This document shows positions 1-64,000 of a stretch of DNA of 64,000 bases, piece after piece. How positions within the stretch are numbered: the stretch's first letter is position 1; each line of letters starts with the position of its first letter. The notes below the pieces were generated by a model. It did not search any database. It saw only the letters and a program-made list of their open reading frames with translations, and was not told the origin of the DNA. The position numbers and the translations under genes were made by a program. This DNA is from Halisarca cf. caerulea (taxonomy: Eukaryota; Porifera; Demospongiae; Chondrillida; Halisarcidae): assembly GCA_963170055.1 (NCBI GenBank), contig CAUJGJ010000287.1, forward strand, positions 328,201 through 392,200. Reading direction: 5' to 3'.

Positions 1-854
1 AATTATATATATTCGATTGATACCATATGCAATGTGTGGTTATATCTGATCGAATGTAACGGGCCGGGACACTTCACATTTCATTCAACATTCTGATACA
101 TCCAGCTTATTTTCACTGGTATTGCTGGTATGCCATGTTCTAAGATTATACATGCAATACAGCAAAGAAAACATTTACTGTAATTGAGTACACAATGTAA
201 TCACCTTGACAAAGTCTATCAACGAACTTGAAGTTTGTCAAAATCTATAAGTCGATCTGAGCATAGATACTCTATACATCTATGGTCTGAGGGATGTACG
301 TAGTACATTTATGGAACATGCATGGGTTATGTCATATAATGTGACATCTGTGGATATAGTGAATGAGTATATTATATGTACATCTGCATATAGTTAGATT
401 CTGATTTTGACTGAATTATACCAGGTGAAATGTGTCTGAAGACAGCTGTTTGCAGAACCATGGATTTCATTGCTATCAAACAAATCAAATGTAACCCAAA
501 ATTTGAACCTATGTCATACACAGCCAGGCCTGTAGCCAGGGGGGAGGGGGGGGGGGGTTGTTGGGTTCGGATGAACCCCCCCCCCCCCCTTAAGAATCAC
601 CAAACAATAGAAAGTAAGTCCTAAAGGGTTCTAAAGGAGTATGTAGCCTTGTTTAGACCCACACGGCATATATTCCCTTTGTTTCGTTGCTCTATCATCA
701 CTAAACGCTACCCAGAACGATACCTGATCACAATTGGCCTCCATTTTGTGATAATGTCATTTACCATCACAGTGACATTTTGTACTATGTATTCTGTAAC
801 TCGTTTGCTCTGTGGATAATTTTGAGGGTATTTTGCATAGGGGATCAATGTATA

Positions 855-904
<50 letters not shown>

Positions 905-1966
905 GTGCGTGCGTACGTGCACGCATGCATGTGAAGGGGGATTGAGGAAATCGGAAATGTAACCCCCCTCTGGAAAATCCTGCCTACAGGCCTGACAGCA
1001 GCCTGTGTACTGTACTCCAACCACATGAATAGTAGTATTATACTTCGAATCCACAAAATGTACTTCTAAATCATCAAACACAATATCGTGCATGCAGATT
1101 TGCTCCACATCACAGAAACAAATTTCATGCATGAGCAGCAAGTTAAATGTGTGATGTATGTTAAGTTCATGGATTTAAAAGATTCTAAAAAGAATTTTTG
1201 AAAAACGGACTGCATGCATAATATGAATAGAACCAAAATTAATGATAATACCAAAAAATTAATGTAGGCAACTTTGTTTTTTGTCACTCATGCAGTTGTG
1301 TGGTGGTACATTAATATTGAAATTAATCCAGCTCCACTATTGTCCAGATAAATTGACAATAATATTATAGTTTGAGGAAGCAAAATTATTACTTCTAGGA
1401 CTGTGGACTGCATGTGACTTGGTATCTCAGGTTCTGCAGATTACATGCAGTGATACATGTCACATTGCTCAGTGTTAGTGTCAATTTGAATGTTCAAGCA
1501 GGCCAAATTGAACCAAGCAATTGTAATTCAATTGAATCGACATGTACAAAATGAAAAGCGACCATTTATTTTGCAAATTTAACACACCAGAAGAAATAAC
1601 AGATTGTGCAATCACTGATGCATGACTCAACCAAATTGAATGTCAAATATCACAAATTAACAAACGTTACACAGATGTACAGTCTTGTCTCAAACTATAC
1701 AAGGACTGATAGCCTACACACTGTGCGTCTTACAATTATGCAAGTGAGTAAACAAGACTGCTAACTTTGCATCTGGCCATTGTAATACTATTATACTCAA
1801 TCTAGCATTACAACTCAAAGCAAGAGCACACATCATGCAGTTTCGAAATAATAAGCAGCAGTCAAAATGGAATCGAGTACAATTCAATTTCTATTTTAAA
1901 ATTTAATTTTAGTTTTAGCAATCGCGAGGTTCTGAACTTTGTTCACAACTAGTTATAATAAGAGAT
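1..1966 (+). repeat. Dispersed 2-kb repeat X, copy A (direct)
   Basis: Aligns along its length with 2986-5204, for example CACTTCACATTTCATT...CAATACAGCAAA (68-167 versus 3275-3375) and the end GCAATCGCGAGGTTCTGAAC (1918-1937 versus 5164-5183). No coding potential beyond short open frames. Two insertions relative to B: a short palindrome region near 210-290 and a 470-bp element at 526-994. Confidence 0.85.
526..994. mobile_element. Foldback element with AGGCCTGTAGCCAGG ends inside repeat copy A
   Basis: Begins CCAGGCCTGTAGCCAGGGGG and ends with CCTGCCTACAGGCCTG; copy B lacks it. A 4-bp ACAG may be the target duplication. It contains G/C homopolymers and a (GT)n tract at 858-900. Confidence 0.55.
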
Positions 1967-2086
1967 ACACAATGAACATGCATGCAGACTTCAGGGCTTA
2001 ATTTGTTGGGCGTGGTGAATAGTTGGTCTATTATAATAGTACGTATATGCATGCTAATGTATGTGCATGTATGCATGTATATATGT

Positions 2087-2192
2087 ATAATTATTACTGA
2101 GCGGTTTAGCGAGGTTAACTGTTTCCGTCGCATAGGGGAGTCTGATTGAGACACCCACGCACTTAATCGTATATTTTGGCCAATATGTCGTT
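2087..2192 (+). repeat. 106-bp repeat, inverted copy at 52683-52795
   Basis: TATTACTGAGCGGTTTAGCG...GGCCAATATGTCGT is the reverse complement of 52683-52795 with few changes. Function unknown. Confidence 0.85.
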
Positions 2193-2499
2193 CCTTTGTG
2201 CGCAAGTTGCAAGTCGGCAATAAAGTTAAGTATCAGCAAAGTGGCAATAACAGAAGCGGGCAAAGGTGTTCTATGTGATAAGGTATACTTTACGCGCATT
2301 TCCCAACTGCATATTAAACAAAACGCGCCCAAAGTCACTTACGTTTCGGTCCCTGACAGTCCCATCTTGAGCGATAGGATAACTTTAACAATCTTTATCA
2401 TTTTTACACAATAATCTCTAAATCTTCTATGCAGCGATTTTCAAGTTTCTTCCGCTAAACAGTAGGATTCACAATTTTGTTGTTCGGGTGATCGAATTG

Positions 2500-2700
2500 A
2501 GTAGCCATTGTGTCAGCCATTGTGTCGGACATCTTTAGGGGCATCTTTTTAGCGACTGCGCATGCGCAAGGACACGTGTAGATTATATGGCGCTATCTCC
2601 AAGACTGCTCTGTTTGCTTTCTTTGTTGTTTCGGCGAAGTCTATAGGACGTCTTCTTTCTCTGACAACTTTGTTCGAGTACAAGCTATAAAAATGACAAA
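2500..2700. promoter_or_regulatory. Orphan promoter-like segment (NRF1 and E-box sites)
   Basis: A perfect palindromic NRF1-type site TGCGCATGCGCA (2557-2568) is followed five bases later by an E-box CACGTG (2573-2578), in a locally GC-richer stretch. NRF1 sites typically mark CpG-type housekeeping promoters. No gene starting here was recognised. Confidence 0.4.
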
Positions 2701-3100
2701 ATAAAGGAATTACGAACTGCTGGCAACTTTTACCAATAAACTGGCGGCCCGTTTTGCTTGGAGTCGAACATGTCAGTTTTATCTATGGTTTCGAAACAAA
2801 TGATTTAGCGAAAAGAAGTAAGAAAATTGAAATGTGAAGTGTCATAAAAAGGTATTGATTGACAAATTACAGTTCAATATCGTTCGTGTGTTGCGCACTT
2901 TTGTTCTTGTTTTCCACTGTACTTGGAACACTTGATTTGACTAATTATAACTACAGTTCATGTGCACCACTTTGCACCATCTTGTGATAAAATTATACAT
3001 ATTTGATTGACATACCTACAATGTGTGATTATATCTGATATGATAGAGACTAATTGCTACGGTGACTTATGATATAATATAACTTTCAAACAAATTCTAT

Positions 3101-3252
3101 AACGTAACAGATCAATTGTACAACATCAATGCACAAAATGTTTTGGCCATGTAGGCCTTCATCAGCTGCATAAAATGTTTTATACAGCTGATGAAGGCCT
3201 ACGTGGCCGAAACGTTGTGTGCATTGATTTTGTACAAATAATCTGTTACGTT
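3101..3252. ncRNA. Palindrome with two hammerhead-ribozyme-like cores
   Basis: The ends AACGTAACAG and CTGTTACGTT bracket a long inverted repeat. The plus arm reads CTGATGA (3188-3194), A, GGCC-TACGT-GGCC (stem II), GAAA (3209-3212), the conserved hammerhead core. The minus arm has CTGATGA (3165-3159) with the same stem, but AAAA in place of GAAA. An extra A sits between CTGATGA and stem II, and a proper GUH cleavage triplet next to a closed stem III is not obvious, so activity is doubtful. Confidence 0.4.
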
Positions 3253-3534
3253 CCTGATCGAATGTAAACTGACACTTCACATTTCATTTAACATCCTGAT
3301 ATATACATGCAGCTCATTTTCCCTGGTATTGTTGGTATGCCGTTTTCTAAAATTATACATGCAATACAGCAAAACATGTAATTGAGCACATGATGTAATC
3401 ACCTTGACTATTGTTTGTGGAAGTCTAAGTCTGAGAGATGTATGTAGTACATGTATGGAACATGCACCGCTATGCCAAATATTATTATAATGTGACATCA
3501 GTGGACTTTCAAACTGATATAAGAAATGATTATA

Positions 3535-4036
3535 TAACGTATATGTTCTAATTTTTCTTCATTCCAAATATTCGTCATGGGCTCCAAAAGGGATGAGAAG
3601 CATTCTAATTGATGACGAAATAACATGTGTTTTAATTCTACATATGTCAGAGACCCTATTTATTCGTCACGCAGGCTGGCTGCCTTCATTCTGCCATTTG
3701 TTGTGCCATTGATATACCGTACTGGAGAAACCGCTGTTCCTTCGTTTATATTTGTCATTTTTATTTCGTTTGAGTAATCGTCAAATCATGGAAGAAGATT
3801 TTCATTTTTCATTCGAAATTCCTTGTATATGTGCATGGTATCCTCGAATGGGCGCAACAGTTCTCAAGCTAGAAACATCTATTTTTTGATGGTTCTAATT
3901 CGCCGTCATTGATTCTAAATATTTGTCCCCCCATTCCAATTATTCACCACCTTTCAGAAACCTTGCAATTCCATTCCAAATGACGTTTTTTCGTGACAAT
4001 TGCTCTGACGAAAAATTAGAACATAAACGGTATATG
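3535..4036. mobile_element. MITE with GTTCTAATTTTTC ends nested in repeat copies B and C
   Basis: The left end TATATGTTCTAATTTTTCTTC and right end GACGAAAAATTAGAACATAA are inverted repeats. Copy A lacks this segment. Internal CGTCA/TGACG motifs recur. Inverted partner at about 51760-52262. Confidence 0.65.
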
Positions 4037-5204
4037 CACATTTATGTATATTTGTTAAATTCTGATTTTAATTGGATTATACCATGTGAAATGTGTCTGA
4101 AGACAGCCTCTGCAGAAACCATGGATTTCATCGCAATCAAACAAATCTAATGTAACCCAAAATTTGAACCTATTTTATACACAGCAGCCTGTGTCACAAC
4201 TGTACTCCAAGCACCTGAATATGTCAAATCCACAAATTTAAATGCACTTACGAACAAATCATCTAAAACACAATGTCATGCAGATTGGCTACACATCACA
4301 GAAACAAATTTCATGTACGTATGAGCAGCAAGTTATAAATGACATTGTGTGATGTATGTTCAATCAATATGAAGTTCATGGCTTCAAAAGAAATTTTGAA
4401 GACTTAATTCTTGAAAAAAAAACAGACTGTTTGTTCAAATAGAACCAAATAATAAACCAAAAATGTTTGCAACTTCGTTTCTATCACTCATGCAGTTGTG
4501 TGGTGGTACATGAATTACAATATTATTGATTCAGAATTAATCAAGGTCTACAAATGCATATGTTCAGGTATATTGACAATAGTATTATGTTAAATTGAGG
4601 AAGCATAATTATAATACTAACTTCTAGCACCATGGACTGCAAATTGGTTTCTTGTGCAGATTATGTGCAGTGGTACATGTCACATGCATTGCTCAGTGCT
4701 ATTGTCAATTGAATGTTCAAGCAGGCCAAATTGAACCAAGCATTGCAATTCAATTGAATCATAATATACAATGAAAAGTGACCATTTATTTTGGCAATGC
4801 AAATTTAACGCAGTGTCACCAGAAGAAATAAAAACTCAACAGATTTGTGTCAATCACTGATGCATGACTCAATCAAATTGAATGTCAAATGTCACAAATT
4901 GCAAATGTTACACTGTCATACAGCCTTGCTTCACGAGTACTGATACTGTAGTCTACACACTGTGTCTTGCAAGCATGTGTCAAGTGAGTAAACAACAAAA
5001 CTGCTAACTTTGCATCTGCATGGCAATTGTAATACCATTGCACTGGCAATCTAGCCTTATAACTCAAAGCATGAGCACACACATCAGTTTTGAATTCATA
5101 AGCAGCAGTCAAAATGGAATTGAACACAATTCAATTTCTATTTCAAAATTCAATTTTTCTTTTAGCAATCGCGAGGTTCTGAACTTGGTTCACAACTAGT
5201 ATAT

Positions 5205-7253
5205 ATTTATAATTGACTGCATGATCACAATCAATTAAGGCAGAGCACTCCATTAATTTTATATTGCCCATGCATTACATAATACATAGTAATGCCTGCA
5301 TATGGATCGAATTTAGATCTGGCCAGCTCTATACAATATTATATGTCTGTTCTCATGGAGACATATATGCATATAGCTATATCCAATAGAATAATAATAC
5401 AAATATGAGGCTGATCCAAATAATTCAATAATACATACACTGCATGCACAGTGCATACCTTACTACACTTGCCTGTTCAGATAGTAATTACATATAATAT
5501 TATATAATAGCAAACTTCAGAATATTTTCAGTAATAGCGAACATAATATACAGTGTACATAATAATAATATCATGATCACTCAAACCAGTAATGCATGAC
5601 ATTGGAAAAAAATGTTCATTATTCGAGTAAAACAATGATGGAATTATACAAAACAATGCAGTATTCAATAAAGCAGAGCGGAAAGGGTATGTGTTATGGT
5701 GTTATCTTTTACTTTGCATAAAATCAAGTGAAGTATAGAACAGGAAATAGGTAGAGGAATTCTGTAGTGAATACAAAAGCACAGTTAATCATAGTGATAC
5801 CAGAACGTAGCAACTGATACAATAGCAACTTCACGCATTGGTGAGATGAAAACGCAAGGGTACAATACATACTGTACTTACACAAATAATCAAGACTATT
5901 ACTAGATGTACGCAAAGCGCAGTACTCGCAAGACAGTGCGTGGTCATCGTCGACGCACGTGGCAGAACATGTCGACCGAGATGGCTGACCAATTCGCAGC
6001 CCCCAAACAAAACAGTCAGAACCCTGCCAAAACCAAAGACAAATTTCAACAAACAAAAAAGTCGTCCCGAGATATGGCCTAGTTCTGCGCTTTAATGCGT
6101 TGATCGCTGTTCTACAATAGCGCTATTCGGCACCAGGAGGCAGAAAGTGAGTGTTTTATTTCTCTGAATAGCGAAGTTTTAGTAAGACTAACGAACGGAT
6201 CTCTTGCCTAGCCTCGAAGAGCACAAACGTCCCTCTTTGCCAGTTTTAGCTACTGCAAATTTCGACGAGCACCTTCCGAGTAATTTGCGTCCAAAGTGAC
6301 CTAAAATGGGACAAAATCGAACAAATGTTACCCGATAATTAATCAAATGCATGGGTAGCTCAAACCCACTCCGCTAAGGCGACGGAAATAGAAAACTCGC
6401 TTACACTCGTAATTAGAGGAAACATAACCACTGAGCACTGGAGTCACGAAATAAGGCTATAACTAATTCGTATCCTGGCAACAGATACTATTGACCTCTA
6501 GTGGTTTGTTACGCTCATCTTGAGTTGATCAGTTCTAGCCACTTACTTTAACATCAATTAGAAGTGTGCTGATATTAATGATCTGTGCTGCATCACATTG
6601 CACAACAGCACAACCAGCAGAGAGACAGACAAAACACAATAGGGCTAAATACGTAGTATTTTAATCTTGATTACATTTACATACGAATACAGGTACTACT
6701 ATGTTCACAATAGTACATATATACAGTTATTGCATTTCAAATGGACGTCTTGATGCTACTTTATCCGCCTACATAAATTCACCAGGAACAAGCTATAGCG
6801 CATACATAGTTCCTGGTAATCAGTGGTCTCACTAAAAATGTGCAAATTGGTCCATTTAAGTGTATTAGGTACAATTACATACTTACTCAGAGGAGGCAAT
6901 TTAGATATGTACAGCTAACACAATGGTTCTAGTAAGTAGCAGCAACATTAGCAAGCAGAATAATGTTTGCATGTACAACATATAAATAATGAGACGAGAA
7001 CCATTTGCACTAATCAATACAGAACACATTACCATAGACAGAGCTTCAATTGCTGAGGTATATTATGTACGTACATGTTCCTTCCAATTTGAAGAAATTG
7101 TTTCAATGACTACATACGAACATACACAATTTTGGCCAACCCTCAGGCATGTATTTTTTGTGGTGGCATTGGACAGTGTGTTGCAACATGCAAATATGAC
7201 ATATGGCATAACCAAGTTACACTGAATACAGCAGTACATACATATGTACATAC
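5205..7253. other. Gene-free spacer downstream of USP8
   Basis: AT-rich to 5700, then 6060-6330 is less AT-rich and promoter-like but shows no recognisable gene. A hairpin ACCAGGAAC/GTTCCTGGT lies at 6781-6817. The missing last USP8 exon and its 3' UTR should be in this interval. Confidence 0.5.
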
Positions 7254-19326
<12,073 letters not shown>

Positions 19327-19532
19327 TATTGCGTGAGACTACTACACCATTAAACCTCAGAATTTTATCATATATAGTACAAACTCAGTTTGTCTGTACG
19401 ACGTACACTGGCCTTCCATTTTTCTGGTTTCTTCCTCTCAACATAAGACGTCATAACAAAATGGAGGCGTCCGGACTCCGACTCCGATACAGCTCCGCAA
19501 CACCCGATTGCTGTTCTTTTATGCTATAGAAA
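19327..19532. promoter_or_regulatory. Bidirectional promoter between USP8 and small membrane protein gene
   Basis: The start codons of the minus-strand USP8 gene (19326) and the plus-strand small membrane protein gene (19533) are only 206 bp apart and face away from each other. The interval holds a GACGTCAT cAMP-response-like element near 19447-19454 and an AAATGGAGGCG stretch near 19460 resembling a YY1-type initiator. No TATA box is obvious. Both genes look like housekeeping genes, which fits a shared promoter. Transcription start sites are inferred. Confidence 0.55.
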
Positions 19533-22492
19533 ATGGCCGACGATCCTCGTGTAGAATCAGGACCTCTGCCAGCCGATAAACCTCACGGGCAAGAAGTATC
19601 CAACACCTTGCAGGTGTACTTATTAATATTTACACTTGTTTTTGTATTAATTTTAGGTAAGTTGTGCTCAGCCGTTTTTTACAGTAATGTTAATTTTCCT
19701 CTCCCTTTGGCTTTAATGATTAGTACTCAAATCTGATTCAATGTAATGTAATCTACGCAAATGGATTTGTGTCCAGTTTTTTCGCATACAGTACATAGGA
19801 ATAGCGAGGTAATAAATGATGTACCGAGTTGGTGTATCTATGGCCATATAAGGTAAGGCAGGGGGTTTCTGGATGGACACTGGTTGATTTATGATTCTAA
19901 CTCTAGATAGCAAAGGCTGTTTTAAAGTTAAACAGATAGTGTGAATGTAAGGTGGATTGTATATACTTATGAATGTAAAGTGGATTGTATATACTTATGT
20001 TGACTTACGTAAGTTGTCTTCATTATCTTGAGATAGAACCATAAATTAGTCAGTGTCTGGAAACACCTTGCTATCCCGAACCCCCTGCCTAACCTTACCT
20101 AGTGTAGATCACACTCCTAGAACAATGAGCACATTAACACAGCACACTTCACAGTGTGTACATGTTGCACTGTGCAGTAGGTCCTTGGCTGACACTTTAA
20201 AAATTTATAGCATCCAACTCCAGATTCATAACCAAATCTAAACCGCAACACAACCACCCCCAAACATTAACTGTTGGACTTTTTCTCAATTTCATACTTG
20301 ACAATATCTAACAGCTATCAAACTGCGTAACAATTATGTGGGATTAGTTGACCACCAACTTGAACTCAAGCAACACTTGTGCATTTCATTTTATTTGTCC
20401 ATAGTGTCAATATCAGCTATCTCATTTACAATTCCATGTAATTATTCTTCATACCCATCTCACCCTAATAATTTAATACACATGCCCGTACTCTATTCTG
20501 TATATATTTTTTTATCAATGGCCTCTCATAACATGCACTCTAATTTTCTGCTCTCTTCACCACCACCATTTATCCAATATTTTTCTTTCATGTACCCACT
20601 AAATTATGGCTGTATCATGAGATGCTGCCAGAACTGAGACACGTATTAGTCACACCTCACAAGTGACACATGATTGCTGAAAAGCATAATAATAATACAA
20701 TAATAGAAAAAATAGGACAGCTAGGAAAATGGCCGGTTCTTTTGCCTGCAGTACAGAACAATCTGAGGTCAATCTTTAGATTAATATTTTGTCAAGGTAT
20801 AGTACTAATAATATAATATATACAGTATTAGTAATTTTCAGGTCCCTTCCCACCTCTGCTGATGACATTTTCTTTTAATTTAGGTACTTTTTGTTTTTAC
20901 TACCTCTATTATTGTAACATGGGTGTATAGTTGTCATTATTATGTTCATTTTGTACATGCAATGTATTATACTTTGTCTTAGTACAGCTGATTGTTGTTA
21001 TCATCTTCATTAACTACTCGTGGCATTCGCTGATGACATTGTTTACCTATGAAGAGTAGAGATGTACAGTGGAACCCTATTGACACAAAATTGCTTAAAA
21101 TGAAATTTTGTTTAACATGAAAGCTGCAAATGGCCCCTTCAATGTTTCTTGTATTCCTAAGTGTTCTGATAACATGAAATCCTGATAAAATGAAGGCTTG
21201 TCCCCTGTCCTTGAGTTTTGTGTTAAGAGGGCTCCATTGTACCTATGGGCATTTTATCAGATTCTTGAACCAAGCATCTTCATAAACCCTGTCCATTAGG
21301 GTTGGATCAACAATCTAAGATGATAATTTTTGGTCAGTGCAATGGAAAAAGTCTATATTCGTATAAGCAAGACATATGAACTAGCTGTCTCTTCCCACTG
21401 ATGTATATCTGTTACACTTTGTTCTGAGAGCTATGTATTATAGTCCTTTCATGCTTTCCAATTAAATGACCTTGTCTGTATATATTGTCAGTGTGCTTAG
21501 CAAGCATGGAGTTGCTTTCACTACCCATAGGATATTAGCAGTCATGGCTAATGCCAACTGTGTTTAGGGTGTCCGTGGGTATGTAAAGATTGTGTCCAAG
21601 GAGGTGTACATAGTTTGGCTGTCATTAAGAGAAGTTTGTATTTTGTTGGTCTCTAGGCACTTTCCAGTATGAAATTGATTTCATAACTATGTACATACCA
21701 CTCTAAAACCAGGGTATGGTATATGTATATTAGTAACACAGTATTTTTCAATCCACTGCTGTTATACTGCTTTGAATTGTGTCCTTGGAGGTCACTGTTA
21801 ACTGTGCCATAGTTGATTCTACTTCAAGTTACATCTCATGCTATCATGTGACAGGTGTTATATGATATCCACCAATCCCTGTACACTACTCAATCACTTT
21901 CCAAGAATGTATACAGTAGAACCACCTATAGTGGACTCTCCCAGATATAAGGACACAGTACAATAAGCCTCTCTACAAAGGGCACAGCTTGCATGAGGTC
22001 CCAGAAATAATTCCTCCTTGTAATGTTTTTTACATTTTCCTCCTACAAAGAACAAATTGAGCTACCCAAGATGCCCTTTATTCAGAGGTTCCACTGTATG
22101 TTTATATATATATATACTTATCATAAGTATTTGTGGCTGAATATACATATAATATTATATATTATACAGAATTAACTAACATCAGCACCTAATTTATATG
22201 TGTAATATAACATTCATAAACAAGCTTTAAAGTGTAGTGTTGTGTATAGCCTTTACCATTAGCAGTGTTTGTATTTCAATGAAGTGTGCACAGTGTACAT
22301 TTTTTGTGTATAATATTATAATATCACATAGCTGGTTGTATGCTAAGGTTGATTTCTTATTTACATGATATGCTGCACCCTTCTGTAGCTTATGGAGTGT
22401 ATCGTGTAATAAATGTCAGTACTGAGAGAAACAGGAAATTAATGGAGAAGAAAAGGCTAAAAGAAGAGAAGCAGAACAAAAAGAAGAAATGA
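19533..22492 (+). CDS. Small single-pass membrane protein, 75 aa, two exons
   Basis: Exons 19533-19656 and 22389-22492 join in phase (split Ala codon; donor GTAAGT, acceptor CTGTAG) to a 75-residue protein. Residues 1-26 are hydrophilic and acidic/polar, residues about 27-50 form one hydrophobic helix (LQVYLLIFTLVFVLILAYGV), and the last 25 residues are strongly basic, ending in KQNKKKK. The Lys-rich tail puts it on the cytosolic side by the positive-inside rule and resembles a dilysine-type ER retrieval signal, although the spacing is not a strict KKxx test. The layout recalls the heterogeneous SMIM group of small integral membrane proteins, but I cannot name an orthologue. The intron is 2.7 kb and carries several MITEs. 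An upstream in-frame-unrelated ATG exists at 19461. Confidence 0.65.
19849..20101. mobile_element. Foldback MITE in intron of the small membrane protein gene
   Basis: AAGGTAAGGCAGGGGGTTTC at the left matches the reverse complement of AACCCCCTGCCTAACCTTACC at the right, and the arms extend about 50 bp. Two 26-bp direct repeats (GTGGATTGTATATACTTATG type) lie in the middle. Confidence 0.7.
21065..21241. mobile_element. TA-flanked CAGT-end MITE
   Basis: Left TACAGTGGAACCCTATTGAC, right end reverse complement TACAATGGAGCCCTCTTAAC. Confidence 0.75.
21912..22098. mobile_element. TA-flanked CAGT-end MITE
   Basis: Left TACAGTAGAACCACCTATAG, right end reverse complement TACAGTGGAACCTCTGAATA. Confidence 0.75.
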
Positions 22493-22585
22493 ACACATTA
22501 ACAGCTTGAATTAAATCACTTAAAATTGTTACAATTATACGAAATTGCAGATTTTGAAGCAGTAGTAAGACATGTATCTACACAC

Positions 22586-23582
22586 TTATATTCTAGTGAA
22601 GTAACCTTGAGTGGTTGGCATGATCTTAAACAAGCCAATAATGGATGAAAGTAAGCCTAATAGTCCAATCAGTACGTTTCCAACGGATGGCTTTTTTGGC
22701 CACAGCCTTCCATGAATATAGCTGTATTCTATGGCAATCAATAAGTCAGCTGTACATTGAATGACGTTCAGTGCAGCTGTGAAGATACTGCTATAGCTCA
22801 CTACGTAGTTGGTGGCTGATGAATTGTGTGCTTTGGAAGCAATATGAGTCTTGCGGGTCTGCCAAGCCACAATGCAGCTTTTTATCAATTTCCTTAAATG
22901 AGAAATTAAACTAGCCAATATGCCAATACCCCACAAGTAGCAAGCCATTGACCACAAGGATTCTGAAGAATAGGATACAATGCCAACATCAGCCATCCAA
23001 GCCATATGTTCAACTGGGTAGTAGAATTGATAAGCCACTGCACTCACAAGTTCCAACACCTTTTGAACATCCACCCTTTGCTGAGATAGAAATAGAAGAA
23101 AAAAGTAGCCAGGTGTTATAATGCAACAAGCATAGGTTGAAGAAACAATGTAGAGTGTTCATTTTCAAAGTCTGAACAATTTATAGCACTGAGACCTACA
23201 GCTAATACCTTTAGGGTAGCGTTGCTGTAAAAACTTAGCATAAAATGCTGTTTGTAACAGACATCATGACAATAACTATGTAGCGTACAACTGCGGCCTG
23301 ACAAACAAAAAGGGGTTCTAATCTGCCAAAAGGAACTCATGACTGTAAACAACAATCATACAAGATCAATAAGCTAAATCTCAAGTATTAATATACAATC
23401 ACATAACAGTGTACCATAAACTGCTACCACTTGATACATACAAAGATCACAATACACCTATGATATATAAATTCAGACTACTGCATAACTGTTACCTAAC
23501 TCAATGCTGTGTGTGTGTGTGTGTGTGTGTGCATGTGTGTGTGTTTGTGTGTACACGTGCACGCACATGTCTGTGTTTGTGC

Positions 23583-23637
<55 letters not shown>

Positions 23638-23687
23638 ATGTGTGTGTGTTTGTGTGTACACGTGCACGCACATGTCTGTGTTTGTGC

Positions 23688-23760
<73 letters not shown>

Positions 23761-24130
23761 ATGTTTGTGCATTGTGTGTGTTTGTGTGTGCACGTGTGAA
23801 TGTGAGTATGCGTGTGTGTGTGTGTGTGTGGTCTACATGTGTTTGCGAGTGTGTAGGAAACCCTAGCATAGAGTGCTTATGACCCTAGTAACTCACTCGA
23901 ACATTTCTGAAACACCTTAAGGTCTCCCGAAGACTGGGCACATCGTCAAAAAACCGATTAATAATTCTCATGTTGCTAATGGAATTAGAAATCACCAAAA
24001 AATGCTTTTCCATGATCTTAGATTTTATCATGACAGCGCAAATCCCTGACAGCGCCTGGGTGCCATACTGAATCGTTCTAACTACCTGATCGCGTGACCA
24101 GTAGTTTTCCAAAAAGGCGACCATAGACAT
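22586..24130 (-). CDS. PEX11G: Peroxisomal membrane protein 11C (PEX11 gamma)
   Basis: PEX11 proteins tubulate and help divide peroxisomes. Exon 1 (24130-23897, 78 codons) begins MSMVAFLENYWSRDQVVRTI and contains NRFFDDVP, matching the FDD motif of the PEX11 N-terminal amphipathic region. Exon 2 (23080-22586) carries the hallmark FYYPVEHMAWMADVGIV, equivalent to LYYPCEHVAWAAD of human PEX11G, two or three hydrophobic segments and a C-terminal GLLSSIIGLFKI helix. Both junctions are phase 0 (CGA|GTGAGT and CTCAG|CAA). The product is 242 residues, practically the human length of 241. A second in-frame Met lies two codons downstream. The intron contains a compound (GT)n array. Confidence 0.9.
23505..23832 (+). 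repeat. Compound (GT)n microsatellite with 105-bp duplication, PEX11G intron
   Basis: (GT)n runs are separated by a segment with TACACGTGCACGCACATGTC that occurs twice at a 105-bp spacing (from 23531 and from 23636). All long open frames here are dinucleotide artefacts. Confidence 0.95.
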
Positions 24131-24479
24131 TATCTTTGAATAGCTCTCGTTTTAGATATCCATCAATTGCAAGAGTACCAAATTTCCTTCAAGTCTAGGA
24201 CTGCATTAGTCTGTTGTGGCCGACCCTTCCCTCCATATTCATGACGTAATTCGTTGGTAGTACATGCAGTGGAGTAATATAGGTACTGCAAAAGCGGTTG
24301 TTTAGTATCTGTGGTGGAACTACTGGACACTTTGGACATGAAATTACGTGAATCCAGCTGATCAGTGATGATTCAGATTTGTTATTACTTAAATTTAGCT
24401 AATTTGTGGGTCGATCGTTCCTACCTTCTGTCGAAGTCCCCCAAATCTGAGAAACTCAATGAGATCAAGCACTATTCAA

Positions 24480-26150
24480 TCTCCCCCCCCCCCACCAAGT
24501 GAAAGGGTATTGTGATGATGTAACCATCATCTTGAGCAACCCATCTGAGCATGCAGAGACCTCATCTCTCCTTGATCATCACTGCTATGACCTCGATCTC
24601 CATCTCAAGCCATCCAAGTGTGTTTTACTGGCCTTTGACAGAAAAAGAAATGATTGAAATATCACTTTACAGCTCTCCTCTGAGCACATTTAAACGTTGA
24701 CCATCCCACCAAATTTTTGGGGAAATATCATAGACACTCTATACTACGTAACTATGGAAATATGTGGCTCATTGCCCCGGCCAAATCAACCGCCTTACAC
24801 ACTGTTTCTCACCCTAAGCTGATGACAGATGACCAGTTAACTGCTATTGATGCCTGCCAAATCAGCAGTGAGTTCAAAACATGGATCCTTCACCATCTTG
24901 TTCTTTCATCTCTTCAATTCCACCTTATAGTAAATGACCTCCCAAGAAGTAGCATATCATCTATCCAACGAATCCTCACTCATCACTTGAAAAAAATGGC
25001 TAAATTTGCCTCAATGTACAACCTTGGCCATTCTATTCCACCCCAGTAGCGTCCACCTGAAGTTCCTCCTGCAATATGTAGAAGAATCCAAAATGTCTCT
25101 GTTAAGCACCATCCTCCACTCTTGTGACCAGTCAGTCCTAGACTGTATTCCAGCACCTTGAAGTCTCCAACCTATACTTGATCAAAGGATTCCCATCAAC
25201 ATACACTCTGACTTGATTGATGAATTCTACCAAGTTCTCTCACAGAGCACAGCCAACCTGCAACCTCCAAAGAATAAATCCCAAACCCTCTCAGTTTACA
25301 AAATGTCCATCGCATAGCAGTATATTCATCCCTGTGGGAATCTCATCTTCAACAATTGGAAGTACAGTCTAAACTCCTCAATGTTCTCCCACTAGGCTGT
25401 GAGGATCATGCACTGGTGCCTGTGGTAGCGCCTTCTGATTGGCATGCTGCATGGAAGGTCACCTCTCCTTTATGCTTCAAGCCAGTTGTGATTGCTTATC
25501 TAGCCCATCATCCTTGGCATGCTGGGTATACTGCCCTAGTAGGAGATACCCCCTTTGCAGTTATCCTTGTTGCAATGCTCAACATATCCTCAACTGCTGC
25601 TCCATCAGCCTCTCCCAGGGCAGGTACACGTATTGCCATGATCTAGTTCTGGCCCAACTGCTACCCTTCCTACAAGAGTTTTTCCAATCCACCAAAGTTT
25701 TTGTTGACCTCTCTAATCACAGGGCAGTTGAATTGCCACCAACCACTATCCTGCCATCCATAATCAGCACTCCTACCGACCTGACATTGTCATTGTTCAA
25801 GACAAGGTCATTAACAATCTTTAAGTTAACTGTACCATGGAACTTCTCCTCTAGCATCAACAGTGCATAAGGAACAGGAAACAAAACAAAAGCAGCTACC
25901 AGTTTCTAGCCTCTGACCTTACCACCAATGGTTTCCTGGTAATACTACTGACCATGAAATTGGTTGCCTGGCCATGGGTCTCTACACTATAGCAAGCCCA
26001 TGCTGCCCTCAAGTCTGCTGCCCTAAATTGTCCCCTAAGAATAGACTGTTGGTCCTGGAGAGCAGCAGAAAAGGCCACAATGTAGGGTAGCCACACCTTC
26101 TTTAGGGCACATTCCACCACAGGGTGGTCTATCTAACTCATAAACCTCAG
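24480..26150 (+). pseudogene. Degenerate non-LTR reverse transcriptase (third family)
   Basis: Three-frame reading gives GYCDDVTIILSNPSEHAETS (an RT active site with YCDD), then DLDLHLKPSKCVLL, NDLPRSSISSIQRIL (thumb region), a block QGRYTYCHDLVLAQLL, PTDLTL, and a 3' block equivalent to the ELT.PWE...RK..RY end of many LINE proteins. Numerous stops and frameshifts. It is not the YLDD family of 52-59 kb. Confidence 0.7.
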
Positions 26151-26960
26151 TCTCTATTGCATAATCTGGTACTTACATAGTATTATTATTACTATACCTT
26201 GATCTGTTTAGTTCAGTTATCAGTGTACTCATCCTGTGTTTACAGGCCTGTAGCCATGTTGAATTATGGGAGGGTTCTTCTGGACCAATTAAAGTGGAAC
26301 TCTTTGCTATGTAAATATTAATGGCCGTTGTGGTTGATTGTGTTTCACTGGAGAGGATGAACGGTTATATAACAATCTGTGATTGAAATATTCGGATGCT
26401 AGCTTTATTTCAGGGATTGATGGAGTATATAAATCTAAAAAGTAATAGTTATAGTAAGTCCTCATGAAAAAAGGCTAGAATGTCTCTATTTTCAGTGTTA
26501 TGAGCCAGGTGGAACTGGTTTCCAAGTGGGGGGGGGGGGGGAGGGGGGTGCTTCAAAACCCCCCGAACCCCCCTTGCCTACGGGCCAGTGTTTATATACC
26601 TATACTATTATTTTGCCAGGATTTTGTACCAGTTTCCACTGGTTTCCCCTAGCTGTGTCCTGGGCCCTGTTTTGTATCACACCATTAAAGTGTATCATGT
26701 AATATTGAATAGTGATGTGGTGTTTTCTCCCTACCAAGGACACTATAAAATTAGTTCCCATTAAAGGCAGTAGTGTCCAAAAATTGGCTCACTGCATGGA
26801 TTCACTAATGTTAACTCATGTAACAGATCACTGTTTAAACACTAAATTCAGCGCCCGCTAAATTTGGCATTGCAAAATGCTAAATCAGATAGTTCCCACA
26901 AAAATAGTGCCTTAAGGTAATTATTAAGGTAATTTTTCAGAGAGATAGTTCTCTTCTACT

Positions 26961-27041
26961 AGTCTCACATAGCCAGACCCTATATACTTGTCGTATACAG
27001 TACAGCGTGCAATGTCAAGTAGGGTCTGACTACATGAAACT
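26961..27041. mobile_element. AGTCTC/AGCCAGACC hairpin MITE
   Basis: AGTCTCACATAGCCAGACCC at the left and AGGGTCTGACTACATGAAAC at the right are inverted; relatives at 37131-37195 and 59939-60013. Confidence 0.7.
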
Positions 27042-27539
27042 AGTCCCCTTCTGGAGGTTCATTTTTAAATTATAATATTATATTATGTCGAATTAGATGG
27101 GAACCACAAATTCCTGTTTACTGTGTTCTTGTTTGGGGGATTCCACTATCGGAGCTACCATTATACTACAAATGGATTAAGTAAGTTGAATGTAGTTAAT
27201 ACTATTGCATACTTCAAAAATGATGACTATGAAAATTAAAATAGTACAGTAATAATAATTTTATTACAGTATTGATTATTATTGAACTTATATTTATAGG
27301 CAATCCTAAGCAACTTACCCATCGATGATTTGGGTATTGTAGTGTTAGATATTGATAGGACATGATAGATCCACAAACACATATGACGGACATCTTCATG
27401 TATCTGTGGGGGGAGGGGGGAGGGGGGGGAAGCATGGCAGCAGCCTTTTACAACAGTTGGCATCACTGTTGATTGAGAAGTAACATGCCTTACTGCAATT
27501 AAGACTGTGGGATGGATCAAGTGCAGCGTAACCTTTGCC

Positions 27540-27605
27540 TTGCACCTGTACCATGGAAGTTCTCTAGCACCAACAGTGCATAAGGAACAGGAAACAAAAC
27601 AAAAG
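27540..27605 (+). repeat. Short second copy of the 24.5-26.1 kb retroelement's 3' part
   Basis: TGTACCATGGAAGTTCTCTA...GCATAAGGAACAGGAAACAA repeats 25828-25892 with few differences and stops at a poly-C run. Confidence 0.75.
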
Positions 27606-28104
27606 CCCCCCCCCCCTCCCCCCGTTAAACACATAACTAAGCTACACATTCTTCAGCTTCTAAGATTCTCTGTCCATTTTATGTCTATATAGCTTGTAGA
27701 TTCCCTGCATTTGGGTGGAATACCCTTGCATGGAATGAGGACTTTTCTACAAACCCAGTTTCCCTGAACAGAAATTAAGGCGGACTCCAATTGTCGGTGA
27801 TGGCAGACTTGTCTGTGTGATTACTTGGCCTGTGAGGGATTGTAGGTGGGGCTTGATGCATGCAACATTACACAATATTTTTGCAGCATGTGAGGTGCAC
27901 GTGACTTCACTTACATTGTGGCAGATATACACACCCCTGTGGTACATGCCAGTGCATGCATGCATGCAATTTCTATACTTAAAATGCAGCCACACTTGCA
28001 CTGGATGGATGTTTGTTGTAGTCCTATCGTATTGATTTGGGAGTGCCAGTGAAATCTTTGTAATCAGAGTTGCACAAGAAATAACCAAATATAAATTATA
28101 GGCT

Positions 28105-28395
28105 GCACATGCAGGATGTAGGAATATGCACAGTGCATGTGCACTCAGTCTAACTAAGCTCTGTCTAGCCCTATACCTGTCTAGCCTTACATACCGTGTA
28201 GCTCTATGTTTGTATAGCCCTAGCTACGTATAAATGCCTGTCTTACCCTTATAATTGCTCACCTAGCTCTGTACCAATATAGGCCTGTTTCACAACTTAC
28301 CCTTGTCAAGTGTTTTTGGAGGGTTCTTTATTGATAAAACCTTTTGCACAATCCTGTGTCAATCCTATACATCCTTTTACCATGCATTTTAAATG
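28105..28395 (+). repeat. Dispersed repeat, inverted copy in WASF-B intron 1
   Basis: Reverse complement of about 33262-33540, shown by CAGGATGTAGGAAT, TGTCTAGCC...CTACGT, ACAACTTACCCTTGT and AATCCTATACATCCTTTTA blocks in order. Non-coding. Confidence 0.75.
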
Positions 28396-28910
28396 TTTTT
28401 TTATGCACCCTTATAATGCACACTATAAGGAAGTGTCATCATTATACTGTGCATGCATGCAGTAAACAGTGGGTAATTTTTAAGGCTAGACTATAACCCT
28501 AGGCCTAGACCATGGCAAAACTTTGTGGCCAAGACTACCATTATACTGATACACTAGTTTATTTCCTATCACATTCAGTCTATAACACAAATTCAATATT
28601 CTTGTACGATGTGCGATTACCATACATATTATACCATGCAGTGCATATACATACATGCAGACTAAGTAAATAGTTGGATTTGAATAATCATCAAATGCAT
28701 GCATGTACGTATATATGAATTAGTCATCAGTCCACGCTCATCTATTCATCAATAAGCCACTCAGAGATACACTACAGGAATATTATACCAAGTTTAATAA
28801 TCTATAAAATAGTTGTTGAAGTAATAATAAAGATGAATTCCAGCAAAAAATCTATTGCTCTACCCTACATTGACAGAAATATTAAATACACACGTGCTAA
28901 GCTTATATGT

Positions 28911-30929
28911 TCAATCATCCCAATCATCGTCATCATCCCAATCTCCATCAGATGAATCAGCATCTGAATCACTCATTTCAACGGCTATACGTCGGGCTAG
29001 AATAGAAGCAACATCATTCCCAACAAATCTCTGTGTCTTGCGATTCTCTTCAGTTTTCTTCTCCACTTTACGAAGCTGTTTTCCCATTATAATGGCCTGC
29101 AGGAGGTCACTTCTTTGGTCTGGCACTTGGACCTTTGGCACTTCTAGAACCTGAGTCTGTGCTGCTGCATCGGGCACTTCCATGGTGGGTACAGGTGGTG
29201 GAGGTGGAGGTGCCGGCCCCACTGCCCTCATTACTTCTTGCGGTGGTGGTGGTGGTGGTGGTGGGGCAGCAGTGCCACTAGATGGTGGTGGAGGTGGGGG
29301 AGGAGGGGCCATGCGCAAGGTAGGAGGAGATTCCTTCTTGGACTCTGGCTGAATATGCTGTGTCACCAGTCTGGTCTGCACCACAGCAGGCTCACTGGTA
29401 CTAGTAGCAGCTGGTGGAGGCTGTGCTTTTATGCTTTGGCCACTAGTGGGTGGTGGTGGTGGTGGAGGTGGAGGAGGTGGAGCAGCAGGACCTGAAGAAA
29501 TAGAAGGAGGCGGGGGCGGAGGTGGCTGGGATGGTCCGGAAGTAGATGTTGGTTGGGCTTCTACAGGCACAGCATCTCCACCATTAGCTTTGCTCTCAGG
29601 AGGTTTGGGAGGTGGTGGGCGAGAAGACACCTCTTCAAGTTCTACTCCATGTTTACTGTACTGTTTTCTTTCGGCCTTTTTGATGCGCTTCTGTGGTTGA
29701 TTAGAACGCTTCTTTCTATTTTTTCGGTCCTAAACAAAAGGACAGCAAACACATACATAAAGAGCAAAAACAATATCTCTTTCTCGACATAAAAATTCTT
29801 ACCCGTCTTCGCTTCTTCTCAATCTGTTTATTCTGTTCTTCAAGCCACAAATTGAAGAAGTACTTGGGATCAGTGAAAAAGGTCAAGCCACCTCTGCTAT
29901 CATCTCGGTAGGAGGTGAACTCATCCAGTAGAGGAGGAGCATCACAAGATCTGTATATCTCAACCAAAGCTGTAGAGAGGGTGTTTCTGTCAAGGACTTG
30001 CTGATCAACCACATTGGAGCTCTTGTAGTGACTCTGTGTTGTTACATCTTCAATAAGAACTACAACCAAAACAATTCCAGACACATCATAGCACTAAATA
30101 TGGAGCACCACAAAACCATCAACCATTACACATGTACTTTCAAGCAGAAAACTCGCAATAGCAATAGATTATGTACAACAGCATCATCTGTGAACAAACC
30201 ATTGCATTGGGATACACTGCATAAGTGGAAACTACGGACTACCATTTACCAACATACGTATATTATGTATGCACATGTCAGTATTTCCAGGAGCATACCA
30301 TGAAATGTAAGTGTTTCCAACAAATTCACACTATAGAAAAGTCAGATTATAGAACTATATCTCAACTGTCAACTATAACCATGGATTAAAAGACTATAAT
30401 GTAAGCATCCCCATATGATGGAGGCCTGTGGATTTCATTACGATTGTACAAGTTTCCTTCTTCCTCGTGACTTTGAATATATAGTACGAATAACTGTGTA
30501 TCGCTGTGTCACTCATATTAGTCTACGCAATTGATCCCCATCACCACACTACACCATAGACCCTACAACAATGGTGCATGATATTTGGCCACAGACTATC
30601 ACAAAAACAAGGAAATCTAGGACACATGATAATAAACAGGAAAGTTACAAATTAATGTTACCTTGTTCCACTACAGGGTCCAGCTTAGTTACCTTGTCCA
30701 CCAATACTTCAATGCGGCTATTAAGTTTGTTGGATCGCTCGAAAATGGCGTTGGCATCATTGAACAAATCTCCAAATAAGTTCTCAGCGTGCTTGGATAA
30801 AGAACTCAATTGACGGATCAACTCCCCAATGGTATTAGCAATCACTCCTTCCAACTCATTTTTGACAGATTTATCCAGTGATTGTCGACTCGTGAAGTAC
30901 GGCTCTATGGCTCTTTGTACAAGAGGCAT
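28911..30929 (-). CDS. WASF: WAVE/WASF family protein A (447 aa)
   Basis: WAVE proteins relay Rac signalling to the Arp2/3 complex for branched actin assembly. Exons 30929-30662, 30059-29803 and 29729-28911 join in phase (1, 0) to 447 residues. The N-terminus [12 protein letters not shown] with [20 protein letters not shown] and, in exon 2, DPKYFFNLW is the WAVE homology domain, which inserts in the WAVE regulatory complex. A Lys/Arg-rich stretch follows, then a poly-Pro region (about 220-370) for profilin and SH3 partners, a WH2 motif ([14 protein letters not shown], about 382), a central helix ([14 protein letters not shown]) and an acidic tail with four Trp residues ([10 protein letters not shown] end). 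An ATG 57 bp upstream is in frame, but homology favours the MPLV start. It is the downstream member of a tandem pair. Confidence 0.93.
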
Positions 30930-31042
30930 GACGAAGACAATAAAACGAATAAAGAATCCAGAGTTATGCGGAAATATCATTTCCATATTTAGCGATATAC
31001 ACTAGGCACTTCGCATGACATTGTGGAATTCCGGCTAAAACA

Positions 31043-31145
<103 letters not shown>

Positions 31146-31215
31146 CACATTGCGTTAATTTGTTATCCCTCATAGTATTACACCTAGCATTATGTTGTCC
31201 ACTGTTTTACCACTA

Positions 31216-34207
31216 CTAGTTATCCCAGTCACTGTCCTCTTCATCTTCATCTTCACTTTCTGAGTCACTAACAAAGGCCACTCTTCTTGCCAAAATAGAG
31301 GCTACATCCATTCCCTGTAGTTCAACTTTATCATTCTGTTTAAGTTTTACTTCATGTTCTTCTACTTTCCTCAACTGCTTGCCTTTGCGAATAGCTTCTA
31401 ATAAGTTATTTCTACTATCAGTGCTTGATGATGACACTGCATGCTGACCATTCGCTGAATTATCTCCTGCTTTTTTAGAAACTTTCGGGACTCCTGGTGG
31501 AGGTGGTACTGGGGCCAGAGGTGGTGGTGCTGGTGGTCCAGCTGGAGGGGGTGGAACTGGCGGTCCATCTGGAGGTGGTGGAACTAGAGAGCCTGTTTGT
31601 GGTGCTTGTGTTGCTTGTATAGAAGGACTAGATGTTGGTAATGGCGCGTGCAGAGCAGATGGTGGTACTGATACAGGTGGACCAGATGGTGGTATTGATA
31701 CAGGTGGACCAGATGGTGGTATTGGTACAGGTGGATCAGATGGTGGTACTGGGACAGGTGGATCAGATGGTGGTACTGGGACAGATGGACCAGATGGTGG
31801 TACTGGGACAGATGGACCAGATGGTGGTACTGGGACAGATGGACCAGATGGTGGTACTGGGACAGATGAACCAGATGGTGGTACTGGTACATGCAGGCCA
31901 GATGGTGGTACTGGTACAGACACACCAGATGGTGCTGTCTTTACTGAAAGAGATGGTTTTCTGGATACAGGAGGACCAGATGTCTTTTTGGACACTGTAG
32001 GGACAGTTGAAGGCATTGCTGTAGTTGCTGAATGAACAGATGAAGGCTTAGAAGTTGGTGTATTAACTGCAGGGCCTCGAGGTATTGTACTATTTGAAAG
32101 TGCTGATATGCTGGAGCTCTGAATTGCTCTAGGTGAGCCTGCTGAAGAATCACTGTGAGATGCATATGCTTTAGGAGTTGATTCTTGATTCTCTAATGTT
32201 AACAAAACGAAAGGAGACAGTATTATGATAGGAACTACAATAATATATCCTATAATTCCTCTATTAATACATGGTAGGTAAATTTAATAATACTGACCAG
32301 CGCCTCCATGCTGACCAGATTTTTGTGATTCCTGGAAAGATACTTTTTTACTTGTCTGTGTCTCTGCAAGGCTTTTAGTTTGAGAAATAGCTCCTGAAGC
32401 ATCTTTTGTTTGGGAAGGCTGTGGTGATGATCCTTTTTGGACTGCTGGAGTAGATGATGTTGGCTCTGTGAGCCAGTCAACTTCTGTCTTATAAACTTTT
32501 CGTTGTGGAGCAACAATATCATCCCGTTTCTTTTGCTCTGTTCTTTTCTTGCGCTTTTTCCTTCTGACCATTGTCTATCAGGAATGTGACAATATGTAAA
32601 TTGTTATTAATATATATACTTACACATAGGTATTCACTATTCCATACATAAGCTGTATATCACAGTTGATACCATATAATACAATTCCAAATTAAGGCCA
32701 ATTGATAGTTGACTGATTACAGAATCTGAACTGCATTCTGAACAATTGAATATAAATGAACCTGAATCAAAATTATTCACAAAGAAAGAAATAGTTGTAC
32801 GTGCATGGTGTATGATTCGGAAGCGGATCTAGGGTGGTGCCTGGGATACCTAGGCACCACCCCCATGCAAGAAACAAACCCGTCTGAATCTGCATATGTG
32901 ATTATAGCTTATATACAACCAAGCAAGTGATTGAAATCTTACCTTAGCAAGTTTTTTTCTCTCAGTCTCCAGCCACAAGTCAAAAAAGTATGCGGGATTT
33001 GTAAAGTAACTCAAAGAACACTTACCATCATCTCTGAATATATTGAATGCATCCAGTGGAGGCTTAGCATCACATTTTAATTGATAGATGTCTTGCAATG
33101 GTTTTGGGAGAGAATCACCACAAAAAATTTCATGATCTGGGGCATTGTTACTCTTGAAGTGCTTTTGAGTACCAATATCTTCTATGCTCACTAAACATAG
33201 CAATCATATGACAGACTATAAAACACAATGAATTAAACAAATTATTATAATAAGGATATATAAAAACCATTTAAAAATGATAAAAGGATGTAGGATTGAC
33301 ACAGGGCTGTGCACAAAGGTATATCAAAAAACATCCTCCAAAAACACTTGAAACAAGGGTAAGTTGTGAAACAGGTACAGGGCCAGGTGGGCAATTAAAG
33401 GGCAATTAAGACAGCATAGGGCTGATGAGCATAGGGAGATACATACATGAGGCTAGACGGGTATAGGGCTAGAAAGAGTTTAGTTGGACTGAGCTATTGC
33501 ACACTGCAAATTCCTACATCCCATAACATATGCATATGTGTGGGATGTAGGAATTGAATGGAATGTTCCACCCCCTGTTCCTATACTGAACTACGTATAT
33601 CGTCAATCCACCTTTTAATACTTTTGCTGTTTGAATTATTCATTTATCAAGCCACTATTAATTTTTTCATATTATGTGTACCAGATGTAAACTGACTAGT
33701 TTCTGGTGCATATGTTAATGACATAATTATATAATTATTACTGTATAGTAGAAATAAGATTTATATCTTGAATATTGAGGAGCATATATGCAACTTGCGT
33801 GCATGGTTAAAAAAATAAGTATATTGATATACGTATATCTTCTCCAGTAATATAGTATTGGATCAATAGCCTCTCTAGCTGTACTCCTAAACATAAACAT
33901 AGAATGCAAGCTCATGCAAAGTGATCCACAAGGTACCTTTTTCCTCTGCAGCATTCAGCTTCACCATGATACCTTTGATTTTAGCCATTTTACCATTTAT
34001 CTTATCTGCTCTTGCACGAACCTTCCCCACGTCATCTATAATGTGTGCAAACAGATCTTCAGCAAATTTAGATAGAGAGGAAAGTTGCCGTAAGACTCCT
34101 CCCAGAGTATTTATGAATGTAGCATCTAGAGTGTTTGTAGATACAGATGTACTCAAATCTTGTCGCCCAAGATACACTGGTTCAAGTTTCCTTTGGAACA
34201 ACGGCAT
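31216..34207 (-). CDS. WASF: WAVE/WASF family protein B (590 aa), tandem paralogue
   Basis: Second WAVE gene, 287 bp upstream of paralogue A in the same orientation. Exons 34207-33937, 33190-32943, 32574-32298 and 32192-31216 join in phase (1, 0, 1) to 590 residues. It starts MPLFQRKLEPVYLGRQ and has [18 protein letters not shown] and NPAYFFDLWLE of the WAVE homology domain. Exons 3-4 add a Ser/Thr/Lys-rich linker absent from A and a Pro-rich tract built of nine-residue repeats (PVPPSGPSV type). The C-terminus has a WH2 motif (LLEAIRKGKQLRKV), the central helix [13 protein letters not shown], and an acidic tail ending DSDWDN with a single Trp, so Arp2/3 binding may differ from A. The first two introns fall at the same places and phases as in A, showing duplication of one gene. 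Confidence 0.92.
31658..31932 (-). repeat. 27-bp coding minisatellite in WASF-B
   Basis: About ten tandem units of 27 bp (on the plus strand GGTGGTACTGGGACAGATGG and variants) encode nine-residue Pro-rich repeats such as PSVPVPPSG. Units in the middle (31745-31880) are nearly identical and the outer ones diverge, the usual pattern of unequal crossing-over. Each unit adds a PVPP ligand core in the profilin/SH3-binding region. The array keeps frame throughout. Confidence 0.9.
33262..33545 (-). repeat. Dispersed repeat in WASF-B intron 1
   Basis: Inverted partner of 28105-28395 (TAAAAGGATGTAGGATTGAC ... AATTCCTACATCCCA). Confidence 0.75.
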
Positions 34208-36410
34208 AACTGTACTATCTTCATCAATACTGTATAGCATCCAAATGACAGTGTTGCTATATACATGAAAGCCTAACTAAAACATTGTTTTGACAAATAG
34301 AAAATGAAACTGCATTTCCTTTTAACTAAATGCCCCTGTAAATAGAGTTGTATGACACATTTGTTTGTTTCCTTTATATATTGGTTTGTTTGGCAAATTT
34401 ATTGACTGTTAGCTGCATGAAAGTATAACTCCTGCATGAGTGTAGTTCATATACATAAATAATATAAATTAGGTTATGACCCGACTACAGACCTAATACT
34501 AAGTCAGAGAAAAAGTCGAGGCCTAGGTTCAATGTAAGCTCTGATCATGAATTGTTCTTGGCACCATTTGCAATAGATTTTGTATGGCAATATCTCAGGC
34601 AATACACATCTGACTATGGAGACCCCCTTCGTGCGTGGTTCCCTATCAATATTGCAACTATACCTGCTTACCTTACTAATTTCGGGGGGGGGGGGGGGGT
34701 GCTGGTGGCTCAGAAGGTTAGCTATGGAAGTTAAGCAGAGAGCAGAGGGCACCACTCCACCTATTGCAGCCACCAAACTCTAACTTGAATTTGATTTAAT
34801 TTGATTGCATGCATGTGTGTGTGTGAGTGTGCGGGATATTGGGGGCCTTAGGAGTAGCCTCAGGCTAATGGCCCACCCAGTTGAAATAAGAAGTTATTAT
34901 TATTACCTGCATATACGTATAGCTACATTACATTTACTGGGTATGGTTCTGTACACCCACATTCTCTAAATGTAAGATGTGGGATGATCTATCATTGATT
35001 GGAATATGACTCTTGTACACATTCTCATAGATTTTTACCAGTATACATGTCTTGTATTTTTTCTATAATAATATATATAATACATAATATATTTTTGACT
35101 CAATTTACATACCAACAGCTAGTGCATGCAGGTCACTAGCTAAATGCCACATGTCACTGGAGTAGCTCATACATGAAGAATTCCTTATCGTACATACTGA
35201 TATCTCAGCTAGCTTTCAAGCAGAGCCAAAATGTTACTGGTGAATTACGACTTTTGGCAGCACATTCTTGACAATGGTGACTCAGACAATTCCTACTGCA
35301 ATCTCATCAAATGTCTGCCTTAAATGTTTTGTATTATAATTATCATTTTGACTTCCATCAGTTGCTGTCTGAATCACCTCATTTTCATTGCGTTTACTTC
35401 TGGCCCACTTTTCATGTAGAGCCAAACCCTGCTAGTTAGTGCCTGGGTTAATAAGACTAGTACTCTAGGATAGTAAGTACTTATTGCTCTGTCCCTACCT
35501 CATGCAATGCCTTTGAAAACACCTTGGATACAAGTACCTCTGATAGTGATTCCCAATTTTGCCTTCCCTTGAAGGTACTCACTATCCAAGTTCTACTGTA
35601 TATGCTGTTGGATTTGACTTTTGAAGTTTTGAATTGTAATGATTATAGTAACACTAATGATATCAATGTCCAAGCTTGGTTATGGCAGTGATCTCTGGTG
35701 AATCTTAAGCTTGGCTCCAAATTAAACCCATACCTAAGTTCTTTGCATGGGCTTATGCTTGACCATGGCAAATGCAGTTGTCAGAGTTGGAGCCGGACTA
35801 TTTCCCAGACTGTTGAAGCCTATTTTTAATTTTGGATGAGTCTGTCCAAAAAAGTAAGGTGCAAAAGTACGGGACTGAGACTATTTCATGTCTTGGTGCT
35901 TGCATATCTATTATCATAATCTGTGTAGCACACTATGTAATTTACAGAATCTGCTCTTGTTCAATGTCAATATAAGATCATAATATAGAACCCTTCTCTG
36001 CCAACAGGTTCTGGATTTACTCACTAAGAATTACAGTGTACACTTTACAGAGACCACCCTCATAAAAGACCACCTTAATTCTTTGTAAGACTAGCTTTGT
36101 AGTATGTCCCATATCATAGACAGTAAGACCATATTAATTTTCCCCTCGTCAAAGAGCATGCACCTCTTCTAGCTAGATCTGAGAGACCACCTTTCACAGG
36201 TGAAGGTCCCTCAAAGGGGGTCTACATGTGTGAATAATTACATGTACAGTATAATATGACTTGGGGAGCTATACGCTTCCATTTTGACTGCAATGCAACT
36301 CAGTCTGGAAACTCGGAATCTATGCTATGTAAGCGAGCTCGGTGAGGAGGTGTCAGGTATCCCGAGAGATATTCCTAGGTATCTATAGGTATCTATGGTT
36401 TAAAGAAGAA
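34208..36410. other. Gene-free spacer between WASF-B and GORAB
   Basis: Divergent promoters of WASF-B (minus) and GORAB (plus) must lie at the two ends. A poly-G tract is at 34683-34699. Short protein-like stretches are not supported by any family I know. Confidence 0.6.
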
Positions 36411-39400
36411 ATGAGTACCTGGGCCGGCTTTACTGACGGAGAGCTAAGCCAGCTGAAGAGTCATGAAGACCATAAGGGAGGCGGTACACTGTCACCAGGT
36501 GATAAGTCGAGGAGACAGTCCTACAAGTCTATGGGAAGATCTGGCCCTTTAGTAGGCAAGACAGCCAGGTCAAAAACCAAATCCAGTCCAGGAGTAAGTA
36601 ACCCTGCTCGTCATACAGATACAAGTATCCCTGAATCACCCCGCAAGACATTCAAAGGTGCACTCACTAAAGGTATCGATGAGACCAGTGTTCCCAGCCA
36701 GGACGGGGTACCCCAGGACGGGCCATCCAATGTTAGAAGTGATGATAGTGGAATCAGCGACTGTTTGAGTAAACCTGGTACTGATCCTCCTACTGCTGCA
36801 GTAACAAGCCCAACTGACGTGGAGGAAGTGCAATTTGCTGATGAGTGAGCACGTGTCTTTGTGTCTTGCTGTTCTAAGCTGGGCATTTTATTCCTTGATT
36901 TCAATAATAATGGTACAAACAAAGTGTAGTTACATCATAGATATTCTATGTATACTACATATTAAGGCTACATTGGATAGATCTACTACTTACGTACATA
37001 TTATAGAATGTTTACATACATCAATGATTCATCATTGGTAGATTGCTGGTTTTTAGGTGTCTACAGCCATAGTAAGATGTTATGGTGACATGCATAGTCT
37101 CACCATAGACACTATATACTATGTATCCTATGGTCTCACATAACCAGACCACACCCCGTCCATTTTTGTAGGGGTGTAGTCTGGCTATGAATGAGGCAAA
37201 TTTCTGATTATGAGACCTACGTAGTTTTATGGATCCCCTAAAATTTATATTGGATATTTATCTTGGAGTGTATGTGATATTTACCCACAGCATGTATTTT
37301 TCTGCCATTCCTTGTGCCTATCCTCTTGTCACTCCCAACAGTTGAGCTGCTTCTTAATTTCTTCCTCTCATAATTTTGTTTTGACATCCTGAATTCAATT
37401 GCAGTGTGCATCTTTTATTTCATGGCAGCTGTCAAGCCTTTCCATTGTTTTATGCTATATGTTTGGAATCTCACCATCTATGCATGTTCTAGCTACCCCT
37501 ACTTTGTGAGTGTTATGCTACGTATTTCAGCTGTACCAGTTTTTATTGTTGGACAGTCAAACTTTGTGTCTGAGAAGTTCTTAAATAAGTAGCAAAATGA
37601 AAGCAATTGTTGATTAACATCATGAATGTTATTATGAGCACTTTAGTGATGTATAGGTATGCCTATTGCTACATGGGCTTGTGAACATAGTATATCAAAG
37701 TCTCACTTTAAGCTTAAGTAACAGGACTGCTTGTGGATCAGCTATTGAGTGTGACCTAAATGTTGAGCCCCTAGCCATGGTAGTAAGCAACATATGCATG
37801 CATGTCATTTCATAAGAATTTGTTATTTTCATTGCACTCAGGCCTGGTACCAATTTGGATACTCTGCATAAAAAGCAGAAAGAAATAGAGGAAGAAAATC
37901 AGAAAAAGAAGACTCTCTTGCACCAGGCTATTGCTGAAAGGTAAACAATAAGTCTCATTAATGATGTTCTTTGTTTATATTTAGGCATTGTGAATGTTTG
38001 ATTGCCAGCTGGAAATTAAAGCTTATTAACTTCTTACCACATGTCAAGTTGTAGTGATCTATAAGGTGTTTTCTGGGGCAGAAAGTATGTAAACTATAAC
38101 TGTTCTTGGAGTTTGGGTGTAACTAATATAACCATTCAAAAGTTTGTATAATATTGTAGTCATCATGATCATTATTATTCTAGCTAGTCTATTATTTGGT
38201 TAGGTGAATGTACTGTAACCTGATATCCATGCGAAGTGTTCAATTTTAGTACATATCATACTGTATGTGATATGCATTTACTGTGTAAGAACATTAAGTC
38301 ATCAGTAAGCTCAAAGACTAATACGTAGGATTGGTATATTATGCGAGATAAAAAGTATGCGATTTCAACCACCACGAATACTATACAATTTCTTGACATG
38401 TAGTAATATGTGATATCAGACACTAAATGTTTGCAATTCTTATTATTTATGTAATTTTCTTTAAAATAGCATAGTTAGAAACATAGCTTAAATTTCCAAT
38501 CCTTTGGTAACAGCTTACAGACCAGTGGTACTATTGACAACTGACCAACATTTTACCTAATCCTACCAAAAACGTAATATTGAAAATTGTATATCCATAC
38601 CTTTACTACAGTGAGTCTTGAGAAATTACAATTTGGTTGCTTATCTTCACTTGTAACCAGCTAATGAACGGCTGGTCTGAGTCACCATTTCACAGCTTCC
38701 AGCTATAGGAAATGGTGACCCAAGTTAGTCTGTTTCTAGTCATGTTATGTAATGTCTGTAGCAGTCTCCCTTGGTACGTACGTACCTCAAGACAATTCGA
38801 TCCAGCGTACCTTCCCTTTTGTAGTCTTTGTGTGCATATACCATCGTGGCCTTTTTGTGTGTGTCTCTGTGAAAATGTACTTTTCTAAATTGCATTCAAT
38901 TTAAACTTTTCTAAGCTACAACTTGTGAGCTGTTCCAGATGTTCGTATAATGGTTAAACATGTAAGAGAGCATTACATCTGTCCACATACCGTATACCGG
39001 GAAAGTTTTGCAAAGTCAACAGCATTTGCGAAACTTAATTTGCGAATGCTAGCTCTGTTCTATACATACGTAGCTATGTTCTATACAGCAATTTACGAAA
39101 AGAAATGTCATGAAAATCGTGAAAGTTTTACTCTGCAAAACTTTCCTGGTACACGGTAAATACACAGTGTAGTGATTGCTTCATATTTTGTAGGTATCAA
39201 AAGACAGCAGCTGAAGCTAAGATACTCACTTCAGTGCAGGTGGAGCTGGATAAAATTGATTTGTTGCTATCAAATGATGTGTTTATTTTGAGGGACAAAA
39301 TTGAAACTGCTAATAAGACTTTTGAAGCTGCAAGGTTTGTCACAAGATCAGACTGTTTTATGTGTGATATTGCATATTTGAATTATAGTCTGACTGCAAA

Positions 39401-39980
39401 GGGGTGTTGATGAAATTGGAAGTTTATCTGTCTCTATATAATGCAAATACATTAAGAAACTTTTCTACTTATGTAGCTCTTCTCTGGTGTTACTACCTAT
39501 AGACGGCGATTTGAAAGTGCAGAAAAGGAATATGTGTGTGCAAAAATTGGTTTGCACAAGGCTTCTGAAGAGAAAGAATTATTGGCTGAGCATCTATATA
39601 CAATCATTCAACAAAATGAATTGAGAAAGGCAGCTAGGCTGAACGAATTGATGACTAAACTCCACCTTGGTGAAAGCAGCTCGTTGGATAGTCATGATAA
39701 GTCTGAAATCGCAACTCCTTTGTCTGTTGTCCAACGCACCCCCACTCCAGCTATCTCTATGTCCCAGATGTCAAAGGGACTGGGGAGTGTTCAAGATAGG
39801 AAGTCAGACATTGAAAATACCAATGTTGATCCTGATGGGGTAGCTGGGACAGAATTAGTAGTATCTGAACATGTTACTGGAATGGAAGTAGTGGTACCTG
39901 ATTCCAACACTGGACCACAAGTACTGCCAGAGGAAATTTCTGCTTCAGTGAACAATAGTGAAAATACTGAGTCTTCTTGA
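36411..39980 (+). CDS. GORAB: RAB6-interacting golgin (GORAB), 383 aa
   Basis: GORAB is a trans-Golgi coiled-coil protein that binds Rab6 and Arf5 and stabilises COPI scaffolding. Exons 36411-36844, 37842-37940, 39194-39334 and 39503-39980 join with all junctions in phase 2 to 383 residues (human about 370-394). The start [16 protein letters not shown] matches the family's SWAGFSEEELLRLK. Exon 4 carries [10 protein letters not shown] and [20 protein letters not shown], nearly identical to the conserved core. Exons 2-3 form a Lys/Glu-rich coiled coil ([20 protein letters not shown]). The last 130 residues are polar and low complexity. An in-frame ATG at 36342 exists but homology favours 36411. 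The donor at 36845 overlaps an in-frame TGA, so intron retention would truncate the product at residue 145. Confidence 0.92.
37131..37195. mobile_element. AGTCTC/AGCCAGACC hairpin MITE in GORAB intron 1
   Basis: TGGTCTCACATAACCAGACC and GTGTAGTCTGGCTATGAATG form a hairpin; same family as 26961-27041. Confidence 0.6.
38988..39158. mobile_element. TIR MITE in GORAB intron 2
   Basis: TACCGTATACCGGGAAAGTT at the left and AACTTTCCTGGTACACGGTA at the right are inverted ends, extending to TTTTGCA/TGCAAAA. Confidence 0.75.
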
Positions 39981-40298
39981 TACAACTGATACAGTGTATA
40001 TACAATTTACAGAACAGTATGGCAATTAAGTATTGAATTTTGATATATTTTTACAATGTACACATGGTGGAATTTTTGTGTTAATTTTCATGTGCAGGTG
40101 TGAAATGTCTGTATAAAGTCAAACAAAGATGATATTTATTTATTTCTCATCCTTGCCTTTGTGATTGCATGTGTGGTCTCCTTCACTCATTTCACACTTC
40201 ATCTTCATTTCATTATTGCCCCTCTGCCTCAATCTTTCTTCTATTAGTTTATTATCATATATAATAATATGATTGTACTTACTCTTGATGCTTGGTGA

Positions 40299-40477
40299 TA
40301 CAGTAAAACCTGTCATAAAGACCACCTGTATAGAAGGGCCACCTGTCATTATAGTGACCACTGTCCAGGAACCACTAGAGTATACTATTGCACCTCTGTA
40401 TACATAAGGACCACCTGTCTACAAAGACCATGATTACTTGGCCCCTTGAGTAATCTTTATATACAGGTTTTACTGTA
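40299..40477. mobile_element. TA-flanked CAGT-end MITE
   Basis: TACAGTAAAACCTGTCATAA at the left; TACAGTAAAACCTGTATATA as reverse complement of the right end. Confidence 0.8.
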
Positions 40478-40907
40478 GTTGAATATTGCATATATTTGTC
40501 ATGAATTTTTATTTGTCTGCATGATCATTAATTTTGTCCCGGTATACACCTGTGTAGTAGCCCTGGCACATGCATGTGGGGAAGGAAGAATGTGCATGAA
40601 TTAAATAAAACATAGTAGCTCCAAGTTCATGAGGTATTATAAAGTAAAACTTACAGTACTTGCATAGTAATTATAAGCATGTACCTGCAAGGGAAGGCAA
40701 CGTTATATATGTGCTCATGCACTATCAGAGGTACTTATAATAGTACTATCCATGCATGCAATTAATTAGGTGCTTTCTTAATTTGGTATTGCATGTGTGC
40801 ACATGAGGTAGGGATAGCTGTATACGTAGCTATAGCAATGAGTTAATTATACTTGCCTACTATAACTACCCCAGGTACTTACTATATAACAGACTTTGAT
40901 TGTAGTA

Positions 40908-41098
40908 TACAGTGGAACCCCTCTAATCCGGACACCTTGGGACCTGAAAGCACTGTCCTGATTATTGAGGTGTCCTCATTTCAGGGGTTGGAGATGTGCT
41001 ATGGCTTATTATAGTGGAAGATTTGGTTCCAGTGGTACATGTCCCCATTAAAGGGGTGTCCCCAATTCAGGGGGCTGGATTAGAGGGGTTCCACTGTA
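40908..41098. mobile_element. TA-flanked CAGT-end MITE
   Basis: TACAGTGGAACCCCTCTAAT at both ends (right end inverted): a 20-bp perfect match in this window. Confidence 0.85.
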
Positions 41099-41154
41099 TA
41101 TAATTATAGGCATGAAATAATAAATTAATGTGTCGACACTTTCTGCCCTTCACA

Positions 41155-41475
41155 CCAGCTCAGATCCTCACTGCATGGACCTGCATGGAGGAGCAGCTGC
41201 ACATGCAGAGCTTGAGAAGACAAGAAAGTATGCCCACTTTGATCACATGTATCATTTCCAACCTGTTGCTGTGGAAACCTGTGGCTCATTAGTTTGGCCC
41301 TGAATCAAGGTCTTTCTTGCAGGATCTTGGACACCACCTCAGGATGGCCACGGCCGGGAGAGACGTACCCGGTCATTCTCTTTCCTGCTCCAGCGTATGT
41401 CAGTAGCTATTCAGACGGGCAATGTGGTCTCAGTGCTTGGCACCCTGTCCACCAATCATGATTATGACAATGATT
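41155..41475 (+). pseudogene. 3' fragment of the same retrotransposon family
   Basis: Reads with frame breaks as GGAAAHAE, RKYAHFDHMYHFQPVAVETCG, then FSFLLQRMSVAIQTGNVVSVLG, matching the C-terminal end of copies 1 and 2 (KYAHLDRAYMFQPVAFETCG, LLQRLSVAIQVGN). Only the last 100 codons are present. Confidence 0.8.
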
Positions 41476-42589
41476 CCTTAATTTGTTTAGGCTTCCTTTG
41501 TTCATATTTGTCTAGTATCTATTATTTTCTTATTCTTTACAATTAAATTTGTGGTTGTATGTCTTTGTTTTGATTGTTTTATCTTCAATGTATTATGAAT
41601 AATATAATCACCTTGATTGGTGGCATACATATTTGGTACTTTCATGCATGCATATACTTTATTATGTATATAATTATTTAGTTTTCTGTAATCAATTATT
41701 ACTATTACTATCATTGTTGTATCATTCATTAACATATAAGTTTAGTTTCCTGTATCTTGTTCCATTATGTACATTATTGCAATATAATCACAATAATATA
41801 ATGATATTATTGCATATGATTGAGGCTATAGATCAATCTATATCTGGCATGCAGGCCGCACCATGCATGCAAGCATGTGAAGACTATATAATATTGCCAT
41901 GCATAATGCATACAATTATGTACTGCTGCGTTTTTCTGAATGGCATAATACTGCTGTGGACTCCCCTTATAAAGAACCTGTGCTTATATGTATGAAGAAC
42001 AACTTGCCAAGTCCAATTTGTTTGTGTGCATGCATACATTTTTCCTCTGTTAGAACAAACAAACTTTCGCTATAAAAACTGATTATCATTGTGCACATGT
42101 ATGCTGCCAGAGATTTTCAAAATGGGTTTGAAGTAGACCGTGTGTTCTTAAAGACATGGAAGTGCACAGGCTAGTCAAAAATACAAACTAAAATTTGAGC
42201 TCCACATGCATCATTGTGAATTATGTCATATAATATGTTTCTTCTGTTTATACATACAGTATACTAATGCTGTAATATTATTATCCAAAATCTCTAATAC
42301 ATATCATAAATTTCTATAGAGAACTATCCTTGTGGATTTCATGCATGGTTCTTTATATCAGGAATTGACTGTACGTACATATGCCTGCATGCATGGCCCA
42401 TGGCCAGACTGCTGTGGCCAATATAAACACACACATGTACACAGCATACATGGGACCATGCATTTCCTGGATTGAGGGCGTCTGTGCATGCATGCTGGGA
42501 TATATGGGTCTTTTCATTGCATTGGGTTTCTTGATCACAAACTGCTCAGAGGCCAACGTTTATTCTGTATGCTATTGCATTCAGGAATG

Positions 42590-43800
42590 ACGTTGAGTCT
42601 TACATGGGAGCGCCTCATTCTTTTCCCCAGAAGATGTCTTGTTGCACCCGAGGGGTGGCCACATGCAGACAAAACCTGGCCTCTGTCGTCAATCAAGGCG
42701 TTGTAAGTGAGGCAGACCCTTCCATCATGCCACCGGAGAGGGAGCACCAACAGAGCAGTATTGCATCCAACAATTTAACCTAGCTGTCATAGTATCTGCC
42801 AAACTTAAAGAGGGAGATATCAAGGGTGCTGTGCGTGAGGTTGGGTGAACAGTTACTTTCACTCGAGGCTCATGATTCATTGTGCTTAAGTCACTACATA
42901 GTGCATTTTCCATCCTAAGGCTCATGTACACCCTTAGGACTGCTCCTTGTTTCCTATCACCTTGATCTGCTTGATTGTTTGCAGAGATTGTTGTTAGAGT
43001 CCATCTGTAATGTACAGATAAGTGATATATATTAGCTGGCAGCAGGCATCACTACCCATCAACAGTGGAGGCTTGCAAGGGGATTAGGAGTGCTGTTAGG
43101 TATACTGGTACCGTCTGCCTATTTGGCTTCAGCTTGCTGGCAGTGCTCCTATTTCTCAGGCTATTTTGCCAATACAAGCATGGATCCCTCTCTGCCAACC
43201 ATCAAGACACAGGTACTTGATGAATGGGAAAAACTAGCAGGCCAGTCTGTTGAGTCCCCCACAGGATTAATGGCTTCCAAACAGAGAGCTTGGGAGTCTC
43301 TAGTGGTTGAGGGTGCATGGTTTACATCTGGGTGCTCACATTTGTGCCCCCACAACTGCTCCCACTGTGGGGGTAGGATGAACGAGGATGGGTTGCATGG
43401 ACTGAGTTGCCATAGGTGTGTGTGGAGAATTCTCCATTGTAGCCAGCTGAGCACCATCATTAAAGATTCCCTTGTCAGTGCTAACATTCCATCTGTTTTA
43501 GAACCACAGGGACTGTCCTGGTCGGATGGCAAACGCCCTGATGGATGACCATCACACCATGGGCACAGGGTCATCTCCTCATTTGGGATGCCACATGCTG
43601 GGACTCCTTTGCGGTATCTAACCTTCAACCGGCTGCATCAGGTCGACCTGGACGAGTGGCTGACCTGGCTGCAAGGAGGAAGAAGAATACGTATACCGAG
43701 AGATGGCACAGATTCATGATTATGTCCCGATTGCTGTCGAGACGTCAGGGTCATTTGGTGAGGACACAATTACCTTCCTTTACCACATTGCATCACGGTT
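42590..43800 (+). pseudogene. Internally deleted fragment of the retrotransposon family
   Basis: The 5' part (42600-42850) retains WERLILFPRRCL and, in another frame, KLKEGDIKGAVRE, corresponding to the linker upstream of RT. The RT itself is missing. From about 43185 the C-terminal part resumes: the knuckle CSHCGGRMNEDGLHGLSC, LEPQGLSWSDGKRPDG and LIWDATCWDSF, with a stop after RPDG and frameshifts. Clearly dead. Confidence 0.8.
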
Positions 43801-43944
43801 AAGATCATAATCAAAGTACCCGGCCTTTAGAGTACCTCAAATTATGTCAACAAATCAGTGTGTGTATACAACTTTAATTGTGCATCCATTTTAGGTTGTT
43901 GTACTTTGGTTAATTAATCCTATGCCTTGATTTTCTATGTATTT

Positions 43945-43987
43945 GTTATGTATGTATGTATGTATGTATATTAATAATAATAATATC

Positions 43988-44043
<56 letters not shown>

Positions 44044-44072
44044 GTATGTATCTATTTATTTATTTATTTATT
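43945..44072. repeat. (ATGT)n-(TA)n-(ATGT)n-(ATTT)n compound microsatellite
   Basis: TATG units, then a (TA)n core (44001-44030) and TATG/TTTA units; the array is itself palindromic. Confidence 0.95.
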
Positions 44073-45496
44073 ATTTATTTATACTACATCCTCAACAGAT
44101 AAATACATTTGAGTATAATACACTTATATACACGATGTCAGTTTGCAAGAGAAATGAACTATACATGTACGTACGTATGCTGAGCTGAAACTTGACTAGG
44201 CAGATGTCAAAGTGACTATAATACTGTATATACCAACGAGCAATGCCTGCCCTTACCAAGCTTAAGGTCAAACTCCATACATTTCATATGTATAATTATG
44301 GAGATCGACTTACCATGCATGGGACACATACAATATTATGTATATCTGCATGGAAGAATCCACTGAGGAGTAGTTTCCATATATGGTACACTTTGGACAC
44401 ATAGACCAAGTGTCTGATTGGCAACTAGAGGGCTGTCTGAGCTTCAAATGCACCAGTCCGGTCCTCTGGCCTCCAGGCAACACACTCGAGAGGCCACAGG
44501 AGCACTCAATTTCATGAGGGAGGTCCTTTAAACCCTTAAATAAGATAGGCTCAACCACTCACACGTACACCCACTCACAGGCCCAATCAAGCATTATCAG
44601 CTGCAGTGGTATATGGGACACTCAACATGATGCAATAGTTCAGTCGTCCAGGTAAGTAGTGAAGCACTAGTGCTTGCACCCTTAATTATCTAAATATTCC
44701 ACTCCAGACCACCTGCTATATAATATATAATTATACTACCGTAGGATGGGTTTTAATTGTGTATTGGAATGCACACTAGATTGCGTTTTAATAATTACGT
44801 TTCCTTACATAACTTCATATAGGCCAGGCTATAGTTGGTTATAATGCATTTTTGCAATTAGCTAGCAATCAGCATTTATTTCAATCTAGCAATTAAAACC
44901 CATCCTGTGGTATATTATGCTCAAGATTGCATTGATGCTGGACCAAAGCAGTTGCCACTAGGGGGACACATCAGGAAGTAGCCAAAGAATAGCTAACTAG
45001 CTGTATACATATATATTTATAATAGTGAGCTACATAACTGCATGCAGAGCCACGTACTAGCTTGCATGTGTTATATAGACACTATTATGTATACTGTATA
45101 ATACGACCATATTATTGTTTCAGCATATATAATATATATTATAATACATGTAATAGTAAATATATATAGATAATACATGAGCTTCCCTGAACAGTGTTGC
45201 ACCTTTGCCATCTTATAACCACTGCATTTTACACACAACTCGACTGTGTAGTTGAGCATCTAGCTAGCTCGTGGTTAAAACAACAGCTAAGAAGATTAAA
45301 TTTATTTCACTGGAACTTCACAAAAATATCTTTTAATGATAGCTTAAATTGAGAAGTGTAGTCAAACGTTGGCCATGTATCTATAAGGGTGTTACAGTAA
45401 TCTGTGCAGATGACTAATTAGATATTTGTCAGGATGTTTTATAATACATGAAAAAGTCCATAATTCCATAGATACCTTTATACATACATACGTAAG

Positions 45497-45685
45497 CACA
45501 GTAGAACCTCATTAAGAAGAACACTCTTAAGACAAATTTCTGCTTATCACAAGCTAGTTTTCTAGCCTAATTTGGTTTGCTGTAGTACTGTACATATATT
45601 CCTATATCCTGATAAAAAGAATTTCTGATAATGAGAACTAATTTCACAGGTCCCCTAAAATTTGTCTTAATGAGGTTTGACTGTA
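45497..45685. mobile_element. CAGT-end MITE
   Basis: ACAGTAGAACCTCATTAAGA at the left; ACAGTCAAACCTCATTAAGA as reverse complement of the right end. Here the left flank is CA, not TA. Confidence 0.75.
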
Positions 45686-45966
45686 TAGAGTGTATCTATG
45701 ATAATTCTAAAGTATAGGCATAGAGAAAATAAATATTAGCATGCAATATTAGTGTGTGAGTTGTAATTGAGGCAGACATAATGACAAATTGCTAAGCACA
45801 TGCACACAACTTGATCACTACACTCATGCATTGTGATTAGCACTTGCTTGCATGGTAGGTGCAAAAATGATGATGTATGGACATGTTAATCAATTAGTTT
45901 TTGAATGCTGACTGCATTGTGAACAGTGAGGTTGGGGAGTAGCAATTGTACAGAAGCTCCCCTCCC

Positions 45967-45967
<1 letters not shown>

Positions 45968-46021
<54 letters not shown>
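45968..46021. repeat. (CA)n microsatellite
   Basis: Pure run 145 bp downstream of the ankyrin gene's stop codon. Confidence 0.97.
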
Positions 46022-46022
<1 letters not shown>

Positions 46023-46165
46023 CAACAGGTGAGGCAAAATAAGTATTCATACATCTAGCTGTTCAATATCATCAAAAAGCAGTGGCAGCAATAGACACCC
46101 AGGAGGGTTTAAAAGTGTTGAATAATGAAAAACCATGTCTACAATATACACAACATATACATCAG

Positions 46166-47356
46166 CTACTGTTCAAAAGGTCTGGATATCTTTTTAATAG
46201 GTGGTAATGGTTTCTTGTGTATCTGTGGAAGATCTACAGATGCATTTCTGAAGTGGTCCTGTTTCTTCTTAGGTGTATGATCTGAATGCAATGGTTTAAG
46301 TGAGCCTGATGCTAATCCATGTGCCTGTCTATTAGGTGTATATTTCGTTGGAGCTACTCTCCGTTTGGCTATACAAGCTGTTTCAAATACTTTTGTTTTA
46401 CTGCCAAGGACAGGCACTTCATGTGAAGTGTTCCAATCACCATTTACACTTTTATACTGTGACAAATTACCTTTCTTGGGAATGTCAAACATGGAATTGG
46501 CACAATGTCTATCGGAGACAGAGGAGTCCTCTTCATGTAGTATTGCTGGCAAAGAAATAGATTTCAATTGCTCATTTGGTACCTTTTCATCACAGTGTCT
46601 GAAGGTGTATACATTGTGTGAGGTTGGACTTGGTATGGTACCACTATCTAAATAATCTGAAAGTAATTTTGCTCTTGTTTGTCTTCCAACTATCTTCTTT
46701 TTTCTAACACTACCACGAGTAAGGAAAGTCAATTCAGAATCAGACACAGTTGTGGTTGTCCTCAGCCAATCTTCAGCAGTCATAAAATTGTCCAAATCTC
46801 TTATTGTAATTGACGCATGTCCATTACACACAAGGAGTTTACAAGTATCAAGAAAACCATTTTGGGATGCCATTAGAAGTGGTGTTAGCCCTAGCATATT
46901 CTTTTTGTCAATGTTCAGGTTATGAACTTTGTATTCCTCAATAAGAAGACGAGTGACATCCACATGCCCACCCAGGGCTGCTAGTGCCAGGGAAGAATTG
47001 CCTTCACTATCTTCCAAAGCCAAGCTGGCATCATTTTCAATAAGAAAGCGCACCAATTCCAGATCACCATTTCTTGCTGCGAGTAAAAGTGCAGTGAGTC
47101 CGTTATCATTGTAGGCATCTATATTCGCACCTTTTGACAAAAGTTCCTTCATAACAAGAAATCGACTGTCTTTTGGACACTTGCTGGCGAGAGTCAGCAT
47201 CGTATTACCTGAAGATGTACAATAGTTGGGGTCTGAACCTGCAGACAAAAACTTCTTTACCATTTGAACCTTGCCACTTAGGACAGTGGCTGCTAGTTTT
47301 TCATTCAGGTCCTCTTTTCGCTGCTGACGGAAAGATGCCGGAGATTTCGCAGCCAT
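46166..47356 (-). CDS. Ankyrin-repeat protein, single exon, 396 aa
   Basis: An uninterrupted reading frame from ATG 47356. Residues 20-200 hold about five ankyrin repeats, recognisable from GNTMLTLASK, NGLTALLLAARNGDLELVRF, GNSSLALAALGGHVDVTRLL and LGLTPLLMASQNGFLDTCKL, each with the helix-turn-helix Leu/Ala pattern. Just after the last repeat comes NFMTAEDWLRT, an element also seen after the repeats in some vertebrate ANKRD proteins. Residues 205-396 are basic, Ser/Thr/Pro-rich and probably disordered, with RKKKIVGRQTRAK as a possible nuclear signal. I cannot assign an orthologue. Ankyrin repeats mediate protein binding and no enzymatic domain is visible. The gene is intact although it sits inside a block of retrotransposon fragments. 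Confidence 0.8.
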   Translation of the reverse strand: MAAKSPASFRQQRKEDLNEKLAATVLSGKVQMVKKFLSAGSDPNYCTSSGNTMLTLASKCPKDSRFLVMKELLSKGANIDAYNDNGLTALLLAARNGDLELVRFLIENDASLALEDSEGNSSLALAALGGHVDVTRLLIEEYKVHNLNIDKKNMLGLTPLLMASQNGFLDTCKLLVCNGHASITIRDLDNFMTAEDWLRTTTTVSDSELTFLTRGSVRKKKIVGRQTRAKLLSDYLDSGTIPSPTSHNVYTFRHCDEKVPNEQLKSISLPAILHEEDSSVSDRHCANSMFDIPKKGNLSQYKSVNGDWNTSHEVPVLGSKTKVFETACIAKRRVAPTKYTPNRQAHGLASGSLKPLHSDHTPKKKQDHFRNASVDLPQIHKKPLPPIKKISRPFEQ

Positions 47357-47519
47357 TCTGGGAAGACCAGCTTTAGCGAGAAATCGGCTAAGTCCTGTAT
47401 GGGAAGTTCATTCGGTCCACACCCTTGCACATGACCGTCACGCTCGAAATAATTATGAATTCCCCCGTGACCCTTCTCGACCACCATAATAATCGGCTGG
47501 TATAATGCTACGGTATACG

Positions 47520-48316
47520 TACCTCCGAATATAGCTCCTGATAGTCTACTATTCTTTCTCTAAAACTTTTGATACTATTCCTCACTATGAATTGCTTTAC
47601 AAACTCTGGAGATTTGGCATCACCGGAACGCTTTGGTGATGGTTTAAAAACTACCTGATTGACCGTCAGCATTTTGTTCAAATAATTTTGTTCTATTTTA
47701 TCTTTGTGCCTCATTGGGTATCTCACTACCCTAATGTCTGATGTACATGTGTGCACATTAATAATGATTGATTGATTGATTGATTGAATAAATAACACAA
47801 AAAGTCTCTGGTGTCCCCTAGGGGAGTGTATTGAGCCCTCTCCTTCAATTTCCTAATTTATATAAATGACTTACCTGATGTAATTCAGTATTCTGAAGTA
47901 TACCTATTTGCAGAGGATAATAATACTTGATGTGCTTGATTTCTGTCCCTAAATGTTGCAAGATGATTTATAAGCCATGTATGACTGGTGTCATCAATTG
48001 AAACTACAATTAAATCCAGACAAATGCCAAATGAGCAGTTTTACTAATCGCCATTTGGACGGCAACAACACTCTATCACATAAACAGTCAGACAGTCAAA
48101 GAGCCTTCTTTGATCTGTGATCTTGGCATTGCTATTGACAAGTCTTTTACATTTGAGAATCACTACAAAAACCATTTGTAATAAGGCATATAAGACTCTT
48201 CATCTAATTCGATGTACCATGAATTTACATCAAACAACAGCATATACCAAAAGACAGCATTATTTATCACTAATAAGATCCAACGTAACATATTGTTCAC
48301 AGCTCTGGTGACCAAA

Positions 48317-48318
<2 letters not shown>
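47520..48318 (+). pseudogene. Degenerate LINE reverse transcriptase, different family
   Basis: Translations in shifting frames give FSKTFDTIPHYELLYKLWRFGITG, SGVP, YLFAED-like and DLGIAIDKSFTFENHY, the order seen in jockey/CR1-like RTs. It is interrupted by stops and by a TTGA tandem (47765-47785). The sequence ends in a (TAA)n array at 48318-48353. Confidence 0.65.

Positions 48319-48353
<35 letters not shown>
48318..48353. repeat. (TAA)n microsatellite at a retroelement junction
   Basis: About twelve TAA units exactly between the LINE remnant (47520-48318) and a YLDD-family fragment (from 48354). Confidence 0.97.
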
Positions 48354-48354
<1 letters not shown>

Positions 48355-49250
48355 GGACACTTTGGGGACACCAAGTTTCTATCTCCTGTGTCTTATAAGC
48401 CATGATTTATCATCTGTTGAGGACTTCGAAACTCTTGTCTTCTGCCTCTGGTTTGAAGTTCATCAGTGCTGATAGTGCAACCCTTCTTGGATCACCTCTG
48501 GGAGGTGTAGGTGCAGAAAATAGATACCTAGTCGATAAAGTACATCAACTGTAACTGATGGGTGACCGACTCCATCACCTTGAATACCATGATGCTATTG
48601 TCCTTCTTTGCCATTCCCTAGCCATCCCTTAACTTCTCCACCTTTTGCAAACTTCCCCAGCTTTATGCTCACCATCTCTGGAGTCTTTTATATCCATGCA
48701 AACTCTAAGGTCTATCATCATTTTGAACTTGATGGAGGCATGCAGGCTACCCTCCCAGTTGCAGCTGGTGGCCTGAAAATTAGGAGCGTTTGATGGAGCC
48801 TCCTCACTCACATTGCAGTTGCTCCCCAGTCGCACACCTCATGTCTACCAGAACGAGATGCTGCTCTATTTGCCTGGAAATAAGGGCTAACTGCAGATGT
48901 GCTCCCACCAGAATCTCCATCATCCCATTTGCAAAAAGCCTGGGATCAACCAAAGGTCTAATCACTGAAGGCATAGAGAACAATGACGAGAAATCATGAG
49001 CAGGACTCTCGGCAGTATCCTGTAAGGAGTCTGGTGCATGGCTCAATGCCATGCCAGTCTCTTCCCTCGAGATCAGTTTACAAATAAAACTGTCCACATT
49101 GCTGTTGGACTCAGGTTAGGGGTCCCTTTGTGCCAATCACATAAATGCTCCTTATGTGGCAATGACATGGACCAGTTTGCCATGTTCCTGGTGTGTATTA
49201 GCTCTGATTTATCCACATTGAGGTTCAATCCCAAACCTCACCTTGCTCTA
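48354..49250 (+). pseudogene. Fragment of the YLDD retrotransposon family
   Basis: Starts directly after the TAA array. Frame-shifted matches include LLGSPLGGVG, GDRLHHLEYHDAIVLL, TVHIAVGLRLGVPLCQSHKCSLCGNDMDQFA, all corresponding to the region from after the RT active site to the Cys/His knuckle. Many stops. Confidence 0.75.
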
Positions 49251-49289
49251 CAATTCTTGTCAAATCAGAAGCAATATCGTTGACCTATG

Positions 49290-49490
49290 GTGCCATCATC
49301 CAAGTAGAAAACCTTGAATTTGGATGCCAATTATAAACTGGATATATACTAGCTTGTGAATTATTATGCAAAACAACAAAGGACCAATTGGATCACCCTG
49401 CTGGATACCTTCTGATGAAAGAATCTGTTCACCTTCCTGTAACAATACTGATGAGGCTGAGTATGTTAAGGAGATGAAAGATAGCAGCTC
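49290..49490 (-). pseudogene. Inverted RT fragment
   Basis: On the minus strand the segment reads GEQILSSEGIQQGDPIGPLLFCIIIHKLVY, the same RT block as EGIQQGDPLGPMLFCLTIHKLV in copy 1, but inverted relative to the fragments on both sides. It marks a rearranged nest. Confidence 0.75.
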
Positions 49491-49529
49491 CGAAATAATA
49501 TTAGCAATAATAACAATAATAATATAGGG

Positions 49530-50396
49530 AAAGAGGTTTGGCTTTGCATGTATGGAAACAAGACTTACCACCTGAGACACCTGTACCCAGCACATCTTGT
49601 AGTCAAAAAACTTGGGATAAACCAGGGATTGATGTCTTGTTTGACAGTATCTTTGCCTTGTATAGTGATGATGAATCCAAAGCTAGGCTGCTGGCTACCA
49701 ACTCAGCAGAATCTGGTGCATGGCTAAATGCCCCGCCAGTTTCTTCCCTGGGTCTGACGATGAGTGATGAAGCCATCAGAATTGCTGTGGGTTTGAGAGT
49801 TGGTGCACCGCTTGGGCAGACTCACCAGTGTGCCTTCTGTGGTGCAGAGGTTAACCAATTTGCCAGACATGGTCTCAGTTGCAGGTTTAGCCAAAGGAGA
49901 TTTTCATGCCATGCATAATGCTGTGAACAGTATCATCCATCACGCCCTCGCAGCTGCAAAACTCCCATCTCAGCTGGAGCCCACTGGACTTCACCGAGCA
50001 GATGGAAGGTGTCCTGATGGAATGACCATGGTCCCCTAGGAGCAGGGAAGGTACTTAGTGTGGGATGCTACATGCGTTGACACATTTTGCCAGTTGCACT
50101 GCAGGAGAGCTGCCATCGAGTCATGAGGTGCTGCTGCTTATGCGGAAGAGGAAAAGTACAAAAAGTATGCTCATCTCGACAGCATCTATAGATTTCAGCC
50201 AATTGCCATAGAAACCAGTGGCTCCATAGGTCCCAGATCCAGGGCTTTCCTGAGAGACCTTGGTGAAGAGGGTGACTGGGGAACCCAAATCGTTTGCCTT
50301 TTTGATGCAGAGGATCTCTGTCGCCGTCCAGGTCGGTAATGCAACCTCAGTGATTGGATCCCTCCCTGTCACAGTCAGTGACAACTTTGTTAATTA
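49530..50396 (+). pseudogene. 3' third of the YLDD retrotransposon family
   Basis: Preceded by an AATAATAACAATAATAAT tract (49499-49527). Contains KQDLPPETPVPS, ESGAWLNAPPVSSLGL, CAFCGAEVNQFARHGLSC and, after frameshifts, RCPDGMTMVP, YLVWDATCVDTF and QISVAVQVGNAT-like text. A stop interrupts it after the endonuclease motif. (TAA)n reappears at 50551-50585. Confidence 0.8.
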
Positions 50397-50596
50397 ATGC
50401 ATTGATCAGTATATATTATGTGGGTGGGTGAGTGTGCATTAATTTTGTAACTGATGTTTATGATATAGGCAAGGGTTTTAAGGTCATGTAATTTACTTAT
50501 ATATTCTAAACAATAATATAGGAAATTATATAAGTTTCATTATGTTTGTCATAATAATAATAATGAATAATAATAATAATAATATGATTCAATAGT

Positions 50597-52568
50597 AATA
50601 ACTAGTTGTGAACCAAGTTCAGAACCTCGCGATTGCTAAAACAAAAATTGAATTTTGAAATAGAAATTGAATTGTGTTCAATTCCATTTTGACTGCTGCT
50701 TATGAATTCAAAACTGATGTGTGTGCTCATGCTTTGAGTTATAAGGCTAGATTGCCAGTGCAATGGTATATTACAATGGCCATGCAGATGCAAAGTTAGC
50801 AGTTTTGTTGTTTACTCACTTGACACATGCTTGCAAGACACAGTGTGTAGACTACAGTATCAGTACTCGTGAAGCAAGGCTGTACGACAGTGTAACATTT
50901 GCAATTTGTGACATTTGACATTCAATTTGATTGAGTCATGCATCAGTGATTGACACAAATCTGTTGAGTTTTTATTTCTTCTGGTGACACTGCGTTAAAT
51001 TTGCATTGCCAAAATAAATGGTCACTTTTCATTGTATATGATTCAATTGAATTGCAATGCTTGGTTCAATTTGGCCTGCTTGAACATTCATATTGACACT
51101 AGCACTGAGCAATGCATGTGACATGTACCACTGCACATAATCTGCACAAGAAACCAATTTGCAGTCCATGGTGCTAGAAGTTAGTATTATAATTATGCTT
51201 CCTCAACATAATGCTATTGTCAATTTACCTGAACATATGCATTTGTAGACCTTGATTAATTCTGAATCAATAATATTGTAATTCATGTACCACCACACAA
51301 CTGCATGATCGAGTGATAGAAACGAAGTTGCAAACATTTTTGGTTTATTATTTGGTTCTATTTGAACAAACAGTCTGTTTTTTTTTTCAAGAATTAAGTC
51401 TGACTTTAAAATTTCTTTTGAATCCATGAACTTCATATTGATTGAACATACATCACACAATGTCATTTATAACTTGCTGCTCATACGTACATGAAATTTG
51501 TTTCTGTGATGTGTAGCCAATCTGCATGACATTGTGTTTTAGATGATTTGTATGTAAGTGCATTTAAATTTGTGGATTTGACATATTCAGGTGCTTGGAG
51601 TACAGTTGTGACACAGGCTGCTGTGTATAAAATAGGTTCAAATTTTGGGTTACATTAGATTTGTTTGATTGCGATGAAATCCATGGTTTCTGCAGAGGCT
51701 GTCTTCAGACACATTTCACATGGTATAATCCAATTAAAATCAGAATTTAACAAATATACATAAATGTGCATATACCGTTTATGTTCTAATTTTTCGTCAG
51801 AGCAATTGTCACGAAAAAACGTCATTTGGAATGGAATTGCAAGGTTTCTGAAAGGTGGTGAATAATTGGAATGGGGGGACAAATATTTAGAATCAATGAC
51901 GGCGAATTAGAACCATCAAAAAATAGATGTTTCTAGCTTGAGAACTGTTGCGCCCATTCGAGGATACCATGCACATATACAAGGAATTTCGAATGAAAAA
52001 TGAAAATCTTCCATGATTTGACGATTACTCAAACGAAATAAAAATGACAAATATAAACGAAGGAACAGCGGTTTCTCCAGTACGGTATATCAATGGCACA
52101 GCAAATGGCAGAATGAAGGCGGCCAGCCTGCGTGATGAATAATTAGGGTCTCTGACATACGTAGGATTAAAACACATGTTATTTCGTCATCAATTAGAAT
52201 GCTTTTCATCCCTTTTGGAGCCCATGACGAATATTTGGAATGAAGAAAAATTAGAGCATATATGGTATATAATCATTTGCTATATCAGTTTGAAAGTCCA
52301 CTGATGTCACATTATAATAATATTTGGCATAGCGGTGCATGTTCCATACATGTACTACATACATCTCTCAGACTTAGACTTCGACAAACAATAGTCAAGG
52401 TGAATACATCATGTGTTCAATTACATGTTTTCTTTGCTGTATTGCATGTATAATTTTAGAAAACGGCATACCAACAATACCAGCGAAAATGAGCTGCATG
52501 TATATATCAGGATGTTAAATGAAATGTGAAGTGTCAGTTTACATTCGATCAGGAACGTAACAGATTAT
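50597..52568 (-). repeat. Dispersed repeat X, copy C (inverted)
   Basis: Reverse complement of 3239-5204, including the nested MITE and the outermost part of the palindrome arm (AACGTAACAGATTATT at 52553-52568). The left edge joins a TAA-rich tract. Confidence 0.9.
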
Positions 52569-52681
52569 TAACAGCATCTTAAGGACCTCTTGGGCCCCAC
52601 GGCCGGGGATGGAGGAGGTTCCCTTTTGAGATCTTTAGTAGGCCTTTCTACACTTATCCTTGAGGGCAGAATTCCCCTCCC
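52569..52681 (+). repeat. 113-bp duplicate of retrotransposon copy 1 sequence
   Basis: AGCATCTTAAGGACCTCTTG... to CCCCATTCGTCCT appears to be identical to about 53686-53800 inside copy 1. It sits between repeat copy C and the 106-bp repeat, just upstream of copy 1. Confidence 0.92.
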
Positions 52682-52682
52682 C

Positions 52683-52795
52683 ATTCGTCCTACGACATAT
52701 TGGCCAAAATATACGATTAAGTGCGTGGGCTTCTCGATCAGACTCCCCTATACGACGGAAACAATTAACCTCGCTAAACCGCTCGGTAATTATTA
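52683..52795 (-). repeat. Inverted copy of the 2087-2192 repeat
   Basis: Reverse complement of 2087-2192; it runs directly into the AATTATTATTAATTATTATAATAAC tract that precedes retrotransposon copy 1. Confidence 0.85.
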
Positions 52796-52823
52796 TTAAT
52801 TATTATAATAACGGGATTTCAAG

Positions 52824-55766
52824 ATGGCGGCAGCGCCGCGCTGTCAATCTTTCTCTAATTCTCGGTGCTGCCCATGTATGAAGAAGGGTCGGTGTGTGAG
52901 ATGCTGCTGCGTGAGCAGGGGAACTCCTTGTATTGATTGCTGGCCGTCTATTGTCAATCCTAGCCGCTGTGAGAACCGTCAAGTACGCCGTGCGTTGCCA
53001 GCCGTTGAGCCTATGGTCAGCGTTGACAGCGCTCCCATTGATCCCCAACCAAGTATCCCTAGTTCTGATATACCATCTATTGACTTCCAGGAAGATATTG
53101 ATTCATTGGTAAGATTATTGAGTAGACCAATTAAGATCCTGAAAAGAATTCCTCGCCTTTCTAGAGTGACTGTTGCCAGGAAGCTCGCTGCTGTGATTGA
53201 GCAGGTAGTTTCTCGAAATGATGTTCCATCCTGGGTCAGATTGCTGTCCTTTCCCAAGAAGTGCCTTTGCACCCCGCGAAGAGGTGGCAAACGTTGGCGA
53301 TTGGCAACCCTAGTCAACGAGCAAATCTCCCAAGAGTCATCAACCATTTCACCAGAAACGCCGGCCATAGTTCGCGCCGCTTCATCGAGGCTTCCTAATC
53401 AGATGGACCAACTGGCTGCCAGAGTGTCAAGTAAGTTAGAGGATGGAGATTACAGAGGGGCCGTCAGGTTAGCATGTAGTGAGGATGTACTGGCAGAGCA
53501 CACCAGCCACACCTTGGATGCACTCAGAGTAATGCACCCCCCCGCACCCAATGCCCATAGATTTGATGACATTGTCATTGACTATAGGCCCTCTTCGCTT
53601 CTCCATTGAAAGTGAGGATATTTTGAAGGTAGTGTCATCATTTCCTAAAGGATCCGGTGGTGGCTTGGATGGCCTACTTCCACAGCATCTTAAGGACCTC
53701 TTGGGCCCCACGGCCGGGGATGGAGGAGGTTCCCTTTTGAGATCTTTAGTAGGCCTTTCTACACTTATCCTTGAGGGCAGAATTCCCCTCCCCATTCGTC
53801 CTCTCTTTGGAGCCAACCTCACTGCCCTTACCAAGAAGTCTGGCAGAATTCTTCCCATAGCAGTTGGCTGTACCTTGAGAAGACTAGCTTCTAACATGCC
53901 TTAAAGTCCATCCCTGAGAAGCTAGCCCCTCATCAGCTGGGATTTGGTGTGGGAGGAGGGTCAGAGGCAGCAGTTCATGCCGGTCGAGTGTACCTCAGTC
54001 ATCTGCAAGATGATAAGGCAATGGTCAAAGTGGACTTCCAGAATGCTTTTAATACCATCCGACGAGACAAAATGCTGAAAGCCATAGAGGAGTACATTCC
54101 GGATTTACTACCTTATGTGCATGCTGCGCATTCAATCCCATCGACCCTACTTTGGAATGGTGAGCAGGTGATTTCAGCTGAGGGAATTCAGCAGGGTGAC
54201 CCCCTTGGCCCCATGCTGTTTTGTCTCACTATTCACAAACTGGTTTCCAGCTTGTCTTCGGAATTCTCTGTTTTTTATCTGGATGATGGCACTCTTGGTG
54301 GTAATTTTGAAGACCTTCAGGCAGACTTGCACAGAATGGGGGTTGAGGGAGAAGCCTTAGGTCTGCACTTAAATGTGGCCAAGTCTGAACTGATAGCTCA
54401 TAGCCTTTCTACATTTAGCAATCATCCAACCTTTGCTGGACTCCAGCATGTTCATCCTGATCAAGCCATGTTGCTGGGTTCTCCCCTTGGGATTGAGGCC
54501 TTAGATGCATGCTTAGAGGCCCATCTTCGTCAGTTGCATCTGGTTGGTGAAAGACTCTGCCATCTCCAAACACAGGATGCCATGATCATCCTCCGGCACT
54601 CCTTTGCCATCCCCAAGCTGCTGCATGTATTGCGTACTTTTCCTGCTTTTTCTTCACCCCACTTAGCATCCTGGGACAACATCCTCATGTCAATTGTTTC
54701 CAGGATTATCAACATTGACTTTAGGTCAGATGATATAGCATGGCTACAGGCAACACTCCCAGTCAATTCAGGTGGTCTTGGGATCAGGCGTGCTTCCCAT
54801 CTTGCAACCTCCGCCTTCTTGGCATCTGCTGATGGAGCCGCAGTCTTGATGATGCAACTTCTACCAGCTGAATTGGCTTCCACTCCATACCCTGAGAGGG
54901 ATTCTGCCCTTTCCACATGGAAGATTGATTTGCCTGAGGAAACACCCCTTCCATCTGACACCAAGCGTCAGAAATCCTGGGATGAACCCAAGGTTCAGCT
55001 ATTGTTTGACACCCTCCTAGCCCGATGTGAAGACCAAGTCTCAAGAGTACGCCTCTTAGCAGCTGGAACCAGGGAATCTGGTGCTTGGCTCAACGCACCA
55101 CCGATTTCCTCACTTGGTTTGCGCATGTCCAATGACACTGTACGCATTGCCAGTGGCCTAAGAGTTGGTGCTCCTCTATGCATGGCTCACATGTGTAGCT
55201 CCTGTGGGACACAGGTAGATGAATATGGCCACCATGGCCTTAGCTGCAGATTTAGCCAGGGAAGAACTTCCCGCCATCAATCATTGAATAACATCATCCA
55301 CCACTCCATGGCATCAGCCAATGTCCCCAGTAGGCTGGAACCCTCTGGCCTGTACAGGTCAGATGGGAACCGCCCGGATGGGGTGACAATGACTCCATGG
55401 TCAAATGGAAGGCTATTAGTGTGGGATGCAACCTGCGTAGACTCATTCTGTGACTCCCACAGGCAGGCAGCCTCACTGGAGGCCGGAGGGGCTGCTGCAC
55501 AGGCAGAAAGAAACAAGGCAAGAAAGTACGCGCACCTGGATAGAGCCTATATGTTTCAGCCTGTGGCATTCGAGACATGTGGTACCACGGGTCCAGAGTC
55601 CCTGCCCTTCCTGCAGGAGCTAGGGAGGCGCCTGAGAAGAGCCACTGGAGAGCCAAACTCCTATTCGTACTTGTTGCAACGCCTGTCTGTAGCCATCCAA
55701 GTGGGCAATTGTGTATCTGTTTTGGGGTCCCTCCCATGTGATTCACAGTCCCTTGACATGGCATGA
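52824..55766 (+). pseudogene. Non-LTR retrotransposon copy 1 (RT + putative restriction-like endonuclease), frameshifted
   Basis: A near-full-length copy whose frame is broken twice, near 53595-53610 and near 53890-53905, giving three reading-frame blocks: 52824-53609, about 53600-53904, and 53949-55766. In order: a Cys-rich box (CCPCMKKGRCVRC, about residues 14-42), a linker with KILKRIPRLSRVTVA and FPKKCL blocks, then reverse transcriptase with KVDFQNAFNTIRRD, EGIQQGDPLGPMLF and the active site FYLDDGTLGG (about 54270-54300), a Cys/His knuckle (CSSC...HGLSC, about 55198-55250), then DGNRPDGVT and LVWDATCVD (about 55366-55440), read as a PD-type restriction-like endonuclease. No apurinic-type endonuclease domain precedes the RT. 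The 5' flank has TAA/ATT tracts and the 3' flank (TAA)n. Clade not assigned; endonuclease call is inference. Confidence 0.85.
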
Positions 55767-55993
55767 TTAATTTTCCTGCATGCTTATTATTGCAATATGT
55801 GTACATGTGTATAATAATAATAATAATAAATGTATGTTGTAGGTGTACTGTTTTGTTTCTGTATGCGTATACACGTGTTGTTATTATTATTTATGGCATT
55901 TTCTCATTACATATTATTTTGAAGACATGAATTTCACCCTTATCATTATATATATATTGTATCAGTCTGTTTCATTTAAAAATTATAATAGTA

Positions 55994-58900
55994 ATAACTC
56001 TCGATTAGCCCGTTGCTGCCCATGCATGAAGAATGGTCGGTGTGTTAGGTGCAAATGTGTCAGAAGAGGTACTCCTTGCTTTGATTGTTGGCCGTCCTTA
56101 ACAAATCCGGTAAGATATCAAAATTCTATCCATTCGAACGCTGTGGCTACCACGTGCCAGTTGAATTCAAATACTTCAAACAGCACCACCGATGCGGTTT
56201 CGAATGTGCCGGCTTCTCAATTTTTTACTGATCAACAGAGCTCTCAACTCTCACGCATTGTGCGTGAGACACACGCATCAGCACCACAGCTCACGCTCAC
56301 ACGCATCAGTGTCACCTTTCTCACGCAATAATCAGTTGGCAATTAAGGCTACACACATTAATGTAAACTTTGTCACACATCAATGAGGTGGCAGCTACAG
56401 TAGCTACTGGTACCACTTCCACTTCCCAAACTAGGCCAGTGTGGTTCAAAGGGTATTTTAGCCATGCCATAAGCATAATATCCTTACTATTTACCATGCA
56501 AATTTTGAAATTCTTTCTGAAAAAGCATTATTGTTGCATATTATTACATTTAGTATATTTGATGGTTAACTTGAAAGCATGTCTCACTCGTAAGTATAGT
56601 AATCTCACTCATTCTAATACAAGATCTCACACATGGGGCACACAAAGGGTTGAGAGCTCTGGATCAATCACCTGATGATTTGCTTCAGCACGGTGACAGA
56701 GCTCAAGACTCTTCAGTGTCCACGGATACTGATCGTCTTGTTGATCGTCTTGTTGGTTTTCTAGGTCAGCCCACGGCTTTGCTCAAAAGAATCCCGCGGC
56801 TATCGAGAATAACTGTGGCAATCAAGCTTTCGTCCATAATTGAGAATATTATTTCCAATAACGATTTTGCATCATGGTCAAGATTGCTTCAATTTCCAAA
56901 GAAATGTTTGTTTAGACCTCAAAGGGGAGGCAGGCGATGGAAGCTAGCACAACTAGTTAACAACAACGTCTCTCGGGAGCTCACAGTCACCAACAATGAC
57001 CCCATACCAAGCGTTCACAATCAAAGAACTCGATCTAACACTGACAAACCTGGCCATGCCATGGAGGTTCTGATGAATAGGGTATCTATGAAGCTGGAGG
57101 AAGCAGACTATAGAGGTGCTGTCAGATTGGTGAGTTCTGAGGATGTCATTGCGGATCGGTCTGACGCCACTCTTGCCGCACTGAGGAAGAAACATCCCCC
57201 ACCCCATATTGAATCCTCCATGCCAGAAGCAGTGAATGAGTCGGTGTTGCCTTTCACCATAGATGCAGCTCAAATTTCCAAAGCAATCATGTCTTTCCCA
57301 AGTGGCTCAAGCGGAGGATGCGATGGCCTACTACCACAGCATTTAAAAGATCTTGTAGGTCCGTCAGCTGGTGATGGGGGGGTGCGGCTCTTGAAGGCTT
57401 TGGAGAGCTTAATCACCCTCATCCTGGAGGGTAGAACACCAAGTGAAATTCAACCCATTTTTTTTGGAGCTTCATTGACACCTTTGAAGAAAAAGAGTGG
57501 GGGCATCCGTCCCATTGCAGTTGGTTGCACAATTAGGAGACTGGCATCCAAGTGCGCCATCACCCACGCCCTCGGTTCCACTCCCCAACTCCTGTCTCCT
57601 CATCAGCTTGGGTTTGGGATACCAGGGGGAGTGGAGGCAGCGGTTCACGCATGTAGAGTGTACGCTAACCATCTCCCACCAGAAAAAGCGATTCTGAAGG
57701 TGGACTTCGAGAATGCCTTCAACAGCATTAGGAGGGATAAAATTCTCCGTGCTGTTGAAAGGTATATCCCAGACCTACTCCCATATGTCATGTCCGCGTA
57801 CTCCAAGCCATCAATCCTCCTGTGGGAGAGCATCCAATTGGCCTCGGCTGAAGGCATTCAACAAGGAGACCGAATTGGGCCTTTGCTGTTCTGTATTGCC
57901 ATCCACGACCTTGTGTCGGCCTTATCATCCGAATTCAAGGTTTTTTATCTGGATGATGGCACCATTGGAGGTTCTCCAGAGTCTCTGACTGCGGACTTGA
58001 GGACCATTGAGGAGAAAGGACAGGAGCTCGGCCTGTGTCTCAATGTCATGAAGTCCGAGTTGATTTGCACTGATAGATCAGCAATGCAGAGTTTTCTTTT
58101 GGAGTTTCCAGGTCTGCAGCCGATGTCGCCCAATGAAGCAGTACTTTTGGGATCCCCTTTGGGTGATGGTTCCATGACCGCAGTACTTGAATCTCAACTA
58201 CAGCAACTTAAGGTTGTTGGGGAGCGATTGTGTTATCTCCAAACTCATGATGCCTTAACAATACTCCGCAATTCCTTTGCCATCCCAAAGCTCCTCCACA
58301 TACTGCGTACATCCCCTGCTTTTATGTCTCCATTGCTGTTGTCCTGGGATAACCTATTGCTTTCCATCTTTTCCAGAATTACCAACATCGATTTCAATCC
58401 TGAGGATCCCTCCTGGATTCAGGCTACTCTACCAGTCAGATGTGGTGGTCTTGGCATCAGAAGAGCTTCCTTCCTTGCCCCCTCTGCCTTCTTGGCTTCA
58501 GCTGAAGGAGCTTCCGTTTTGGTGCGAGACTTATTACCAGTTCATTTGGCCAACTTCCCTATCTCCAACTATCCTGAGAGGGATTCTGCCTTGGCTACTT
58601 GGAGCAAGGATCTATCACCATTACATACTCCAAATACATCTAGCTCACAGAGAATGTGGGAGGAACCAAGGGTGGCGTCTGTCCTCGATTCTCTTTTGGC
58701 AACAGGTGATCAGGAGTCCACAGCAAGACTTTTAGCTGCTAGCTCCAATGAGTCCGGTGCATGGCTGCATGCACCTCCGATCTCTTCGCTTGGGCTCCGA
58801 ATGAGTAATGATGCTGTCAGAATTGCTGTGGGCCTGAGAGTTGGAGCACCTCTGTGTCAGCCTCACACCTGTGCCCATTGTGGTAAGGGGGTGGACCAGT

Positions 58901-59448
58901 TTGGTAGACACGGCCTTAGTTGCAAGTCCAGTCAGGGGAGGAGGTCTCGTCACCAAGCTATCAATAACATTGTCTTGCACTCTCTTGCATCTGCCAACAT
59001 CCCTTCCAGACTGGAACCATCTGGACTTCATCGTTCGGATGGCAAACGTCCAGATGGGGTATCTCTGGTTCCTTGGTCTGCAGGAAAATACCTTGTATGG
59101 GACGCTACATGCGTTGACACATTCAGTCCATCCAACCTCCAACAATCTAAAGATGTGTCTGGGGGCGCAGCTGCCAAGGCTGAAGGCGTGAAGACCAGCA
59201 AATACTCTCATCTCGATAGGGTTTACAACTTTCAGCCCATTGCTTTCGAGACCTGTGGTAGCACAGGGCCATCATCTGAGGCCTTTCTGAGGGACTTGGG
59301 GAGGAGGCTGAGGATGGCTACAGGAGAGCCAAAGTCATACACCTACTTACTTCAGCGACTCTCAGTTGCCATCCAGGTTGGGAATGCTGCCAGTGTGATG
59401 GGAACGCTTCCATCTGATTCCCAGGACATTGATTTTGATGTTGATTGA
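55994..59448 (+). mobile_element. Non-LTR retrotransposon copy 2, RT/endonuclease frame open for 930 codons
   Basis: Second long copy of the same family, 230 bp downstream of copy 1. The Cys-rich box (RCCPCMKNGRCVRC, 56008-56110) lies 5', then a foldback insertion (about 56237-56660) interrupts the linker, after which 56650-59448 stays open to the TGA. Motifs: KRIPRLSRITVAIKL, FPKKCLFRPQRGGRRW, KVDFENAFNSIRRDK, EGIQQGDRIGPLLF, FYLDDGTIGG (about 57940-57970), knuckle CAHC...HGLSC (about 58870-58925), KRPDGVSLVPW and VWDATCVDTF (about 59045-59125). The product is closely similar to copy 1, yet many substitutions separate them, so they are distinct insertions and not a recent duplication. The frame entering at 56650 has no ATG; the natural start was upstream and this copy lacks an aligned start codon. 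Confidence 0.87.
56237..56660. mobile_element. MITE-like foldback inserted in retrotransposon copy 2
   Basis: The left edge AGAGCTCTCAAC and right edge GTTGAGAGCTCT are perfect 12-bp inverted ends. Just inside the left end is a perfect hairpin TCTCACGCA-TTG-TGCGTGAGA. The interior has repeated CACACGCATCA-type and TCTCACTC-type strings and stop codons in the reading frame of the host element. Copy 1 has no counterpart of this segment. No transposase is encoded. Confidence 0.6.
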
Positions 59449-59499
59449 CGCCTGTCCCCCTTTATTTTGTTTGAATTATTATTTATATATGGTGCATGT

Positions 59500-59552
59500 G
59501 TATGTGTTAGAGTATGTGTTAGAGTATGTGTTAGAGTATGTGTTAGAATATG
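59500..59552. repeat. 12-bp tandem repeat in 3' flank of retrotransposon copy 2
   Basis: About four copies of AGAGTATGTGTT lie 50 bp after the stop codon of copy 2 and are followed by an ATAATAGTAATAATAATAG tract (59557-59583). Confidence 0.8.
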
Positions 59553-59583
59553 ACATTATAATAGTAATAATAATAGTAATAGC

Positions 59584-60623
59584 TATTTCTTAACATTGGC
59601 GTAGGAATGACTTGTATTTTGGGGGGGCTTATTCAATATCATGTGCAGTTCATGTGCAGTATAATAGCTTGTTTAATATATCATCAGGCAAACATTGGGG
59701 GGGCTATAGCCCCTCCAGCCCCCATGGTTCCTACACCTATGCTTAATATCTGTGGCTTGGGACACTTATCCTAAAGTGTCGGACATCTTGCCATATTCAT
59801 TTATCTGTTTTAGGCTGAAGGGGTCCCTAGTTGACTCACTGGACCCATTGTTAGGCCTGCTTATTGATCCACAACCTTTGAACCACATGCACATATCAGC
59901 TTTTCTATCCTATTAATTACTGCTAAACCCAACCACCCTAGTCTTGTGAACCAGACACTACTCGCCCACATCCCCCCCTGTGTGGGCGAATAGGGTCTGG
60001 CTACGCGAGACTATAACCACCCCTCAAAACTCACCTGCCCCATTAATTAAATATTATATTATTGCCAAAATTCACACACCATATGTATGACCACAAGGTT
60101 TTATCACTATACAGCCTCCACACTCTTTTCCATCATAATCATCTTTCAATTCACTGGATGCACTCATAAATAATATGTGCTTCACTCCAAGTATATGTAC
60201 TGGGTGTTTAGTCACATGTGTACATACATGCAGGGCTCGGCACAATGCTCAGTTTGAACAATCTGCATATTACTATGTTACTCCCATTAATTTTTATCTT
60301 GGTTTGCAGGGTAGGTATGATGTGTATTGAGTATGATAATTATAATCATTGCACTGTGTAGAATATAATAGCCAGCCATTTTATCGTATGAAAGTATGGA
60401 CTATTACAGTACTACTATTATATTGTATAACTGTATAGTACAATGTCATAAATATTATCGGTGTAGTAATGATCGAAGTGATGTGACTGTACGTGATTAC
60501 AGGGTTCAGAGTTTACACAGGTTGATATCTGAGAACTCACCGAGAATATCTTCGTCCAGTCTGAGTGGGTGGCCCAGTGCTCGAATACTACCATAACGAA
60601 CGCTTTGCCTGAGTGACTGTACT
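59584..60623. other. Spacer and putative SQOR promoter
   Basis: A foldback with GGGGGGGCT...AGCCCCTCC ends is at 59592-59742 and the hairpin MITE at 59939. The SQOR promoter is expected within the last 300 bp; no TATA box or clear motif found. Confidence 0.5.
59939..60013. mobile_element. AGTCTC/AGCCAGACC hairpin MITE
   Basis: TAGTCTTGTGAACCAGACAC and GGGTCTGGCTACGCGAGACT ends with CGCCCACA/TGTGGGCG inside; third member of the hairpin family. Confidence 0.75.
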
Positions 60624-63925
<3,302 letters not shown>

Positions 63926-64000
63926 TGATATGGCGTGTAAGCATTTAGTTTATTGCTTTTACTAGTGAACTTTTGTATCTTTAATGCAAATGTTTTTTTG

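Follow-up and report, generated by a model that had tools for sequence, protein, structure and literature searches.

A YLDD-type family of non-LTR retrotransposons with a predicted restriction-like endonuclease and an apparent preference for TAA tracts in the sponge Halisarca cf. caerulea

A cluster of retrotransposon copies in the sponge Halisarca cf. caerulea very probably represents a family of non-LTR retrotransposons that carry a restriction-like endonuclease (RLE) and favour (TAA)n/(TTA)n microsatellites as insertion sites, by a mechanism proposed below. The sequences show the gene anatomy, the conserved residues, the tracts at both types of end, the 5' truncation of copies and their clustering, and prediction gives the nuclease fold; cleavage, priming, the part played by the N-terminus and the reuse of tracts as landing sites are inferred. 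R2-type elements offer a basis for inserting genes at specific sites by target priming. A large and diverged family with an R2-like nuclease, another target and another N-terminus would let the domain that sets the target be compared, and would show how clusters of a microsatellite-preferring element can be seeded by the element itself.

Composition of the cluster

The window, by which we mean the whole 64,000-nucleotide stretch that was analysed, belongs to an assembly whose 454 contigs add up to 194 Mb. A tblastn search of the whole window with protein P0001 found two long copies and six further fragments; the earlier note had described the same two long copies and five fragments. On the plus strand lie a C-terminal piece (41178-41474, residues 835-932, 48% identity), a frameshifted piece of the knuckle and endonuclease region matched in two stretches (43342-43715, residues 735-861), a central piece (48450-49205, residues 488-761), a piece matched in three stretches (49523-50382, residues 641-926), and a sixth fragment (52572-52715), while a piece of the reverse transcriptase (RT) region matched in two stretches (49160-49490, residues 375-484) lies on the opposite strand. 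At the sixth fragment, a repeat search revealed that 52571-52691 is an exact (100%) 121-nt duplicate of 53682-53802; it sits directly upstream of copy 1, its source piece is internal to copy 1, and templated repair, conversion or assembly are candidate origins. The TAA tracts reported earlier are all present, by inspection of the sequence and by Tandem Repeats Finder: a perfect (TAA)12 adjoins fragments at 48318-48353 (100% matches), a TAA-type tract at 49499-49527 separates two opposite-strand fragments (sequence inspected), and another follows the 3' side of fragment 49523-50382 at 50551-50585 (Tandem Repeats Finder). Perfect TAA/TTA-type runs of at least 9 nt number 30 in the 64 kb, or about one per 2 kb.

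Copy 1 has at its 5' end a TTA/TAA tract (52786-52809), directly before a very short plus-strand 5' leader (52810-52823), whose end, TTTCAAG before the ATG, is common to several sister copies. It keeps the start ATGGCGGC and the domain order of copy 2, split into two plus-strand frames: an N-terminal open reading frame (52824-53609) that contains a cysteine cluster (about 52857-52970), which we label CXC-like, and ends in a stop; and the RT, linker, knuckle and endonuclease (53949-55766; open reading frame and Pfam). The 3' untranslated region (UTR; 55767-55960, plus strand) holds a TAA tract (55811-55828) and a recurrent piece of about 60 nt (about 55830-55891). This tract, earlier given as 55809-55829, had been taken for a flank of copy 1, a view that has to be abandoned, as it is internal to a 3'UTR common to sister copies: a sister on C312 matches the window over 54900-55960, at 99% across 55764-55955, and because this match continues across the tract we place the 3' end of copy 1 near 55960. 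The direct repeat at the ends of copy 1 measures just 9 nt, and 16 of 500 shuffles gave one as long.

The piece of about 60 nt beside the internal tract recurs elsewhere in the genome. In 27 of the 42 matches listed (81-100% identity) the beginning of the UTR is missing; among these are C150:2696778-2696843, 82 nt after a copy just 49% identical in protein, and C241 (L086). The RT may recognise the piece as a conserved tail, or the piece may be the tail of a SINE. The 3'UTRs do not fold with exceptional stability (z -0.96 and 1.60), and Rfam returned no family match in 52740-53100 at E≤1 or in 40000-62000 at the gathering score, searches that a diverged ribozyme could escape.

Copy 2 is flanked by the 16-nt direct repeat ATTATAATAGTAATAA, with its 5' member at 55982-55997 and its 3' member at 59555-59570, within a TAA-type tract reaching about 59583. 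No repeat as long arose in 500 shuffles, and we regard it as a probable target-site duplication; its first seven letters are also present in the tails of sister copies. The N-terminal part (55998-56235, plus strand) has the CXC-like cluster and is slightly 5'-truncated, without the ATGGCGGC start. It is followed by a 426-nt insertion (56236-56661) that ends in inverted repeats of 16 nt (94%) and has a duplicated hexamer, GATCAA; this insertion is missing from the sister copy L010 and is probably a non-autonomous DNA transposon. The remaining coding sequence, from RT through linker and knuckle to endonuclease, occupies 56662-59448 on the plus strand, in a frame of 932 residues open from 56650, and the 3'UTR (59449-59554, plus strand) includes a 12-nt minisatellite at 59500-59552 (Tandem Repeats Finder).

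Protein domains and relatives

Conservation and predicted fold place a CCHC knuckle and then a PD-(D/E)XK endonuclease C-terminal to the RT. In copy 2, Pfam recognises the RT as RVT_1 (E 1.7e-20), and the sequence bears out the motifs read from it earlier: FYLDDG, with YLDD at residues 433-436 (57946-57957), the knuckle C-X2-C-X9-H-X3-C at residues 741-758 (58870-58923), and, in the predicted endonuclease domain (58933-59400), KRPDG from residue 799 and then WDAT, 15 residues separating D802 from D818. The proposed catalytic residues are D802 (59053-59055), D818 (59101-59103) and K848 (59191-59193), all, like these motifs, on the plus strand. The PD-type nuclease suggested by the earlier note agrees with the fold prediction run on the C-terminus, from which we are confident that the predicted fold is a PD-(D/E)XK nuclease of R2 type with conserved catalytic residues; R2 is also the best PDB sequence match, both for the family protein and for its profile. 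Over the knuckle, Pfam gave one sub-threshold match, to C1_1. In VIA-align, the closest resemblance of the RT part is to LINE-1 ORF2p.

The window copies begin with the cysteine cluster CCPCMxxGRCVRCxCVxxGxxCxDCWPS, which matches nothing in Pfam, nor in the PDB at E≤10. Among 140 listed homologues, the N-terminus has a C-X2-C...H...C pattern in 51 and the full cysteine cluster in one (P0008), and others, such as P0005 and P0006, start within the cluster or are too short to classify. Two distant copies in the sponge's own genome have the cluster and a third is of the C-X2-C...H...C type.

Relatives are numerous. A protein search that scored the 7,993 candidates sharing most words found at least 459 homologues at E≤0.001, with 42-99% identity among the best 120. 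The active-site motif in the 140 listed homologues is YLDD in 111, YMDD in 11, FLDD in six and YIDD in two, with no pattern match in 10; ADD is found in 117 of 120 listed R2-like proteins. Deeper relatives, at 26-32% identity, lie in five contigs filed as bacterial assemblies (L088-L092), which are probably eukaryotic contamination; their motif is YMDD, YLDD or FLDD, and IQDD in the most distant. Viral contigs yielded 98 pattern matches and no relative of the family.

Two trees were built. For the first, the window protein was joined by 13 of the 140 listed homologues, making 14 YLDD rows, and by 14 of the 120 R2-like proteins, R2Bm, LINE-1, group II intron RTs and two apurinic-endonuclease LINE rows from the sponge's own genome; in the second, P0007 and L001 were removed and four deeper loci added, L089 being excluded as a near copy of L088. 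In the first tree the 14 YLDD proteins come together as a single clade (100/99) whose stem is very long, none falling within R2, and in the second they form one clade with the deeper relatives (100/99), the YLDD rows grouping inside it (79/90). The best trees unite R2 with the apurinic-endonuclease LINEs to the exclusion of YLDD, at support of just 43/17 and 55/60. Long branches meet here, and the branching order is therefore not to be trusted; the caution of the earlier note about the clade stands. Joining YLDD with R2 gives p-AU 0.557 and 0.368, and joining it with the apurinic-endonuclease LINEs 0.135 and 0.082, so that neither grouping is rejected. An R2 RT query against the sponge's own genome matched 98 places (best 7.9e-37, 27% identity), at least two of which are apurinic-type LINE loci (L001, L006). 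Long-frame RTs in this genome, for example at C290:3738201-3739508, match the whole RT of zebra finch R2 at 27% identity.

A bolder reading, which we offer tentatively and consider rather doubtful, is that YLDD elements form a separate ancient RLE clade in many eukaryotes, distinct from CRE, R2, R4, NeSL and HERO, and that the branch in this host took a CXC-like cluster instead of the usual C-X2-C...H...C finger, came to prefer TAA tracts and forms self-propagating arrays. The spread of such a clade would be based on hundreds of mostly unnamed proteins and on relatives, 26-32% identical, in five environmental contigs.

Tracts at the junctions and a proposed mechanism

Junctions were taken from family A (like copy 2; 18 main places at 85-100% DNA identity, from at least 42 matches), from family D (like copy 1; at least 46 matches) and from full-length starts of related sub-families. 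The full-length starts derive from 17 ATGGCGGC matches in 18 loci, four being excluded with no family N-terminus after them. Left out of the truncated 5' junctions were the family-A loci L049, L051 and L053, whose edges are not clean, and family-D places where the match starts at the first query base; L054 and L055 were also left out of the 3' flanks. A run had to be a perfect TAA- or TTA-type repeat of at least 9 nt, and junctions were placed partly by eye. Background came from the outer 600 nt of loci L009-L068, each of at least 3,000 nt, with N-containing segments excluded; these loci partly overlap, and the background windows are therefore not fully independent.

Of 13 full-length copies, 12 have a run in the 60 nt before the ATG (background 31 of 1050 windows). 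Of 23 truncated 5' junctions, 12 have one in the preceding 40 nt (36 of 1575 40-nt blocks, an enrichment of about 20-fold), and of 24 3' ends, 18 have one no more than 60 nt away (31 of 1050); in positions 1-40000 of the window itself, 12 of 999 40-nt blocks hold one. Flanks tabulated at both ends are thus far richer in tracts than background, in keeping with the TAA preference that the earlier note had proposed. The 5' junctions vary from copy to copy and have a tract at 24 of 36 5' ends, reading TAA in 18 and TTA in six on the element strand. Among 20 copies read at both ends, nine have a run at both, six at one and five at neither. Two distant sub-family copies show no run in about 90-115 nt of upstream sequence each, and on C176 the N-terminal cysteine cluster is present and the 5' TAA run absent.

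Individual loci add detail. On C290 the same AAT tract stands on both sides of the element; elsewhere in the genome the 5' flank finds no full match and the 3' flank just partial matches of 72-80%, and the joined flanks match the two occupied edges and partial 72-80% relatives. Relatives of the flanking repeats on C286 pass through a TTA tract without the element, for example at C79:1494099-1494359 (query 200-460, 92%); as both flanks are repeats and the left 30 nt are tract, this empty site is indirect and paralogous. In L028, which holds a family-D copy, the sequences surrounding ATGGCGGCCGAGTGACGGTCTGGGTACGAGACTAG (near 997 on the plus strand and 4533 in minus-strand numbering) match on opposite strands and are likely an unrelated repeat.

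The copies are also clustered. At least 88 family places remain in the genome after pieces within 1.5 kb are merged, and six pairs of neighbours lie 1.5-10 kb apart, against about 0.33 expected under uniform spread of the 88 places. In L020, in L054 and in the window, copies stand in tandem, head to head or nested, and TAA tracts lie in between (placed partly by eye).

In the mechanism that we propose, the N-terminal cysteine cluster, together with the region of knuckle and RLE, would anchor RNA and protein of the element at a TAA tract, and the C-terminal PD-(D/E)XK nuclease (D802, D818, K848) would nick one strand within it. Target-primed reverse transcription by the YLDD enzyme would follow, beginning at the 3' end of the element RNA, presumably stopping early in many cases and so leaving 5'-truncated copies. 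TAA tracts at the ends of older copies may in turn serve as landing sites for later insertions, from which clusters would grow.

Some elements, such as those like the I factor, have a 3' tail of this kind of their own, and the tracts might be such a tail, not a target, with insertion otherwise unspecific. The TAA runs internal to 3'UTRs, 3' ends that differ between copies and the 11 of 23 truncated 5' junctions without a run would fit this. The 5' junctions weigh most here, because a 3' tail cannot produce runs at 5' ends, whether of full-length or of truncated copies; with the direct repeat that brackets copy 2 and, indirectly, the C286 flank relatives that have the tract without the element, they make this explanation unlikely. 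Very unlikely is that TAA tracts are merely common in the genome, or that recombination or assembly joins copies at microsatellites: the window does hold one such run per 2 kb or so, and simple repeats are prone to misassembly, but neither accounts for the roughly 20-fold enrichment at truncated 5' junctions or for C290, where the AAT tract lies on both sides and the 5' flank has no other full match.

As to the kind of element, the family might be an apurinic-endonuclease LINE from which that domain has disappeared and in which the C-terminus has survived in degenerate form. The p-AU values of 0.135 and 0.082 for grouping with apurinic rows, and an RT part nearest LINE-1 ORF2p, speak for this; yet the best trees do not place the RT in the apurinic-endonuclease clade, the R2-type nuclease fold is predicted with confidence and its catalytic residues are conserved, and Pfam scans of 11 proteins (seven homologues and four from the window) detect no apurinic endonuclease, in line with the earlier note, which had reported none upstream. 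We therefore consider such an origin extremely improbable, and retain an RLE family preferring TAA/TTA microsatellites.

Comparison with known elements

R2 elements (R2Bm, R2Tg and the R2 of Platysternon) share with the family the order RT, linker, CCHC knuckle and RLE, the RLE fold and the Asp/Asp/Lys pattern. They differ in having ADD (in the listed R2-like proteins) where the family has YLDD and forms a separate clade on a long stem, and a fixed site where the family's junctions lie in TAA/TTA tracts or other sequence; the CXC-like N-terminal cluster is a feature of the family. The family knuckle falls just outside the spacing CX2-3CX7-8HX4C that an excerpt of PMC5678591 gives for RLE LINEs.

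Dong/R4 elements, likened here by description and not by sequence, are of RLE type and insert next to TAA repeats, as the family prefers to do: the Dong 5'-junction primer and assay contained seven TAA repeats (PMC3774820, in part), and DongAg and DongBg are located in microsatellites according to an extract of PMC3636483. The same portion of PMC3774820 describes a self-cleaving HDV-like ribozyme at the 5' end of Dong, whereas the family has a 5' leader of about 10-30 nt, with no Rfam match at copy 1. HERO and Togen, compared by description only, are likewise RLE elements, some with microsatellite targets, although the repeat of Togen, (TG)n, is a different one (PMC4640811, excerpt). A homologue from Nymphon striatum (P0131, 42% identity) bears the source name 'Retrotransposable element SLACS protein'; CRE-clade elements target spliced leaders or telomeres in the sections seen of PMC3636483 and PMC12857005, targets different from those of the family, and a deep placement would fit but lacks tree support. 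Among the literature records found, with Repbase outside the scope, none paired YLDD with RLE elements, and papers on YLDD non-LTR RTs were judged from their listings to concern other elements.

RLE non-LTR retrotransposons in microsatellites are thus already known from Dong, some HERO elements and Togen, as parts of PMC3636483, PMC4640811 and PMC3774820 describe. What is unusual in the present family is its YLDD active site, its distance from R2, its very short 5' leader and its N-terminal cluster. Compared with R4, NeSL, CRE and HERO by description only, the elements of the window look like a new family, unusually diverged, within a known kind of retrotransposon.
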